Shown here: piece by piece, positions 1 to 64,000 of the stretch
Numbering within the stretch: position 1 is the stretch's first letter
How the letters are laid out: each line of letters starts with the position of its first letter
Assembly (NCBI RefSeq): GCF_022347785.1
Contig: NZ_JAKRGA010000001.1
Location: forward strand, 248,001 to 312,000
Direction of reading: 5' to 3'
Length of the DNA stretch: 64,000 bases
From: Psychrobium sp. MM17-31
Lineage (GTDB): Bacteria > Pseudomonadota > Gammaproteobacteria > Enterobacterales > Psychrobiaceae
Notes under the pieces: model-generated
Databases searched by the model: none
Seen by the model: the letters and a program-made list of their open reading frames with translations, nothing else
What the model was told of the DNA's origin: nothing
Made by a program: the position numbers and the translations under genes

Positions 1-59
1 CTATAGAACTGTGCTAGTTCGCTTGCTGATGGTGCTGCGTTAGTTATTTGAATGACCAT
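1..59 (-). CDS. 5' end of an unidentified gene (runs off the left edge)
   Basis: Only the first 19 codons are visible, reading MVIQITNAAPSASELAQFY with no stop. The ATG is preceded by GGAG (positions 65-68) with a 5-base spacer, which is the reason for calling a real start. The opening strand followed by an A-P-S turn and a helix resembles the N-terminus of GNAT acetyltransferases, but 19 residues cannot identify a family. It lies downstream of rraB on the same strand, beyond the rraB terminator. Confidence 0.5.
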   Translation of the reverse strand, partial: MVIQITNAAPSASELAQFY

Positions 60-104
60 TGATACTCCATTGAACAGCCGTTAGATTTGTCCAAATTTAG
101 CGAT

Positions 105-131
105 AAAAAAAGCGAATCATCAGATTCGCTT
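105..131 (-). terminator. Rho-independent terminator of rraB
   Basis: GCGAATC (112-118), loop ATCA, GATTCGC (123-129). The A-run at 105-111 becomes a U-run on the minus-strand transcript. It lies 19 bases beyond the rraB stop codon. Confidence 0.85.
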
Positions 132-149
132 TCTTCACAACACAAATTC

Positions 150-554
150 TTACTCGAAGTATTCTTCGTCGTCGAGCTCGTCACTTTGCACAACACCGTT
201 CTCATCGATGAAGTAAGTGCCCCAACCGTCATATTGAATTTTGTGCTTAAACGCTAAACGAATTAAAGCTTCAGTATCTTTGTCTAAACGCTCAACCTCA
301 AGTTTGTGGTCAATAGTCGCGTCAAAACAGTAAATGACTGCGCCGTCATCCAATTCAAGTTCTTCGGCATCTGACACTTCGAATCCTAACTTAAAGGCGT
401 CTACTGCCGCTTTTTCTAGTTGGTCAAAATTAGCACAAGAAAGGTGATGCTCAATTGGGTATTCAGCATCTGGGTTGCTACCATCAGCTAAAATACTCTC
501 AACAATCTCGCGATTATCAGCGTGCTGATGTTGAATTTCTTTTTCTACAGACAT
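150..554 (-). CDS. rraB: Ribonuclease E inhibitor RraB
   Basis: RraB binds RNase E and lowers its activity, changing mRNA decay in the cytoplasm. The 134-residue length fits the family (about 130-140). Recognisable blocks are the N-terminal helix with [12 protein letters not shown] near residue 27, [15 protein letters not shown] near residue 46, and the signature YDGWGTYF near residue 110, followed by the usual acidic tail ([10 protein letters not shown]). The ATG start gives the expected N-terminus. It sits alone, with its own terminator downstream and plsC upstream on the same strand. The assignment is from strong family resemblance; binding to RNase E in this organism is inferred. Confidence 0.93.
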
Positions 555-612
555 GATTGTTCTCTATCAAATAATTAGCCGTATTATACCGCTAAATATT
601 CCGCAATGGGCG

Positions 613-1335
613 TTATTTTTCGTTGAGCTTAACAACTTCTGCGTCTAGCTGATCAAGCTTGGCTTGCATATCGCTGTGTGCTTTAGCTGCTACTTCACGC
701 ACATTGTCTTTGTTGATGGTTTCAACATCGATTGGTGGCATACTTTCAATGATCATAACGCCATTATTCCAGCGGTTTAGGCTGATGTGATCAGAACTAC
801 TCATAACAATCGGCACCACGTCGACTTTAGCTTGCATTGCCGTGTGGAATGCACCCGTTTTAAAAGGTAATAAGCCTCGGCCACGGCTGCGGGTTCCTTC
901 AGGAAAAATCCAAACCGATAAATTGTCTTTTAGCATTTTTTCGGCAGTTTGTGCGATGGTGCCCGCCGCTTTAGATTTGTTTTTGCGGTCAATTAAGATA
1001 TTGCCGCTTAACCAATACAGCTGACCGAAAAATGGAACCCAAATCAGGCTCTTCTTACCAAGGCTTACCACACCGCGTGTTACACCAGCAGAAATGGTGA
1101 CTACATCAAAATTATTTTGATGGTTGCCAATTACAACTTTCGATGTTTTTGATAAATCCTGCGGCACACGCACAATCAGCTTAATACCGAAAAGTGGTGC
1201 AAATCCCGATAACATTTTTGACATCAAAAAAGTATTATCACGATGAAATGGACGAATAAGGCAGATGAGGATACCACCGACTATTGCAATAATAATTAGT
1301 GGAAGTAAAAAAATGACACGAAGTACAGCAATCAT
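613..1335 (-). CDS. plsC: 1-acyl-sn-glycerol-3-phosphate acyltransferase (PlsC family)
   Basis: It transfers an acyl chain to the sn-2 position of lysophosphatidic acid, giving phosphatidic acid, at the inner membrane. The 240-residue protein has an N-terminal membrane segment (about residues 5-27), the catalytic HX4D motif (H72 in NHQNNFD, D77) and the acceptor-binding motif FPEGTRSRG (about residues 144-152), in the usual order and spacing. Length is normal for the family. It is followed downstream on the same strand by rraB, with a 58-base gap. Whether it is the main PlsC or a paralogue cannot be told from one window. Confidence 0.92.
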   Translation of the reverse strand: MIAVLRVIFLLPLIIIAIVGGILICLIRPFHRDNTFLMSKMLSGFAPLFGIKLIVRVPQDLSKTSKVVIGNHQNNFDVVTISAGVTRGVVSLGKKSLIWVPFFGQLYWLSGNILIDRKNKSKAAGTIAQTAEKMLKDNLSVWIFPEGTRSRGRGLLPFKTGAFHTAMQAKVDVVPIVMSSSDHISLNRWNNGVMIIESMPPIDVETINKDNVREVAAKAHSDMQAKLDQLDAEVVKLNEK

Positions 1336-1384
1336 TGGCGCCCTAAAACAGTGATTAGATAAATTGGCGCGTATTATGCGAAAT

Positions 1385-1414
1385 CAGCGTACAAATGTAT
1401 ACACCTGTACGCTG
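1385..1414 (-). other. Perfect 9-bp stem-loop between the 98-residue membrane gene and plsC
   Basis: CAGCGTACA (1385-1393), 12-base loop, TGTACGCTG (1406-1414). It lies 20 bases past the stop of the upstream minus-strand gene. No strong U-run follows, so it may be a weak terminator, an mRNA-stabilising hairpin or an operator for plsC. Confidence 0.45.
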
Positions 1415-1434
1415 AAATGTGGCTAGTTTCACGC

Positions 1435-1731
1435 TTAGTAATACATGAATAACGTAGTTAAACAAATAAAGAAACTTGCCATTACTGCGGTAAATAAGCC
1501 TTTACGGGCGACGATTTGCTTAAGAGGAAATTGAATTAGGTAGGCGCCAAAGAACATCCAATAGGTGCGCCACGCGCTGCCAACAAATAAACTCACAGCT
1601 TTTGGCTCTAACGGTTGGTCAATGGCCAAGAAGCGGATAACAAAATAACCTGCTTGTGACAACGACAACAAACCAAATACCACCATTAAAGCAGCAATGG
1701 TTAAACGGATAGCCCGTTCATTCTTTTTCAT
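1435..1731 (-). CDS. Small integral membrane protein of unknown function
   Basis: A 98-residue protein with three likely membrane helices (about residues 9-29, 52-70 and 78-96) and short basic loops. I do not recognise the family. It lies 47 bases downstream of the M28 peptidase gene on the same strand and could share its transcript; a 6-bp hairpin (TGGGCT at 1747-1752 with AGCCCA at 1766-1771) lies between them. No catalytic motif is visible. Confidence 0.7.
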   Translation of the reverse strand: MKKNERAIRLTIAALMVVFGLLSLSQAGYFVIRFLAIDQPLEPKAVSLFVGSAWRTYWMFFGAYLIQFPLKQIVARKGLFTAVMASFFICLTTLFMYY

Positions 1732-1778
1732 AACAATCTCTAACCATGGGCTTAGCGAGTTACTTAGCCCACTAATAC

Positions 1779-3110
1779 CTAATAAATTAAACCGCTTTTG
1801 TTAACTTTAGACGTATCAACACGGGTCGGCGTTGCTTTGCCATCAACTAAGGCTTGGCTACCGATAGCAATTGATTTGATCACTTGGGTCATCGACTCAA
1901 GATCAAGGCTAGCAACATCGTCAGACGCTTTGTGATAGTGCTTATCTTTATCAAGCTGAGTTGACGAAAAGCTGTGTGCCGGAACACCTAAACGCGCCAG
2001 AGTTGCGTTATCAGAGCGGTAGAATAAACGCTGCTCAGGATAAGGATCTGGGTAGATTTCAGTATTGATTGATTTTAAAGACTCATTCATCAATGGGCCA
2101 AGGTTAGAACGCTCATAACCCGTCATCCAGAATTTACCTGCGCCAAATTTAGACGGCTTACCAATCATTTCAATGTTTACCATCGCTACGATATTATCGG
2201 CGTCGATATGCGTTGAGAAATACTTAGAGCCATAGCCGCCAATTTCTTCAGCAGTAAATGCTGAGAATATTAGTGTGCGTTGATTATCACCTTGATCGCG
2301 GTAGTATTGCGCCAAGTTCATGATTGCAGTTGTACCAGACGCATCATCATCGGCGCCGTTGTATATCTTGTCGCCTTCCGCTTGCTCATCAACACCTAGG
2401 TGGTCGTAATGCGCTGAGAACAACACAACTTCTTTAGATTTACCAGGCAACACACCAACTACATTTGATAATGCTTGTGTCTTAACAGTGTTGGTCACAT
2501 TCACGGCAAGAGATTTAATGTCAGTTAATGGCGTCACAACCATCACTAGCGTGTTGTTAGTATTGATTTCAAACTTGTTCAAACCGCCACCAAAGTACGC
2601 CTGATAGCGCTTAAACATGCCTTCGTGTGCAGGGTCAATTACCACTAGATTGCTGCCACCACGTTGATTCAACTCGCCAACTTTGGCGCGAAAATCATCG
2701 TCTTTACCAATCACAGTTAACGCAACTGGCGTTGAATCGTCCCAATTTAGCATTTCGTTGCTTGTGGCAACGGCAACGTTTTCGCTGCTGATAGCTTCAC
2801 CATTTAGGTTTACCGCAACAGAATCTGCTTTAACGTTGTAAAGTGAAAAGCTTTGCTCGTAACTTTGTAAACCGTCAAGTGGCTTTAGCCCGGCTTCTTT
2901 AAAGCGCTTAGCGATAAATTCAGCCGCCTTGGTGATGCCTGGAGTAAATGTAGCGCGACCTTCTAACTCATCAGAGGCTAAATAAGTGACGTCATTGGTT
3001 ACAGTTTGTTGGTTAATTTCAGGAACTTTCTTAACGACTTCTTGTTTTGCGTCATTACACGCCACCTGAGTCACGGCTAATAAAATAGCCAAAGGAACGA
3101 TTTTTTTCAT
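1779..3110 (-). CDS. M28 family zinc metallopeptidase, secreted or lipid-anchored
   Basis: An aminopeptidase-type dinuclear zinc enzyme of family M28, exported to the envelope. I place the start at the ATG at 3110 (443 residues), because it begins a clean signal sequence (MKKIVPLAILLAVTQVACND) with AAGAAG upstream. The longer reading adds 18 residues that spoil the signal. The Val-Ala-Cys box suggests a lipoprotein with Cys at residue 18. The metal-ligand blocks are in order: SAHYDHLG, GADDDASG, FTAEEIG, NIEMIG and a final HYHKASDD. The fourth block has Glu where many M28 enzymes have Asp. A PA-type insert before the catalytic domain is likely. Substrate unknown. Confidence 0.88.
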   Translation of the reverse strand: MKKIVPLAILLAVTQVACNDAKQEVVKKVPEINQQTVTNDVTYLASDELEGRATFTPGITKAAEFIAKRFKEAGLKPLDGLQSYEQSFSLYNVKADSVAVNLNGEAISSENVAVATSNEMLNWDDSTPVALTVIGKDDDFRAKVGELNQRGGSNLVVIDPAHEGMFKRYQAYFGGGLNKFEINTNNTLVMVVTPLTDIKSLAVNVTNTVKTQALSNVVGVLPGKSKEVVLFSAHYDHLGVDEQAEGDKIYNGADDDASGTTAIMNLAQYYRDQGDNQRTLIFSAFTAEEIGGYGSKYFSTHIDADNIVAMVNIEMIGKPSKFGAGKFWMTGYERSNLGPLMNESLKSINTEIYPDPYPEQRLFYRSDNATLARLGVPAHSFSSTQLDKDKHYHKASDDVASLDLESMTQVIKSIAIGSQALVDGKATPTRVDTSKVNKSGLIY

Positions 3111-3360
3111 TGTTATTCTTCTTTGAATTGTTTGTGAAACAGTGGGGGATAGCTCCCAAACCACCGCGAAATAAAACTGGAGTTAATATATCGCCATCGC
3201 TGTTGATGAGCAAACCAATCACCCACTTTTTTGCTTTAAAACAGCAATTTGTAACAATTTTACCCAACTTCTAGAGTCAACCACGAAAAGCGATATCAAA
3301 AGCAACGTGCATTTGCGATAATTGCCCGCCTATTTTCAGTAACCATCGTGAAGAGCTTTT

Positions 3361-4002
3361 GTGATTTCCAACAAAATTTTTATTATCGGCCTGCCACGCA
3401 CCGCGACAACCAGCGTATGCAAAGCCATGGTTGAACTAGGTTTTACCACCGCACATACCGCCTACATCCAAAAAACCTTCGACCAAGCGCAAGTTATTGC
3501 CGACACGCCAATATTTTGCGATTACCAGCAGCTCGATAAGTTTTATCCCAACAGTAAATTCATTCACTTAAAGCGCGAAATGAACGTATGGGTACCATCG
3601 ATTCGACAATTGCTAGAACGCATGCTGCACAACCTACAACGCACCGACGGCGGTTTTAATCCGTATCTGCGCCGTTGCTATCACGACATTTTTCAGCCTC
3701 TCACCGCAGATAATATCGCTAGCGATGACTTTCTTATCGAGTGTTATCAGCGTCACCAACAAGGAATCGAGGCGTATTTTAAAGGCCGTGAGCAAGATTT
3801 ACTTAGCATCGATGTCAGCCAAGCAGGCAGCTATCAAGCTCTATTAGATTTTGTGGGGATCACTGATAGTGACAAAGATGATTTCGAACGTGTGAATATT
3901 GGCGGCAAAGTTACCGCATGGAAGCAAGTTGAAAGTGAATATAAGGTTGAGTCCACCCGCCGCGGCCGCATCGACAAGCTCGATTACCTTGAGAATAAAT
4001 AA
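3361..4002 (+). CDS. Sulfotransferase-family protein
   Basis: A 213-residue cytosolic P-loop-like protein. The 5'-phosphosulfate-binding loop GLPRTATTS is at about residues 10-18, and the second cofactor-binding block FIHLKREMNVWVPS at about residues 69-82. These are the two hallmarks of PAPS-dependent sulfotransferases. Bacterial proteins of this size and pattern are common, but acceptors are mostly unknown. The start is GTG with GAAGAG a few bases upstream; no better ATG fits the N-terminal strand. It is divergent from the M28 peptidase across about 250 bases and upstream of miaE. No carbohydrate gene neighbours hint at the acceptor. Confidence 0.78.
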   Translation: MISNKIFIIGLPRTATTSVCKAMVELGFTTAHTAYIQKTFDQAQVIADTPIFCDYQQLDKFYPNSKFIHLKREMNVWVPSIRQLLERMLHNLQRTDGGFNPYLRRCYHDIFQPLTADNIASDDFLIECYQRHQQGIEAYFKGREQDLLSIDVSQAGSYQALLDFVGITDSDKDDFERVNIGGKVTAWKQVESEYKVESTRRGRIDKLDYLENK

Positions 4003-4046
4003 GTAGCTAAAAACTTAGCTTGAATCAAAAACGTGGATAAATGCCC

Positions 4047-4074
4047 TTTACCTAATGTGATTGCCTTAGGTAAA
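4047..4074 (+). other. Perfect 9-bp inverted repeat upstream of miaE
   Basis: TTTACCTAA (4047-4055), 10-base spacer, TTAGGTAAA (4066-4074). It is 45 bases after the sulfotransferase stop and 37 bases before the miaE ATG. It is AT-rich with no U-run, so an operator or a weak hairpin is as likely as a terminator. Confidence 0.4.
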
Positions 4075-4111
4075 ATCCCGCCCAAGAAATAAAGCACCTA
4101 ACAAAAGAATT

Positions 4112-4684
4112 ATGTTTGAATTAAAATTTGATACCCCAGACGCGTGGACAGACGCGGTGATGGAGAACTTCGAGTTCTTCTTGCAAGATCACGCTTCAGC
4201 CGAGAAAAAAGCCTCAGGCATGGCAATGTCAATGCTATCTCACTATCCAGATCGCGCTAAACTAGTGCGCGCCATGACCGATTTAGCACTCGAAGAAATG
4301 ATTCACTTTAAGCAGGTGTTAAAGCTAATGACAGCGCGCGGCGTAATTTTAGGACAAGACAAACGCGACCAGTACATCACCGAAATCCGTAATCTGTTTC
4401 GCCGCGGCGGCAAGCACTTTATGCTAGATCGCCTAATCGTTGCTGGTGTTATCGAAGCCCGTGGTTACGAGCGTTTTTCTATGGTTGCCAAAGCCCTACC
4501 ACCGGGCAAAGACAAAGACTTTTACGACGGCATCGCTAAATCAGAAGCCAAACACAAAGATTTATTCATCGAACTCGCTTACGAATACTTCGACAAAGCC
4601 GAAGTAGACGCACGTCTTGAAGAAATCCTTATCGCCGAAGCAGACATCTGCTCACGCCTACCGTTCACTGGTGCATTACACTAG
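4112..4684 (+). CDS. miaE: tRNA-(ms2io6A)-hydroxylase MiaE
   Basis: An oxygen-dependent diiron enzyme that hydroxylates the isopentenyl chain of ms2i6A at position 37 of tRNAs reading U-starting codons. The 190-residue four-helix ferritin-like fold shows the expected iron-ligand helices: LALEEMIHF (about residues 57-65, Glu and ExxH), EARGYERF (about residues 110-117) and KSEAKHKDLF (about residues 140-149, a second ExxH). Length and order fit MiaE. It stands alone, with an inverted repeat upstream and a terminator just after. Its presence implies MiaA and MiaB elsewhere in the genome (inference). Confidence 0.93.
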   Translation: MFELKFDTPDAWTDAVMENFEFFLQDHASAEKKASGMAMSMLSHYPDRAKLVRAMTDLALEEMIHFKQVLKLMTARGVILGQDKRDQYITEIRNLFRRGGKHFMLDRLIVAGVIEARGYERFSMVAKALPPGKDKDFYDGIAKSEAKHKDLFIELAYEYFDKAEVDARLEEILIAEADICSRLPFTGALH

Positions 4685-4692
4685 AGAATACT

Positions 4693-4720
4693 AATGCGCT
4701 GCGGGAGTGGCGCATTTTCT
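4693..4720 (+). terminator. Terminator of miaE
   Basis: AATGCGC (4693-4699), 10-base loop, GCGCATT (4710-4716), then TTCT. It starts 8 bases after the miaE stop codon. Confidence 0.7.
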
Positions 4721-4736
4721 ATAACCAACTCACTAT

Positions 4737-5381
4737 CTATAAAATAACACCACTTGACTCAATTGTTCGTTTGATTATATCTACGTCTAAACGATACCAA
4801 GAAATAATTTGTTGGCCCTCTATTAAAGTGACAGTCACATCAAAAAGACCATTCTCTAGCATAGAAATACTATCAATTTTCATTGTCGCATTAAGATGCT
4901 TTGCAAAAGCTGTCCAGTTTCCAACTAAAGTTAGGTCGTTATCTGAATTGTACTTCTGTTTCTGAGCCTGAAGTAACATATCTACAATTGGTTTAATAAG
5001 CCCAAGATCAAAATCTGTTGCAGTCTTGAAACTCAACGTTTGGTCAATAAGCGAAGAAGGGGCATATTTAATATCTCGATAATTAACAACATCGTATTCA
5101 AAAGCTGCGGTGTTTTTGTTTGGTTTGGCCTTAATAATTCTAGTCACATTTCTATACTGAATTGACCCATTATATGTAGTAAATTTCGAGAAATAATAAG
5201 CATCATACATATAAACATCATGCTCAATCGCATACTTTTTACCGCTAGCTTGCTGCACCTCAAAACTATTCCCAATAGCTTCAATAAGTACTGTCTCTAA
5301 TTCCTCATCGTTCATTAATGTGTAATCTTTTGCCGAACAATATTGAGAGATTAGCAACAGTATCAGTAAAAGTTTTCTCAT
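4737..5381 (-). CDS. Exported protein of unknown function
   Basis: A 214-residue protein with a clear N-terminal signal peptide (MRKLLLILLLISQYCSA, cleavage likely after residue 17). The mature part is mixed strand and helix with no motif I recognise. Features include a YMYDAYYF aromatic stretch near residue 58 and a GLIKPIVDMLLQAQKQ helix near residue 127. It is convergent with miaE and divergent from the next membrane gene. It begins a run (4.7-7.1 kb) of small unrecognised genes that look lineage-specific. Confidence 0.7.
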   Translation of the reverse strand: MRKLLLILLLISQYCSAKDYTLMNDEELETVLIEAIGNSFEVQQASGKKYAIEHDVYMYDAYYFSKFTTYNGSIQYRNVTRIIKAKPNKNTAAFEYDVVNYRDIKYAPSSLIDQTLSFKTATDFDLGLIKPIVDMLLQAQKQKYNSDNDLTLVGNWTAFAKHLNATMKIDSISMLENGLFDVTVTLIEGQQIISWYRLDVDIIKRTIESSGVIL

Positions 5382-5497
5382 TATTTATCCATTCCGAACA
5401 TTAGAAGAGTTGTATTTAGTTTCTGATTAATGCATAAAATGTCGATGACACTGTCACACAAATAAACTACCGATACAATTAATTAGAAAAAGAAAAA

Positions 5498-5926
5498 ATG
5501 CAATACAAAAACACTCAAATTGGCACCGCAATGCTCGTCATCTTCGGCTTAGTATTCTCGCTGCTCGTCCTTGCTTCAATTAGCGAGCCACAAGAATCTA
5601 TTTGGTTTGCTTACGTTATTGTTGGCGTTGTTGCCCTGCTCTTTTCGAGCCTTACTATTTCTGTCGATAATAGTGAAATAAAATGGTTTTTCGGTCCCAA
5701 GTTTTGGAATAAATCTCTCCAGTTATCCGAAATAGAGTCAGCAAAGATAATTGAAACTAAGTGGTATTACGGTTTTGGTATTCGTTTGATTTCGACTGGT
5801 TGGCTCTATAATGTTTCAGGGCTAACAGCCGTCGAACTGCAACTTATAGACAAAACGACAGTTACTTTAGGAACTAATGATTCTAAGAATTTACTAAAAG
5901 CCATTGGACGAAACTTAAAAAAATAA
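5498..5926 (+). CDS. Two-helix membrane protein with a PH-like C-terminal domain
   Basis: A 142-residue protein. Two adjacent membrane helices (about residues 10-28 and 35-55) are followed by a strand-rich segment (ISVDNSEIKWFFG to the end) closing in a helix with SKNLLKAIGRNLKK. This is the usual outline of small bacterial PH-like membrane proteins; function unknown. The ATG is preceded by AGAAAAAG. It lies 66 bases upstream of the next plus-strand gene and is probably cotranscribed with it. Confidence 0.68.
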   Translation: MQYKNTQIGTAMLVIFGLVFSLLVLASISEPQESIWFAYVIVGVVALLFSSLTISVDNSEIKWFFGPKFWNKSLQLSEIESAKIIETKWYYGFGIRLISTGWLYNVSGLTAVELQLIDKTTVTLGTNDSKNLLKAIGRNLKK

Positions 5927-5992
5927 ACTGCATATTTTGTTTTTACTGCCGACAATAAAAATAAAGCAACTATCAAAGAAAAGGAATTCACG

Positions 5993-6640
5993 TTGAAAGC
6001 TAAAATAATCTTGTCATTACTCTTAGTTGCGGCTATCACAATCTATGTAATGGTAAACACTAATAACAAAGAAAAACCTACAGTTTCGACTAGTTCAACA
6101 GCGCCTAAAGCATCGAATCTAACCAATCCAATAATTGAATCAACTCCAGTCGATATTAACCAGACACACACAAAGATGGACGAAGGGCTAGCTCAACTAG
6201 AAAGCCCCAAAATAGATGTAGCAACTCGCTTTGCACAAATCTATGACGAGAAAACGCACGCTGTAAACCTTCACGCATTAAATACGGCAATAAATAACGA
6301 CGAATTTTCAGGACTGGTAGAGCATCTTACTTTTAGCAATTCCCAAAGCATCGAATTCTCCACTAAAATTCAACAAGCACTCCAAGAAGTCATTTCACAA
6401 GATACCAACGGTTACGTTGATGCTATAGGTTGCTACGAAAGTTTGTGTTTAGCACAAATAGCCTCGGCAACTAAGTTTACCGATGCACAGACGTCCAAAT
6501 TTATAAAAGCAATAGACCACAATAATGTGGTGCAGAGTTTCAAAGAAGAAAATGGAGAATACATTTATCAATATGCGTTTAGCTCGGGAAAAACGGCGAC
6601 TGTGATAATGTCACCGGCTGTTGGAACTAAGAATAAGTAA
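5993..6640 (+). CDS. Membrane-anchored periplasmic protein of unknown function
   Basis: A 215-residue protein starting at TTG with AAGGAA 6 bases upstream. One N-terminal membrane anchor (about residues 4-20) is followed by a Ser/Thr/Asn-rich linker and a mostly helical C-terminal domain. A GCYESLCLAQI block near residue 146 holds two cysteines that could form a disulfide in the periplasm. The 3' end overlaps the convergent gene by 14 bases. No family recognised. Confidence 0.68.
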   Translation: MKAKIILSLLLVAAITIYVMVNTNNKEKPTVSTSSTAPKASNLTNPIIESTPVDINQTHTKMDEGLAQLESPKIDVATRFAQIYDEKTHAVNLHALNTAINNDEFSGLVEHLTFSNSQSIEFSTKIQQALQEVISQDTNGYVDAIGCYESLCLAQIASATKFTDAQTSKFIKAIDHNNVVQSFKEENGEYIYQYAFSSGKTATVIMSPAVGTKNK

Positions 6641-7070
6641 AGAGTCCAAAAACTAGCATCGCTAAAACAAGGAAAATAATTCGCCAAAACGGCAATACAA
6701 GTGTCTTTTGCCGTTTGCCTGTCGTATCCACAAACAACCAACTCAAAAGTCTACTACGCCAACCTAACTGCTTGTTTTTAATCCCATCTGAAGTAGCGAT
6801 TTTATGAAGTTTGACATCGATATAAGTTGCTCCAAAGCCCTTTACATCTTCTAGCAGCAAATTTTTATGAAAATCGACTAGATCAGTATCGAAATCTATA
6901 ACTCGGGTCACTCTTAAAACGTAGTCCTTGGCAGCTATCTTTTTAACTGAAAAGTCAGAACCAATACCAGAAGCTGAAATACTACGGCAAGCGCTTTTGA
7001 TTTGCCTTTCTGAGCTAAAAGCAAAAGAAAACACCACGCTGTGACTTCCTGTCAAATCAAATTGCTGCAC
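6627..7070 (-). CDS. Unknown protein with a C-terminal membrane anchor
   Basis: A 147-residue protein with a soluble N-terminal domain and a single C-terminal helix (WRIIFLVLAMLVFGLF, about residues 128-143). The start is GTG: its G is the last base of the TAG stop of the upstream DUF1801 gene, so translation is probably coupled. The soluble part runs helix, two strands, helix, then GFGATYIDV, an outline loosely like RraB (which ends DGWGTYF). The match is too weak to name it so. Unknown role. Confidence 0.62.
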   Translation of the reverse strand: MQQFDLTGSHSVVFSFAFSSERQIKSACRSISASGIGSDFSVKKIAAKDYVLRVTRVIDFDTDLVDFHKNLLLEDVKGFGATYIDVKLHKIATSDGIKNKQLGWRSRLLSWLFVDTTGKRQKTLVLPFWRIIFLVLAMLVFGLFTYS

Positions 7071-7486
7071 TAATCCAACGCCTTATCAATACATTCATAA
7101 CGCTGGCGCATAATATCTACGCTGCCAGCGATTATCTCTTTTAAGACAGCTAAATCGACATCGGCGAGTTTGTTAATGATTAAACACGACTTGCCGATTT
7201 TGTGCTTACCGAGCACGGCGAGTTGCTCAGCGAAGGGTTCAAAGCCCGGCATAATATAAACCGACAAGTTTTGTTTACGCGGCGCAAAGCCCGTCACCAT
7301 CCAGTCCCCTTCCCGGCCACTGGCATAGCGGAAATGATATTGACCAAAACAAACGATGTTCTTATAGATATACGCCTGATAGCCTGTGACTTCTTCAAAT
7401 AGCGCTAGCAAAGTTTCGCTATCGTCGCGTTTTTTCTCAGTTGGCAGCGAGTGAAAGTAGGCTTGAATATCATCATACTGGCTCAT
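7070..7486 (-). CDS. DUF1801 (YdhG-like) domain protein
   Basis: A 138-residue soluble protein with the DUF1801 outline: an N-terminal helix with DIQAYFHSLPTEKK, then MVTGFAPRKQNLSVYIMPGF (about residues 62-81), GKHKIGKSCLIINKLADVDL (about residues 93-112), and a final helix. The family is small, cytosolic and often near transport or stress genes; the biochemical role is not established. It lies 20 bases downstream of the marC-like gene and overlaps the following gene by one base, so all three probably form one transcript. Confidence 0.82.
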   Translation of the reverse strand: MSQYDDIQAYFHSLPTEKKRDDSETLLALFEEVTGYQAYIYKNIVCFGQYHFRYASGREGDWMVTGFAPRKQNLSVYIMPGFEPFAEQLAVLGKHKIGKSCLIINKLADVDLAVLKEIIAGSVDIMRQRYECIDKALD

Positions 7487-7506
7487 AATTATTTCCTTTC
7501 GTTCAA

Positions 7507-8121
7507 TTACTTCATGGTCGCTACCACAGCAGTAACACCCACAATGACCATTTGAGTGCCGATAACTGCTAAAATAAGCCCCATTAAACGAGTGACAATG
7601 CTCAGGCCGCTTTCGCCGATAACGGCTAAGATGCGTGAACTAAATACAAAGCACACAAAGGTAATCACACAGAGCACTGCAAACATGCCCATCGTCATTA
7701 AGATAGCCGCTGAGCTGCCAGATGACGCGTAATTCATTGCAGTTGCAATGGTGCCTGGCCCAGCAAGTAACGGCACAGCAAGTGGCGATACTGAAACATC
7801 GCCCGCTTCTTGCTCCGTAGAATGTAGCTTAGAGCCAGCGCCATTAAGCATGTGATAGCCCACTAAAAAGACTAATATCCCGCCCGTGATACGCAGCGCA
7901 GAAATAGTGATGCCAAACAAATGGAAAATCGCATTACCAAGTAGCGCAAAGGCAAGAATGACGCAGAAGGTAATCACTAGTGCTTTTAAGGCAATTTTAA
8001 TTTGCTCTGCTTTAGGTTTATGACCAGCGAGACCAGCAAATACAGCGGTGTTGGCGATTGGATTCATAATGGCAAAGAAACCTAAGAATATCGTTGCCAA
8101 TTGGGTATAAAGATCGTTCAT
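7507..8121 (-). CDS. MarC family integral membrane protein
   Basis: A 204-residue protein with about six membrane helices. Diagnostic pieces are GFFAIMNPIANTAVF at about residue 14 and the matching second-half block SPLAVPLLAGPGTIATAM near residue 111, which reflect the internal duplication of the MarC/UPF0056 family. Family members were once linked to multiple antibiotic resistance, but this is not their proven role. They are treated as possible amino-acid or small-molecule exporters. First gene of a likely three-gene unit with the DUF1801 gene and the tail-anchored protein. Confidence 0.87.
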   Translation of the reverse strand: MNDLYTQLATIFLGFFAIMNPIANTAVFAGLAGHKPKAEQIKIALKALVITFCVILAFALLGNAIFHLFGITISALRITGGILVFLVGYHMLNGAGSKLHSTEQEAGDVSVSPLAVPLLAGPGTIATAMNYASSGSSAAILMTMGMFAVLCVITFVCFVFSSRILAVIGESGLSIVTRLMGLILAVIGTQMVIVGVTAVVATMK

Positions 8122-8206
8122 GTTAAATCTTAATTATTCCAGTAAGTTAATTCTAATAATGTGAAGAATTATAATATTAATCAAATACTTTAAAACTCAT
8201 CAAGCA

Positions 8207-8231
8207 TAAAAAAGCCACACTATTGTGTGGC
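8207..8231 (-). terminator. Terminator of the DUF885 gene
   Basis: GCCACAC (8214-8220), loop TATT, GTGTGGC (8225-8231). Six A bases at 8208-8213 give the U-run on the minus strand. It begins 7 bases after the stop codon at 8239. Confidence 0.85.
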
Positions 8232-8238
8232 CTCTTAA

Positions 8239-10062
8239 TTAGTTTTTCTTTGCGCCTTCTACGGCTGCTTCAATATAAGCATCAATCTGCTTTTCAAGAA
8301 GATGTAGCGGCACAGCGCCATTTTTTAAGATTTGGAAATGGAACTCGCGAATATCAAAGTCAGCCCCTAGACGATCTTCCGCTTTCTTGCGCAGACGTTT
8401 AATGGTTAGCTCACCAATCTTGTAAGACAGTGCTTGTCCCGGCCACGAAATGTAGCGGTCGGTTTCAGTCTTGATATTGTGTAGTGACAATGCCGAGTTT
8501 TCCTGCATAAAAGTCATGGCTTGTTCACGACTCCAGCCAAACATATGCATCCCTGTATCAACCACTAAACGCGCCGCACGCCACATTTCATAAGTTAGGC
8601 GACCAAAGTCACTATAGGCATCTTGATAAAAACCCATTTCTTTACCTAAATACTCGGCATATAACCCCCAACCTTCACCAAAGGCTGAAATGTAGTGATT
8701 ACGGCGATATTTTGGCACATCTTCCAACTCGCGATTAAGGGAAATCTGCAAGTGATGTCCCGGTACGGCTTCGTGCAGTGTTAATGCTTCCAACACGTAC
8801 AGCGGACGCTTGTCTAAACCGTAAGTATTTACCCAGTAATATCCCGCTGCGGTATCGCCATTAGCGCGAATATAACGTCCCGTGGTGTATTTAGGCGCAA
8901 TAGAATCTGGCACAGGCTCGACGCCGTATGGTGTGCGTGGCAGTAATTTGAAGAACTTAGGCAACTGCGCATCGGCTTTTTTAGCAATATATGACGCTTC
9001 TTTTAATAGGTCTTCTGCCGATTTCGCATAAAACTGTTTGTCGGTGCGAAGAAACTGCACAAAATCAGCAAAGCTACCTTTAAAACCTGTGCTGGCAATA
9101 ATCTCATCCATCTCAGCGCGGATGCGTTTAACCTCACGTAAACCAAGCTCGTGGACTTCTTTTGCCGTCATATCCGTGGTGGTGTAATGCTTAACACGAT
9201 TTTGATAAAAAGCTTCACCATCAGGCGTACTTGCCACACCAATCTTCGCCCGCGCATTTGGCTTGTATTCGCCAACGAAAAAGTCCATATAGCCTTGATA
9301 GCTAGGCAATACTTTATCTTTGATTATTGCCTTAGTTTGCTGCTTTAATTTATCGAAGTCAGCTTGCGAGATATGCGCTGGCTTATTGATAAATGGACGA
9401 TAAAACTCTGATTTAGTGACATCACTTACCAAAAACGCTGCAATGCTATCTTCATACCCCACCAATACAGGGCTTGGCTGAGTAAAACCAGTTTCAATAC
9501 CGCGCTTCATCCAACTGATATTCTCATCGAAATACTGCGGCACAGCCGCTAAACGCTTGAGGTAAAGCTGATAGTCTTCCGCTGTTTTAAAGCTGCTATT
9601 AGACACCATAAAAGAGAGCGCCGAATGAAAACCAAACTCCGAAGTCAGCGGCATGTAATGGGCGTTAAAGCGATATTCATCTACCGTATTGGCTACTTGC
9701 GAACTAATAATGGCGTGATTAATCTGATCTTGCTCGCCTAACTGAGCGACGTCGATCGCCGCAAGTTGCTTTTGAAAGGCTTTGTTTTTCTGATAGTTAT
9801 TTGCTAAAAATTCAGGTGATAAGTTCGGTAAGAAATAGCCGTTAACCCCGTCTTTGTGCTGGTAAACATCGATGCTTTTTCGATAATCGACAATCTGCTT
9901 GGTAATCTTCTCAAACGCTTTAGTGGCGCTATTTACAACAACACTTGCTTGTTCGCTCTCAGATGCGTGAGTCGCTTTGAGAGTAGTTTGCGTCGATTGA
10001 CACCCTGTTAGCATGACACCAGCAAGAGCAGTGGCTAACAAAGTCTGTTTTAAGTGATTCAT
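8239..10062 (-). CDS. DUF885 family lipoprotein, probable zinc-dependent peptidase
   Basis: A 607-residue protein with a lipoprotein signal (LTGC, Cys at residue 21), so it is anchored in the envelope. Near residue 429 is HEAVPGHHLQ, the conserved HExxxGHH block of DUF885. A further Glu in GEGWGLYAEYLG about 35 residues later fits a third zinc ligand. DUF885 proteins resemble M2/M3-like metallopeptidases in these motifs, although substrates are largely uncharacterised. Length is typical. It has its own terminator and a 141-base gap upstream, so it is probably monocistronic. Confidence 0.87.
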   Translation of the reverse strand: MNHLKQTLLATALAGVMLTGCQSTQTTLKATHASESEQASVVVNSATKAFEKITKQIVDYRKSIDVYQHKDGVNGYFLPNLSPEFLANNYQKNKAFQKQLAAIDVAQLGEQDQINHAIISSQVANTVDEYRFNAHYMPLTSEFGFHSALSFMVSNSSFKTAEDYQLYLKRLAAVPQYFDENISWMKRGIETGFTQPSPVLVGYEDSIAAFLVSDVTKSEFYRPFINKPAHISQADFDKLKQQTKAIIKDKVLPSYQGYMDFFVGEYKPNARAKIGVASTPDGEAFYQNRVKHYTTTDMTAKEVHELGLREVKRIRAEMDEIIASTGFKGSFADFVQFLRTDKQFYAKSAEDLLKEASYIAKKADAQLPKFFKLLPRTPYGVEPVPDSIAPKYTTGRYIRANGDTAAGYYWVNTYGLDKRPLYVLEALTLHEAVPGHHLQISLNRELEDVPKYRRNHYISAFGEGWGLYAEYLGKEMGFYQDAYSDFGRLTYEMWRAARLVVDTGMHMFGWSREQAMTFMQENSALSLHNIKTETDRYISWPGQALSYKIGELTIKRLRKKAEDRLGADFDIREFHFQILKNGAVPLHLLEKQIDAYIEAAVEGAKKN

Positions 10063-10175
10063 AATTCTTCCGTTTTCTTATTATTCTTATCTGATAATTG
10101 TTCTAATTTTTCTGAGCATTAAAGTGTCACAAAGTTTAATCGCAAGCAATAAAAAGCCTGAGAGGGAATTGTCAA

Positions 10176-10193
10176 AGCGATAAGAGAATCGCT
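10176..10193 (-). terminator. Possible weak terminator
   Basis: AGCGAT, 6-base loop, ATCGCT, lying 10 bases past the stop of the minus-strand gene at 10204. No long U-run, so the call is tentative. Confidence 0.3.
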
Positions 10194-10203
10194 ATTTTAT
10201 AAC

Positions 10204-10536
10204 TTATTTGGGATAAAAAGATGAGACGATCTCAAGGGTATCAATTTCAACAACAACTACCATTTTCGTGCCCGGTTTAGAGCCTCTTATATTTTTGTTT
10301 GTTTCAGAAAGTCCAAAATCAAATATATAGTTCTGAGTGTTTTTATATACTTTTACACCACCAATATTTATATCAAAACCACGAAATTCACATTCTTTGA
10401 TCGCAACATTTAATGCTCTCAACAGCTCTTTTGAAACTTCAGCAATACGTGGAGGCATTTCAGGACTATTGTCTACTGAGGCATTGGATATATTTGTCGA
10501 TATACAAAGCAAGGCAGCTATAACTAATTTATTCAT
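10204..10536 (-). CDS. Small exported protein of unknown function
   Basis: A 110-residue protein with a signal peptide (MNKLVIAALLCISTNISNA, cleavage near residue 19). The mature part is about 90 residues with a single Cys (ECEFRGFDINIGG) and alternating strands. Not recognised. It lies 26 bases downstream of the pseudouridine synthase gene, on the same strand, but has its own plausible ribosome site (GGGAAG). The base composition is more AT-rich than its neighbours, which could mark a later arrival. Confidence 0.6.
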   Translation of the reverse strand: MNKLVIAALLCISTNISNASVDNSPEMPPRIAEVSKELLRALNVAIKECEFRGFDINIGGVKVYKNTQNYIFDFGLSETNKNIRGSKPGTKMVVVVEIDTLEIVSSFYPK

Positions 10537-10562
10537 TTATCTTCCCATTTAAGTTAATGCAG

Positions 10563-12227
10563 TTAAAACGGTGCTTTCACCTCAAACACCATCGGCTGCT
10601 TAGTCAGTGGATGATTAAATTCGATGCGCTGCGCGTGAAGCATTAAACGCTCGCCACTGTTGCCATATAAATCATCGCCAACAATGGCGGTGTTAAGCCC
10701 TTGATGATGAGCGCAATGCACGCGCAGTTGATGAGTACGTCCCGTTACAGGCCACAAATTTAGCCATGTACGGCCATGCTCTTGTTTAGTAATTTGCCAC
10801 ATGGTATGAGCGGGTTTACCTTCAACGGCGCATACTTTTTGCCGCGGTCTGTCCTCAAAATCATTACACAGCGGCAATTCTATTTCGCCCTCAACACCAG
10901 GCTTGCTATCGAGCATGCCATCGACAATAGCCACGTATTGCTTGTGTACTATGCGCTTTATAAATTGATGCTGAAAATTCTTTTGCGCCCGCTCGTTTAA
11001 CGCAATAAGCATTAAGCCCGAGGTTGCCATATCTAAGCGGTGAACAATTAATCCACCACGAGCATTGGGATACAGGGCACGAATACGAGTTTTCACACTA
11101 TCTTGCACATGACGCCCCGGCACCGATAACAAACCCGATGGCTTGTTAATTACCAAAAACGATTCTTCTTCATGCACGATATCGAGATCGGCTGAGTCAT
11201 TGCCAAGTTGCTGCAATGGATCTTCATCCACTTCAAGTCCTTGCAACATGTAGTTTAAAATTGGCTGACATTTACCGATACACGCCGGATACACTTGCTT
11301 GTGTTGACGAACTTGCGAGTCTGGCGCTCTGCCCCACCAAAACTCACTCAATGCAATAGGCGTCAGCTGCATTTGATAAGCCACCTGCAATAACTTTGGC
11401 GCGGCACAATCACCAGAGCCTGACGGCGGCACGCGCTGCGCAGTTGTCGCAAACAGCTCGTTCATATCACGAGTTTCACCTTTAGCATTTAAGAGCTGAT
11501 ACTTAGCAAACAGATATTGTTGTAAATCGTTTGAACGCTGCTTGCGAGACTGTTTTAGTTGATTTAATTCGTCCACCAACACGCTGTGTTGCTGCTGTAA
11601 TTCAGCCAGCGTTTTTTGCGCTTCCAGCTTTAAATCCCGCAGTTTATTTTTGTCATCGACACTTTGCTGTGCGAGTGTTTTAACCAAGTCTTCATCGGCG
11701 TTGGCACGCTGCGCCTTACGCGCCTTGCGATTAACCGCCATTTGCGTTTGCCACGCGCTAATTTGCTCGGAAAAAGACTGTTCAGCGTCTTTAATTTGTG
11801 TGGCTAGTTGCTCGATAAGAGGATTGGCTTCCTTGCGCGCAATATCGCTATTCATTTCATTGATAGCCAGTTGCTCAGCGGCGCTTTGTTCATCGCCCCC
11901 CAAACTTATCATGGGGCAAAATTCGTCATTGAGCGCCGAATACTCTGGCTCAGACTCTGGCTTTAGCGTTTGCCCAGAATAAGCCGTCAGAAAACCAAGT
12001 TCTCCCTGATTGTCTCGCACCACTAGCACGCCGAACATTTTACCGTCGTTATCAAAATCATGCAGTTCACCACCGTCGCCTGATAACCATTGTTGTAGCT
12101 GTTCACTAGCTGCAATAGCCAGCGGATGCGGTTGATAGAAAAAGGGAAAGGTAAACTTCTGAGGGAGTTCAATTTCACTTACATCGCAGGAAAAACGGTG
12201 AAATAGCGATGAAGATAGGCTGTTCAA
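10563..12227 (-). CDS. RluA-family RNA pseudouridine synthase with a long N-terminal extension
   Basis: Converts uridine to pseudouridine in rRNA or tRNA. The catalytic domain fills the C-terminal part (about residues 325-554): NKPSGLLSVPG, then HRLDMATSGL with the catalytic Asp, and GRTHQLRVH near the end. The first 320 residues are an extension: an unknown N-terminal domain and a long coiled coil (about residues 130-235, rich in Gln, Glu, Lys and Ala). Long forms of about 550 residues exist in Vibrio and Alteromonadales; their target nucleotide is not something I can state. It may be cotranscribed with the small exported protein. Confidence 0.88.
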   Translation of the reverse strand: MNSLSSSLFHRFSCDVSEIELPQKFTFPFFYQPHPLAIAASEQLQQWLSGDGGELHDFDNDGKMFGVLVVRDNQGELGFLTAYSGQTLKPESEPEYSALNDEFCPMISLGGDEQSAAEQLAINEMNSDIARKEANPLIEQLATQIKDAEQSFSEQISAWQTQMAVNRKARKAQRANADEDLVKTLAQQSVDDKNKLRDLKLEAQKTLAELQQQHSVLVDELNQLKQSRKQRSNDLQQYLFAKYQLLNAKGETRDMNELFATTAQRVPPSGSGDCAAPKLLQVAYQMQLTPIALSEFWWGRAPDSQVRQHKQVYPACIGKCQPILNYMLQGLEVDEDPLQQLGNDSADLDIVHEEESFLVINKPSGLLSVPGRHVQDSVKTRIRALYPNARGGLIVHRLDMATSGLMLIALNERAQKNFQHQFIKRIVHKQYVAIVDGMLDSKPGVEGEIELPLCNDFEDRPRQKVCAVEGKPAHTMWQITKQEHGRTWLNLWPVTGRTHQLRVHCAHHQGLNTAIVGDDLYGNSGERLMLHAQRIEFNHPLTKQPMVFEVKAPF

Positions 12228-12278
12228 GGGGCGTTACTCAATTGGGATGATCAAAGCGCAATCATACCAATTCGCCGA

Positions 12279-12800
12279 TTAGTGCGCTAGCTCGGCACGA
12301 TAAACCAGTAAATCTTGCATTTGCCCATCGAGCTCAAAATAATCAGTAATGGTAGATATATAGTTAGCACCCGCTTTCTTGGCAATGCTAATGCTGGCAA
12401 TGTTTTTTGATAAACAGTGAAACTCTAGTGAATTAATACCAAAATCAGCGCGGTGCGCCGCCAAATAATCCACACAACGAGAAATTACCCCGTGGCCGTG
12501 GGCATGTTCACTGAGCCAATAGCCAAGCTCTGCAACCCCATTTTCGTCAATAGATTTAATGGCAAAGACACCGCTAATTTCATCGTTAACATACACCCCA
12601 AACCACTGTTTTTTTGGCAACTCACTGTTGGCGCGCTCGTCGATATAACGACGACAACTCGCTTCATCAACAACCTCTTTGACCCAATACAAATACGTCG
12701 CGAGCATTGTACGGTTGGCTTCAATACGCCTAAAAAGCGCTGGCGCATCACTTACCAATAGCGGTTTTAACGCTAACTTGTCAGATAATTGGATAATCAT
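12279..12800 (-). CDS. GNAT acetyltransferase, RimJ/RimL type
   Basis: Transfers acetyl from acetyl-CoA to an amine, perhaps a protein N-terminus or small molecule. I take the ATG at 12800 (173 residues, MIIQLSDKLALKPL). A GTG at 12827 would add nine residues and overlap the upstream gene by 20 bases. The RimL-type pattern is clear: VSDAPALFRRIEANR near residue 14, ELGYWLSEHAHGHGVISRCV near residue 90 (the acetyl-CoA loop region), and FHCLSKNIASISIAKKAG near residue 127. It follows the uracil-DNA glycosylase gene by 7 bases and is probably cotranscribed. Substrate unknown. Confidence 0.85.
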   Translation of the reverse strand: MIIQLSDKLALKPLLVSDAPALFRRIEANRTMLATYLYWVKEVVDEASCRRYIDERANSELPKKQWFGVYVNDEISGVFAIKSIDENGVAELGYWLSEHAHGHGVISRCVDYLAAHRADFGINSLEFHCLSKNIASISIAKKAGANYISTITDYFELDGQMQDLLVYRAELAH

Positions 12801-12807
12801 AAATCGC

Positions 12808-13380
12808 TTATAGAATTTCTTGGACACGCAGTTTTAACGCAGGAACGACCTCGTCGTCAAACCACTGATTTCGTTTAAGCCAAATATTATTGCGGGGACT
12901 CGGGTGCGGCAAGATCAATTGTTGTGGCCAATGTTCACGCCACCTTTTCACGGCATCAGTTACCGATTTAGCAGCATTAGGCGCGTGATAGGCCTTGGCG
13001 TATTGGCCGAGAATAATCACTAGCTCTAAGGATTCAAACTGTGCCATTAGCTCGTCACGCCATGTCTGAGCGCAGATTTTTGGCGGCGCTAAATCTCCAG
13101 ACTTGCCTGTACCGGGAAAACAAAATGCCATAGGTAATATCGCAAACTGTTTTTCATCATAAAAAGTCGCTTTATCAACCCCTAGCCAATCGCGCAGCCT
13201 GTCACCGCTGGCGTCATCAAAAGGAATACCAGATTCGTGTACCTTGCGCCCCGGCGCTTGTCCAGCAATGAGAATTTTCGCGCTCGGATCAAATTGCAGC
13301 ACAGGCCGCACGCCGTGAGGAAACTTATCTTCACACAGACGGCAATTACGAATATTCTCTATCAGCGTTTCACTGCTCAC
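12808..13380 (-). CDS. Uracil-DNA glycosylase superfamily protein
   Basis: Probable base-excision enzyme or relative. Key blocks: CRLCEDKFPHGVRPVL near residue 10, ILIAGQAPGRKVHESGIPFDD (active-site loop GQAPG followed by the long KVHESGIPF segment), LVIILGQYAKAYH, and the C-terminal HPSPRNNIWLKRNQW with the conserved HPSPRN. The two Cys near the N-terminus are not the four-Cys FeS pattern of family 4 or 5. Start chosen at GTG 13380 (190 residues), where family similarity begins and just after the upstream stop. An ATG at 13446 would overlap the hydroxylase gene by 56 bases. Activity on uracil is inferred. Confidence 0.82.
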   Translation of the reverse strand: MSSETLIENIRNCRLCEDKFPHGVRPVLQFDPSAKILIAGQAPGRKVHESGIPFDDASGDRLRDWLGVDKATFYDEKQFAILPMAFCFPGTGKSGDLAPPKICAQTWRDELMAQFESLELVIILGQYAKAYHAPNAAKSVTDAVKRWREHWPQQLILPHPSPRNNIWLKRNQWFDDEVVPALKLRVQEIL

Positions 13381-13390
13381 GAGGGCACTC

Positions 13391-14065
13391 TCATGATTTA
13401 TCACGCCAGTCTTTCGGTAAATGGTAAGTGCCCAGTAACCAATCAAAAATAGGAATGGTGATATTGAAATTCTTGGCGGTCATTAAATCGCGCTTGTGGT
13501 GCTCAACATGCAGCTGACGCAACTCGCGCCAAATAGGCGTGCGCTCGACAAAGCTACCCTCAGGCAAATGATAAGAAAAATGCATGACCTCATAAAACAA
13601 ATAACCGCTGATCGCCGCTGCGCCATATAAATAAGCAACATTATCGGTAGCGACTTGCATTAATAACCAGCCCCCAGGAATCACTAAGCCAACAATAAAA
13701 GCAATGATCAGATAGCCGGGAAACAATACCACACGCCAATCCCGCACCGATTGAAATGGCATTGCATGCTCTAAGAAGAAGGTATGATGATCGCCACTAT
13801 GACGTTGATAAAACAGCTTACCGTACTTGATTTTACGATGACCAAGCCAGCGATGAGCATAATACTCTGCAAAATTGACCACCAGCATAGTTAGAGGAAA
13901 CACTAACCATTCGCGCCAGCTAACATCATTGGTTTGCAACAAACCATAAGAAATGACGCTAACGCCAACCACCAACACAAATAGCATGTGCAGCCAGCCA
14001 GAATAGGACGGAGAAATAGCTGCGCGATATTTCTCCCGAAATTTTTCCATCGCCTGTGGAGTCAT
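13391..14065 (-). CDS. Fatty-acid hydroxylase / sterol desaturase family protein
   Basis: An integral-membrane diiron oxygenase-type enzyme of 224 residues. The histidine clusters expected for the family are present in order: HRWLGHRK, HSGDHHTFF, HFSYH and HVEHHKRD. About four membrane helices surround them. The carotenoid oxygenase gene lies upstream on the same strand but is separated by a terminator-like hairpin at 14096-14130, so cotranscription is doubtful. Reaction: O2-dependent hydroxylation of a lipid; the exact substrate (fatty acid, carotenoid or sterol-like) is not decided by sequence. Confidence 0.85.
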   Translation of the reverse strand: MTPQAMEKFREKYRAAISPSYSGWLHMLFVLVVGVSVISYGLLQTNDVSWREWLVFPLTMLVVNFAEYYAHRWLGHRKIKYGKLFYQRHSGDHHTFFLEHAMPFQSVRDWRVVLFPGYLIIAFIVGLVIPGGWLLMQVATDNVAYLYGAAAISGYLFYEVMHFSYHLPEGSFVERTPIWRELRQLHVEHHKRDLMTAKNFNITIPIFDWLLGTYHLPKDWRDKS

Positions 14066-14095
14066 AATATTGCTCTTTTTATAATTATTATATAA

Positions 14096-14130
14096 GGGCT
14101 GTTTTTCCGATTTAGAGAAAACAACAGCCC
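14096..14130 (-). terminator. Terminator-like hairpin between the carotenoid oxygenase and hydroxylase genes
   Basis: GGGCTGTT (14096-14103) pairs with AACAGCCC (14123-14130). On the minus strand it follows the carotenoid oxygenase stop by about 64 bases and is followed by an AT-rich stretch. Confidence 0.6.
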
Positions 14131-14194
14131 CTAAGTTAAACTAATGTTTAAATTAAAAGCAATAGCTTTCAAATAATTAGCTTCGTCATAACTC

Positions 14195-15706
14195 CTAAGC
14201 GGGTATGAAATTACCGTGGAAACCTAATGGTAGATTATAAGGCAGCCATGCTCGTCCCATTGGCCCAGCGGCTAGATTATCGGCTTCAAACACACTGATA
14301 CAGGTGCGTTGGCTAGGCACATGCAGCGCGGTACCAATCACATACGCCCCCTGCTCCGTACCGCTTGGCGAAATTGGCACATGCTCTTCCACTAAGAAAT
14401 CCGATCCGTACCGATATTTATCCTGTTTACCTGTCGTGGTATCGATGCGCGAAACCGATTCACTCCACAACGCATCATCCGACGATGACAGGTGATACAG
14501 GTGCTTGTTCTTAATCCCTGTCAAATTAGGCAAAATACGGGGGAACTCGCTATTGATATCCGTGTTATTTATCTCTACTTGGCCATTTCTTTTTAAGCGT
14601 ATAAATACCGACTGTGAACGAGTGTTAATAGCCGCTTTACCTATCATCAAGCGCGACAGTTTATGTAGAGCTTCAGCATCTTGATATAAACAGGCATCAA
14701 AACAAATGGTACCATCGCGCTCTTGCCATGCATTACCAAAATGAAATACAAAAGCTGGCGGCAGTTGGTACTCCCTAACTTGCTGCAGTGTATTTTTATC
14801 TAAAACTAATACCCGCATTGGCACGTTTTTATTAAACTTTATCCGCTCAAAATAACCTTCATCTGATGACGACTGCACTAGCGATGGCAGGACTATCAGC
14901 ACATATTTTTCGCTAATCAGAAAGTCATGCAACATACCGCCTTTGTAATTACCATCAATCAAGCTGACGTTCTTCATCACACCATTGGCACCGAGGTGAT
15001 AAACCGCAATGCGCCCAGAGTTGTGCAAGCCAAAGTTAAAAATGTCACCGTTGCCATCAATCTTCGGATGAGCAGAGAACGGCAGCCCTTTGAGTTTATC
15101 GCCATAGCGAGAGTGCTCGCCAAGATTCACTAAGCCCTCAAAATCCAAACTCTCTGGGTTAACACGCGCTGGCGAGCCTGCCTCCCACAGCGTCCACAAA
15201 TCATCCCCCACCGCAATGACATTGGTATTAGCGGTATTTACGGTATCGTTATCCACAACGGCTAGTGAGTTTGGAATTTTAGTATCTGGCGCGGAATACA
15301 AAAACTTTCCCGCACGCTGCTCCTGTTGAAACTTCGGTGTTTGCACGAACTTGCCACGGTGAAATACCTTGCCATCGACAAACTTGAACTGCTGCAACAT
15401 GCCATCGCCTTCAAATAAATGCTGATAACGAATATCACCGCGCTCAAGCTTAGCTGGCCCATTGCGAAACAAGCTTCCTTGTAAAGCTTGTGGAATAGTG
15501 CCTTCAACATCCATTTGTTTGAGGGCAAAGTCTTGATTGACGTCCTTAAAACCAATTAAGCGTTGATCATTGGCCAAGGCATCGCTAAACATCGATTTAT
15601 AGTTGACGATGGGCGGGGTTGCGCCAAGCTTGAGTGACATTGGCAGTGTAGAGGCCGCGCCTACAGCCCCTAACGATTGAATAAAGTGACGACGAGATAA
15701 TTGCAT
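14195..15706 (-). CDS. Carotenoid oxygenase (retinal pigment epithelial membrane protein family), Tat-exported
   Basis: A 503-residue iron(II) dioxygenase that would cleave a carotenoid or similar polyene or stilbene. The four histidines of the seven-bladed propeller iron site are visible: SAHPK (about residue 212), LHDFL (259), FHFGN (321) and FHGNF at the C-terminus (497). The N-terminus holds a perfect twin-arginine signal (SRRHFIQSLGAVGAAST), so the folded enzyme is probably sent to the periplasm. That is uncommon for this usually cytosolic family. It lies 32 bases downstream of the DUF2141 gene and likely forms one operon with it. Confidence 0.9.
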   Translation of the reverse strand: MQLSRRHFIQSLGAVGAASTLPMSLKLGATPPIVNYKSMFSDALANDQRLIGFKDVNQDFALKQMDVEGTIPQALQGSLFRNGPAKLERGDIRYQHLFEGDGMLQQFKFVDGKVFHRGKFVQTPKFQQEQRAGKFLYSAPDTKIPNSLAVVDNDTVNTANTNVIAVGDDLWTLWEAGSPARVNPESLDFEGLVNLGEHSRYGDKLKGLPFSAHPKIDGNGDIFNFGLHNSGRIAVYHLGANGVMKNVSLIDGNYKGGMLHDFLISEKYVLIVLPSLVQSSSDEGYFERIKFNKNVPMRVLVLDKNTLQQVREYQLPPAFVFHFGNAWQERDGTICFDACLYQDAEALHKLSRLMIGKAAINTRSQSVFIRLKRNGQVEINNTDINSEFPRILPNLTGIKNKHLYHLSSSDDALWSESVSRIDTTTGKQDKYRYGSDFLVEEHVPISPSGTEQGAYVIGTALHVPSQRTCISVFEADNLAAGPMGRAWLPYNLPLGFHGNFIPA

Positions 15707-15738
15707 GTTGCGCTCCTTCTAACTTCGATTGCTAACAG

Positions 15739-16200
15739 TTATTTGCTGTAAATAACGCTTGAGCTATTGGCGACATCACTCATCACAGCAAATTTCGCTG
15801 CGTCGAAACCAACAGGTCCATAGCTCGGTTTGGCATCATTAGAAAAACCAATCCCCTCAATTGGGCTACCAAATAAGTTAAGGTCGAGCTTGCCGTTGCC
15901 ATTTTCATCGTGGAAATAGCGCACCGCATAATCCCCTTGAGGTAAGTCTTCAAAAGTCACGACGACTTCATCACCGTCCACCGCAACAATAGTCGAAGCC
16001 TGCGCTTTGTTCTTTTTATAATTCTCAGCACCGTTAAATAAGGCGACATACATTTTCCCTTGTTTAGTTTTTACGTCGGTCATTGAAAATGTCAGTTGAT
16101 AGTGCTCTGCCACTTGCGGTGTTGATGCCAAAACTGGCAAAGAAATGATTGAAGCCAATACTGTCGTTGCCATGAATGTGTTAAGTGATTTAGTAAACAT
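15739..16200 (-). CDS. DUF2141 exported protein
   Basis: A 153-residue protein with a signal peptide (cleavage near Ala-25). DUF2141 blocks: KQGKMYVALFNGAENYKK, a central LPQGDYAVRYFHDENGNGKLDLNLFGSPIEGIGFSND (an Asp/Asn-rich metal-loop-like segment, then the family's GxPxEGxGFSN). Family proteins are small periplasmic beta-sandwiches of unknown role, often next to carotenoid or lipid genes. First gene of the operon with the carotenoid oxygenase; its 156-base upstream region is shared with the divergent LytTR regulator and holds paired repeats. Confidence 0.87.
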   Translation of the reverse strand: MFTKSLNTFMATTVLASIISLPVLASTPQVAEHYQLTFSMTDVKTKQGKMYVALFNGAENYKKNKAQASTIVAVDGDEVVVTFEDLPQGDYAVRYFHDENGNGKLDLNLFGSPIEGIGFSNDAKPSYGPVGFDAAKFAVMSDVANSSSVIYSK

Positions 16201-16308
16201 AATGATTCTCCAAATAGTATTTTTCGTTGTTAGTTAGCGCCATGAAAGTGCTCATTGCGCTGCTTGAGAAAAACGATAAAATAGCCAGCGAAACAACAAC
16301 AGCGACTT

Positions 16309-16337
16309 TTCGTAAAGTGAGTTCAATTATTCGTAAA
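16309..16337. promoter_or_regulatory. Two direct repeats, candidate LytTR operator
   Basis: TTCGTAAA at 16309-16316 and again at 16330-16337, offset 21 bp (two helical turns), between the DUF2141 gene and the LytTR gene. LytTR regulators typically bind pairs of short direct repeats on one face of the DNA, so this is a candidate site for self-control or for control of the divergent pair. Confidence 0.45.
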
Positions 16338-16356
16338 AGACGCAAAAAAGGATGAT

Positions 16357-17229
16357 GTGCAATTGGCGAATCGTGAAATACACAATAAAAATCAAATGCT
16401 TTTGTCACAGCTAAAATCAAAGCGATTCGTTAGAGGTTTAGCCTCAATGGTTATTGCAGGTCTGATTATTGGCCTATTAGCGCCCTTTGGCATGGTCAAT
16501 ATTCCGGTGACAGTAGCGCTCAGTTTTTGGGTCATCATTTGCGTTGTTGGCTATGGCATTTACTCACCGGTGATCAATGCCTGCGACATCTTATTAGATG
16601 AAAAAATTAGCCCTCGCTGGCTCAGAATTTCCCTTGGCGCATTCGGCGCGAGCTTGTTGATGAGTTTAATTATTCCGGTGGTGAGCAATGCATTTTTCGA
16701 TATCAGCGCCGATTATTGGTCACAAGTTGGCGCGGCATTTTTCCAGACAGCCATCATCGGCGGTGTGATTTCAGCCATTAGCTTGATGATGCTACTTATC
16801 AGTCAGCAACAAGCCCAGCTGCAGCAATCGCAACAAGCACTCAATGAACAAGCGCAAGTCATTGAGCAGGCAAAACAACAGACTGACAACTTGGTTGAGA
16901 ACTTAGCAGACAAGCAACTCAACCAACTGATGGAAAAAGTACCGCTAGAGAAACGTGGCCAATTGCTATGTTTAGAAATGGACGATCACTACCTCAACAT
17001 TCACACCGACAAAGGCACGCATATGGCTTTAATGCGTTTCAAAGACGCCTTAGCACTATTAGAAGATTGTGATGGTCTACAAACTCATCGCTCATGGTGG
17101 GTGGCAACAGATGCCATCGTTGGTCTTGAGAAAGAAGGTCGTAAAACTTTGTTACGATTATCTAATGATGTGCTAGCACCTGTGTCGCGGACGTATCAGC
17201 CAAAAGTTAACCAATTGAAGCTAAGTTAG
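16357..17229 (+). CDS. Membrane-bound LytTR-domain transcription regulator
   Basis: A 290-residue protein. Four membrane helices (about residues 24-46, 48-72, 90-116 and 120-147) are followed by a Gln-rich coiled coil (about residues 148-190) and a C-terminal LytTR DNA-binding domain (about residues 195-287; CLEMDDHYLNIHT, then LQTHRSWWVATDAI and a closing VSRTYQPKV). No receiver domain is present, so the membrane part probably senses the signal or a partner protein directly. The GTG start has AAGGAT 6 bases upstream. It is divergent from the DUF2141/carotenoid oxygenase pair, which is its most likely target. Confidence 0.88.
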   Translation: MQLANREIHNKNQMLLSQLKSKRFVRGLASMVIAGLIIGLLAPFGMVNIPVTVALSFWVIICVVGYGIYSPVINACDILLDEKISPRWLRISLGAFGASLLMSLIIPVVSNAFFDISADYWSQVGAAFFQTAIIGGVISAISLMMLLISQQQAQLQQSQQALNEQAQVIEQAKQQTDNLVENLADKQLNQLMEKVPLEKRGQLLCLEMDDHYLNIHTDKGTHMALMRFKDALALLEDCDGLQTHRSWWVATDAIVGLEKEGRKTLLRLSNDVLAPVSRTYQPKVNQLKLS

Positions 17230-17308
17230 CTATTTCGTTTAGTGAATAAGTAGGTTAAATTCCATCCTTCTAAAAATAACAATAATAAAAATCGTTAAAA
17301 GGATTTAT

Positions 17309-18763
17309 ATGCACACTTTTAAACTCTCGCTTGCAGCGCTTAGCTGTAGTCTTTTATTTGGTTGTGGTGGCGGTTCATCACCATCGTCGCAAAATGAACC
17401 CGATCCAATTGTCCCGCAAACAACTACGTACAGTGGTAAAGTTATCGACGGCTACGTATCTGGTGCAACAGTATGGTTAGATATTAACGGTAATGGTGAA
17501 CAAGACGATAATGAACCATCGACGGTGTCAAAAGAAGCCGGCGATTACGCGTTTGAGTTTACAGACCAACAAGCACGCTGTGTTCCTTACGCAACTATGT
17601 ATGTTTCTGTGCCTGTCGGCGCCATTGATGAAGACCTTGGTGAAGTGACCGAAGCTTATGAAATGTCATTTCCGCCAGCACTAGCGCCAATTGAAGACAA
17701 AACACTGCTTAACATTTCACCGTTAACCTCGGTGATTTGGGAGCAGATTAACACCAAATATAAAACTCAAGATAAAGCAAAAATATTGAGTTGTGACGCC
17801 CTCATTAGCGACGCGAATCTGCGTAATGAAATCAGCGATGAAATTAAAACAGTCACCAATGAACTGGTGCAGTTTTATAATTTATCGGCAGAGCAAATGT
17901 ATGCCGATTTTATCAAGAACGATGATTCTAAAGCTTACGCTTTGGCGCAATCGATTGTGACTGGCTTGAAGTCTGCCTATGAACAACGTACCGCTCTGCA
18001 ACAAAAACATCCGAATGCCGAAGTTCGTGTCCGCGTCTATCAAAGTGATAAGCACGACGCCGAATACAAATTTGATAAAGCGTGGTATCGAGATATTGTC
18101 ATTTACGACGACGGCCAAGACATCATTGAAACAGTTAAATTAAAAGATGGCGATAACTTAAATCAAGTAGGCGCCGTGTTAACTCATTTGCAAGCAAGTG
18201 ATTCAGCATGGGGCAACAATACACAATACAGCCCGAGCTTAAGGCAACGTATAGATACCTACCGCAACCCGCAAGGCAGCTACTACTGCACAGGTAACGA
18301 GCGATTAATGTTTACCAAAGATGGTGTAAAGTATGAGTTCGTAAACAGCGTTCCATATCGCGATTCTGCCGATGGTACCGATTGCGCTAGCACTACTTTC
18401 AATGACATTTTCGAACGCCAATACAGCTTTAGCTACCAAGAGTCTGGCGATACTTTTAGTACCGAATTATTCTTCCGTGATAGCGAAGTAGAGTTTGAGA
18501 AATTTACGCAGTGGGTGGATTTAAAAGCGAACGCAGCAACACTCGAACTGACGCAACTTGCGGATTATCTATCGACCATCGATTACAAATATGACGACGC
18601 AGTGAGTTTAACCACCAACTACTGGCGTAAACGCCATGAATCAGGCACCACGCAAATCGATCAATACAGTAATGGTACATGGAAAAAGACTGTCACGAAT
18701 AACGATGGTACACGTACCGAAACATGCAGTACTGACGGTGTCACTTACGGTGCCTGTAGTTAA
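17309..18763 (+). CDS. Lipoprotein of unknown function with a calcium-loop-like segment
   Basis: A 484-residue protein with a lipoprotein signal ending LFGCGGGSS (Cys at residue 19) and a Pro/Ser linker. An early domain contains GYVSGATVWLDINGNGEQDDNEPS, a pattern seen in Ca-binding, Ig-like modules of marine lipoproteins. The rest is long, mixed alpha/beta, with several paired Cys (for example CTGNERL, CSTDGVTYGACS at the end) that may form disulfides. I recognise no enzyme motif. Start ATG with AAAAGGA upstream. Convergent with the next gene, with an 11-base gap. Confidence 0.75.
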   Translation: MHTFKLSLAALSCSLLFGCGGGSSPSSQNEPDPIVPQTTTYSGKVIDGYVSGATVWLDINGNGEQDDNEPSTVSKEAGDYAFEFTDQQARCVPYATMYVSVPVGAIDEDLGEVTEAYEMSFPPALAPIEDKTLLNISPLTSVIWEQINTKYKTQDKAKILSCDALISDANLRNEISDEIKTVTNELVQFYNLSAEQMYADFIKNDDSKAYALAQSIVTGLKSAYEQRTALQQKHPNAEVRVRVYQSDKHDAEYKFDKAWYRDIVIYDDGQDIIETVKLKDGDNLNQVGAVLTHLQASDSAWGNNTQYSPSLRQRIDTYRNPQGSYYCTGNERLMFTKDGVKYEFVNSVPYRDSADGTDCASTTFNDIFERQYSFSYQESGDTFSTELFFRDSEVEFEKFTQWVDLKANAATLELTQLADYLSTIDYKYDDAVSLTTNYWRKRHESGTTQIDQYSNGTWKKTVTNNDGTRTETCSTDGVTYGACS

Positions 18764-18774
18764 CTGCTATCCGA

Positions 18775-19146
18775 TCACACCTTAGTGTTAATCAAGGTTC
18801 CAACATTGTTTGGCGCTGAGGTGTTAAAAGGCGATTTGTCTTGCGCTTGATAGGCACTAACGCGCTGATTTATCACTTGCTCTGAAATTGGTTGTGATGG
18901 CTCAACGTTCTGAACACTATTTACGGCTTGAGTTGGGTTTACTGATTGGGCGGCGTTAACCGAATTAATTGCTGAAGGGTTGGCAGTCGCATTTACATTA
19001 TCAACGCGCTGTTGTTCGATATTAAGTCGTTCTTGTTCTAATTGTTGCTCATGGGCTTTTTCGCGAACACGGTCCGCGCCTTGCTCGGCTATTTTCTCAC
19101 CGCTACTTAAATTACATGCGGCGCTACAAGATGTTTTGATATACAT
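18775..19146 (-). CDS. Low-complexity coiled-coil protein of unknown function
   Basis: A 123-residue protein without a signal peptide. The N-terminus has two Cys (SCSAAC). A charged helix follows (about residues 15-50, rich in Glu, Gln and Arg), then a Val-Asn-Ala-Gln-rich segment (about residues 50-85) with a loose repeat of NSV/QSV units. Resembles no family I know. Its ATG has GGAGAC 6 bases upstream, which supports expression. It lies downstream of the beta-propeller gene but beyond a strong terminator. Confidence 0.55.
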   Translation of the reverse strand: MYIKTSCSAACNLSSGEKIAEQGADRVREKAHEQQLEQERLNIEQQRVDNVNATANPSAINSVNAAQSVNPTQAVNSVQNVEPSQPISEQVINQRVSAYQAQDKSPFNTSAPNNVGTLINTKV

Positions 19147-19184
19147 ATTGGTCTCCGCGATTTCGAATATAAGTTACAAAAACG

Positions 19185-19222
19185 AAAAAAGAGCTGGCTA
19201 CCATCCCCACAGTAACCAACTC
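19185..19222 (-). terminator. Terminator of the beta-propeller gene
   Basis: On the minus strand an 11-bp stem (19212-19222 with 19191-19201, two G-U pairs) with a 10-base loop is followed by six U from the A-run at 19185-19190. It is 55 bases past the stop at 19278. Confidence 0.75.
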
Positions 19223-19277
19223 AAATAACCAGACCTAGTTGTTTATTTAAAAATTTCAAAAAATTAAAAATATTTTT

Positions 19278-21290
19278 TTAGTCTTTTGCAAATGGCCCTA
19301 AAGTATCGCTGCCCTGCTGCCAATCGCGATACACCACATCATTGCCGTGGATGTAATAGACGCCGTCTTCAATCAAAATGCTGCGCGCGTCGATGCTTGA
19401 AAAATACGAAGCGCTAATATCCTTTTTAAGTGTCACTTGACCGACATTACTCAGTGTTGCATCACTGCCAATTCCCGTAACCTCTAGCAACTGTAAAGTA
19501 CTGGTTAGGAAAGAGCTGCTTTGCGTAGTTGTGGACCAGCTTTCAACGGGAATAGCGACGCGATGGCTATCATTGGCGAGTTTCAAATAACTCAATGCAT
19601 GATGATCAAACTCAACCGGCGTAAAACTGTCTTTATATACTTGATTACCAAGCTGCGCTGGTGATTTTGGTTCGGAAACATCGAATAAACTCACTTGTGC
19701 GCCTTGGTCAACAGTCGGCAAATCGCCATCATCATCGTCGCGCAAAATCACATGCTGCCCTACGCCAAGTAATAATTGCTCGTCAATAGGATGCAAGTAA
19801 GCTGAATAACCAGGGATTTCTAATGTACCTTCGATAACTGGTTCTTCAGGATTTTTTAAATCAATAACATACAATGGATCGATACGCTCAAAAGTTACGA
19901 TATATGCTTTGTCGTTAAAATAACGTACTGCATAGATATCTTCATTTGGCTTACCAATAGCTGTGGAATGTGTTTGATTCGGTAAATGGCCAACGGCCTT
20001 TAGTACTTTACTGCCATCGTCTTTAAATACCGAGAGTTGATGTGTCGGAGTATAGTCTTTGTCATAGGTCGTGCTTATCGTCGTTAAATAATCGCCCTGC
20101 TCATTAAATCTAAACTGACTGTTACGCCAGCCGAAATTACCATCAAGCGTCGCATAAGCCCGGTATTCCACACTGTCATCGGTGATTGCGAACTTGTAAA
20201 TCACGCTCTCTAAGCTCGTTACATCTTGATGATATTGCTCGCCATAAAGATAAACCGCATCTTTCGACACATAGATACCATTGGCTGTTGTATTGATACA
20301 ACGAGACTTAACATTTGTTGGATTATTAGTGTCAATGACAGATAACAACACTAAACCATGATGCCCTGAATTCTCATCAAAGTTTTGCGGCACAAAACAC
20401 TCGTTGTTTGGCACCAATGAAGTTTTATTACCATCAATATCTGTCACATGGGGTAAAAACTCACTCAACGGCGCGTTGTTCAACGCTTTATAAATTGCTT
20501 CATTGTCCTGTGCCATAACACTACTATCAATAACGGTATCAATCGAAGCCGAGAAGCTGCTTACCACGTAAAGCTTGTTTTCGATTTGACGAGACGACAG
20601 CACATAACCGTCGAAAGTAAATTGCTGTTTTAAGTTCGGGGCAGTGTGATTACTCGTATCAAAAATTGACAGTGAAAACTCGTGTTGTGACGGATAAAAG
20701 ATATCGAACATTATTGGCCAGTTGTTATTGGCGGCGGTACTAAATACGCTGACGTTATCGCCATTAACGTACATGCCATCAATAAACTGCTGCTCATCAT
20801 CAACCACTATCGGCGTGTCACTGAGCTTAGTTAGTGAGTTATCCGATTGACGCTGCAAAATCCGCAGCATATCGCTACTTTCGCTTGCCTCAGAGCCGTA
20901 GTTAAACTTGTTATTAATGGTTAAGAACAACTGCTGGCCGTTGTAATGAAAACGATCACTTTCGTCAACGCCAGCCTCTTGGGTAATCGCTTTCGAGTGA
21001 TTGCTATCTGCTGTTTCATTTGCTTGCACGGTAAATAAATTATTTATTGGCGAGGTATGCGCCAAATAAACGCCATTGCGTAATCGTTTGCCGAGACTCG
21101 ACTCGCCCTGTTGACTTAACGCGCCAAATACAAGTGGCTGCTCAGAGCGCTCTGGAAGCGTCGTTGTCGGCTGTGGCGTGGGATTTGGTGTCGGATTAGG
21201 TGTTGGTTGGGTACTACTGCTTCCCCCACCACAACCACTGATTGCAAAAGCTGTAGCAATAATGCTCGATGCCACTAATGATAAATTCAT
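19278..21290 (-). CDS. Beta-propeller domain lipoprotein (PF09826 type)
   Basis: A 670-residue lipoprotein: signal ending ISGCGGGSS (Cys at residue 20), then a Pro-Thr repeat linker (PTPNPTPNPTPQPTTT), then a large propeller domain. The family signature GVDESDRFHYNGQQLFL (about residues 107-123) matches the usual GVDEaDxxxxdGxxlY start of this domain. Repeated strand units such as YVVSSFSAS and YAVRYFNDKAYIVTFERIDPLYVIDL follow. Family members are secreted or anchored in bacteria and archaea with unknown function. The 5' leader carries three 14-bp tandem repeats. AAGGAAC lies 7 bases before the ATG. Confidence 0.86.
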   Translation of the reverse strand: MNLSLVASSIIATAFAISGCGGGSSSTQPTPNPTPNPTPQPTTTLPERSEQPLVFGALSQQGESSLGKRLRNGVYLAHTSPINNLFTVQANETADSNHSKAITQEAGVDESDRFHYNGQQLFLTINNKFNYGSEASESSDMLRILQRQSDNSLTKLSDTPIVVDDEQQFIDGMYVNGDNVSVFSTAANNNWPIMFDIFYPSQHEFSLSIFDTSNHTAPNLKQQFTFDGYVLSSRQIENKLYVVSSFSASIDTVIDSSVMAQDNEAIYKALNNAPLSEFLPHVTDIDGNKTSLVPNNECFVPQNFDENSGHHGLVLLSVIDTNNPTNVKSRCINTTANGIYVSKDAVYLYGEQYHQDVTSLESVIYKFAITDDSVEYRAYATLDGNFGWRNSQFRFNEQGDYLTTISTTYDKDYTPTHQLSVFKDDGSKVLKAVGHLPNQTHSTAIGKPNEDIYAVRYFNDKAYIVTFERIDPLYVIDLKNPEEPVIEGTLEIPGYSAYLHPIDEQLLLGVGQHVILRDDDDGDLPTVDQGAQVSLFDVSEPKSPAQLGNQVYKDSFTPVEFDHHALSYLKLANDSHRVAIPVESWSTTTQSSSFLTSTLQLLEVTGIGSDATLSNVGQVTLKKDISASYFSSIDARSILIEDGVYYIHGNDVVYRDWQQGSDTLGPFAKD

Positions 21291-21308
21291 GACGCTGTTC
21301 CTTTCTTC

Positions 21309-21350
21309 CTAATAGCACTTAACTAATAGCAGTTAACTAATAGCACTTAA
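21309..21350. repeat. Three tandem copies of a 14-bp repeat in the leader of the beta-propeller gene
   Basis: CTAATAGCACTTAA at 21309-21322, CTAATAGCAGTTAA at 21323-21336, CTAATAGCACTTAA at 21337-21350: two identical copies around one with a single change. They lie 19-60 bases upstream of the ATG, in the promoter or 5' UTR. Confidence 0.9.
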
Positions 21351-21440
21351 TGTGCCGCGTTTAAGTCGTTGACGCTTTGATTTGATAATTGCAGTTTAGG
21401 GAAAGTTTTTCGCCACTGATGTTATAAATTGCTACTAGTT

Positions 21441-21498
21441 GTAATCTTATGTAATCCTTAATGAAATCGATGATAATCGATGCTACCTTTAGCATCGA
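21441..21498 (+). promoter_or_regulatory. Tandem 10-bp-spaced repeats and hairpin upstream of the MipA gene
   Basis: GTAATC occurs at 21441 and 21451, and AATCGATG at 21465 and 21475: two pairs, each spaced exactly 10 bp. OmpR-type regulators bind such head-to-tail repeats. A perfect 9-bp hairpin follows (TCGATGCTA 21477-21485, loop CCTT, TAGCATCGA 21490-21498). The likely binder is the response regulator encoded 1.4 kb downstream (inference). Confidence 0.45.
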
Positions 21499-21535
21499 CA
21501 GCAACCTGCCACTATAAAACCTAACGAGTGTATCT

Positions 21536-22465
21536 TTGAAAAAACTGTATTCACTATTACTGACACTGATAATTTGCGCCGCAACGAACGCCTCAGAAGT
21601 TGCCCAAGTAACGGCGATTGAAGCGGCGTCACTTGATAGTCAGCAAGAAAAAGTTGAAATAGGACAATGGAATTTTGCCGTTGGTCTGGGCTATGGACGT
21701 CGTACCAATCCGCTATACGACGGCAAAGACACACCACTTTATCTTCTGCCATCCATTAGCTACTACGGCGAACAAGTATTCTTTGATGACGGCGTGCTGG
21801 GCTATTCTTATGACATCACCCCCAACCTATCGCTTAGTGCTATTACACAACTCAATGCCCATGCCGCAAACTTCTCACGCTGGCATCCAAGTAATTTCTT
21901 TGTAGCACAAACAAATTTATCGGCACGTGAAGATAATTTTTCTCAAAGCCTAGATGTTGTTTCGCCGGCAACAGACGAAGAAATTGCTAAAATGCCAGTA
22001 GCAATATCAGAGCTTGCCGATCGTGATTGGACACTCGATGCAGGATTACAGCTAAACTATTTTGGCGACAGCAACTGGATGCTGCAATTAAATCTACTCC
22101 ACGATGTACTCAACGTATACAACGGCTTAAATGGTCAAATGCGTCTAGAAAAGTCATGGCGCATCAAGAATATCCCTGCGTTATCGCTAAAACTCTTTGG
22201 CACCCTAGACTGGCACAGTCAAAAGCTCGCGAATTACTATTACGGCATTGGTGAGCGTGACACGCAATTAGTCGCTAGTCACTACAGCGCCAAAAGCGGC
22301 GTTAATCGTACCCTTGGCTTTAGTGCAAATTATCATCTATCATCGAATTGGCGAGCAGCACTGAGTTACCGTCTAACGAATTTGGATGCGTCAATCAAAG
22401 ACAGCCCAATGGTTAGAGAAAATCACTCAGACACGCTATTTGTTGGTGCGGTTTACCACTTTTAA
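21536..22465 (+). CDS. MipA/OmpV family outer membrane protein
   Basis: A 309-residue outer-membrane barrel protein. Signal peptide to about residue 19, a short linker, then the family opening WNFAVGLGYGRRTNPLYDGKDTPLYLLPSISYYGEQVFFDDGVLGYS region, amphipathic strands, and a C-terminal aromatic residue (VGAVYHF) as barrel proteins need for insertion. Start is TTG with AACGAG upstream. MipA/OmpV proteins are linked to murein scaffolding or osmotic and antibiotic response in other bacteria; here the role is unknown. First of four genes with DUF3019, a response regulator and a kinase, and probably controlled by them. Confidence 0.88.
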   Translation: MKKLYSLLLTLIICAATNASEVAQVTAIEAASLDSQQEKVEIGQWNFAVGLGYGRRTNPLYDGKDTPLYLLPSISYYGEQVFFDDGVLGYSYDITPNLSLSAITQLNAHAANFSRWHPSNFFVAQTNLSAREDNFSQSLDVVSPATDEEIAKMPVAISELADRDWTLDAGLQLNYFGDSNWMLQLNLLHDVLNVYNGLNGQMRLEKSWRIKNIPALSLKLFGTLDWHSQKLANYYYGIGERDTQLVASHYSAKSGVNRTLGFSANYHLSSNWRAALSYRLTNLDASIKDSPMVRENHSDTLFVGAVYHF

Positions 22466-22498
22466 TTAATGATGGAATATTTGGCGCTTTAGTAGTTA

Positions 22499-22918
22499 AT
22501 GATTGAGCAATCGGGCAACAATAACAATGCAAATATATTGCTTATGGCCACACTGACCTGTGCGGCTATGGTGACGAGCGCTCGCGCCTTGGCAACTAGT
22601 GACAGCCCACAATTTTCTATCTCGCCAACTACCTGCATCGTCAACAAACCCGGCGAAGTTTGCGCTAGTCCACTGCAACTTACATGGCAAGTACCACGTG
22701 CAATGGATTTGTGTTTATACGTACAAAAAGAGCGCCTTAAATGTTGGCGCAACACACAACAAGTTTCCGAAGTACTGGTTTATAAGCTAAGTACTTCCAC
22801 CACCTTTGACTTAAAAGATAATACCCAACGAGTTATCGCCAGCAGTAAAGTCAATGTAAACAGTGCAACATCAAAGCGCTTTAGGCGCAGGCTTAGAGCC
22901 GATTGGAGTGTATTTTAA
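22499..22918 (+). CDS. DUF3019 exported protein
   Basis: A 139-residue protein with an N-terminal hydrophobic signal (about residues 12-30). The DUF3019 pattern is visible: FSISPTTCIVNKPGEVCASPLQLTW, then LCLYVQKERLKCW, giving four conserved Cys that likely form two disulfides in the periplasm. Function unknown. Its TAA shares bases with the ATG of the response regulator (TAATG), so translation is coupled. This suggests the protein works in the same signalling pathway, perhaps as a periplasmic signal input for the kinase (inference). Confidence 0.85.
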   Translation: MIEQSGNNNNANILLMATLTCAAMVTSARALATSDSPQFSISPTTCIVNKPGEVCASPLQLTWQVPRAMDLCLYVQKERLKCWRNTQQVSEVLVYKLSTSTTFDLKDNTQRVIASSKVNVNSATSKRFRRRLRADWSVF

Positions 22919-23637
22919 TGAAACGCGTACTCTTGGTTGAAGACGACAAGCGCCTTGCCGAACTCGTCGACCAATTTTTAACACAAAACGGTTTTGCGGT
23001 TACCGTAATCGATCGCGGAGATATGGTGGCCGATTTTCTTAAGCAACAAGCGCTTAAGCACCAGACACCAGATTTAATCATTTTAGATATTATGCTGCCG
23101 GGCAGTGACGGTTTTTCCATTATCAAACAAATTCGCCATAGTTTTCACAACCCTATTTTATTCTTAACCGCTAAAGACAGCGATTTTGATCATGTCACAG
23201 GTTTAGAATTAGGCGCAGACGATTACATCATAAAACCCGTCGAGCCCCATGTTTTGTTGGCGCGGGTTAACAATGCACTACGCCGTGCAGCACCAAGCAC
23301 ACAAACAAACGGACAAGGCAATTCACAAGAGCTTACTTTTGGTCAGCTTCACATCAACAACTCGATGCGAACAGTCAATTTAGGCGGCGAGAACATTGTA
23401 CTCACCAGCCATGAGTTCGAATTGCTGTGGCTATTAGCGAACAAAGCCGGTGAAGTGCAAAGTCGCGATTTTATTCATAAAGAAATGATTGGCCGTGAAT
23501 ATGACGGCTTCGATCGCAGCGTCGATGTTCGCGTTTCACGCTTGCGTAAAAAGCTTCACGACGATCTGTCCGCTCCCACTCGTATTATCACGGTGTGGGG
23601 CAAAGGCTACATCTTTAGCCCGACAGCTTGGGACTAA
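22918..23637 (+). CDS. OmpR-family response regulator
   Basis: A 239-residue regulator. Receiver domain at residues 1-120, with acidic pocket E8-D9-D10, phosphoacceptor D57 (ILDIMLPG), Thr in FLTAKD near residue 85 and Lys in IIKPV near residue 107. It is followed by a winged-helix domain (about residues 140-235, with LTSHEFELLWLLANKAGEV and VDVRVSRLRKKL). Start at ATG 22918, overlapping the DUF3019 stop. It should bind tandem repeats and activate or repress genes; the nearby MipA promoter is the best candidate. Partner kinase begins 9 bases downstream. Confidence 0.93.
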   Translation: MKRVLLVEDDKRLAELVDQFLTQNGFAVTVIDRGDMVADFLKQQALKHQTPDLIILDIMLPGSDGFSIIKQIRHSFHNPILFLTAKDSDFDHVTGLELGADDYIIKPVEPHVLLARVNNALRRAAPSTQTNGQGNSQELTFGQLHINNSMRTVNLGGENIVLTSHEFELLWLLANKAGEVQSRDFIHKEMIGREYDGFDRSVDVRVSRLRKKLHDDLSAPTRIITVWGKGYIFSPTAWD

Positions 23638-23646
23638 GGCGTACAT

Positions 23647-24891
23647 ATGGCGCGCTTGTTCATTAGTCTTTATTTATTGCTGATAGTGTCAATAGGCGCT
23701 ATTAATTGGCTGTCGGAAAAACTGTGGCAACACTACAACCAACAACCATCAGCGCAAATCATTGCCATTGAACAAGTCGCCAACTCATTGGCGCTCACCC
23801 TTAACGCCAACAATCTAACCGCACTTAGTGAGCGCTTATCACTGCCGATAGTTGAAGTTGCCGCCAACGATATTGCGCTGCTGCCGTGGCAGCAACAAGA
23901 CCTCAACAACCTTCAGCCTGTGCTTACCAGCGACGAGCACGAAAATATCTACGCCTATATACTGCGTAACCAGCAACTCTATCGCGTTGGTCCCTTTAAA
24001 CATTCCCACGATGCTTCACTAATCAAGCCATTGATATTTTTAGTCTCCTACTTGTGTCTCGCCCTGTTTATTGCACTCTGGATTTATCCGCTGTGGCGCG
24101 ATTTAAAACGATTAGAACGCAGCAGCATCGCCTTTAGTCAAGGCGCAAAATCAACGCCAATGCACGTTAACAACGGTTCGGTCATTGCCCCTATTCTGCA
24201 CACCTTTAATAGCATGACGGCGCAAATATCGCGCTTAATAAGCGATCAAAAACAGCTCACCAATGCGGTCTCTCACGAAATTCGCACTCCGCTTTCTCGC
24301 CTAAAATTCGCCTTTGCCATGCTTGATGAAAAGGCGGTGCCACAATTAGATAGCATGCGCCAAGACGTTGCAGAACTAGAGCAGCTCGTTGACGAAATGC
24401 TTAACTATGGTCGCTTAGAAAGCCAAAGCGACAAACTGCGCATGGAAGATGTCAATATTAGCGATTTAGCCAACCACTTAATTGACAAATTAACCCGTCA
24501 CAGCGAACTCAGCGTGATACGCGATATCGACGACAATCTAGTGTGTCATTGCGATGGGCATTTAATCGAACGAGCACTACAAAACTACATTACCAACGCA
24601 CTGCGCTATGCCAAATCCAGCGTGGCTATTCGCATTACCAATGACAATGAAAATTTAGTGTTTGACGTTGAAGATGACGGTGAAGGTATTGCCAAAGACC
24701 AACGAGAATTAGTGTTTGATGCTTTCACACGCCTCGATAAAAGCCGCAACAAAGAAAATGGTGGTTTTGGACTGGGTTTAGCCATCGTTAAGCGCATCGC
24801 TCAATGGCATCAAGGACAGTGTTATGTCACTGACTCTCAATGGCGAGGGGCGAAATTCAGCCTGAAATTGCCTAACATTTCATCACGTTAA
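23647..24891 (+). CDS. Sensor histidine kinase, partner of the OmpR-type regulator
   Basis: A 414-residue inner-membrane kinase. Two membrane helices (about residues 2-17 and 127-149) flank a roughly 110-residue periplasmic sensor without a known fold. A HAMP-like linker follows, then the H-box SHEIRTPLSRLKFA (about residue 213), N-box ALQNYITNALRYA, G1 box DDGEGIAKD and GFGLGLAIVKRI. The set and order are those of EnvZ/RstB-like kinases. Signal unknown; the DUF3019 protein or an outer-membrane state reported by MipA are candidates. Confidence 0.92.
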   Translation: MARLFISLYLLLIVSIGAINWLSEKLWQHYNQQPSAQIIAIEQVANSLALTLNANNLTALSERLSLPIVEVAANDIALLPWQQQDLNNLQPVLTSDEHENIYAYILRNQQLYRVGPFKHSHDASLIKPLIFLVSYLCLALFIALWIYPLWRDLKRLERSSIAFSQGAKSTPMHVNNGSVIAPILHTFNSMTAQISRLISDQKQLTNAVSHEIRTPLSRLKFAFAMLDEKAVPQLDSMRQDVAELEQLVDEMLNYGRLESQSDKLRMEDVNISDLANHLIDKLTRHSELSVIRDIDDNLVCHCDGHLIERALQNYITNALRYAKSSVAIRITNDNENLVFDVEDDGEGIAKDQRELVFDAFTRLDKSRNKENGGFGLGLAIVKRIAQWHQGQCYVTDSQWRGAKFSLKLPNISSR

Positions 24892-24948
24892 TACTTTTTA
24901 ACAAATTTGCTACCAAGCATCCGACTTCCCCTCTAGCATCATCAGACA

Positions 24949-24978
24949 ATTGAGTTACACTAACTCAGTTAACTCAAT
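24949..24978. other. 9-bp inverted repeat ahead of the M16 peptidase gene
   Basis: ATTGAGTTA (24949-24957), 12-base spacer holding another TAACTCA, TAACTCAAT (24970-24978). It ends 14 bases before the ATG, overlapping the expected ribosome site, so it may be an operator or a translational hairpin. Confidence 0.35.
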
Positions 24979-24992
24979 AAGATGATAATAAT

Positions 24993-27845
24993 ATGAAACT
25001 TTCTCCGCTTTTTGCCGCGACTATGACGGCAATGCTAGCCCTATCAGGCTGTGAAAATACTCAAGCGCCAAATTCAAAAGCTTCAGCAACAGAAACCGTT
25101 GCTAAAGCTGCAGCCAACGAAATCGCTTACGAAAAATTTACCCTAGATAACGGCTTAGAAGTTATCTTCCACACCGACCACAGCGACCCAGTGGTTGCCG
25201 TTGCCCTCACCTCTCACGTTGGCTCAGCCCGTGAATTACCGGGGCGCACAGGTTTTGCGCATTTATTCGAGCATCTATTGTTCTTAGAATCAGAAAACCT
25301 TGGTAAAGGCGGCTTAGATAAACTAAGTGCCCGTATCGGTGGCTCAGGCGCTAACGGTTCAACCAGCCGTGATCGCACCAACTACTATCAAGCTGTGCCG
25401 AGTAACGCACTTGAGAAAATGATTTGGGCGGAAGCCGATAAGCTAGGTTTCTTCATCAACACAGTAACTGAGCAAGTGCTAGCGAAAGAAAAACAAGTCG
25501 TTAAAAACGAGAAGCGTCAGAGCGTCGACAACCGTCCATACGGTCACACTTACGCCGTTATCGATAAAACACTTTATCCTGAAGGTCACCCATACAGCTG
25601 GCAGGTAATCGGCTCATTAACCGATCTGCAAAACGCCACCTTGGATGACGTGAAAAACTTCTTTAAGCGCTGGTATGTGCCAAACAACGTAACACTGGTT
25701 GTATCTGGTGATTTCGATCCTAAACAAGCGAAAGAATGGGTTCACAAATACTTTGACGAAATCAAACGCGGCGAAGATGTCGTGCCAAACAAAAAACAAC
25801 CTGCGGTATTAACTGAATCTCGCAAGGTGATGTTTGAAGATAGCCTAGCGCAATTGCCAGCATTGACCATGGTATGGCCAACGGTGCCAATTTATCACCC
25901 TGATTCATACGCGCTATCTGTGCTGTCAGAGTTACTTGGCGATGGTAAATCAGCGCCATTAAACAAAGAGCTAGTTGATAAGCTAAAACTGACTTCATCA
26001 GTAGATGTCTACGGTTGGGAATCTGAGCTTGCAGGCCAATTCTTTATCTCAAGCCGCGGCTTTAAAGACGTGAAACTTGACGATATCGAAGGCGGCATTC
26101 AAGCGGCACTAGCGAACTTTGAAAAGAACGGTTTCGAGCAAGCAGACTTAGATCGCATTAAAGCCGGCCAAGAAACCGCATTCTACCAAAGCATTTCTAG
26201 CGTATTAGGCAAAGGCTTCCAGCTTGCTCAATACAACATCTTCGCCGACGATCCGGGTTACATTAACCAGCACGGCAAAAACATTCTTGCAGTAACCAAA
26301 GACGACGTATGGCGCGTGTATAACAAGTACATTAAAAACAAACCATTCGTAGCCACTAGCTTTGTACCAACAGGCGAAACTAAACTTGCACTCTCTGGCT
26401 CTAAACTAGTCACCGTTGAGCAAGAAAAAATCGTGATGGGTGCAGAAGAAAGCTTCGACGCATCACAACAAGCGACTTATAAAAGAACGCCATCGACCTT
26501 TGATCGCACCGTCGAACCACCATACGGTAAAGATCCTGTATTAGCAGTACCACAAGTGTGGAATGAAACCCTAGATAACGGTATTAAAGTCTCTGGCATC
26601 GTCAGCAACGAAACGCCATTGGTGCAAGTAAACATCGATATCGCTGGCGGTATGTTATTCGACGACATCAACAAAGTTGGCGTGGCGAACTTAGTAGGCG
26701 AACTACTTAATCGCGGTACACAAAGCCAAAGCATTAGCCAATTTGAAGATGCAATCAAAGCCCTAGGCGCATCAATCGACACCTACACCACCAGCGACAG
26801 TATTCGCATTTCAGCAAGCATGCTTGCCCGTAATTACGATGCGGTAATGGCGCTTATTAGCGATATGCTATTACACCCGCGTTGGGATGCCGAAGAATTC
26901 GCGCAAACTAAAGCGCGCCTTAAAAATCAGCTGATCCAGCAAAAAACTAGCCCACGCGCTATTGCTAACAGTCAGTTCAACCAATTGGTGTACGGCAAAG
27001 ACAATATTTTCGCCTACAACCAAGCGGGTAGCATTGAATCATTGGATAAAATTACCCTCGATGATTTAAAAGCCTATTACTTTGATAACATGCTGCCAAA
27101 CCTTGCCACCATGCAAATTGTGGGTGACATCAAAGAAGAGCAAGTGTTAGCGCCGCTAACGATGTTAAACGCCAAGTGGAAAGCGAAAGAGCGCACTTTG
27201 CCAACGATTAAGCAACCTACGCTCGCTGATAAACCGCAACTGTATTTCTACGACATACCGGGCGCAAAGCAATCACAACTGCGCATTGGTCATGCATCAT
27301 TGCTCGCTAGTGATAAGAACTTCTACAATGCACAAGTGATGAACTATCGCTTAGGCGGTGGTGGTTTTGCCTCTAAACTCACCCAAGAGCTACGTGAAAC
27401 CAAAGGCTACACCTACGGCATTCGCTCAAACTTCCTTGGCAACAACTACCAAGGTAACTTCATGATCAGCACAGGCGTGCGTTCAAACGTTACCCTAGAG
27501 TCATTAGAGCTAATTCGCGATATGACGAACAATTACGCCAAAGATTACTCAATGGGTGATTTAGATACAACGAAGAGTTTCTATCTCAAGAGTAACGCCC
27601 GCCGCTTTGAAACCCTTGACGCCAAACTCGGTATCTTGCGCAACATGGCGAAATACGACTTGCCAGCCAACTACGTACAGTTGCGCGCAAACAGCGTCGA
27701 AAAGCTAACTGAGCAACAAGTTAAAGGCCTAGCCATCGACTACATCAAACCACAAAGCATGATTTACGTGGTTGTTGGCGATGCTAAAACCCAGCTTAAG
27801 CGCTTAGACAAACTTGGTCTTGGTAAGCCAGTTTTATTGAATTAA
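24993..27845 (+). CDS. M16 family zinc metallopeptidase, lipoprotein
   Basis: A 950-residue insulinase-type peptidase anchored in the envelope (LALSGC, Cys at residue 20). The inverted zinc motif HLFEH is at residues 90-94 with the downstream Glu in EKQVVKNEKRQS about 75 residues later. Two M16 repeats follow, the second (from about residue 530, VWNETLDNGIKVSGI) lacking the zinc motif, as is usual for two-domain forms. It should degrade peptides within a closed chamber. Monocistronic, with a strong terminator just after its stop. Confidence 0.92.
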   Translation: MKLSPLFAATMTAMLALSGCENTQAPNSKASATETVAKAAANEIAYEKFTLDNGLEVIFHTDHSDPVVAVALTSHVGSARELPGRTGFAHLFEHLLFLESENLGKGGLDKLSARIGGSGANGSTSRDRTNYYQAVPSNALEKMIWAEADKLGFFINTVTEQVLAKEKQVVKNEKRQSVDNRPYGHTYAVIDKTLYPEGHPYSWQVIGSLTDLQNATLDDVKNFFKRWYVPNNVTLVVSGDFDPKQAKEWVHKYFDEIKRGEDVVPNKKQPAVLTESRKVMFEDSLAQLPALTMVWPTVPIYHPDSYALSVLSELLGDGKSAPLNKELVDKLKLTSSVDVYGWESELAGQFFISSRGFKDVKLDDIEGGIQAALANFEKNGFEQADLDRIKAGQETAFYQSISSVLGKGFQLAQYNIFADDPGYINQHGKNILAVTKDDVWRVYNKYIKNKPFVATSFVPTGETKLALSGSKLVTVEQEKIVMGAEESFDASQQATYKRTPSTFDRTVEPPYGKDPVLAVPQVWNETLDNGIKVSGIVSNETPLVQVNIDIAGGMLFDDINKVGVANLVGELLNRGTQSQSISQFEDAIKALGASIDTYTTSDSIRISASMLARNYDAVMALISDMLLHPRWDAEEFAQTKARLKNQLIQQKTSPRAIANSQFNQLVYGKDNIFAYNQAGSIESLDKITLDDLKAYYFDNMLPNLATMQIVGDIKEEQVLAPLTMLNAKWKAKERTLPTIKQPTLADKPQLYFYDIPGAKQSQLRIGHASLLASDKNFYNAQVMNYRLGGGGFASKLTQELRETKGYTYGIRSNFLGNNYQGNFMISTGVRSNVTLESLELIRDMTNNYAKDYSMGDLDTTKSFYLKSNARRFETLDAKLGILRNMAKYDLPANYVQLRANSVEKLTEQQVKGLAIDYIKPQSMIYVVVGDAKTQLKRLDKLGLGKPVLLN

Positions 27846-27876
27846 AGTAATTCAATAAACCAGTGCGAAAAACAGC

Positions 27877-27906
27877 AAAAGCCATTATCGTTGGATAATG
27901 GCTTTT
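27877..27906 (+). terminator. Terminator of the M16 peptidase gene
   Basis: Perfect 13-bp stem: AAAAGCCATTATC (27877-27889), loop GTTG, GATAATGGCTTTT (27894-27906). It works in either direction and begins 31 bases past the stop. Confidence 0.85.
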
Positions 27907-27924
27907 GTATTTGGGGAAATGCTA

Positions 27925-28452
27925 ATGTCTTTGCTTGGTAAAAAGCTGGACAATTGGGATGGTAAATCCACCGATGATTTACGCCACATCTACGCCTCAA
28001 TAGAAAGTGCTCATTTCGATTCTGCCAAACGACAAAATCCATCGCTGATTGACGCACTGATGCGCCATTTTCCACAACATCCAATCGCAGTCACTTGGTT
28101 GGTAAAACACGCCGTTGAAAATGACTATTCACTGTCGTTACTGCATAACGAAAAATTACTAGAACACTTATTAGAAAATCCAACTTGGCAATCAATGCTA
28201 CATATCCTTCAAATATCAGAACATCTAACAATTTCCAAAAGTCTAACCACTGCGCTGTACGCCAAACTGCGCCATAACTTAAGCCACGATAATAAATTCA
28301 TTCGCGCATGGAGTTATCACGCCCTAGCTGTGCTCACGAAACAATATTCAGAGTTTAAGCAGGAAGTTAATGAGCTACTGAGAATGGCACTCACGGATGA
28401 AGCGCCGTCTTTAAAGGCGAGAATTAGAGGTATTTTGAAAAATACCAAGTAA
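27925..28452 (+). CDS. Helical-repeat (HEAT-like) protein of unknown function
   Basis: A 175-residue all-helical cytosolic protein. I take the ATG at 27925 because TTGGGGA lies 7 bases upstream; an earlier ATG at 27898 falls inside the terminator hairpin. Successive helical pairs, ending with NKFIRAWSYHALAVLTKQYSEF and APSLKARIRGILKN, have the look of HEAT repeats. No known partner. Probably transcribed from its own promoter or by read-through from the peptidase gene. Confidence 0.68.
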   Translation: MSLLGKKLDNWDGKSTDDLRHIYASIESAHFDSAKRQNPSLIDALMRHFPQHPIAVTWLVKHAVENDYSLSLLHNEKLLEHLLENPTWQSMLHILQISEHLTISKSLTTALYAKLRHNLSHDNKFIRAWSYHALAVLTKQYSEFKQEVNELLRMALTDEAPSLKARIRGILKNTK

Positions 28453-28512
28453 ATACTAGCGTAATATGCCAAATCAAAGAGCAATCATTTCCTAGCTTTG
28501 GCAGCTTCTAAA

Positions 28513-28797
28513 TTACTCTGTGTTTGAATCTTTGAGTTCAAACTCAATGCCGCCAATGTATTGAAAAGCAAAATTGTAGATAACACAGAATATCACGCTA
28601 AAAAGATAACCCACAACAAGATAAATCAACGGTATGGCCAGAAACATTGAAAAAACCTTACTGTTCGGTAAGACATGTGAAACAGAATAATCCATTGTTA
28701 TACCTAACAGTAGTAATGGCATTGAGCAAGCTGCCATTAAAATGCCAATCACCTTGCCATTTTGATGTGGAGATAATCGTTTGATTTGTTTTTTCAT
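28513..28797 (-). CDS. Small two-helix membrane protein of unknown function
   Basis: A 94-residue protein: basic N-terminus, helix at about residues 16-36 (IGILMAACSMPLLLLGITMDY), a second longer hydrophobic stretch at about residues 47-78, and an acidic C-terminus (EFELKDSNTE). No family recognised. ATG with AGGAAG upstream. Flanking gene on the left is convergent. Confidence 0.62.
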   Translation of the reverse strand: MKKQIKRLSPHQNGKVIGILMAACSMPLLLLGITMDYSVSHVLPNSKVFSMFLAIPLIYLVVGYLFSVIFCVIYNFAFQYIGGIEFELKDSNTE

Positions 28798-28924
28798 AGG
28801 ACTTCCTTGTGAAGAATTTAAATATATCTAAGTGAGCTTAGCTGTTAAATTTTCAATTGTTGATAATAAGTTATGCGATTACAAAACCATCAATGTAATA
28901 ACATCACTGTCTTGATTGAAGGTC

Positions 28925-29389
28925 TTATAAGAGAATCACCATCATACACGCCAAGAAATTATGAAGTGCGTGAATACTTGCAGTAACGCTAAAAGCAGCC
29001 TGAGTAGAATATTTCTCCCACCTCAAATAAACAGTTGAAAATATTATAAAACTAGTAAAAATAAAAAGTCCCCAGGTTGGTATTAAAAGAGAGTGTAAGC
29101 ACGACCAGATCACGGCGCTACAGATTATTACGCCCCAAAAACGAACTGTAAAACATTTGATTAACTTGATGATTGGACGCATTAATAATGTTTCAATGAC
29201 TGGGGCTATTATGACGTAACCCAAAAAGTCGACGAACGACAAAGGGCTGCCATCGATATCAGAGTCAAGATTTAAACTAAAATCAAAAATATTGTTAATG
29301 GCAAACCCGAATACAATGCTGATAAAAAAACATAAAAATCCAGCCTTGAGTATATAAATCAGTTTGTTTTCATTAGTGATGGTTAACAA
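28925..29389 (-). CDS. CPBP-like (CAAX protease-related) membrane protein
   Basis: A 154-residue protein with about four membrane helices. It has the three motif positions of the CPBP/ABI intramembrane metalloprotease family: VIETLLMR (usual EExxxR, here Glu-Thr), SCLHSLL (the second-motif His) and ASIHALHNF (final His and Asn). The missing second Glu in motif 1 and the short length make activity uncertain. In bacteria such proteins serve in bacteriocin immunity or protein processing. Neighbours are small unknowns, so no role can be read from context. Confidence 0.6.
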   Translation of the reverse strand: MLTITNENKLIYILKAGFLCFFISIVFGFAINNIFDFSLNLDSDIDGSPLSFVDFLGYVIIAPVIETLLMRPIIKLIKCFTVRFWGVIICSAVIWSCLHSLLIPTWGLFIFTSFIIFSTVYLRWEKYSTQAAFSVTASIHALHNFLACMMVILL

Positions 29390-29442
29390 GACTTAAAAAT
29401 CCTTTTCGTTTACTAAAAGTGTGTTAATCCACGCAATAGCTA

Positions 29443-30069
29443 CTAAACAATACTTAATCGCTTTGGCTCAATTTTAAATGAGCCATAACAGTCAAAGAGT
29501 TTATTTGCCAATTCATCCGAACCTTGGACCTTTGCGAACTCAAGCTCTTGCACGGTAATGCCTGTAATTTGTAATAAATCTACTCTTCCAGACGTAAGTT
29601 GGAATGAAGAGGGAAACAGCTTGGGTTCAACGACCAAAAGGCTTGCAATATTTTGCGCTACAGACTGGGGGATGCGATCCCCATAATCAATTAACGGTTT
29701 ATCACCATAATGACCAACGGAAACTAGAATATTGAAGGCGAGAAGACTTCTCATAATCGGTATTGCCCAGTCATATTCGATGTCAGTTTCTAAAATAAAC
29801 TCCATGCCGAATCCCGAGAACTCATCTGGTTCAACGTGTTCCCAAGGGTTCGACATACCGGAGGTTACATATACCCATGTATCTCTCGTCGCTATTGGCG
29901 GGCACTTAAAAACGCCAAAGTGCAGCCAACGAGGATCTATTTCTTCAACGTTAAATTGATTACTAAATATTGTATTATCGAGCGGATAAATACCTTCTCC
30001 CGTGCCACCAAAGAGCGCTGGATAGATTTGCACCTCACGTTGCTCCCAAGCATCTTCAAGTAAGCTCAT
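29443..30069 (-). CDS. Suppressor-of-fused (SUFU) domain protein
   Basis: A 208-residue cytosolic protein matching the bacterial SUFU-like domain: IYPALFGGTGEGIYPL near residue 16, then a strand-rich core with WVYVTSGMSNPWE (the typical vTxGmS block), GFGMEFILETD and LLAFNILVSVGHYGD. In bacteria this domain occurs as stand-alone proteins and as immunity proteins of polymorphic toxin systems. No toxin gene is visible next to it here, so an immunity role is only a possibility. It lies about 40 bases upstream of the 3' part of the window's lipopolysaccharide pair (hldE) on the same strand. Confidence 0.83.
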   Translation of the reverse strand: MSLLEDAWEQREVQIYPALFGGTGEGIYPLDNTIFSNQFNVEEIDPRWLHFGVFKCPPIATRDTWVYVTSGMSNPWEHVEPDEFSGFGMEFILETDIEYDWAIPIMRSLLAFNILVSVGHYGDKPLIDYGDRIPQSVAQNIASLLVVEPKLFPSSFQLTSGRVDLLQITGITVQELEFAKVQGSDELANKLFDCYGSFKIEPKRLSIV

Positions 30070-30109
30070 ATAATTCCTTATATATGAATCAACGCATTAA
30101 CTATAATTA

Positions 30110-31537
30110 CTAATTCCCGCGAATCGCATCGATAATTTTGGTGGTCGAACAACCGTCTTCAAAGTTAAGCACTTTTACTTCACCGCCGTTGGCGATAACT
30201 TCTTCGCCGCCAGCGATTTCGTGAACTTGATAATCACCGCCTTTTACAAGCATATCTGGCAAGATCTCGCTGATAAGTTCACGTGGCGTGTCTTCGCCAA
30301 AACTTACTACCCAATCGACAGCGCCAAGACCTGCTAGAACAGCCATGCGACGATCTACTGGATTTACAGGGCGCGCTTCGCCTTTGAGGCGGCGTACTGA
30401 ATCGTCATCGTTAACGGCAACGATTAGGCGGTCGCCTAAATTACCTGCGTGACCAAGATATGAGACATGACCTGCGTGGAGGATATCGAAACAACCGTTG
30501 GTGAGAACCACTTTTTCACCGCGTGCTTGCGCTGCGCGTACCGCAATTTTTAGTTGCTCAGGTGAAATAACACCAAAGCCAGCTTCTGGATGAGATTTTG
30601 CAAGCTCATTGGCTAGTTCAATTGTACTAACAGTTGAAGTACCTAACTTACCAACAACCACGCCAGCACCGATGTTGGCTAGCGCACAAGCTGATTCTAA
30701 ATCACTGCCTGCAGCCACTGCAGTTGCTAACACAGAAATTACCGTATCGCCCGCGCCAGTTACATCGTAAACTTCACGCGCCATCGCAGGGAAATGCAGC
30801 TCTTGCTGGTCGCGACGTAGCAATGTCATGCCATGCTCTGAACGTGTAACGAGTAGCGCAGTTAAATCTAGCTCAGTCATTAACTGCTGGCCTTTAGCGA
30901 CGATTTCTTCTTCGTCTTTACAAGCGCCAACCACTTGCTCGAACTCGCTCATGTTCGGTGTTAATAAAGTCGCGCCGCGATATTTTGAGAAGTCGCTGCC
31001 TTTAGGATCGATAAATACTGGTTTGTTTTGCGCGCGGCACAGCGCAATCATCTCACTGACATCGCTTAACGTGCCTTTGGCATAGTCCGATAAAATAACG
31101 ACTGACGATGATTCAATGCCCTTGCGTAATTTATCGAGTAGCGGAGCCGTTGGTAATTGCGCCGCATTCTCTTCGAAATCCAAACGAATAAGCTGCTGAT
31201 TACGGCTGATCACACGTAATTTAGTGATAGTTGGAATTTGCGACTGCTGATAAAAATCGGTGTCGATAGATAAACCTTCCAGCTTGTCCGTCAAGATGCG
31301 CCCTGCTTCGTCATCACCTGTGATACCAATGATATTACAAGCACTGCCTAGCGCTGCGATGTTTAGCGCCACGTTCGCCGCGCCGCCGGGTCTATCTTCA
31401 ATTTGCTCTACCTTAACAACGGGTACTGGGGCTTCAGGAGAAATACGTCCTGTTGGACCGTGCCAGTATCTGTCTAACATCAAATCGCCGAGAACTAATA
31501 CCTTGGCCTGCTGAAAATTTGGTAAAGCAATTGTCAT
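30110..31537 (-). CDS. hldE: Bifunctional heptose-7-phosphate kinase / heptose-1-phosphate adenylyltransferase
   Basis: A 475-residue cytosolic enzyme for making ADP-heptose for the lipopolysaccharide inner core. The N-terminal ribokinase-like domain (about residues 1-318) has [22 protein letters not shown] and the catalytic GAGDTVIS. The C-terminal nucleotidyltransferase domain (about residues 343-475) has [16 protein letters not shown] with the HxGH motif. Length equals the E. coli protein. Divergent from lpxL, so two lipopolysaccharide genes share the 120-base promoter region. Confidence 0.96.
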
Positions 31538-31657
31538 TATTTTTATCCATAGTCAAAGATGCGAGTGATTGTACCACGCAAATATCGAGTTTGTTGAGAC
31601 ATAAGCCTTGGAAATCAGATACAATATGCGTCCGTTTTTATTTTTAAGGACAATGTT

Positions 31658-32596
31658 TTGAGTGATAACGTCATCAATCAATCGCAATTCAAACTGAGTT
31701 TTCTTCATCCGCGCTACTGGTTGTTGTGGTTTGGTGTTGGTTTATTGTGGTTAACCGTAACTTTATTGCCATATCGCGTGCTCGTTAAGTTGGGCGGTGG
31801 TATTGGTTTGCTGCTTATGCGTTTATTGAAAAAGCGTGAAAAAACTGCGGTGCGTAACTTAGAACTTTGTTTTCCTGAAATGACTCAAGCCGAGCGCGAC
31901 AAGATTTTGCGCGGTCATGCGAAATCGGTCGGCATCGCCTTAATGGAAACTGGTATGGCGTGGTGGTGGCCAACTTGGCGTATCCAAAAGCTAGTGACGA
32001 TTTCAGGTTTAGAGCACTTAGAACAAGCTAAGAAAGACGGTAAAGGTGTGTTGTTGTTCGCACTCCACAGTTTCTGTTTAGAAATCGGCGGCAGATTGTT
32101 TAGCACTCAAGCTAAATTAACTGGTGTTTACCGCCCTCACAACAATCCCGTGATGGAACATTTACAAGTGTGTGGTCGCAATCGCTCAGCGCGTTTAATT
32201 ACCAAGCGTAACATCCGTGCGATGATTTCTGCGCTCGCCGATGGTGAAGCGGTTTGGTACACGTCAGATCAAGACTTTGGCCGCAGTAAAGCGGTATTCG
32301 TGCCATTTTTCGCCGTGCCAGACGCCGCAACTGTTGTTGGTGCCAGCATCTTAACCAAGGGCGCGCCGTCAGTCGTTTTACCTTATGTAATCACCCGTAA
32401 TGACGATGGCAGTGGTTATCACATCGAACTCAGCGCACCGCTGGAAAACTTCCCAAGCGGCAACGACGAGCAAGATGCCATTTACTCTAACTCAATTGTT
32501 GAGAAAGGCATTATGAAAGCGCCAGAGCAATACATGTGGTTGCACCGCCGCTTTAAAACTCGCCCGAATCCTGATGACCCATCGCTGTATAAGTAA
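31658..32596 (+). CDS. lpxL: Lipid A lauroyl acyltransferase LpxL (HtrB)
   Basis: A 312-residue inner-membrane enzyme adding a secondary acyl chain to Kdo2-lipid IVA. Typical blocks: FLHPRYWLLWFGVGLLWL (N-terminal membrane anchor), NLELCFPEM, LMETGMAWWWP, the catalytic HSFCLE (HX4E), VYRPHNNP, and the C-terminal APEQYMWLHRRFKTRP. These resemble E. coli LpxL more than LpxM. The start is TTG with AAGGA 7 bases upstream. Terminated by a bidirectional hairpin. Which acyl chain is used cannot be read from sequence. Confidence 0.92.
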   Translation: MSDNVINQSQFKLSFLHPRYWLLWFGVGLLWLTVTLLPYRVLVKLGGGIGLLLMRLLKKREKTAVRNLELCFPEMTQAERDKILRGHAKSVGIALMETGMAWWWPTWRIQKLVTISGLEHLEQAKKDGKGVLLFALHSFCLEIGGRLFSTQAKLTGVYRPHNNPVMEHLQVCGRNRSARLITKRNIRAMISALADGEAVWYTSDQDFGRSKAVFVPFFAVPDAATVVGASILTKGAPSVVLPYVITRNDDGSGYHIELSAPLENFPSGNDEQDAIYSNSIVEKGIMKAPEQYMWLHRRFKTRPNPDDPSLYK

Positions 32597-32612
32597 TATA
32601 TTTCAGGCACAA

Positions 32613-32647
32613 AAAAAGCGTTAATGATTAAATTATTAACGCTTTTT
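32613..32647 (+). terminator. Bidirectional terminator of lpxL and nfeD
   Basis: Perfect 13-bp stem AAAAAGCGTTAAT (32613-32625), 9-base loop, ATTAACGCTTTTT (32635-32647). It lies between the convergent lpxL and NfeD genes and has U-runs in both directions. Confidence 0.88.
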
Positions 32648-32677
32648 ACTGTCTTCTTGTTTTAGGGCGAATTAAAA

Positions 32678-33133
32678 CTAACTACATTGTTTTACCCGCA
32701 GCTTGCCAACGCTAACATCGGTAATTTCTACTTCTAACCCCAACATGATTTTTTCATCGCTACTCACCGACCATTCGATGCCGCTGTAACGACATTTAAT
32801 TGGATGACCGGGACTCAAATCTTCAGGTAATAAAAAGCGATCGCCAATCATATCGTTGGTTACTTGAGTGGTAGTGACATTGTCTTGCATCATCTTCAGC
32901 GGCTTCCAACTTATCGCTGCGGTAATTGCCGATAACACGCCAACTGACAGCAAAGCATCAACCAAATCGTGTTCGATAATGCCAAGACCAACGATGATGC
33001 CAGTTAGTACACTAGCAACACCGACGAAGAATAGGATAAAGGTTGCAAAACCCAGCATTAGGATTTCTATGGCCAATAACACCAAGCCAATAATCACTAA
33101 TGATTGCGCTAAATTGTCCGTAATTACATCCAT
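32678..33133 (-). CDS. nfeD: NfeD family membrane protein
   Basis: A 151-residue short-form NfeD: three membrane helices (about residues 12-32, 34-54 and 60-75) and a C-terminal OB-fold-like domain (about residues 90-150, with GDRFLLPEDLSPGHPIKCRYSG). NfeD proteins are always paired with an SPFH protein and help organise membrane microdomains. It lies 13 bases downstream of the SPFH gene, matching this pairing. The final strand VGKLRVKQCS is normal. Confidence 0.88.
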   Translation of the reverse strand: MDVITDNLAQSLVIIGLVLLAIEILMLGFATFILFFVGVASVLTGIIVGLGIIEHDLVDALLSVGVLSAITAAISWKPLKMMQDNVTTTQVTNDMIGDRFLLPEDLSPGHPIKCRYSGIEWSVSSDEKIMLGLEVEITDVSVGKLRVKQCS

Positions 33134-33146
33134 GATTACCCCCTAT

Positions 33147-34085
33147 TTATTGGCGAGAGTTTAGCGACTGGATAATAGTTGTTGCTTGCGCCACCATCGA
33201 CGCCGCATCAGTGCCGCTGTCTGGTAATAGTACCACGGAAGACTCTTTAGCGATATTTGCCTTTGCTTCAATTGCTTGGGTTGCAAGATCAAGTTCTACT
33301 GCTTTTTGACCATCGCCAGTATTAGCCGCCGCACCAACTTCGATTAATGCTTGCGCCTTAGCTTGCGCTACCGCGAGGATTGCCGCTGCTTCACCTTGCG
33401 CTTTTAATACTTGTTCTTCTTTTTCCGCTTGCGCTTTTAATACGACCGATTGCTTGTGACCTTCTGCCACATTGATAGCCGATTGGCGATCACCTTCTGA
33501 TTCTAGAATTTGCGCACGTTTAACACGCTCAGCTTTCATTTGCGCTTCCATCGCTTCCATAACGGTATTTGGTGGCACGATATCTTTGATCTCGTAACGC
33601 AGTACCTGAATCCCCCAAGGAGAAGATGCGTCGTTAATAGATTGAACAATAGCGGCGTTTAACTGGTCGCGCTCTTCAAAGGTTTTATCTAACTCCATTT
33701 TACCCAACTCACTACGCATAGTTGTTTGCGCCAGTTGAGTTACTGCAAATACGTAATCATCAACGCCGTAAGTCGCTTTATAAGGATCTAATACGCGGAA
33801 ATACAACACGCCATCAACGTGCAATGAAATATTATCGCGAGTAATAGCGCTTTGGCTTGGCACGTCAACCGCTTGCTCTTTTAACGAACGATCGGCACCG
33901 ATGCGATCAATAAAAGGAACGATAAAGTTAAGGCCCGCTTCGCAGGTTGTGCGATATTTTCCAAAACGTTCAATCATAAAGGCGCGGTTTTGCGGCACAA
34001 AAATGATTGATGATTTGAGGATGATTACGACTAAAACGAGTACGAAAAATTGTACGGTTAAGATGTATTCTAAGATGATATCCAT
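33147..34085 (-). CDS. SPFH/Band 7 (stomatin-like) membrane protein, QmcA type
   Basis: A 312-residue protein. N-terminal membrane helix (about residues 5-25), then the SPFH domain (FVPQNRAFMIERFGKYRTTCEAGLNF onward) with the stomatin signature RYEIKDIVPP (near residue 155), then a long Ala/Glu/Gln coiled coil ending in SMVAQATTII. Such proteins form ring-like cages in the inner membrane and influence FtsH or quality control in other bacteria. Start at ATG 34085, because AGGGAA precedes it; a GTG or ATG further up lacks a ribosome site. Operon with nfeD. Confidence 0.9.
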   Translation of the reverse strand: MDIILEYILTVQFFVLVLVVIILKSSIIFVPQNRAFMIERFGKYRTTCEAGLNFIVPFIDRIGADRSLKEQAVDVPSQSAITRDNISLHVDGVLYFRVLDPYKATYGVDDYVFAVTQLAQTTMRSELGKMELDKTFEERDQLNAAIVQSINDASSPWGIQVLRYEIKDIVPPNTVMEAMEAQMKAERVKRAQILESEGDRQSAINVAEGHKQSVVLKAQAEKEEQVLKAQGEAAAILAVAQAKAQALIEVGAAANTGDGQKAVELDLATQAIEAKANIAKESSVVLLPDSGTDAASMVAQATTIIQSLNSRQ

Positions 34086-34245
34086 TGTGATTCCCTGTGA
34101 GTTCCATGTCATCGATTAACAACATTAATGATTAAAGATAGTCGATAACAATTCGTTTACAACTCATCCTATCATACTTTAGTTTAAGATCCTGTAAGTT
34201 ATTGTAAGAAATCAATATAGGTCGGCATTAGTAGGGAAATACAAA

Positions 34246-34274
34246 CAAAAAAGCCACGTCAAATAACGTGGCTT
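34246..34274 (-). terminator. Terminator of purC
   Basis: AAGCCACGT (34251-34259), 6-base loop, ACGTGGCTT (34266-34274). The A-run ahead of 34251 gives U on the minus strand. It begins 21 bases past the purC stop. Confidence 0.85.
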
Positions 34275-34295
34275 AGGATCAGAATATTAGTAGAT

Positions 34296-35399
34296 TTAAT
34301 CAACTAGTTGATAGTCGTCGCGTAATACCTTAATGATTTCGGCTTTTGGATTATCGCTTAATTCAATCTTCTGACCAGTAATGCGCTCGGCAATCGAAAC
34401 ATAGGTTTGCGATACTTGATTTAAAATTTCTACAGGTAACGGATTATCGTTGGCTAATGCAGAGCGCTCGTCCATACGATCTTTGTTAAGCAGAATATCC
34501 GGATCTGGGAAGTGGTTTAACAGGGTTTGTCTAAAGCCTTCTTTTGAATTCTCTACCACTTTGCCTTGGCGATATAATTCACCGTCCCAAATACGTGATG
34601 AATCAGGCGTGCCCACTTCATCCATATAAATGAGTTTTTCGGCGCCATTAGCATCGTTCACATAACCAAACTCGAATTTAGTATCAACAAATACTTGGTC
34701 GATGTCGCTAAGTTGGCCAGAAATTAAATCAAAGCCTTCTTGCAGCAAACGCTCATATTGCGCGATGTCGCCTTCACTTGAAAAACCAAAGGCTTGATAG
34801 CTATCAACGATATTTTTGCGCGTAATATTCACGTCATCTACTTCTGGTACGCCATCAATACCTTTTAAAATACCTTTGGTAGACGGCGTCATTAAAGTGC
34901 GGTCTAAACGCTGATCTTTAGTTAAGCCTTCTGGTAGCGTAATACCACAAAACTCGCGCTCGCCTTTTTCATAAGCGCGCCACATTGAACCAGTGATGTA
35001 TTGACGACAAATCGCTTCAATCATCACAGGACGTGCTTTTTGCACAATCCATACGAATGGGTGCGGAATATCTAGGATATGACTATCGGCTAAACCATTG
35101 TCTTTAAATAATTTAAACCAGTGATTTGAAATAGCATTTAATGCAGCGCCTTTACCCGGAACGCCTTTTAAACCGCCCTCGCCTTGCCAAATACAATCAA
35201 ATGCCGAAATGCGATCGCTGATTACCATGATCGCCAATGGCGAATCTTCTGCTACGTCATAACCTTTTTCTTTGATTAAACGCGCGCTGTCTTCGGGGGT
35301 TAGCCAATATACGCTGCGAACTTTACCACTGTGGACGGGTTGATTGGTACGGATAGGCAAGTCGTCGTTAACTGCCAAGACGGAATCTGCAAGACTCAT
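34296..35399 (-). CDS. purC: Phosphoribosylaminoimidazole-succinocarboxamide synthase (SAICAR synthase), long form
   Basis: Joins aspartate to CAIR in purine synthesis, using ATP, in the cytosol. The 367-residue length is the long form found in Vibrio and Alteromonadales (E. coli has 237). Blocks: [11 protein letters not shown] at the N-terminus (nucleotide loop), [31 protein letters not shown], and a C-terminal [36 protein letters not shown] region with the catalytic-site DE.GTPDS. Located by itself, with its own terminator and a palindromic CRP-like site upstream. Confidence 0.94.
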
Positions 35400-35467
35400 T
35401 GAGGTTTCCTGTCACTGAAATAGCCAAAAATCACTTGGTAAGGACCACCAAGTTACACAAGTCGGGC

Positions 35468-35473
35468 ATGATA
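35468..35473 (-). promoter_or_regulatory. purC: Possible -10 box of purC
   Basis: TATCAT read on the minus strand, 69 bases before the purC ATG; no good -35 is seen, which fits an activated promoter. Weak evidence by itself. Confidence 0.3.
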
Positions 35474-35496
35474 CCAGAAACCGTTTAATTTACTAG

Positions 35497-35520
35497 TTAA
35501 TGTGACGAAAATCACATTAA
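35497..35520. promoter_or_regulatory. CRP-like palindrome upstream of purC
   Basis: TTAATGTGA, 6-base spacer, TCACATTAA: perfect 9-bp arms that contain TGTGA-N6-TCACA, the CRP consensus. Its centre is about 48 bp upstream of the likely purC start point. It overlaps the last codons of the histidine kinase gene, which could instead make it a leftover or a coincidental site. Confidence 0.5.
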
Positions 35521-36848
35521 CAATTTGGCAAGGAAATAGTAGCTATTACGCCTTGTTTATCGTCTCGGTTAACCAGTGTCAATTCACCGCCGTGGTTGCG
35601 AATAATTTGGCGCGATAATACTAGTCCAATGCCACTCCCTGCATTTTTGGTGGTGTAAAACGGAACGAAAATATTGTCCATGTTGCTAATACCATTACCG
35701 TTGTCAGTAATGGTTATTTGTACTTTGTTATCAAATAGCTGCGCGCCAATAGCAATATGACCACTGCTACTTGCGCTTTGATTGGCCTCACACGCATTTT
35801 TCAAAAGATTCACTAACACTTGCTCTAGCTGGCTTTCATCGCCATAGCATTGCCAATGCTCGTCAATGGCATTGACCTCGATGTTGTCAAACAACCGCGC
35901 GCTCGTTGCAATAAGCTGACTTAAACTGATCATCGCCTTTTGCGGCTCAGGCAATTTAGTGAGCTGCTGATAACGTTTAATAAAATCATTAAGGTGCAAC
36001 GAGCGTTCGCTAATTACCGCTAGCCCTTCTTGAAAATCGCTCGGCGCTAATACATCGCTACCCGCAACACTGGCTTGATGCAAAGACTCACTAATCGATG
36101 CAATTGGCGCTAGAGAATTATTGATTTCATGGCTTAATACTCGGAGCAATCGCTGCCATGCACTGCGCTCTTCATCGCGCAAAATATCTTGAATGTCGGT
36201 AATAAAAATCAATCGATGTTTGTTGCCTTGCTCAAAATATTCATCACTATGTAAATACACTTTTTTGCGATTTTGTTTAATTTCAAATTCCACCACTTCG
36301 CGATAGTCTTTAGGTAAAGCGGTTGCCAAACCAAGCATATGAACAGGCGCACCATCTAAACGGCTAAATTTAACGTCAAATAACTGCTCTGCTGCTGGGT
36401 TCATTAGCGAAATGCATTGGTGATGATCAACGGCAACAATGGCGACATCGATATGAGAAATGATTTTATGCAGCAGGATTTGGCGCTCTTTATTCACTAG
36501 ATTTTGCTGCGCCATCGAATCGGCCAATGAATTAAGCAGCTGATTAAATTCGTTAAGGGCACTGTTGCTGCCACGCATTTTAGCCCGCAATGAAAAATCG
36601 CCACTAGTGAGCGATTCCATTAAGTTGGTTGCGGTGCGTAATTGCGCGACAATTAATCTGCGAATTTCGAAAGCGCCAAAAATAACCACAGCGGTGGTGA
36701 GTGAAAGCACAAGCATTTTGAAGTAAATACTAATGTCGATATAAAACAAAGCCACTGTTAATAGTAACAATGGCAGCAAACCTATCAGCAGGCTCAGGCG
36801 CAATAACTTGTTTTCATAACTGGTGCTGTGCTCGGCGGGTTTACTCAC
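35517..36848 (-). CDS. Sensor histidine kinase of the sigma-54-type two-component pair
   Basis: A 443-residue inner-membrane kinase. Two adjacent N-terminal helices (about residues 17-60) with almost no periplasmic loop, a HAMP-like linker (about residues 65-115), a PAS domain (about residues 120-200), then H-box LLRVLSHEINNSLAPI, NLLKNACEAN, DNGNGISNMD and GSGIGLVLSRQII. This SHEIN-type H-box is the NtrB/NtrY class that works with sigma-54 activators. The start is GTG overlapping the stop of the regulator (GTGA), so the two are translationally coupled. Signal probably comes through the membrane or the cytosol. Confidence 0.9.
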   Translation of the reverse strand: MSKPAEHSTSYENKLLRLSLLIGLLPLLLLTVALFYIDISIYFKMLVLSLTTAVVIFGAFEIRRLIVAQLRTATNLMESLTSGDFSLRAKMRGSNSALNEFNQLLNSLADSMAQQNLVNKERQILLHKIISHIDVAIVAVDHHQCISLMNPAAEQLFDVKFSRLDGAPVHMLGLATALPKDYREVVEFEIKQNRKKVYLHSDEYFEQGNKHRLIFITDIQDILRDEERSAWQRLLRVLSHEINNSLAPIASISESLHQASVAGSDVLAPSDFQEGLAVISERSLHLNDFIKRYQQLTKLPEPQKAMISLSQLIATSARLFDNIEVNAIDEHWQCYGDESQLEQVLVNLLKNACEANQSASSSGHIAIGAQLFDNKVQITITDNGNGISNMDNIFVPFYTTKNAGSGIGLVLSRQIIRNHGGELTLVNRDDKQGVIATISLPNC

Positions 36849-38217
36849 AAATTGTATTTCTCTAATCGGCGATAATAGGCGCTTCTACTTAACCCCAAGG
36901 ATTGCGATGTTTCAAGTGCTTTATTATCAAACTTTGCCATGCGCTGTTTGATTAGCGTGCACTCGATATCGTCCAAGGTGCCACTGCTAAAGAGCTGACT
37001 CATGCCCTCATCGTCACTATCGGCTTTGCTTAGACCAAGATCTTGGGCCGAGATTTTTTCGCCAGCACACAAGAATAGAGCGCGCTCTACCATGTGATTT
37101 AACTCGCGCACGTTACCCGGCCAATCGTATTGTTGCATAGCGTCGATGGCTGTTTCATCAAATCCTGCAACGCTCAGTTGATACTTTTGATTGTGTTGAT
37201 CTAAAAAGCTCATTGCCAATGGCAAAATATCATCGACGCGCTCTCGCAGTGGCGGAATGCGAATTTCCACCGTGTTTAAACGATAGAGTAAGTCTTGGCG
37301 AAATTTATTTTCGCTAATCAATTCATCAAGCGGTGAGTTGGTGGCGGAAATTAAACGCACATCCATGGTTTGCGTTTTCGAACTACCCAGCTTCTCAAAC
37401 TCGTGCTCTTCTAGCACCCGTAACAATTTAGCTTGTTGCGATAGTGGAATATTGGCGATTTCATCGAGGAAAATACTGCCTTGCTCTGCCAGTTCAAAGC
37501 GGCCGATGCGATTGTTTTTGGCATCTGTAAAGGCACCTTTTACATGACCAAACATTTCGCTTTCAAAGAGGCTTTCACTAATCGCCCCCATATTCACTGC
37601 TACATATGAATGGTTATGGCGCGGTGAACAACGATGAAGATAATCGGCAAACATGCTTTGCCACAGCCATTTTCGCCGGTGAGCATAATACTCATGTCGC
37701 TCAGGGCTAGCTTTTCTAACTGCGTTAAAAGTTGTTTCATAACAGCTGATTCTGCCACAATATTACAACTTGGTGTCGAGCGTTCATTCGATAACAAGGC
37801 GTTATGCGCTGCTAACTTATTGCCAAGACGGCGTGATTGTTTAAGGCTGATTTGATTTTGTAAAATCGACAATAAGCGCTCGTTACCCCAAGGCTTTTGG
37901 ACAAAATCGCTAGCACCTAACTTCATCACATCAACGGCAATATCAACACTGCTATAACCTGTCATCACCACAATTGGTAATAATTCATCGAGCTTTTTAA
38001 GATCGTTAATTAACGCCATACCTTCTTGGCCCGATGTGGTGTCAGCCTGATAATTTAAGTCAATTAACGCCACATCAAATTCGCGCTTAGTAGCATGCTC
38101 AATCGCCTCATTTGGCGTTTGCGCGACCACAACGTCGAATTGGTGGGTTTTAAGTAACAGTTTTAACGCCATGATGATTTGAACATCGTCATCGGCAATT
38201 AAAATAGAATGAGTCAT
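36845..38217 (-). pseudogene. Sigma-54-dependent response regulator (NtrC class), frameshifted in Walker A
   Basis: Residues 1-120 are a receiver (D9-D10-D11 and phosphoacceptor D53). The reading frame then reaches LTGENGCGK and is lost at a TTT run (37657-37659 on the plus strand; AAA in the coding strand), where one A is missing: GGC-AAA-GC-ATG should read GGC-AAA-AGC-ATG, that is GKSM. The first frame ends at 37600. The rest (from MFADYLHRC at 37654) continues in the other frame: GHVKGAFTDAKNN (sigma-54 contact loop), Walker B SIFLDEIANIP, WPGNVRELNHMVER, and a Fis-type helix-turn-helix (LGLSRSAYYRRLEKY). Restored length 457 residues, normal for the class. Either a true mutation or an error in the read. 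Confidence 0.85.
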
Positions 38218-38258
38218 GGTGATCCTTTTAACTCTAAACTCTTTTATGATGAATAAGA

Positions 38259-38283
38259 CAGTGAGCCTATCACAGGCTCACTG
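38259..38283 (-). terminator. Perfect 10-bp hairpin between the permease and the response regulator
   Basis: CAGTGAGCCT (38259-38268), loop ATCAC, AGGCTCACTG (38274-38283). On the minus strand it begins 14 bases after the permease stop and is followed by a modest U-rich stretch. It may reduce read-through from the transporter genes into the regulator and kinase. Confidence 0.6.
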
Positions 38284-38297
38284 TTGTTCGCTATCGA

Positions 38298-40796
38298 CTA
38301 ATCGTGATGCAAGGCATTACTCGGTTCCATCAGCACAACGCGCCTTGTTGGGATGTAGGTTGCCATCAGCACCATCGCTATAATTAGCGCTGGAATGAGC
38401 ACAAACCCGATGTAATAACTCACTTGGTTCATGACCAAGGTGTCAGTCATCATATCGATAATCCACACTGATAACCCAAGTCCGAATAGTAACCCTAGTG
38501 CTAATTGCACTGCTGCTTGCTTCATAAACAAGCGCATTACCATAGAATCTGTTGCACCAAGGGCGCGGCGCACGCCAATTTCCTGTGTCCGTTGAGTCAC
38601 GCCATTTGACGCCACAGCGTAGATGCCACTCGCCGCTAGGAATACAGCAACCACACCACATAATAAGAAGATTTTACTCACCGCCGATACCAAAATCATC
38701 GGCTGATAAATTAACTCTTCATAAGTTTGTACATGGAATGCGGCGACGCGTGGATCAATCTCAATGATAGACTCGCGCAATGCTTTTTCTGCCAATGCTT
38801 GACGCCCGGTGTAATGCACAGCCACGTTGATACGCGTTGGCGCAAAGGCATCGAACACGTGATACGAGTTATACGACGCACTTGATGAGCGCATCGCCGA
38901 GCCGTGGAAGGTGTCAGATACCACACCAATAATGGTATTCCAATCACCAGTACCACGCGAGTTAACACGACGTACACGTTTACCCACGGCATCGCCATTA
39001 GGGAAAAACTCACGCGCAATAGATTCATTGATAATGATACTTAGCACGCCGGGCTCACTATCACGATAATCAAAATCACGGCCATCTACGATCTTCATAC
39101 CAACCACGTGCCACGAATCACGACTTACAATCTCGTTGTTACTGTATGGGTTTTCGTTGTAAACCTCTGCAGCACGACCTTCTATCTCGAAGTAACTGGT
39201 GCCTTCGCCAGAGCCTGGGAATTGACTCATAAATGCCACACCTTCGACATTTGGCAGCGCTTCCATCTTCTCTTTAAGCTGATAGTAAAAATCTGAACGC
39301 TTAAATCCTGCCTTGCGTTGCTCTTCTTCTGGCGCGTTACGTCCCGGGTGGGCATACGCCAAAATTGGTAACTCAAGACGCGCAGTGATGCGATTGTCAG
39401 TGTCCACTCCATAGTCGGCACGTGCCGATGCATAGCTGGTGTATAACAAGATCGTTGCTATTACTAGTACCACACAAGAAAGCAGAATTTCTGAAATAAC
39501 CAGAGCCTTACTCGCCTGCGCGGCTTTCTTGCCTAACGCACCGCGGGTACCGTCGCGTAAAATTGCGTTAAAGTCCCCCGTTAAGGCGCGCCAAGCGGGG
39601 ATCAAACCAGTAATAGCAATCATAAAGATGACAGTTAACACAAGGGCAATCACAGCATGGCTGTCTAAGGCTAGTGTCCACCAGAATGGTTTTTGCTGAT
39701 CGACAGCATAAGCTGCATCAAACACGCCGTTAGTTATTTCTAATCCCCAGCCAGCCACTAAGATGGCAAAGAAACCGCCAATGACACAGATAAAGATACT
39801 TTCCCACAGCATTTGCCACACTAGGCGCACACGTGGAATACCAAGAGCCACTCGAATCGCAACCTCTTTGATGCGCTCATTAACACGCGCCAGCAACAAG
39901 TTACCTATGTTGATACAAGCAAGCATTAAAATTAGGAACACCACGATAAACATCGCGATAAAGATTGAATAATATTGTGTGATGCTCGCCTTTTTATAAG
40001 GTTGAACACTTAGATATTCACCGTTATCACTAACGCGCCAGATAAAATCTTCAGGAATATCTTGAATGATTAATGGGTTTAAACGCTCAAGCTCTTGCTC
40101 AAATTCACTAAAATCACGTCCTTCTTTTAGCTTCATAAAACCAAGCACCGAACGACCACTACGCTCTACCGCATTAATAAATTCTGGCGGCAGCAATAAC
40201 CATGCTTGCGCCGTCATCGGGAATGCGAAACCTTGTGGCATAACGCCAACCACACGCATTTTCTCGCCTTCGACTGTGAGCAAACTATTAACGACTTTCT
40301 CGTTGCTATCGAAGTAATCACGCCAAATTTCATAACTCAACATCACCACAGGTTCAGCGCCCTTTTGCTGATCGCTTTCCCTAAAACCGCGGCCGTATAG
40401 TGGCGGTGTCGATGCAAACTCAAAAACATTCCAGCTGACGTAAGATGCATTAAACTTCACGGTGCCAGACTTGCCTTCAATATCTTGAAATAGCGCGGTA
40501 CCGTCTTGATAAAAACCAATGTCATCTACGGCATCGATTTCTTTTTTCACACGCTCTAAATCAAAGGGATCAGCAGGACGACGAAACAGATGATTGTGAT
40601 CGAACTGCGCTTCGATAGCATAAATTGGCTGATCGCCATTAAGCGTCATTGGTTTAAACACCAAGCTATTAAGCATCGAGTAGGTATAAACCGTTAACCC
40701 CAAACCAACCGCGACAATCAAAATACTGGTGAGGGCAAACAACGGCTTTTTCAGCAGCAATCGCGCGGCATATTTAATATCTATCCAAAAAGACAT
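38298..40796 (-). CDS. ABC transporter permease with two MacB/FtsX-type domains
   Basis: An 832-residue inner-membrane protein with about eight membrane helices: one near residue 20, three at about residues 280-410, one near residue 430, and three at about residues 700-825. Large periplasmic domains lie between (about residues 45-270 and 460-695). This doubled layout (MacB_PCD plus FtsX, twice) is the ADOP/MacB-like type where a single chain forms the whole channel. It follows its ATPase by 12 bases. Together with the adaptor it would drive export of a drug, peptide or lipid from the periplasm; substrate unknown. Confidence 0.9.
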   Translation of the reverse strand: MSFWIDIKYAARLLLKKPLFALTSILIVAVGLGLTVYTYSMLNSLVFKPMTLNGDQPIYAIEAQFDHNHLFRRPADPFDLERVKKEIDAVDDIGFYQDGTALFQDIEGKSGTVKFNASYVSWNVFEFASTPPLYGRGFRESDQQKGAEPVVMLSYEIWRDYFDSNEKVVNSLLTVEGEKMRVVGVMPQGFAFPMTAQAWLLLPPEFINAVERSGRSVLGFMKLKEGRDFSEFEQELERLNPLIIQDIPEDFIWRVSDNGEYLSVQPYKKASITQYYSIFIAMFIVVFLILMLACINIGNLLLARVNERIKEVAIRVALGIPRVRLVWQMLWESIFICVIGGFFAILVAGWGLEITNGVFDAAYAVDQQKPFWWTLALDSHAVIALVLTVIFMIAITGLIPAWRALTGDFNAILRDGTRGALGKKAAQASKALVISEILLSCVVLVIATILLYTSYASARADYGVDTDNRITARLELPILAYAHPGRNAPEEEQRKAGFKRSDFYYQLKEKMEALPNVEGVAFMSQFPGSGEGTSYFEIEGRAAEVYNENPYSNNEIVSRDSWHVVGMKIVDGRDFDYRDSEPGVLSIIINESIAREFFPNGDAVGKRVRRVNSRGTGDWNTIIGVVSDTFHGSAMRSSSASYNSYHVFDAFAPTRINVAVHYTGRQALAEKALRESIIEIDPRVAAFHVQTYEELIYQPMILVSAVSKIFLLCGVVAVFLAASGIYAVASNGVTQRTQEIGVRRALGATDSMVMRLFMKQAAVQLALGLLFGLGLSVWIIDMMTDTLVMNQVSYYIGFVLIPALIIAMVLMATYIPTRRVVLMEPSNALHHD

Positions 40797-40808
40797 AATA
40801 ATCTCCTA

Positions 40809-41546
40809 TTACACCGCAATTGCCGACGCGCTGGCAGTTTGCTTGTCAGCAACAATCTTGCCATCGAACACTTCAATCATGCGACTAGCGCGCGCTGCAG
40901 ATGCAGGATCATGCGTCACCATACAAATGGTTACGCCATCTTGGTGCAGCTTATCCAACAGATTCATAACGATTTGCGCATTTTTAGAGTCGAGGTTACC
41001 CGTTGGCTCATCGGCAAGGATGATTGACGGCGTACCCGCCAATGCTCGCGCAATGGCCACGCGCTGCTGCTGACCGCCTGAGAGCTGTGACGGAAAGTGG
41101 CTAGCACGATGGGCCATTTCAACTTTTTCGAGTGACTGAGTGACGCGTTCATTGATTTCGCTAGCAGATAAATCGCCGCGATACGTCAGTGGCAACGCAA
41201 CATTTTCCGCAACGCTTAAATCACTAATGAGATTAAACGATTGGAATACAAAACCAATTTCCTTGTTGCGAATGCGCGCGCGCTCATCGCGTGATAAATC
41301 CGATACATCGTGCCCCGCCAGTTGATATTTGCCTTTGCTAGAGGTGTCGAGTAAGCCAAGTAGTGAGAGCAAAGTTGACTTACCGCACCCCGACGGCCCG
41401 GAGATAGACAGGTACTCACCTTTGTTGATGGTGAGATTAATACCGTTAAGTGCTTGGGTTTCAACTTCATCAGTGTGGAAGATTTTGTTGATGTCCACCA
41501 AGCTCACTAACGCTTGTTCGTTATTATTTGTTGTTTCGTTGCTCAT
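40809..41546 (-). CDS. MacB/LolD-type ABC transporter ATP-binding protein
   Basis: A 245-residue ATPase. Start at ATG 41546 with AAAGGAA 6 bases upstream; the longer reading overlaps the adaptor gene and lacks a ribosome site. Walker A SGPSGCGKST (about residues 46-55), Q-loop VFQSFNLI, signature LSGGQQQRVAIARAL (about residues 147-161), Walker B IILADEPTGNLDS, and H-loop MVTHDP are all intact. It energises the 832-residue permease immediately downstream. Confidence 0.94.
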   Translation of the reverse strand: MSNETTNNNEQALVSLVDINKIFHTDEVETQALNGINLTINKGEYLSISGPSGCGKSTLLSLLGLLDTSSKGKYQLAGHDVSDLSRDERARIRNKEIGFVFQSFNLISDLSVAENVALPLTYRGDLSASEINERVTQSLEKVEMAHRASHFPSQLSGGQQQRVAIARALAGTPSIILADEPTGNLDSKNAQIVMNLLDKLHQDGVTICMVTHDPASAARASRMIEVFDGKIVADKQTASASAIAV

Positions 41547-41562
41547 GATAGTATTCCTTTGC

Positions 41563-42816
41563 TTAGTTAATGCTAACTTTTTGATGTGATTGCCACGCCG
41601 TAACATCAGATACAACGATGCTATCTCCCGGCTTAAGGCCTGATTTAATTTCAATGAATTGATTCGATGTTTGCCCGTAGGTGATATCGCGCTTAACCGC
41701 GTATTGCGATGCTTGATCAAGCACATAGACTTTGCTGGTGGTGTCGTTTTTCGCGAACATTGGGCGTTTTACGTAAAGTGTGTTTTCAATATCGGCAATA
41801 TCGATAACGCCATCGATTGTTAGATCAGGACGCGCCTCAATTGGCAACTCGCCAACCAAATCAACATCCACCTGCACAGTGCCGTTAACCACTGCTGGGT
41901 CAATACGAATAATGTGGCCCTTGATTTCCGAACTGCGGGTATCAACCGTCACCGATTGCGATAACTTTACGTTTTTAATGAGTTTTTCAGGAATGCGCAG
42001 TTCAGCAATAAACAACCCACTACGCGCCAAACGCGCCAAGTTGTTGCCAGGATTAACCTGTTGTCCCAGCTCTAGCGGCATTTCTTGGACAATAGAATCC
42101 ATGCTGGCGCGTACGGTTAGATTGTCCACTTGGGTTTGTGCTCGCGCTAGACTATGGCGTAAACGCTTGAGTTTGGCTTGGTAAGATAAGCGCTGTGCAT
42201 CTAAATTTTCACGGCGCTTGGCAAGGCGCTTCTTCTCTAAGTCCCAACGCTGTTTAAAGCGATTCACTTCGATTTTCGCTTCTTGGTGTTTGATCTTAGA
42301 AATAGCGATAACGCCTTGCGTCAATAATGTATTTTCAGCATCAAATGTCAACTTAGCGCGTTCGTAATTGAGCTTCTCGTTAAGCACTACGGTTTCTTGA
42401 TCCAACAGTTGAGACTCAAGCGATACTTCCAGCGCCGTTGTTTCCGCTTCCATTTCTTCAAGCTGCCACTGGAAATCTTCCATCTGTTGCACTAACTGCG
42501 GATTTGAAAGCTCTAAGATCACATCACCCTTTTTAACCACCGCGCCAGCTTTGGTAACAATGCGTTCTACGCGACCAGCAACATCTGTCGCCAACCAGCG
42601 AATATCTTTCGACGCCAAAACGCCCGTGCCGCGCACACGAACTTTCATATCGCCTTGTTCAACCGTCGCCACCAAAAGCGCATCGCGATCTACCACATAA
42701 GAGGCGTTACTAGGCTTGAAAACAAACGCCAACGTACTAAGGGCTACTACACCGATAGCGCCCACCATTAGCAGTGGTTTGCGTTTTGATTTTTTCTTAT
42801 CTCTAACAATATCCAT
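41563..42816 (-). CDS. HlyD/MacA-type periplasmic adaptor of the ABC exporter
   Basis: A 417-residue protein with one N-terminal membrane helix (LLMVGAIGVVALSTLAFVF, about residues 13-31). A barrel-sandwich (lipoyl) half at about residues 50-110 (VKVRGTGVLAS, AGAVVKKGDVILELSN), a long coiled-coil hairpin (about residues 110-235), and the second half RASMDSIVQEMPLELGQQVNPG follow, then a beta-barrel domain. I choose ATG 42816. The reading can be extended to 42921, but those bases contain the sigma-54 promoter. First gene of the exporter operon. Confidence 0.88.
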   Translation of the reverse strand: MDIVRDKKKSKRKPLLMVGAIGVVALSTLAFVFKPSNASYVVDRDALLVATVEQGDMKVRVRGTGVLASKDIRWLATDVAGRVERIVTKAGAVVKKGDVILELSNPQLVQQMEDFQWQLEEMEAETTALEVSLESQLLDQETVVLNEKLNYERAKLTFDAENTLLTQGVIAISKIKHQEAKIEVNRFKQRWDLEKKRLAKRRENLDAQRLSYQAKLKRLRHSLARAQTQVDNLTVRASMDSIVQEMPLELGQQVNPGNNLARLARSGLFIAELRIPEKLIKNVKLSQSVTVDTRSSEIKGHIIRIDPAVVNGTVQVDVDLVGELPIEARPDLTIDGVIDIADIENTLYVKRPMFAKNDTTSKVYVLDQASQYAVKRDITYGQTSNQFIEIKSGLKPGDSIVVSDVTAWQSHQKVSIN

Positions 42817-42853
42817 TTTCGGCTCACTTTTAACCTTGAATATTGATGACATT

Positions 42854-42869
42854 ACAAGGGCTGTGCCAA
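42854..42869 (-). promoter_or_regulatory. Sigma-54 (-24/-12) promoter of the exporter operon
   Basis: On the minus strand TTGGCACAGCCCTTGT: GG at 42867-42866 and GT at 42855-42854 with exactly 10 bases between. It matches the TGGCAC-N5-TTGC consensus except for GT in place of GC at -12. Expected start about 42842, giving a leader of about 26 bases before the adaptor ATG. Confidence 0.7.
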
Positions 42870-42932
42870 AACAAATAAACACAATAAAAACAAAACCTTG
42901 GATAAATAAAAGGAAAATCAATAGATAGTCTA

Positions 42933-42980
42933 TCTCGAAAATGGGACGAATTCTCGAAATCGAAATCCCACAAATGGGAC
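42933..42980. promoter_or_regulatory. Two operator-like repeats (upstream activating sites) before the sigma-54 promoter
   Basis: Site 1 is an inverted repeat TCCCA-CAAA-TGGGA (42966-42979). Site 2, TCTCG-AAAA-TGGGA (about 42933-42946), matches the same pattern with one degenerate arm. Both carry AAATGGGAC; the centres are 33 bp apart (three helical turns) and about 95-130 bp upstream of the predicted start, which is a common position for NtrC-class activators. Confidence 0.6.
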
Positions 42981-43099
42981 GCGGAAAATTAGCTGATGAA
43001 TAAATTGTAAACAGTTAGGCGAGGACGAAAGGTTACTACTTGAAATCTAAGAATTAGCGGGTAGTATTAAGCGTGATTTTATCCCCTAAAATCATCAGT

Positions 43100-43176
43100 C
43101 GGAACGTAGCGCAGCTTGGTAGCGCACTTGTCTGGGGGACAAGTGGTCGCAGGTTCAAATCCTGTCGTTCCGACCA
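43100..43176 (+). tRNA. tRNA-Pro, anticodon GGG
   Basis: A 77-base cloverleaf: acceptor CGGAACG/CGTTCCG, D-stem GCGC, anticodon stem CTTGT/ACAAG around loop CTGGGGG (anticodon GGG), T-arm GCAGGTTCAAATCCTGT, discriminator A and encoded CCA. It lies alone between the exporter and bet loci. Confidence 0.97.
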
Positions 43177-43504
43177 ATTTTCCAACTAGCCCAAATTCCC
43201 TCATCTCTAATTCTTCTAGCCTAGGCCAAGCCATTAAACGCCGTCATAGCGACAGCTATTTATTACATCTTGTTTTTAACAATATTTACTGTTCTAATCA
43301 TTTTTTACTTACTGATTTATGCAGTGTTCTATAGACAAATCCTCAATGCGGCCGTTCACAGTAATGCTTTCCAACGTTGATAGTTTCAATTAAAACTATT
43401 AGAATTATTATTAATTGAATGTTCAATTAAAATAAACAGCACCTAATTTGTTTTAACTTATTGAAAAGCCTTCACCACAATAAACAGATATTGGAGACCT
43501 CTTC
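43177..43504. other. 328-base region between tRNA-Pro and betI
   Basis: It contains no convincing gene. It carries the betI-box palindrome and an AT-rich promoter region in its last third. The first 150 bases hold nothing I recognise. Confidence 0.6.
43411..43430. promoter_or_regulatory. BetI operator palindrome
   Basis: TTAATTGAATGTTCAATTAA: 9-bp arms around TG, centred 84 bp before the betI GTG. BetI sites in other bacteria are TTGAA-centred palindromes upstream of the bet genes, so choline-relieved self-repression is the expected control. Confidence 0.75.
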
Positions 43505-44095
43505 GTGCCTAAAGTTGGAATGAAAGAATTGCGTGAGCAGCAATTAATCGATGCCACTTTAGAATCAGTTGCCCAATACGGTTTACACAACACCACCATA
43601 GTAACAATTAGCCGATTGGCTGGACTGTCATCTGGAATTATTAGCCACTACTTTGGCGGTAAACAAGGTTTAGTTGACGCCACTGTTAAGCATTTGTTAT
43701 CCCAATTAAAAATAGCGTTGTTGGAAAAAACGCATGATAAACAACTATCGCCAGAGCAGCGTTTAATGGTGATCATCGACGCCAACTTCAGTCAAACACA
43801 GCGCTCGGTAGCGGCGACTAAAACTTGGCTTAGCTTTTGGGCGCAATCGATGCATGAGCCGGGGCTCGCGCGACTTCAACACATCAACAACAAGCGTTTG
43901 TACAGTAACCTTCTTCACTCTTATCGCCGCATTCTAAACAACGAAGCAGCAAATATTGCAGCCAAACAAACTGCCGCAATGATTGATGGCTGTTGGCTTC
44001 GCAGTGCATTAAGCCTTCGCCCAGAAGAAGAGTTTGTGCAAGCACAGGCGCTGTGTAAGAAATTTATCAAAGACTTGCTAGTGCACAGCGCATAA
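43505..44095 (+). CDS. betI: Choline-responsive repressor BetI (TetR family)
   Basis: A 196-residue repressor. N-terminal helix-turn-helix (VTISRLAGLSSGIISHYFGGKQGLV, about residues 33-57) is the TetR fold; the sequence and length match BetI (E. coli 195 residues). BetI holds the bet genes off and is released by choline. Start is GTG with TGGAGA about 9 bases upstream. First gene of the operon, with betB following after 18 bases. Confidence 0.93.
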   Translation: MPKVGMKELREQQLIDATLESVAQYGLHNTTIVTISRLAGLSSGIISHYFGGKQGLVDATVKHLLSQLKIALLEKTHDKQLSPEQRLMVIIDANFSQTQRSVAATKTWLSFWAQSMHEPGLARLQHINNKRLYSNLLHSYRRILNNEAANIAAKQTAAMIDGCWLRSALSLRPEEEFVQAQALCKKFIKDLLVHSA

Positions 44096-44113
44096 GCAAT
44101 ACGGAGAACACCT

Positions 44114-45577
44114 TTGTCATTACCAACTCATCAAAATTACGTTAACGGTCAATACCTCGCTAATAAAACTGGCGAAATCTTTGACGTTATTAACCCTGCA
44201 ACTGGCCAGGTGATTTATCACATGGAAGTCGCTGATGACTTTATTAAACAACAAGCAATCGACAGCGCTAAACAAGGCTTTGCCATTTGGTCAGCAATGG
44301 ATGCTACCCAACGCAGCCGCTTGTTATTAAAAGCAGTTGCCCTGCTACGCGAACACAACGATGAGTTGGCAAAGATCGAGGTGCTAGATACTGGTAAGCC
44401 ATGGCAAGAAGCGAGCGTAGTTGATGTTGAATCTGGCGCGGATGCGATTGAGTTTTTTGCATCGCTCGCCCCGTCTATCGAAGGTAATCAACAAAGTGTT
44501 GGCGACGATTTTTACTATTCTCGCCGCGAGGCATTGGGTATTTGCGCTGGGATTGGCGCATGGAATTACCCAATACAAATTGCCTGTTGGAAATCAGCTC
44601 CAGCACTTGCCTGTGGTAATTCGATGATTTTTAAACCATCTGAAGAAACACCACTTGGAGCGTTAAAACTCGCTGAAATATTTACCCAAGCTGGCATCCC
44701 AGATGGTGTCTTTAATGTTGTACAGGGTGCTGGCGATGTTGGGGCGTGGTTGTCACATCACAGTGAGGTAGAAAAAGTGTCTTTCACTGGCGAAGTAGGC
44801 ACTGGCAAAAAAGTCATGGCTGCGGCTGCTAGCACGCTAAAAGATGTCACGATGGAGCTTGGAGGAAAGTCACCATTAATCGTATTTGAGGATGCTGATA
44901 TTGACAACGCAATTTCTGGGGCAATGTTAGGTAACTTTTATACCCAAGGGGAAATTTGTACCAACGGCACCCGCGTATTCGTGCATAGCTCAATCTTAGA
45001 TACCTTTGTTGAACGCTTATTAGCACGTACTCGCAACAACATTGTCATTGGCAACCCAATGCATCCAGACACTAACTTTGGCGCGCTAATTTCTCAAAAG
45101 CACCATCAATTAGTGCTTGATTACATTGAAAAAGGCATTAGTGAAGGAGCGACATTACTCGAAGGTGGTCACGCATTATCGCCGTCAGATAGCGCTGGCG
45201 GCTACTTTGTTGCACCAACGATTTTTAGCGATGTGACTGATGAAATGACAATTTGTCGCGAAGAGATTTTCGGCCCTGTTATGTCAATTTTAACCTTTGA
45301 CGACGAAGAAGAAGTCATTCGCCGAGCTAATAACACCGACCTAGGGTTAGCCGCAGGTGTCTTCACCCAAGATATTACGCGTGCTCACCGCGTAATGCAT
45401 CAAATTCAGGCGGGAATATGCTGGATTAATAACTATGGCGCATCACCAGTGCAAATGCCTGTTGGCGGCTATAAGCAATCGGGTATTGGCCGTGAAAATG
45501 GCATTGAAACACTGCGCCATTACACGCAAATAAAATCGGTTTACGTTGGTATGACACCGCTTGAAAGCCCGTTTTAA
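44114..45577 (+). CDS. betB: Betaine aldehyde dehydrogenase
   Basis: A 487-residue NAD-dependent enzyme that oxidises betaine aldehyde to glycine betaine. Aldehyde dehydrogenase hallmarks: [20 protein letters not shown] (near residue 153), [18 protein letters not shown] with the general-base Glu, and [11 protein letters not shown] with the catalytic Cys (about residue 283). The start is TTG with GGAGA upstream. Length is that of BetB. Part of the operon betI-betB-betA. Confidence 0.94.
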
Positions 45578-45634
45578 GAAAACAGTATTTGAATGCATGA
45601 ATAAAGTAACAAATTAAAGCTATTGAGAATTGAA

Positions 45635-47314
45635 ATGAGTAACGCGAAGTTTGATTATATTATCGTTGGTGCTGGCTCTGCGGGCTGTGTATTAGCCAAC
45701 CGTTTGTCAGAAGATCCAAACAACAGAGTATTGCTATTAGAAACCGGCGGTAGTGATAAAAGCATTTTTATTCAAATGCCAACAGCACTGTCAATTCCGA
45801 TGAATACTAAAAAGTATGCATGGCAGTTTGAAACCGAGCCTGAGCCATTTTTAGATAATCGCCGCATGCACTGCCCTCGTGGCAAAGTGCTTGGTGGTTC
45901 ATCATCCATTAACGGCATGGTGTATGTACGCGGCCACGCAAAAGATTTTGATGAGTGGCAAGAGCACGGTGCAAACAACTGGGATTACGCCCATTGTTTG
46001 CCCTACTTTAAACGTGCCGAAACTTGGGCATTTGGCGGCGATGATTATCGCGGCGACCAAGGCCCACTGGGCGTTAACAACGGCAATGAAATGAAAAATC
46101 CATTGTATAGAGCATTTGTCGATGCCGGTGTACAAGCGGGATATTTAGCCACCGACGATTATAACGGCGCGCAACAAGAAGGCTTTGGTGCAATGCACAT
46201 GACTATAAAAGATGGTGTACGAGCATCAACTGCCAATGCCTATTTACGTCCAGCCATGAGCCGTCCCAACCTAACCGTTATAACCCATGCACTGGTTCAT
46301 CATGTGTTGCTTGAAGGCAAAACGGCAACGGGTATTAAATATGAACGTAAAGGCAAGGTGATTGATGTTCACGCCGCTAAAGAAGTTATTTTATCAGCTG
46401 GCTCTGTTGGCTCACCACATATTCTGCAATTATCAGGGATTGGTGATAAACAAACGTTAGAGCAAGCCGATATTGCCGTTAAGCATGAATTACCGGGCGT
46501 TGGTCAAAACTTACAAGATCACTTAGAGTTTTATTTTCAGTTTAAGTGCAAGCTGCCAATTTCATTAAATGGCAAACTCGATCTGTGGAATAAATTCCTT
46601 ATTGGCAGCCGTTGGTTCTTTACCAAAACGGGGCTTGGCGCCACCAATCACTTTGAGTCCTGTGGCTTCATTCGCGCCAATGAACATTCACCTTGGCCAG
46701 ATTTACAATATCATTTCCTGCCGGCTGCGATGCGTTACGACGGTAAAGAAGCCTTTGCAGGTGATGGTTTTCAGGTTCACATAGGCCATAACAAACCAAA
46801 GAGCCGCGGCGCTGTTACTGCAGTATCAAATGATCCTAAAGCTCATCCTCGCATTCAATTTAACTATCTTGAAGACGAAGCTGATCGCGAAGGTTTCCGC
46901 GCCTGTGTGCGTTTAACGCGTGAGATTATCGGCCAAGAAGCATTTGATGAGTTTCGCGGTGAAGAAATTCAGCCAGGCACACACATTCAAACAGATGAAG
47001 AAATTGATACCTTTGTTCGTCAATTTGTAGAAAGCGCCTATCATCCTTCTTGCTCATGCAAAATGGGAGAAGATGATATGGCGGTTGTCGATAGCAAAAC
47101 CCGCGTTCACGGCTTAAAAGGACTGCGTGTCGTTGACTCCTCTATTTTCCCAACAATTCCAAACGGCAACCTCAATGCACCGACGATTATGGTAGCAGAG
47201 CGAGCAGCCGATATGATTTTAGGAAAAGAGATGCTTGAACCTGTGACAGCGCCTGTCATTTTAGATACCAGCGGCAAACAACGCCAACAGGCACCACAAC
47301 GAATTATTGGCTAA
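45635..47314 (+). CDS. betA: Choline dehydrogenase
   Basis: A 559-residue flavin enzyme (GMC family) that oxidises choline to betaine aldehyde, feeding electrons to the membrane chain. FAD loop [18 protein letters not shown] at the start, GMC signature 1 [19 protein letters not shown] (about residue 84), signature 2 [15 protein letters not shown], and the active-site [10 protein letters not shown] and [12 protein letters not shown] blocks. I use the ATG at 45635; a TTG at 45623 would add four residues. Confidence 0.95.
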
Positions 47315-47325
47315 GCTCAATCTTG

Positions 47326-47415
47326 AGTACGCCCTTCAGGTGTTAACTATCATCGTCAGCTTGAGACTGATGATTATAGTTAACACTTGGTATTTTGCTC
47401 TTAGTCGGGCGTACT
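47326..47415 (+). other. Nested inverted repeats between betA and the transporter gene
   Basis: Outer arms AGTACGCCC (47326-47334) and GGGCGTACT (47407-47415) are a perfect 9-bp pair. Inside, arms at 47340-47359 and 47367-47386 pair at 18 of 20 positions around a 7-base loop. The outer stem is followed by TTTT, so it may act as an attenuator or stabiliser between betA and the downstream genes. Confidence 0.65.
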
Positions 47416-47478
47416 TTTAACTTTGTAATCTAGGAGCAAAAACGTGTTTACACACAATAACAAAAACAGGAGACAACT

Positions 47479-48696
47479 ATGACCACCTGGTTATCGGCAG
47501 GTCTATTATTTACCTTCGCAGCAATCGCTTTCATTGTTTATCGATGGGGCAATATGCGCTGTGTTGGTGTTACCCCCGTAAGAACATTTACTTTTATCGC
47601 AATCCTATTTACCTCTGGCTTAGATGTGGGACTCATCATGTTCCCGCTAACCGAGTTTGCAGGATATGCCGACCTAGCCACTAGCCCAGAGTATGGGTTT
47701 ACAAACCCACTCGCCATTGAGTTTGGTTTTTGGGCATTCTTAATTTGGGGATTCTATTTCCTGACGTGTTTCTATTTCTGTGTTATTGAACCGCGCGTGA
47801 AATTTTTTGAAATACCAATCATTAAATTAATCAACAATGTCGTTATTATTGGCACTTGTGCCTTCACCGCCTACTTATTACTAAGCAATTTACCTTGGTA
47901 TGTACCATCGCTTGGCGACGGTGAATCAATCATTAGCACGTTCTATTTAATTGTCTTTGTAGTGATTGCGGCAGCGGTTTATTCAAGTACTAGCATTCGA
48001 TATGTACGCATTTTAAGTTTAGCAACAACCTATTTATTCCTTGGTCTTATTGTGCTCATGTGGGCAGGTGCATTTTTGTCGGACAAAGGTGATATCAGCG
48101 CATTTGTTAGTACAGTTGCGTTAATTGGCGGCTATTTTGGCAACATTCACGAATTCGTACTCCCAATGAATGACTACCACGAATTCTACCTATTCTGGTG
48201 GTTTGCTTGGAGCATTATGATTGGTCAATTTACTGCGCGCTTTGTGGGTGGTTTACGTACTTATCAAGTATTAGGTGCGATGTTGATCTTCCCATCTATT
48301 CCAATCGCAATTTGGTTCGCTGTACTTTATTACTACAGCTCAAATGGCATTGAGACTGCAGGTTTTTATAACATCACTATGGCGATCGTAGGCATCACTT
48401 TTGTAATCAACTCTCTTGATTCATTGATCCGCCTATATACCGATAATCTCGATTTAACCGTTGCTAAATTAGGCAAAGTAAAATACTTCTTTGCTAACTT
48501 GATTGCACTGAGTTTATTGACCTTATTATTTAAACTCGACTTCCTACAAATTCAGTGGGTTGGCGCAGTGGTAATCGGTTTATTCTTCACGTGTTTCGGT
48601 TACATTCTGGTCAACAAATTCAAGGCAGTACGAGAAATCGATGCATCACCTAAAGAAAACAAAATCGACTTTAACAAGATCGAATTAATTAATTAA
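47479..48696 (+). CDS. Divergent BCCT-like transporter (probable choline or betaine carrier)
   Basis: A 405-residue protein with about 11-12 membrane helices. The region FYLFWWFAWSIMIGQFTARFVGGLRTYQVLGAML (about residues 235-268) follows the BCCT core pattern WWxAWSPFVGxFIARISRGRT, and an N-terminal MFPLTEFAGY fits the first unwound helix. It is shorter than usual BCCT carriers (500-700 residues) and lacks the aromatic WxWWxxW box in a form I can recognise. In the bet operon, so choline uptake is the natural guess. Ribosome site AACAGGAGA is strong. Confidence 0.72.
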   Translation: MTTWLSAGLLFTFAAIAFIVYRWGNMRCVGVTPVRTFTFIAILFTSGLDVGLIMFPLTEFAGYADLATSPEYGFTNPLAIEFGFWAFLIWGFYFLTCFYFCVIEPRVKFFEIPIIKLINNVVIIGTCAFTAYLLLSNLPWYVPSLGDGESIISTFYLIVFVVIAAAVYSSTSIRYVRILSLATTYLFLGLIVLMWAGAFLSDKGDISAFVSTVALIGGYFGNIHEFVLPMNDYHEFYLFWWFAWSIMIGQFTARFVGGLRTYQVLGAMLIFPSIPIAIWFAVLYYYSSNGIETAGFYNITMAIVGITFVINSLDSLIRLYTDNLDLTVAKLGKVKYFFANLIALSLLTLLFKLDFLQIQWVGAVVIGLFFTCFGYILVNKFKAVREIDASPKENKIDFNKIELIN

Positions 48697-48706
48697 CTAC
48701 AATATT

Positions 48707-48730
48707 GTGCGCCTTGATAGGCGCACCTTT
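48707..48730 (+). other. Stem-loop between the BCCT-like and porin genes
   Basis: GTGCGCC (48707-48713), 6-base loop, GGCGCAC (48720-48726), then CTTT. It sits 11 bases after the transporter stop and ends 19 bases before the porin ATG; a weak terminator or attenuator. Confidence 0.6.
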
Positions 48731-48745
48731 CACTTGGAAAATAGC

Positions 48746-49447
48746 ATGAAAAAAACAATAACAGCTGCTAGCATTGCAGGATTACTATTATCAACCAGCG
48801 CCATGGCTAACGTATCTTCGACCGTTAAAGTCGTATCAGATTACACCTTTAACGGTGTAAGCCAAACAGCTAACGATCCAGCCTTACAAGCGAGCCTCGA
48901 TTACGCTGCTGACAGCGGTTTTTACGCCGGCACGTGGGCGTCTAATGTTGACTTTGGCGGCGGCGATGATACCAACCTAGAGTGGGATGCCTACATTGGT
49001 AAGTTCTACCAACTCAATAAGCGTTGGAGTGTTGACACTGGTATTGCTTATTACACCTACCACGGTGATGATGCTTCATCAGACTACAACTACCCAGAAG
49101 CTTACGCAAAATTTGGCTACAACTCATCAATGGGCGATACTGAATTTAACTTTTGGTATTCATGGGACTACTTTGGTTTAGACGCAAACCACTACATTGC
49201 GATGGTTGCACATACATTCGAAGTTACCGAAGGCCACAACATTCGCGTCAGCTTTGATCGTTCAACCTCTACTGACGAACAGAAATGGTCATGGGATGGC
49301 GGCAAGTCATACAATCATTACCGCGTTGCTTATACCACAAGTTACAGTGGCTTTGATTTTGATCTTGCCTTAGAAGATACCAGCATTGATTCAGACACCA
49401 CTGATACACGTGTTGTATTTGGTATTTCACGTACTTTTGGTTTTTAA
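48746..49447 (+). CDS. TorF-family putative outer membrane porin
   Basis: A 233-residue protein with a signal peptide (MKKTITAASIAGLLLSTSAMA). The mature part opens VSSTVKVVSDYTFNGVSQT and has alternating strands rich in Tyr, Trp and Asp, ending FGISRTFGF with a C-terminal Phe, as barrel proteins need. This is the TorF outline (DYxFxGxSQT start). ATG at 48746 is preceded by TTGGAAA. At the end of the bet cluster, it may allow passage of choline across the outer membrane (inference). Confidence 0.85.
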   Translation: MKKTITAASIAGLLLSTSAMANVSSTVKVVSDYTFNGVSQTANDPALQASLDYAADSGFYAGTWASNVDFGGGDDTNLEWDAYIGKFYQLNKRWSVDTGIAYYTYHGDDASSDYNYPEAYAKFGYNSSMGDTEFNFWYSWDYFGLDANHYIAMVAHTFEVTEGHNIRVSFDRSTSTDEQKWSWDGGKSYNHYRVAYTTSYSGFDFDLALEDTSIDSDTTDTRVVFGISRTFGF

Positions 49448-49466
49448 TCAGTACTCTTACATAGCC

Positions 49467-49500
49467 TAAAGCCCTAACCTGACGGTTTAGGGCTTTATAT
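49467..49500 (+). terminator. Terminator of the bet cluster
   Basis: AAAGCCCTAA (49468-49477), 9-base loop, TTAGGGCTTT (49487-49496), then an AT-rich tail. It lies 20 bases after the porin stop. Confidence 0.88.
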
Positions 49501-49621
49501 TATCATCGTCTATGCTAGCAAGTATTCTCAATATTAAATTTATCTGTTAATGTGCGCGCCTTTCATCATTGTTAATGTAAGCAAGCGATTATGTGCAGGC
49601 TAACTGCTATTTGGGAGCATT

Positions 49622-50098
49622 ATGGAAAAATACGAACAGCTACTTATTTCTTTACGCCAAGTGATTCGTGCTATCGATATTCACTCACGAAAATTGAGTA
49701 AACAATCCGGGTTAACTGGCCCACAGCTAGTTGTGATGAAAAAAATAGCAGAGCTTGATGCGCCGATGGCAAAACAAGTAGCTAACGAAATAAACCTCAG
49801 TCCTGCAACTGTAACTAGTATTATTGATAGACTAGAAGCCAAAGCATTAGTGATCAGACAGCGCAGTCAAGTTGACAAGCGTAGAGTTGAACTCTATCTC
49901 ACTGACAGCGGCAGCTTATTACTTCAAGATTCACCAAAACCACTACAAGATCATTTCATTCAGCGCTACCAATCGCTTGAGCCATGGGAACAAAGTCAGT
50001 TACTTTCATCAGTGGAACGCATAGCCTCTATGATGGACGCTGAAGAATTAGATGCATCACCTTTGCTCATGGTTGGAAAGATTCAAGATAGCCAGTAG
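49622..50098 (+). CDS. MarR family transcription regulator
   Basis: A 158-residue winged-helix dimer-type regulator. Recognition region: LTGPQLVVMKKIAELDAPMAKQVANEINLSPATVTSIIDRLEAKALV (about residues 26-72), followed by the wing RQRSQVDKRRVELYLTDSG with the conserved D-K/R-R pattern. It is the first gene after the bet cluster terminator, with its own GGGAGC ribosome site, so control of bet genes is possible but unproved. Confidence 0.9.
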   Translation: MEKYEQLLISLRQVIRAIDIHSRKLSKQSGLTGPQLVVMKKIAELDAPMAKQVANEINLSPATVTSIIDRLEAKALVIRQRSQVDKRRVELYLTDSGSLLLQDSPKPLQDHFIQRYQSLEPWEQSQLLSSVERIASMMDAEELDASPLLMVGKIQDSQ

Positions 50099-50265
50099 GA
50101 TTTACTTCAGCCGATTTGTGCTAAATTCCAGCTGGCTCCAATTATGCTATGTGATGATTGTTCAATACAGACATCATGTAGCCAGAGAACTCTGTAATTA
50201 CATTAAAAATTTTAATTACAGAGGCCCTCCGAATCATTTTAATTTAGCCGTTTTTTACATGCGCC

Positions 50266-50640
50266 TTAAATCTCAAAAACAGCAGTAATCCAATTGTTGT
50301 CAAATAACAATACGGCTGAAAGAGTCAGTGTTGTAATAGCTGGGATTGCATCTTTAACGGTGTCATATATTAAGTGAAAATAAATGGCTCCCAGTGAGGT
50401 GAGAAAGATTCCTACACTGCCAAATGCTCGATTCATGTCACTCTCTAAAACAAAAGAGCTCAATAATAGAAGTGATGCCAATAACTCAATCACGCCAATG
50501 ACAATCATGTGGCTGCGATTCAATCCGTATTTTTTAAAAAACTTTAACTGTGTCTCAAAAATAAACCTGTGCCATCCAGCTATTTTTATAGAGCTCGCGA
50601 AAAGAAAAAATAATGCTAAAAAGCTAGTAATTAAGTACAT
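50266..50640 (-). CDS. DoxX family membrane protein
   Basis: A 124-residue protein of four membrane helices, with the DoxX-like pattern KIAGW near residue 20, RSHMIVIGVIELLASLLLLSS near residue 43, and two C-terminal helices. ATG 50640 is chosen (GGAG upstream); the longer reading is poor. It is divergent from a LysR gene, the common arrangement in which the LysR protein controls the DoxX gene. Role unknown, perhaps redox or membrane-linked. Confidence 0.8.
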   Translation of the reverse strand: MYLITSFLALFFLFASSIKIAGWHRFIFETQLKFFKKYGLNRSHMIVIGVIELLASLLLLSSFVLESDMNRAFGSVGIFLTSLGAIYFHLIYDTVKDAIPAITTLTLSAVLLFDNNWITAVFEI

Positions 50641-50742
50641 AAATAATCTCCAAATTTGTATATTTCGCAAACATTAAACCATTCCAACTTGCTAGGTTAA
50701 ATGCTATTTTAAAGCTAGTTACTATTCCCAGTAGGAATGAAA

Positions 50743-51630
50743 ATGGACAAATTAGATTGCATGAAAATGTTTACTCAGGTAGCTCGCTTGGGAAGTTTTA
50801 CTGCTGTTGCTAATGAGCAGAATCTGACTCAAGGTGCGGTGAGCAAAAAGATTGCATGGTTGGAGAACACTATTGGCTTTTCTCTTTTCCATCGAACATC
50901 TAGGAAAATATCTCTAACTAACAGTGGAGAAAAGTATCTAGGCTACTGCGTTCAACTTCTTGAGGAAATGCTTCATACCGAACAAAATATAAAAGGTGAA
51001 CTTAGTGAAGCTATCGGTGAGCTAAAAATATCTGTACCGTCGGCTTTTGCAACCCAACGACTCGCCATCCCCATTTCCAAATTCATGGAGTCCAACCCAA
51101 ACGTTAAAATCAATGTTTCGGTGAGTGATAAGCAAGTAAATTTGTACGAAGATGACATAGACATAGCGATTAGAGCTGCTCAACTGGAGGACTCGGGGCT
51201 AAAGGCTAAAAAGATACTCGATCATCAGCTTTGCTATTTTGCCTCCAGAGAATACATCAAGGGTTATGGAAAGCCTGAAAATCCATATGAACTTATTGAC
51301 CATAGATGTATAACTTACTCACTCAGTAATCCGTCCGATGTTTGGCAAATTGGAAACAAAAAATATGCCGTTAATGAAACGTCCACCAGCGATAGCCCAG
51401 AGTTAATTGTGAAACTTGCGCTAGCAGGCTCAGGCATTGCTGCAATGCCTAAATGGATGGTTGAAAAACATTTATTAAATGGACAACTAATAGAACTTTT
51501 TAGAGCTATTCAAAAGCCCAGCCTACCAATGTATGCGCTATACAAGAATGTTGAATTTTTACCTTATAAAATTAGAGCCTTCATTGACTTCATCGATAGT
51601 TATTTTGACGATGACCTCAATAATGGCTAA
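50743..51630 (+). CDS. LysR-type transcription regulator
   Basis: A 295-residue regulator. N-terminal winged helix-turn-helix (LGSFTAVANEQNLTQGAVSKKIAWLENTIG, about residues 16-45), then a periplasmic-binding-like effector domain. Start ATG 50743 with AGGAA upstream; an ATG six bases before is nearly equal. Divergent from the DoxX gene across about 100 bases, its likely target. Typical length (about 295-300). Confidence 0.92.
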   Translation: MDKLDCMKMFTQVARLGSFTAVANEQNLTQGAVSKKIAWLENTIGFSLFHRTSRKISLTNSGEKYLGYCVQLLEEMLHTEQNIKGELSEAIGELKISVPSAFATQRLAIPISKFMESNPNVKINVSVSDKQVNLYEDDIDIAIRAAQLEDSGLKAKKILDHQLCYFASREYIKGYGKPENPYELIDHRCITYSLSNPSDVWQIGNKKYAVNETSTSDSPELIVKLALAGSGIAAMPKWMVEKHLLNGQLIELFRAIQKPSLPMYALYKNVEFLPYKIRAFIDFIDSYFDDDLNNG

Positions 51631-51779
51631 CTCCTTACATCTTGATATTAAAAATTAATCTTAAGCAACTCGTTATCAAGAGATATTTGTTCTAATTTAA
51701 CAAACAGTTGTTGTGCTCTATTGACAATCTATTGTGAAAATTAGGATCATTACCCTAATTCTACTTAACGTTAAAACCC

Positions 51780-52859
51780 ATGATTTTACTTTCAATTTAC
51801 CTGTTTATTGCCCTGTTCTTTTCCTTTATTTGTTCGATTGCCGAGTCGGTGATTTTAAGTGTTAGCCAAGGCCAAGTGGCGTTACTTGAAAAAGAAGGAC
51901 GCCCGTCAGGTAAGATTCTTGCGAAACTCAAACAAGATTTAGACAAGCCACTTGCGGCTATTCTCACCTTAAATACCGTTGCACATACTGTTGGTGCTGC
52001 AGGTGTTGGTGCGCAAGCGGCGGCGGTTTTTGGTGAGTCTTATCTTGGCGTGATTTCTGCGGTTCTTACTATTCTAATTCTATTTATTTCTGAGATTATT
52101 CCTAAAACACTTGGCGCAACCTACGCCAAGCAGTTGGCACCTATTACTGCACACGTATTGAAGTACATGATTATGGTGCTAAATCCGATCATTATTATTT
52201 GTGAATTTGTGACTAAGTATCTGGTACGCCACAAACCACAGTTTGATTTTAGCCGCGATGAATTTACGGCGATGGCGGAGATTGGTGAGAAACAAGGGAC
52301 TATCGACAGTCACGAAGCGCAGATTTTGCAAAATTTAATGATGCTGCAAGACTTAAAAATCAAATCGGCAATGACACCAAGTACCGTTATTTTCAGCGAT
52401 GAAATCAATACTACTGTAGAAGCCTTCTTCTTAGAGCATCAAAAAGTGCGTTTTTCTCGTATTCCAGTTTACGAAAAATCAAGCCACGATATCGTCGGTT
52501 TTGTGTTGCGCTCAGACTTATTACTCGCTCAGGCGCGTGGTAATACAGAAACCACCATTGGTAACTATTTACGTGAAATGCCAACGCTGTTAGAGACCAT
52601 GACGTTATCGCACGCGATGCGTGAATTATTGGCCAAGAAAGATCACATGGCGCTGATCGTCAATGAATACGGTACGGTGCGCGGTATTATCACCCTAGAA
52701 GATATTCTCGAAACGCTCATTGGCCGTGAGATTATCGACGAAGGCGACAAAGACATCGACATGCAAAAACTGGCCAAAAAGCTATGGAAAGCCAAAGCCC
52801 AGAAGTTAGGTGTCGATGAAGATGTGATTAACCCAAATGACGATAAGCCAACAAGCTAA
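51780..52859 (+). CDS. CNNM/HlyC/CorC family transmembrane protein with CBS pair
   Basis: A 359-residue protein: DUF21/CNNM membrane domain (about residues 1-170, about four helices, with LFFSFICSIAESVILSVSQGQ and ISEIIPKTLGATYAKQLAP) followed by two CBS domains (about residues 200-330: MTPSTVIF, VPVYEKSS-like segments and IVNEYGTVRGIITLEDILETLIG). No C-terminal CorC_HlyC domain, so the short form. These proteins are linked to Mg2+ or Na+ transport. ATG start, monocistronic, convergent with the GNAT gene. Confidence 0.87.
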   Translation: MILLSIYLFIALFFSFICSIAESVILSVSQGQVALLEKEGRPSGKILAKLKQDLDKPLAAILTLNTVAHTVGAAGVGAQAAAVFGESYLGVISAVLTILILFISEIIPKTLGATYAKQLAPITAHVLKYMIMVLNPIIIICEFVTKYLVRHKPQFDFSRDEFTAMAEIGEKQGTIDSHEAQILQNLMMLQDLKIKSAMTPSTVIFSDEINTTVEAFFLEHQKVRFSRIPVYEKSSHDIVGFVLRSDLLLAQARGNTETTIGNYLREMPTLLETMTLSHAMRELLAKKDHMALIVNEYGTVRGIITLEDILETLIGREIIDEGDKDIDMQKLAKKLWKAKAQKLGVDEDVINPNDDKPTS

Positions 52860-52864
52860 CCGTC

Positions 52865-53290
52865 CTAAAACCACTTCACAATATGTTGATGCGGGCCAAC
52901 GCCCGCAATATCAAATACGGTGTCATCAACATTAAAATTGGCGCGGCGATAAAAAGCTATCGCGGACACACGTGCATTAGCCCACAAATAGTTATCTGTT
53001 GCAGCATAATACTCACAGATTGCCGTTAACAATTGCTGCCCAACACCCTTTCCTTGCACGCCCTGAGAAACGGCCATTGAACGTAACTGTCGGCCATGGC
53101 CTTGATAACTTTGATAATTTCGCTGATAAACAGACGCTATTGCCACCAGCTCTTCGTCGTCGAAATAGCCCCAATGATGAGTATCGGGTAGTTCGTCGCC
53201 ATCAAACATACAATCTTGCAGGTTGCCATCAGGACGCAAAATCGCTTGTCGCAACGGGTAGGCCTGTTGAGGGCTAATACGTTTAATCAT
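52865..53290 (-). CDS. GNAT family acetyltransferase
   Basis: A 141-residue acetyltransferase of short GNAT type: LRQAILRPDG near the start, QLRSMAVSQGVQGKGVGQQLL (about residues 66-86, acetyl-CoA loop QGKGVG), then WANARVSAIAFYRRANF. It overlaps the upstream oxidoreductase stop by 4 bases (ATGA), so the pair is coupled. Substrate unknown. Confidence 0.87.
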   Translation of the reverse strand: MIKRISPQQAYPLRQAILRPDGNLQDCMFDGDELPDTHHWGYFDDEELVAIASVYQRNYQSYQGHGRQLRSMAVSQGVQGKGVGQQLLTAICEYYAATDNYLWANARVSAIAFYRRANFNVDDTVFDIAGVGPHQHIVKWF

Positions 53291-54000
53291 GCTTGACCTG
53301 CTGTTGTTTGATTGTCTGGAAATACCTCATCTAGCACCAACTCTTCAATTCCCTCATTTTGCTGGATGCTAAGTTGGACGAGCTTTTGTGCCACCTGCTT
53401 TCCTTGAATTGGTCGGTAGCGTTTTAGCATCGGTAGTTTACAAAGGAATGGTAATAGCGCGCCTGCGATTTTCTCTCCGAAGCGAAAATGATTGCGCTCG
53501 CCTAATAAAACCGACGGTTTCACAATACTGATGCGTTTAAATGGCATGGCTTTAATCGCATCATCCAATTCCCCTTTCATCTTTAAATATTGGCTAGCAC
53601 TTTGCGCGTTAGCGCCGCTCGATGAAACTAGCAGATAATGGGCGACCTTGTTATCACACGCCAATTTAGCTGCGCTAATTTGATAATCTAAGTCGATTTT
53701 ACGTTGAGCAACGATTGAACCCGCCTGCTTTTTGGTCGTGCCTAAACACGAAAACATCACGTCTCCTTGAAACATCGCTGCATGTTCAGACAGGCATTCA
53801 AAATCTATCACGTGATTTTCAACTTTATCGTCGTGAAAAGTAACTCTGCGGCGAGTAATAGTGACGATTTTTGAATAATACGAACAAGCTGCAAGCTCTT
53901 TGACTAACGCGCTGCCAACAAGACCAGTAGCGCCAATGACGATGGCGGTTTTGGGTGTTTGCGATTGTTGCAGGATTGAAGAATGTTCAACTGATATCAT
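53287..54000 (-). CDS. NAD(P)-binding oxidoreductase (HTATIP2/atypical SDR-like)
   Basis: A 237-residue Rossmann-fold protein. Nucleotide loop AIVIGATGLVGSALVKEL (about residues 19-36), a central FSCLGTTKKQAGS, then HYLLVSSSGANAQS and SIVKPSVLLGERNHFRFGE, the pattern of small atypical short-chain dehydrogenases related to human HTATIP2. Cofactor NADP is probable. Upstream of and overlapping the GNAT gene, on the same strand. Confidence 0.85.
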   Translation of the reverse strand: MISVEHSSILQQSQTPKTAIVIGATGLVGSALVKELAACSYYSKIVTITRRRVTFHDDKVENHVIDFECLSEHAAMFQGDVMFSCLGTTKKQAGSIVAQRKIDLDYQISAAKLACDNKVAHYLLVSSSGANAQSASQYLKMKGELDDAIKAMPFKRISIVKPSVLLGERNHFRFGEKIAGALLPFLCKLPMLKRYRPIQGKQVAQKLVQLSIQQNEGIEELVLDEVFPDNQTTAGQA

Positions 54001-54015
54001 AGAGAGATGAGAATT

Positions 54016-54039
54016 AAGCTACTGAGAAAACAGTAGCTT
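54016..54039 (-). terminator. Hairpin terminator of the barrel protein gene
   Basis: Perfect 9-bp stem AAGCTACTG (54016-54024), loop AGAAAA, CAGTAGCTT (54031-54039), 31 bases beyond the stop at 54070. Followed by AATTCTC, so efficiency uncertain. Confidence 0.55.
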
Positions 54040-54069
54040 ATCACAAGATGTTATTTAGTGAGTTAAGTT

Positions 54070-54582
54070 TTAGAAGTAGACGTCGAAGCCAATACCATAG
54101 TGATTTTCTTCACTGCCAACAATCTCAAACTTTAACGCGACGTATTCGTTAAAGTGGTAGCTAGCGCCAGCACCGAACAAAGCAGCAGTACCACTGTTAT
54201 CAACATAGCCAGTAATACGCTTTTCAAATGGGTCGTAGTAATGACCCTCTTCTGAATACGAAAAAGCGCCGAGTTTACCGTATAGATTAAAGTTACCTAG
54301 CGGATATTTAGCCACTAGCGCTGCTGCATATCCATCAAAACTAATATCTTCGAAATCGTCATTATCGCTCTTACCGTAATCAATTTGACTCAGCTCTACA
54401 GCAAAATTTGGATGGAACTGATAACCAATATTAAACTGAGCTGGATTTTTAACTTTATAATCACCATTGGCAATAAAAGAAGCGCCAACAATGAATTTAT
54501 TATCGAAGTCATTTGCATTAGCAGATGTGAAAAATAACGAAGAAGCGAGGGCAATAGCGCTTAAACCTATCCCTTTGTTCAT
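54070..54582 (-). CDS. Outer membrane beta-barrel protein (OmpA/porin-like fold)
   Basis: A 170-residue protein with signal peptide (MNKGIGLSAIALASSLFFTSANA). Strand pattern of a small 8-strand barrel: KFIVGASFIANGDY, FNIGYQFHPNFAVELSQIDYG, LYGKLGAFSYSEEG, AALFGAGASYHFNEYVALKFEIVG, ending IGFDVYF with terminal Phe. Start ATG 54582 is the signal-peptide Met; the longer reading is not supported. Role unknown. Confidence 0.83.
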   Translation of the reverse strand: MNKGIGLSAIALASSLFFTSANANDFDNKFIVGASFIANGDYKVKNPAQFNIGYQFHPNFAVELSQIDYGKSDNDDFEDISFDGYAAALVAKYPLGNFNLYGKLGAFSYSEEGHYYDPFEKRITGYVDNSGTAALFGAGASYHFNEYVALKFEIVGSEENHYGIGFDVYF

Positions 54583-54772
54583 AAATATCCTTAATAATCT
54601 TAGCGTTAAAAAAGTGTAAATGAGTTTAGCACAAAAATATCTAAACGCTGTCGATAATTCAAACACCTAATCATTTATATAGCGCAATCGAATATTAGGA
54701 CGGTTTGAACGCTGTTAATAAAATGTTATCTTGTGGCGCTCATGTGCTGTTAAAACAATAAGAACAAAAATA

Positions 54773-56152
54773 ATGAGCCTAAAACGTCAACACTTTATTG
54801 CCATTGGCCCCGTTGCGGCAATGGCTTTTTACTATGTCCTCATCGCTTCTGGTTTAGGAGACATGCCGGCAAAGGCTGCGGCGATTACGCTGCTTACGGT
54901 CATTTGGTGGGTCACCGAAGCTTTGCCCATTCCGGCAACTTCATTAGTACCTTTTGCATTACTGCCGATGTTTGGCGTTGTCGATCACAAAGGCGTCGCA
55001 TCAGCGCTTGGTAGCCACGTTATTTTGCTATTGATGGGCGCATTTATGCTGAGTAAATCGCTAGAGAAAAGCGGTGCTCATCAGCGGCTTGCAGTCTACA
55101 TGCTTAGAGCAATTGGTGTGTCGAGTGGCAAGCGTTTAGTGCTTGGCTTTATGCTCACTGCCGGCTTTTTAAGTATGTGGATTTCTAACACTGCCACCAC
55201 CTTAATTATGCTGCCAATGGCACTAGCAATCTTAGCCAATGTCGATAATCCAAAACTCAAAATTGCCCTTATTCTGGGGATAGCTTATGCAGCGAGTACT
55301 GGTGGCATCGCAACGCCGATAGGCACACCGCCAAATGCGATATTTAGCGCGGTATATCAAGAAATCACCGGTAACGAATTTAGCTTTTTCCAATGGATGA
55401 AAGTTGGCGTTCCTGTTGTTCTTATCGCCCTGCCAATCATGGCACTGTGGTTAACCCGTAATGTTAAACTTGAGCAAAATCTCGAACTGCCTAAATTGGG
55501 TGAATGGCGCACCGAAGAAAAACGCACGTTGATTATCTTCGGCTTAACGGCGCTTGCTTGGATCACCCGTAAAGAGCCATTCGGCGGCTGGAGTGGATTA
55601 TTAGATATTAAGATTGCAGGCGACAGCACCATTGCTCTGCTCGCCGTGGTGATTATGTTTATGACGCCTAATGGTAAAGGCGGCCGCATTTTAGATTGGG
55701 ACAGCGCCAAAGAAATTCCTTGGGGCATGCTGTTGTTATTCGCAGGCGGTATCGCCATTGCCAAAGGTTTTGTCGCATCTGGACTTAGCGATATGATGGG
55801 GGAATGGCTCTCAGGTATGACTCACTTGCCGATTATTCTAGTTATTCTAACTATTTGTCTAACAGTGACTTATTTAACTGAAATCACCAGTAATACAGCA
55901 ACCGCTACGCTGTTAATGCCAATTCTTGCGGCAGCGGCGATCAGCGCAGGATTAGATCCCGCTATCTTTATGATTCCTGCAGCCATGGCAGCCAGTTGTG
56001 CTTACATGTTACCAGTTGCAACCGCACCAAATGCCATTGCCTTTGGTACGGGAGAATTTGAGATCCGTGATATGGTGAGAGAAGGCGCAGTGCTAAGTTT
56101 GTTAGTTTCCTGCGTTGTCGCTATGGTGTGTTATTTCTTATTAGTGAATTAA
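54773..56152 (+). CDS. SLC13/DASS family sodium-dependent carboxylate transporter
   Basis: A 459-residue permease with about 11-13 helices. Both conserved Ser-Asn-Thr motifs are present: WISNTATTLIMLP (near residue 140) and EITSNTATATLLMP (near residue 390), together with the GTPPNAIF block. These bind Na+ and the carboxylate substrate. Start at ATG 54773; an upstream reading with 14 extra residues is less likely. Probable substrate is succinate, citrate or a relative (inference), taken up with sodium. Confidence 0.9.
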   Translation: MSLKRQHFIAIGPVAAMAFYYVLIASGLGDMPAKAAAITLLTVIWWVTEALPIPATSLVPFALLPMFGVVDHKGVASALGSHVILLLMGAFMLSKSLEKSGAHQRLAVYMLRAIGVSSGKRLVLGFMLTAGFLSMWISNTATTLIMLPMALAILANVDNPKLKIALILGIAYAASTGGIATPIGTPPNAIFSAVYQEITGNEFSFFQWMKVGVPVVLIALPIMALWLTRNVKLEQNLELPKLGEWRTEEKRTLIIFGLTALAWITRKEPFGGWSGLLDIKIAGDSTIALLAVVIMFMTPNGKGGRILDWDSAKEIPWGMLLLFAGGIAIAKGFVASGLSDMMGEWLSGMTHLPIILVILTICLTVTYLTEITSNTATATLLMPILAAAAISAGLDPAIFMIPAAMAASCAYMLPVATAPNAIAFGTGEFEIRDMVREGAVLSLLVSCVVAMVCYFLLVN

Positions 56153-56159
56153 TATAAAG

Positions 56160-56193
56160 GTCCCAGCGCTAACAATCGACTTAGTGTTGGGAC
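56160..56193. terminator. Bidirectional hairpin at convergent ends
   Basis: Arms 56160-56172 and 56181-56193 form a 13-bp stem (two G-U pairs) around an 8-base loop, between the SLC13 gene and the minus-strand gene whose stop lies in the second arm. No strong U-run, so terminator strength is uncertain. Confidence 0.5.
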
Positions 56194-56753
56194 GTCATGC
56201 CAATCATAAAATTCTTAATTTCTAGTAGACGATTGTTACGTTCCATTTCATTAAACCATTCCCATAATTCTACACGCTGTTCATCATAGATAATGGTTAG
56301 CCTAGCTCTGGTTTCGTCAACTTTTGCAGGTTGCTCAGAACTTATTTGTAACCACACCTGATGTTTTAGGAGTAGCTGAAGTAAATGCTTCATTGACTGT
56401 GGCGTTACACTTTCTGATTGTGGTGCTAATTTAACGCCGAGTGATTTTCGACTTAACTCATATTCACCGTTCACGCTGATTTCAATGCCGCCATGAAAAC
56501 CATGATAATCGCTATAAATCACTTGAAGTGGCTCTATCGGTAAATCCCCTGACTCAATTTTTCCAAGGAGTGATTCAATTGGATGCTTCGCAACTATCTT
56601 AGGCTGAGTTTCCTGTCTTCCCAACATGCTTAAAGCTAGAACAAATAAAAAACTAGGTATGACAAGATACATTAAAAGGTTTCGGTCAAACAGCCAGTTC
56701 TTAAGGCGTGGACGTCGCGCCTTTATTCGCTTTTGGATACGTTTTTTACTCAT
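56181..56753 (-). CDS. Membrane-anchored protein of unknown function
   Basis: A 190-residue protein with a very basic start (MSKKRIQKRIKARRPRLKNW), one membrane helix (about residues 28-45), and a soluble domain of about 140 residues containing GFHGGIEISVNGEYELS and LEIKNFMIGM. No family recognised. The GNAT gene ends 4 bases upstream, so the pair is probably one operon. Topology (basic side inside) places the domain in the periplasm. Confidence 0.67.
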   Translation of the reverse strand: MSKKRIQKRIKARRPRLKNWLFDRNLLMYLVIPSFLFVLALSMLGRQETQPKIVAKHPIESLLGKIESGDLPIEPLQVIYSDYHGFHGGIEISVNGEYELSRKSLGVKLAPQSESVTPQSMKHLLQLLLKHQVWLQISSEQPAKVDETRARLTIIYDEQRVELWEWFNEMERNNRLLEIKNFMIGMTSQH

Positions 56754-56757
56754 CGAA

Positions 56758-57213
56758 TCAGTCTTCTTTCACGTGTAAGATCATATCAACACGGTGCATC
56801 CCCCCGCCCCAGCCATTGGGAGTTTCCTTTATGACCTTGGCAGCAAATTTAGCAAAAAACGGTGCAGATAAATGACTGGCCGCAATCGAAATTTCACTAA
56901 TACGCTGGTCACGCGCCGTTTGAACGACCTGCGCCATTATTTGCTTACCTAAACCGATGCCTTGCGCTGTCGGTGATAATAAAATCCAATTTAACGCATG
57001 GCTACTATCATCTTGTTTTAGCAAGCCAAAGGCTCCCACGACCTTGCTCTCCAATTCACAAACACAATAGCCGTCGTATTGCTGATCCAAGAATCCGCGG
57101 TAGTCATCACGTTCGTTTGGGGCAAAAAACTGCGGACAATTTTCATCAAATAGTGCCAAACAAGCGTCTTGATGTTCAGGCGTGTATGGTATGAAAGCCG
57201 CTGTGTGGGTCAT
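56758..57213 (-). CDS. GNAT family acetyltransferase
   Basis: A 151-residue acetyltransferase: FIPYTPEHQDACLALFDENCP at the N-terminus, WILLSPTAQGIGLGKQIMAQVVQ (about residues 76-98, acetyl-CoA loop QGIGLG), ISIAASHLSAPFFAKFAAKVI. Substrate unknown. Transcribed with the downstream membrane-anchored protein (4-base gap). Confidence 0.87.
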   Translation of the reverse strand: MTHTAAFIPYTPEHQDACLALFDENCPQFFAPNERDDYRGFLDQQYDGYCVCELESKVVGAFGLLKQDDSSHALNWILLSPTAQGIGLGKQIMAQVVQTARDQRISEISIAASHLSAPFFAKFAAKVIKETPNGWGGGMHRVDMILHVKED

Positions 57214-57303
57214 CGTAATTCCTTAAATTAGTACTTATGGGCATCGATACATGTAATAAGACTCGTAGATTTAGTAACAGTCAATAACATAGCCGTTGAC
57301 CAG

Positions 57304-57651
57304 CTAACTAAACCAAAGCGCCACAACTTGTACTGGCGCTTCATCGTCACATAAATAGAGCTGCCACAACAAGTCTTCATCACTGTGTTCAAAACGTACA
57401 CGCCACAATAATTGGTGTTCATTAACGCGTTTCAAATAACCGAGATAATCGCACGAGACCAATTGCCCTAGCGGCAAAATAGCCTCATCAACCGCTTGCT
57501 CGAAACGCTCTATCGTTAATACGTCTTTGTATTTTTGGCTAAAATGACGGGTGAGTAATTGATAATCACGTGTCTGATGGGCGGTAAGAATTTCATTAAT
57601 AATACAACGGCCTATTTGCTCTGCATTATCGGGTGTAATAGTAATAATCAT
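57304..57651 (-). CDS. Small cytosolic protein with an NTF2-like outline, unknown function
   Basis: A 115-residue protein read from ATG 57651 (MIITITPDN); an ATG at 57681 would add 10 residues and has a nearer GAG ribosome site, so the start is unsure. A helical first half (IGRCIINEILTAHQTRDYQLLTRHFS, then RFEQAVDEAILPLG) precedes three or four strands with Trp at regular places (LLWRVRFEHSDEDLLWQLYL, VQVVALWFS). This is the outline of SnoaL/NTF2-like domains; unproved. Divergent from the RND operon. Confidence 0.62.
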   Translation of the reverse strand: MIITITPDNAEQIGRCIINEILTAHQTRDYQLLTRHFSQKYKDVLTIERFEQAVDEAILPLGQLVSCDYLGYLKRVNEHQLLWRVRFEHSDEDLLWQLYLCDDEAPVQVVALWFS

Positions 57652-57860
57652 CGGTAATTCGTTTCTCCAATCAGTGATCATTAAGTCTCAGTCACGCGTA
57701 TGCTCTTAACCACAGATGTTATTTGTCGCAAATGTTTCAAAGTATGTCAAAGATCGCTATATGTAAAACATTGTAAAACAAAACAGAGAATGGCGTAATT
57801 TAGTGTATTGTGCCGCCATCAATAAACCGTGAACAATCAAACTGTGAGTAGTTGTATAAC

Positions 57861-59123
57861 ATGAGAACAATAAAAATACTCTTACCCTTTATCGTAATCG
57901 CTGTCTTTGTGACGGCTGTTTACCTGATCTTTTTTTCAAGCCCAGAAGCGCGCAAGCGCGGTCAACGTCCACCACCAAGCTTAGTGGTTGAAGTATTAGA
58001 TGTGAAACCACAGAGCTATCAAGTGACACTGTCGTCATTTGGTAAAGTGACACCTACTACGCAAAGTCAGCTGTCATCACAAGTTAGCGGTCAAATTGTT
58101 GCAGTAAGCGATAAGTTCAAAGTGGGACAATTCTTTAGCAAAGGTGATGTGTTAGTAACCCTTGACGATCGCGACTACAAAATTCGCGTGCAATCGGCCA
58201 GCGCAGAGCGTGCACAAGCACAAGTAGCGCTAGACGAAGAAATCGCTTTATCAGCACAAGCGATTAAAGATCGTAAAAATCTAGGCACCCTCGGCCAAGC
58301 CAGTGACTACGCACTTCGCAAACCGCAAATGGCAGCAGCTCGTGCCAAACTACAAGCGGCAGATGCCAACTTGAAACAAGCGGTGTTAGACGTTGAACGT
58401 ACCAAGATCACCGCGCCGTATGATGGCCGTATTTTAGCCAAGAAAGTATCAGTCGGTCAGGTTGTTGGCTCAGCAACCGCCCTTGCCGATATCTACGCAG
58501 TTGATAACGCCGAAGTTGAGTTGCCAATTAAAAACTCACAGCTAGCACTTATCGATTTGCCCAATAACCATTTAGGCAGCGGTAGCAAAGGGTCACCAAT
58601 TACCTTGTTAAATAACGAAGGTGGTGCGACCCAATTTTGGCAGGCACAAGTTGCTCGTACTAGCGGCGCAATCAACGACAATACCCAACAGCTAAGCGTG
58701 ATTGCCGAGATTAGACATCCATTTGCTAGAGACGACAAACGTTCGTTAAACATCGGACAGTTTGTGACTGCAGAAATAACAGGTAAAACCATCGATAACG
58801 CCATAGTGATTCCTAATGCGGCAATTTATCAAGGCAGTTACGTTTACCTTTACCAAGACGGCGTATTGCAACGCAAAACAGTCGATATTACCTATCAAAA
58901 CGATAAAGAAGCCGTAATTGCTGCGGGTGTAGGTGCTAATGACAAATTAGTAACAACACCGCTAGGTCAAGTTAACTCGGGGACTGCTGTGTCTATTGCT
59001 GGCCAAAAGAAAATGCGTAACAAAAAACGTGGTGGCAAAGACGGTAAACGTCGCGGTGAAGGCCGTAAGCAAGGTGGCAAGAAAGGCGCCAAGCAAAATG
59101 GTAAGCAAGGGAGTGAGTCATGA
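57861..59123 (+). CDS. RND efflux periplasmic adaptor with a basic Gly/Lys tail
   Basis: A 420-residue MFP protein. N-terminal membrane helix (about residues 5-23), barrel-sandwich halves (LSSFGKVTPTTQSQLSSQVSGQIVAVSDKFKVGQFFSKGDVLVTL; ITAPYDGRILAKKVSVGQVVG), coiled-coil hairpin, and beta-barrel with VIPNAAIYQGSYVYLY. The last about 40 residues are an unusual highly basic Gly/Lys/Arg tail. Its final bases overlap the permease start (ATGA). Start at ATG 57861; TTG 57852 would add three residues. Confidence 0.88.
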   Translation: MRTIKILLPFIVIAVFVTAVYLIFFSSPEARKRGQRPPPSLVVEVLDVKPQSYQVTLSSFGKVTPTTQSQLSSQVSGQIVAVSDKFKVGQFFSKGDVLVTLDDRDYKIRVQSASAERAQAQVALDEEIALSAQAIKDRKNLGTLGQASDYALRKPQMAAARAKLQAADANLKQAVLDVERTKITAPYDGRILAKKVSVGQVVGSATALADIYAVDNAEVELPIKNSQLALIDLPNNHLGSGSKGSPITLLNNEGGATQFWQAQVARTSGAINDNTQQLSVIAEIRHPFARDDKRSLNIGQFVTAEITGKTIDNAIVIPNAAIYQGSYVYLYQDGVLQRKTVDITYQNDKEAVIAAGVGANDKLVTTPLGQVNSGTAVSIAGQKKMRNKKRGGKDGKRRGEGRKQGGKKGAKQNGKQGSES

Positions 59124-62100
59124 TCGCTTGGTTTGCCAGAAATGGCGTAGCCGCGAATCTATTGATGGTTTCCATCTTAATTTCCGGCTTACTGATTTTA
59201 AACACCAAAATTCCACTAGAAGTTTTTCCAACGCTTGAAGCGCGTACTATTTCTGTATCGGTAAGTTTGCGTGGTGCAACGCCAGAAGATACAGAAAAAG
59301 GCATCGCAATCTTAGTTGAAGAAGCGGTACAAGATCTCGAAGGCATTAAGCAATTGCGCAGTCGTTCAACTGAAGGCAGCGCCAGCATTTCTATTGAATT
59401 GGACAATGGCGCCGATGCGCAAAAACTACTTAATGATGTAAAAAGCCGTGTCGATGCTATTAACAACTTCCCTGGCAGCGCCGAAAAACCTGTGGTTCGC
59501 TTGGCACAGCGTACACAAGAAGTAATCAGTGTTGTGGTTGCTGGCGTGCAATCTGAAAAGGAAATTCGCCAGTTAGCTGAAACAGTGCGCGATGATATTC
59601 TGCGTATCGATGGTGTTACTCAAGTGCAGTTAGACTCTGTGCGCCCTTATGAAATCACTATCGAAGTGAATCAAGACATTCTTCGTCAGTACAATATTTC
59701 CCTCAATCAAATCTCACAAGCCATCAACAACAGCTCACGTGATTTGTCATCGGGTAATATTAAAACATCCGGTGGTGATGTACTCATTCGTTCATCAGGC
59801 CAAGCGTATCGTCAAGATGAATACGAGAACATCGTTATCTTGACCCAAAACGACGGCAGTCTTATTCGCTTAAAAGACATTGCTAAAGTTAAAGATGGTT
59901 TCGAAGACAGTGATTTCTCATCACGCTTTAACGGTAAAAACGCCGCCTTTATCGAGGTGTATCGCATAGGCGATCAAAGTGCGATTGAAATCGCCGACAA
60001 AGTTAAAGCTTATTTAGAAGTTAAAACGCCAACTATGCCGCAAGGCACTGAATTAACCTACTGGCGCGACCGCTCGGTGATTGTTAAAAACCGCTTAGCA
60101 ACGCTTACTGGTAACGCGATTCAAGGTGGTATTTTAGTACTTGCGCTACTGACGTTATTCCTACGTCCTGCTATCGCTTTCTGGGTATTTATCGGTATTC
60201 CAGTGAGCTTTATGGGGGCGTTTTTCCTAATGCCGTTAATGGGCGTTACCCTCAATATCTTTAGTTTATTCGCCTTTATTCTGGTGCTGGGTATCGTGGT
60301 AGATGATGCGATAGTGACGGGGGAGAATATCTACGCCCATATGCGCAACAGCGACAATGGTTTACAGGCGGCCATCAAAGGCACGCAAGAGGTAACTGTT
60401 CCGGTAACCTTCGGTATTCTAACCACAGTCGCCGCATTTATGCCGCTGGCCTTTATTGAAGGACGCCGTGGTGATCTGTTCGCGCAAATTCCAATTGTTG
60501 TAATCCCTATTTTACTGTTCTCACTGATTGAATCGAAATTAGTCTTACCATCGCATCTTAAGCATTTACGCCTACGCAAAGACAAAAAAGAGCCAAATGG
60601 GTTTAGTAAATTCCAACAAAAATTTGCCGATGGTTTCGAAAACGCCATCATCAAATACTATCGCCCTGTACTCGACATTACGCTGCGCAACAAAGCCACG
60701 ACCTTGCTTAGCTTTATTGGCGTGCTTGCGGTAGTAATTAGCTTAGTAATGAGCGGTTGGACGCGCTTCACCTTCTTCCCTCGCGTTGAAAGTGAAACGG
60801 CAACAGCATCGTTAACCATGCCTGCTGGAACGCCATTTGAAGTAACAGATCACTACATTACTAAAATGACAGACGCTGCTTTTGCCCTTAAAAAGAAATA
60901 TTACGAGCAAGAAGGTGTCGATTTAATTTTGGATATCAATGCCACTATCGGTAGTAGCGGTCGTAGCCAAGGCTCACATCTTGGTCGTGTAAGATTCCAA
61001 ACAGTGCCGCCTGAGCAGCGCGATCTCAAGATTGGGTCAAGTCAACTCGTGCGTGAATGGCGCGCGCTTATCGGTGAAGTGCCGGGTGCACAAAGTCTCA
61101 CCTATCGCGCTGAGATTGGCCGTACCTCAGATCCTATCGACATTCAATTTGCCGGTAACGACTTTAAAACCTTGGGTGAAATCTCGGAAAAAGTTAAAGA
61201 GAAGCTAGCAGAATACCCTGCACTATTTGATATTTCAGATTCCTTATCAGATGGTAAAGAAGAGCTGCAAATTGAGCTTAACGAGCAAGCCTATGCTCTC
61301 GGTTTAACCCGTAGTGAAGTGCTAAGCCAAATTCGCGCCGCTTACTTTGGTATTCAAGTACAACGTATTCAACGTGGACGCGATGATGTGCGTGTCATGC
61401 TTAAATTGCCAAAAGCTGAGCGCCGCTCTATCGCAGGTCTTGAAGACTTACGTATTCTGACACCAACCAAGCAAAGCGTGCCATTGTCGCAAATCGCCAG
61501 CTTATCACCGGGCAATTCACCAACGGCGATTAACCGTATCGATCGCTTCCGCACCATGACGGTTAATGCCGACGCAGTGAAATCAGAAGCCAATATGACA
61601 CTGATCAACCAAGAGTTACGTGAATTTATCGACGAGTTACTCGTGCAATACCCTGGTGTTAGCTACGAGTTAGAAGGCGAAGCCCGTGAACAACGTGAAT
61701 CTTTCGGTTCAATGTTCATCGGTCTATTGGTAATGTTATTTGTGATTTATGGCCTACTGGCTATCCCTTTCCAGTCATACTTGCAGCCAGTTATCGTCAT
61801 GTCGGTGATCCCATTTGGCGTTATTGGCGCCATCGGTGGTCACTGGTTAATGGGCATGGACTTAACTATTTTGAGTTTAATGGGAATGATGGCGTTGGTA
61901 GGTGTTGTAATTAACGACTCGTTAGTATTGGTGGATTATATTAATCAGCGCTATCGCAACGGCCCTATGAGCTTGATGGATGCTGTATTAACCGCTGGTG
62001 TCGCGCGTTTTAGACCGGTAATGCTAACCTCGCTAACGACATTCATTGGCTTGATGCCACTACTATTTGAGAAATCGACACAGGCGCAATTCTTGATCCC

Positions 62101-62224
62101 AATGGCAGTATCACTGGCATTCGGTATTATCTTTGCGACCTTTATTACGCTCATCTTAGTGCCAATCAACTACGTGTTAGTTGAGAAAACACGCCTCGCC
62201 TACACGCGGTTTGTTAGGGCCTGA
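59120..62224 (+). CDS. RND efflux transporter permease
   Basis: A 1034-residue inner-membrane pump of the AcrB/MexB superfamily. Twelve membrane helices in two halves, with large periplasmic loops after helices 1 and 7. Conserved GIVVDDAIVTGENIYAHM (about residue 393, with the proton-relay Asp pair) and the second-half equivalent VGVVINDSLVLVDYINQRY (near residue 933). Substrate range unknown. The last codons and the stop lie within a repeat (62215-62481), which may have replaced the original end. Operon with the adaptor. Confidence 0.92.
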   Translation: MIAWFARNGVAANLLMVSILISGLLILNTKIPLEVFPTLEARTISVSVSLRGATPEDTEKGIAILVEEAVQDLEGIKQLRSRSTEGSASISIELDNGADAQKLLNDVKSRVDAINNFPGSAEKPVVRLAQRTQEVISVVVAGVQSEKEIRQLAETVRDDILRIDGVTQVQLDSVRPYEITIEVNQDILRQYNISLNQISQAINNSSRDLSSGNIKTSGGDVLIRSSGQAYRQDEYENIVILTQNDGSLIRLKDIAKVKDGFEDSDFSSRFNGKNAAFIEVYRIGDQSAIEIADKVKAYLEVKTPTMPQGTELTYWRDRSVIVKNRLATLTGNAIQGGILVLALLTLFLRPAIAFWVFIGIPVSFMGAFFLMPLMGVTLNIFSLFAFILVLGIVVDDAIVTGENIYAHMRNSDNGLQAAIKGTQEVTVPVTFGILTTVAAFMPLAFIEGRRGDLFAQIPIVVIPILLFSLIESKLVLPSHLKHLRLRKDKKEPNGFSKFQQKFADGFENAIIKYYRPVLDITLRNKATTLLSFIGVLAVVISLVMSGWTRFTFFPRVESETATASLTMPAGTPFEVTDHYITKMTDAAFALKKKYYEQEGVDLILDINATIGSSGRSQGSHLGRVRFQTVPPEQRDLKIGSSQLVREWRALIGEVPGAQSLTYRAEIGRTSDPIDIQFAGNDFKTLGEISEKVKEKLAEYPALFDISDSLSDGKEELQIELNEQAYALGLTRSEVLSQIRAAYFGIQVQRIQRGRDDVRVMLKLPKAERRSIAGLEDLRILTPTKQSVPLSQIASLSPGNSPTAINRIDRFRTMTVNADAVKSEANMTLINQELREFIDELLVQYPGVSYELEGEAREQRESFGSMFIGLLVMLFVIYGLLAIPFQSYLQPVIVMSVIPFGVIGAIGGHWLMGMDLTILSLMGMMALVGVVINDSLVLVDYINQRYRNGPMSLMDAVLTAGVARFRPVMLTSLTTFIGLMPLLFEKSTQAQFLIPMAVSLAFGIIFATFITLILVPINYVLVEKTRLAYTRFVRA

Positions 62225-62481
62225 TGATCTTTCGAGGATGAATTTTGTGCAATTGACAAGGCTGTTTCGCAAGGCATGAGGAGCGACGCCTAGTTTACCT
62301 AGGCGAGCGACGAGAAACGCGGCGAAAATGTCTTGTCATTGCATCCAAAGGACAGCGTTTGTTCGTGATTTCTACTGCGTTATCGCCTGCTAGCTTAGCC
62401 CACTAAGCGTCGCAGGCTCTGCCTTGTATAAAACCCGAACAATTCGCTGCAAAAACCTTCTCCAAAGACCAACAGGCCCTA
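62215..62481. mobile_element. MITE-like element with terminal inverted repeats
   Basis: Left end TAGGGCCTG (62215-62223) and right end CAGGCCCTA (62473-62481) are exact inverted copies. The match extends imperfectly inward (19 of the first 22 positions). No open reading frame. Two internal hairpins: outer 62254-62260/62332-62338 with 62265-62270/62322-62327 and inner CGCCTAG (62287-62293)/CTAGGCG (62299-62305), and a second at 62385-62417. TA at both tips could be a TA target duplication (IS630/mariner type). The left end holds the permease stop codon. Confidence 0.7.
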
Positions 62482-62500
62482 TTAGCTGATGAAACAAAAA

Positions 62501-62559
62501 GAGCATTGTCATTAAAACGTAACATAATAACATTATGCTACGCAGCAATGAGAACGCTC
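62501..62559. other. Long imperfect hairpin beside the MITE-like element
   Basis: Arms GAGCATTGTCATT (62501-62513) and AATGAGAACGCTC (62547-62559) match at 11 of 13. Inside, CGTAACATAAT (62518-62528) and ATTATGCTACG (62532-62542) match at 10 of 11. A perfect palindrome ACTGTTAACAGT follows at 62569-62580. Could be a second short repeat or a small structured RNA end. Confidence 0.55.
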
Positions 62560-62587
62560 TCTCTAATGACTGTTAACAGTTAATTGT

Positions 62588-62617
62588 GGCTACCCAATTG
62601 GGTAGCCTTTTTTTTTT
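62588..62617 (+). terminator. Strong Rho-independent terminator of the RND operon
   Basis: GGCTACCC (62588-62595), loop AATT, GGGTAGCC (62600-62607), ten T. The RND stop is 364 bases upstream, with the repeat in between, so the transcript probably runs through the element. The adjoining gap (62225-62636) contains no gene. Confidence 0.9.
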
Positions 62618-62636
62618 GCCTGAGCTTTTTAGTTTT

Positions 62637-63101
62637 TTAAACCTGCTTAAACGTTATATTTTCAAGCTCATCTTTAGATAATATCGAACGTAAATATTGC
62701 TCGATTTCGTTACCACTGCCATCGACGAAAAAGTCATAGCCATTGCCGTTACCATCAACAATCACCGACAAATAATCTTCGCGAATGCTAAATACAGATA
62801 AGCGCGCCACTTCAAGTTCTACGCCCTGCTCTAATTTATAGCCGCCTTGCGGTTTACTTTTAAATACAACCTTATCGCCCTCCCTGCTAATTAAGACTGG
62901 TAGAGCAAAATCTCCTGCACTTAGTTTGGCGTAATGACGTGCCCAATAGAACGAAGACAACGATATAACCAACATGCTGGCAATTCCTAATAATTGCCCG
63001 TCGTCCATGAAGAAATTGTAAGTACGTACTACTGCAACAATCCCTGTTAACGTGCCAAGGGCAATTAATGCATTTTGTCTTAATTTTCTTTTATTACTCA
63101 A
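62637..63101 (-). CDS. Membrane protein of unknown function (PH-like C-terminal domain)
   Basis: A 154-residue protein: basic start MSNKRKLRQ, helices at about residues 10-28 and 36-53, then a strand-rich domain (LPVLISREGDKVVFKSKPQGG, LSVFSIREDYLSVIVDGNGNGYDFF) ending in a helix with YLRSILSKDELENI. The two-helix plus strand outline recalls the gene at 5498. ATG with AGGAAT upstream. Function unknown. Confidence 0.68.
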   Translation of the reverse strand: MSNKRKLRQNALIALGTLTGIVAVVRTYNFFMDDGQLLGIASMLVISLSSFYWARHYAKLSAGDFALPVLISREGDKVVFKSKPQGGYKLEQGVELEVARLSVFSIREDYLSVIVDGNGNGYDFFVDGSGNEIEQYLRSILSKDELENITFKQV

Positions 63102-63245
63102 AACGATATTCCTATTATCTAAATCCAGCTATGTACTTTATGGACAAAAGTTACAAGAGGCAATTAACATTTATCAGATGGGTGAAATTTAAACGCTGCA
63201 CACCCGTTCTAATTCAACACTGTCTCACAAAAAACAATAACAATT

Positions 63246-64000
63246 ATGACAATCTCTCGCTGGCTGTTTTTATCATTCTCACTGCTATTAGTGGGATGTG
63301 GTGGTTCCTCAAGCTCTCAAACCACCACGCCAACACCAGAGCCAACACCGCCTGTATCGCCTGTCGTCGCGCCGCAAATAACTAATGCCGTTAGTGATAA
63401 ACAAACAACGGGGCGTTATCAGAAAATAGAATGGCAGCTTGATATTAACGCCAGCTATGACAACCCCTTTGATCAACGCCAAGTTTCTGTCAATGCTCGC
63501 TTTACCTCACCCGATAGTAAAACCCATGACATCAAAGGATATTGGGATATTAGACGCGGATGGATAGTGCGCTTTGCGCCGAATCAGATTGGCAGCTGGC
63601 GAGTCAATTTCTCCGTTACTACACCTAATCAACAAAGCGCTGAAGTAAATCAGCAGTTTAATGTCACAGCATCAAACGAAAAAGGCATTATCCAAATTGC
63701 TAACCAGATAGATGCTACGTATTCACCCCGCTATTTCATGCATCAAGACGGCAGCGAATTCTACGGCATTGGCCACAGCGACGCCTTTTCAATCTTTAGA
63801 AACTCAGATACCGCCGACAGATTATTTGCTCGTATGAAAACCGCCAATGAAAACTATTTTATGTGGTGGCCGTTCTTCTATTTTTCGATGGTTGAAACCA
63901 ATTACAACAACTTTAATTTGCAAAATACTGAGATGATTGACGAGGTCATTGAAAAAACCGAACAAGCAGGACTGACTTTAGTTTTTACCCTATGGGATCA
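63246..64000 (+). CDS. DUF5060-type lipoprotein, probable glycoside hydrolase (truncated at the right edge)
   Basis: The gene starts at ATG 63246 and is open to the end of the window (251 residues seen). Lipoprotein signal ending LLVGCGGSSSS (Cys at residue 18) and a Pro/Thr linker. A DUF5060-like domain follows (about residues 57-150): KIEWQLDINASYDNPFDQRQV, FTSPDSKTHDIKGYWD, GWIVRFAPNQIGSWRVNFSV. After it, RYFMHQDGSEFYGIGHSDAFSI opens what looks like a TIM-barrel hydrolase domain. The family acts on polysaccharides; here the sugar is unknown. Confidence 0.78.
   Translation, partial: MTISRWLFLSFSLLLVGCGGSSSSQTTTPTPEPTPPVSPVVAPQITNAVSDKQTTGRYQKIEWQLDINASYDNPFDQRQVSVNARFTSPDSKTHDIKGYWDIRRGWIVRFAPNQIGSWRVNFSVTTPNQQSAEVNQQFNVTASNEKGIIQIANQIDATYSPRYFMHQDGSEFYGIGHSDAFSIFRNSDTADRLFARMKTANENYFMWWPFFYFSMVETNYNNFNLQNTEMIDEVIEKTEQAGLTLVFTLWD

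Follow-up and report, generated by a model that had tools for sequence, protein, structure and literature searches.

A candidate sigma-54 promoter with paired upstream sites precedes a MacB-type exporter operon that encodes an NtrC-type regulator in Psychrobium sp. MM17-31

The window, a 64,000-nucleotide stretch of DNA from Psychrobium sp. MM17-31, carries on its minus strand an operon with the gene order adaptor, ABC ATPase, duplicated MacB/FtsX-type permease, NtrC-type regulator and histidine kinase. The HlyD/MacA-type periplasmic adaptor (41563-42816), identified by the Pfam families HlyD_D23 and HlyD_3, is followed by a MacB/LolD-type ABC ATPase (40809-41546; Pfam ABC_tran matched on a longer frame, with the start at 41546 assumed) and by an ADOP-like duplicated permease (38298-40796) with two MacB_PCD and two FtsX stretches, which over its full length scored 561.3 bits against TIGR03434 (ADOP duplicated permease) and did not reach the cut-off of 622.3. 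The response regulator is split into two overlapping frames (36845-38217) that break at the Walker A motif. The N-terminal part (37600-38217; Pfam Response_reg) contains the receiver and the start of the AAA+ domain, and the C-terminal part (36845-37654; Pfam Sigma54_activat, AAA_lid_14 and HTH_8) contains the AAA+ domain with the GAFTDA loop and a Fis-type HTH, such that receiver, AAA+ and HTH are all present, over two frames rather than in one chain. A preliminary description of this DNA had placed the regulator at the end of the locus; it lies near the end, but the last gene encodes the histidine kinase (35517-36848; Pfam HATPase_c, with HisKA below the cut-off), whose two membrane helices have hardly any periplasmic loop between them. 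The genome also encodes rpoN (PF04552 match, 240.7 bits).

Upstream of the adaptor gene, we found a near-consensus sigma-54 (-24/-12) promoter element, TTGGCACAGCCCTTGTA, on the minus strand at 42853-42869. As the preliminary description had proposed, GG (42867-42866) and GT (42855-42854) are separated by exactly 10 bases, with GT and not GC at -12. With GG set as -25/-24, this geometry predicts a transcription start (+1) near 42842 on the minus strand, 26 nt 5´ of the adaptor ATG at 42816. A search of the whole genome for TTGGCACN5TTGYA returned two matches compared to one for the reversed-pattern control, and the motif taken alone thus is only weakly significant; the case for the predicted promoter rests on its position and conservation. 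The only other exact match in the genome lies at G000:C1:446503-446519 (L198).

Further upstream, a repeat finder detected two 17-nt copies, at 42932-42948 and 42965-42981, that are 82% identical and 33 bp apart start to start, in agreement with the two copies at this distance reported previously. Read as 18-bp sequences on the minus strand, in the register with C as the sixth and G as the thirteenth base, these correspond to a proximal putative activator site, CGTCCCATTTTCGAGATA (42931-42948), and a distal one, CGTCCCATTTGTGGGATT (42964-42981). The earlier term "inverted repeat" fits the distal copy, a good palindrome, much better than the proximal copy, which is only partly palindromic. The site centers are 72.5 bp (proximal) and 105.5 bp (distal) above the -24 GG, corresponding to positions near -97 and -130, and the earlier placement 100-130 bp further up therefore holds if counted from the start point but not from the promoter. 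A blind two-palindrome scan of the window did not pick the 33-bp pair and returned another at 25 bp; the window pair derives from the direct-repeat finder and the forced register. The spaced pattern AATGGGAC-N15-45-AATGGGAC has one match in the 4.17-Mb genome and none in the control, and a genome-wide count of single sites with two mismatches allowed was uninformative (304+317 matches compared to 414+444 in the control). A third exact genomic match to the site, at G000:C3:715142-715156 (L047:8643), was discarded as a chance occurrence, given a single palindrome and no -24/-12 element visible by eye before the next ATG; this TCCC-N6-GGGA palindrome lies ~55 bp ahead of an ATG within a frame of 736 aa. 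We also noted a third site-like stretch, GATTTCGATTTCGAGAAT, between the two sites of the window (42950-42967, minus strand), which is not conserved in the two nearest relatives.

These two relatives, G006 and G007, encode adaptors 90% and 89% identical to that of the window and were aligned with it as a three-genome footprint. Sites and promoter were invariant at 42 of 53 positions compared to 28 of 115 in the surrounding spacer, with 14 of 18 invariant positions in each site and 14 of 17 in the promoter element, but only 4 of 15 between the sites, 18 of 61 from the proximal site to the promoter and 6 of 39 above the distal site. We consider this alignment the strongest evidence local to the window. 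That chance produced both a sequence resembling a promoter and a coincidental repeat, as the genome-wide motif counts (two exact look-alikes, one in the control) and the blind scan of the window might by themselves allow, appears extremely improbable against these islands of conservation and the recurrence, described below, of the same arrangement with fixed spacing across related loci. The 5´ leader, including the start codon, is invariant at 24 of 36 positions in the three genomes, and residues M1, D2 and R5 of the adaptor read from 42816 are invariant in an alignment with four relatives, both of which support the earlier choice of the shorter translation start (ATG 42816). Conservation extends toward tRNA-Pro(GGG) (43100-43176, plus strand; ARAGORN), the divergent neighbor that closes the intergenic stretch and lies outside the circuit, with 28 of 40 positions kept at 43060-43021 and 25 of 40 at 43100-43061. 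Given that a TTGAAA-16-TAGTAT match within 43021-43100 is aimed at the tRNA, these blocks probably are the tRNA's own promoter region. At locus L042 (G022), a second strong -24/-12-like element, TGGCACGTCCCTTGGA, is present further upstream, ~242 bp before the adaptor ATG.

The regulator is encoded as an intact 458-aa protein in the close relative G007 (L040:5065-6441, seen by BLAST match), and the G006 copy continues past the Walker A break point until its contig ends. In G006, the permease lies in two abutting frames (L039:3428-6006). Since the regulator frame is broken in the window, the promoter would be either silent or driven by another activator in this genome, where the circuit may be orphaned. 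The split at Walker A, together with a proximal site less palindromic than the distal one, could mean that the promoter is a decaying relic with a dead regulator and an operon that is no longer induced. This seems unlikely to us: the sites and promoter closely match those of the relatives, the kinase, permease and adaptor frames are open, and the one break may have arisen recently or reflect faulty assembly. The genome also encodes four further cassette-type regulators, one of which might have taken over this promoter. Their promoters, however, carry other repeats (GGTCCGATATCGGAC, GTTCGG-, GTGTCCG- and GTTCGC-types), and we view such a takeover as improbable. Each of the four paralogous cassettes (L043-L046) is preceded by a -24/-12 element of its own, and they visibly differ in their repeats, which suggests that cross-talk between the paralogous cassettes of this genome is probably low.

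To place the locus in a wider context, genome contigs were scanned with the adaptor alignment; 161 stretches were confirmed, and the best 80 loci were kept. These best 80 of 161 include Colwellia, Thalassotalea, Pseudoalteromonas, Vibrio, Paraglaciecola, Lysobacter, Xanthomonas, Dyella, Edaphobacter and others, and many were assembled from metagenomes. An NtrC-type regulator was found downstream in 52 of the 80 (partial in two of the 52). For each locus, the best sigma-54 score within 350 nt above the adaptor match was compared with scores for 697 control regions upstream of other plus-strand frames >200 aa at the same loci, some of which are inside operons or before non-genes. Scores of at least 13 were obtained for 13 of the 52 regulator-bearing loci and none of the controls, and scores of at least 12.5 for 27 of 52 loci and 4 of 697 controls, though the contrast narrowed at lower cut-offs (at least 12, 35/52 compared to 16/697; at least 11, 48/52 compared to 121/697), and kinship of the loci inflates all counts. 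Promoter and neighboring regulator are not strictly linked, as scores were below 12 in 17 of the 52 regulator-bearing loci and at least 12.5 in 11 of 28 loci for which no regulator lay in reach, several of which end at a contig edge or show additional permeases up to the end of the retrieved stretch. Several promoter offsets (for example, -165 and -179) take the beginning of the tblastn match, not the ATG, as their zero point, the L067 promoter was re-placed by eye at -53, and the promoters of ten added loci, the window and nine others, were placed by hand.

The preliminary description had suggested a search for the same spaced repeats before orthologous exporters. In a blind scan for two similar palindromes, 30 of the 62 loci had their best pair 32-34 bp apart (in 100 single-base shuffles, 4.5 loci on average and at most 9), and another 10 had it 20-21 bp apart (3.5 on average and at most 8 in the shuffles). 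Among regulator-bearing loci from Colwellia, Thalassotalea, Pseudoalteromonas, Vibrio and their kin, the pair was at 31-34 bp in 30 of 35, the exceptions being L059, L060, L079, L086 and L109; for Xanthomonadales-type loci, the corresponding number was 0 of 11, with 5 of 11 at 20-23 bp. Tested locus by locus, pairs reached p≤0.01 in 12 and p≤0.05 in 23 of the 52 loci with a regulator, in 0 and 1 of the 28 without, and in 5 and 8 of 120 control regions. As the blind scan missed the pair in the window and its two closest relatives, pairs were placed there by forced spacing (31-35 or 44-45 bp), which was also used for L079, L086 and L109; no credible pair was obtained by this means in L086, the half-sites of which were still counted in the SRSGY class below. 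The distances from proximal site to promoter cluster near 59-62, 69-76 and 78-85 bp; two further values are 49.5 and 52.5 bp. Across the 45 of 62 loci with a blind pair at 20-23 or 31-34 bp, this distance was phased with Rayleigh R=0.62 at a 10.5-bp period (nominal p 3e-8), 0.55 at 10.0 bp and 0.645 at 11.0 bp, all values inflated by relatedness. Taken together, the elements themselves, their conservation in the two nearest relatives and their recurrence at related loci confirm the elements first described. The proposal that these form an activator-enhancer-promoter set controlling its own exporter is supported by this comparative recurrence for the family but not for this cell, where the regulator is in two frames.

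Site sequences vary with the recognition helix of the neighboring regulator. Regulators with SRSAF or SRSAY helices are associated mostly with TCCC half-sites (C at position 5 in 67 of 72 and 11 of 16 half-sites, respectively), those with SRSGY or SRSGF mostly with TGTxTC (T at position 5 in 18 of 28 and 10 of 16), those with SRSSY mostly with TCTCGA or TTTCGA, and those with TRQSL mostly with GTCCG. L080 breaks this pattern, combining an SRSAF helix with mainly SRSG-like sites. We do not claim a one-residue code in which the half-site is set by whether the recognition helix has Ala, Gly or Ser; L080 contradicts it, and clade structure is a confounder. In a Mantel test on 38 of 41 eligible loci (the three others had no full-length regulator or kinase), site distance correlated with regulator-HTH distance at r=0.727, with slightly lower values for AAA (0.714), adaptor (0.711), kinase (0.697) and receiver (0.679). 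The HTH correlation was 0.32-0.40 after removal of any one other part (0.32 given the adaptor), and adaptor, receiver, AAA and kinase kept 0.19-0.29 after removal of the HTH. At the level of sequence comparison, these values show that sites and cassette are co-inherited and are compatible with, but do not prove, an HTH-specific coevolution with the sites.

The regulators depart from GAFTGA in the loop that contacts sigma-54. Asp was present in all 50 full-length regulators scanned (L059-L138; GAFTDA in 43, GAYTDA in 7), and the window regulator has GAFTDA, not GAFTGA. Nine other activator-domain proteins are encoded in the same genome, and the motif found in seven of these was GAFTGA (six) or GAFSGA (one); a split-permease subfamily (L045, L046, L057, L058) instead has GAYTGA, GAFTGA, GSYTGI and GAYTGL. 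In the available text of PMC10714721, a pull-down with a GAFTDA regulator did not find RpoN, and whether the G-to-D change explains this failure is left undecided, while the available text of PMC4641369 lists GAFTDA and GAYTDA among variants that would be compatible with activation. The association of their operons with sigma-54 promoters argues that GAFTDA/GAYTDA regulators do work with sigma-54.

The cassette kinases also have a distinctive layout of two N-terminal helices with 1-11 residues in between (about one residue in the window, as judged by a crude method). An automatic rule for two helices with nearly no loop was passed by 43 of 47 cassette kinases; of the four misses, two have the same pair plus a later third hydrophobic stretch, and two have a second helix under the threshold. 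By contrast, the layout was found in none of the 28 non-cassette HATPase proteins examined from the genome of the window, a control for which 30 loci were fetched out of 56 matches and in which 12 of the 28 proteins are cut by locus ends. Given no periplasmic sensing domain, the kinase most likely reads something within the membrane, and we tentatively propose, at somewhat short of even confidence, the co-encoded permease as the best candidate for its input, by analogy to Bce modules. It is also possible, if rather doubtful, that the promoter and sites are the same but that the kinase senses a cytoplasmic ligand through a PAS-like region rather than the transporter. Weak PAS matches were found in 18 of 25 kinases scanned (E≤0.01), and the window kinase comes close to the cut-off (21.9 bits compared to 22.6). 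This match is nevertheless partial (residues 126-157) and below the cut-off, PAS domains also occur in kinases with input elsewhere, and a cytoplasmic input would leave aside the two-helix layout that sets the cassette kinases apart.

Overall, the DNA ahead of the adaptor gene very probably controls a self-regulating exporter cassette driven by its own NtrC-type regulator via sigma-54. What was observed of this circuit comprises the elements, how they are conserved, recur and are spaced, the order of the genes and the presence of rpoN; to this we add binding, activation and autoregulation as inferred steps. Dimers of the phosphorylated regulator would bind each site, centered near -97 and -130, and, as the sites are about three turns apart, would assemble on one helix face. 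The AAA+ ring, brought in by looping, would then open the sigma-54 RNA polymerase complex at the -24/-12 promoter, and the joint production of exporter and regulator would give a positive loop.

At the E. coli glnAp2 promoter, two NtrC sites approximately three helical turns apart are located ~100-140 bp upstream of a -24/-12 promoter, and NtrC is a phosphorylated response regulator. The arrangement in the window resembles these enhancers, with two sites about three turns apart upstream of a -24/-12 promoter. Unlike glnAp2, however, the gene for the putative activator lies within the operon under its apparent control, the site sequences differ for each paralog, and the target is an exporter. 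A second parallel is with BceAB-BceRS of Firmicutes and related modules. BceAB are MacB homologs with a co-evolved two-component system in which the kinase cannot sense without the transporter, according to the available text of PMC5985334, and the related BraS is described as two helices with a small loop in that of PMC10295115. As far as these texts go, the two systems have in common a MacB-superfamily permease and an adjoining two-component system in one locus, a two-helix kinase with a tiny loop, and presumed self-induction. They differ in that the locus described here has an NtrC-type regulator with a sigma-54 promoter, a MacA-like adaptor and a duplicated MacB-type permease; where Bce systems are defined by no adaptor and a ten-helix BceB permease, an adaptor is present here, together with two MacB_PCD and two FtsX stretches. 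MacABCsm-MacRS of Stenotrophomonas maltophilia likewise combines a MacAB-type exporter with a neighboring two-component system in a gammaproteobacterium, but its two-component genes are divergent, and a sigma-54 promoter is not mentioned in the available text (PMC10295115).

The bare link between sigma-54 and the COG0577 permease family is already known, as a 2025 genome survey (PMC12316311) reports, in its available text, an enrichment of predicted sigma-54 promoters at these permeases in gammaproteobacteria and calls this the first evidence. A regulator and kinase belonging to the cassette, paired sites, their spacing and their divergence are not described in that text. Term counts in the available main text of PMC3162934 were zero for "ABC transporter", "exporter", "MacB" and "permease", and a literature search that covered few subscription journals found no paper on the cassette, the paired sites or the kinase layout.

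We put forward, as a conjecture that may well not hold, that self-sensing exporters are widespread in Gram-negative bacteria, with the pump signaling to an intramembrane kinase, the kinase to a GAFTDA-type NtrC regulator and the regulator through sigma-54 back to the pump, and with duplicated cassettes insulated by the co-divergence of regulator and enhancer. If this is true, such exporters would be the sigma-54, tripartite-pump counterpart of the Firmicutes Bce modules. The window itself adds one case to a large natural collection of sigma-54 circuits running in parallel, which share one promoter type, one activator family and a recurrent helical spacing across dozens of diverged enhancer pairs. 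With this collection, three questions become open to experiment: in what way duplication is followed by joint change in a Fis-type activator and its sites, whether activators with GAFTDA can function with sigma-54 (the point that the available text of PMC10714721 leaves undecided for its regulator), and whether MacB-type pumps of Gram-negative bacteria can serve as sensors for the two-component systems that belong to them.

With respect to substrate, we favor an exporter of peptide-like or other natural products that is induced when needed. The darobactin exporter DarBCD is the best named match for the ATPase and the second best for the adaptor, but membership was rejected since both proteins fall far below the NCBIfam equivalog cut-offs (95.7 bits for the adaptor, cut-off 450; 254.8 bits for the ATPase, cut-off 375). 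Assignment of L085 as a darobactin-type locus also was unsupported; the one neighbor scanned is a polyketide-synthase-like protein. L085, L093 and L094 have exporters with neither regulator genes nor a good sigma-54 element (scores of 8.5, 10 and 10), and these adjoin polyketide or non-ribosomal peptide synthase genes.
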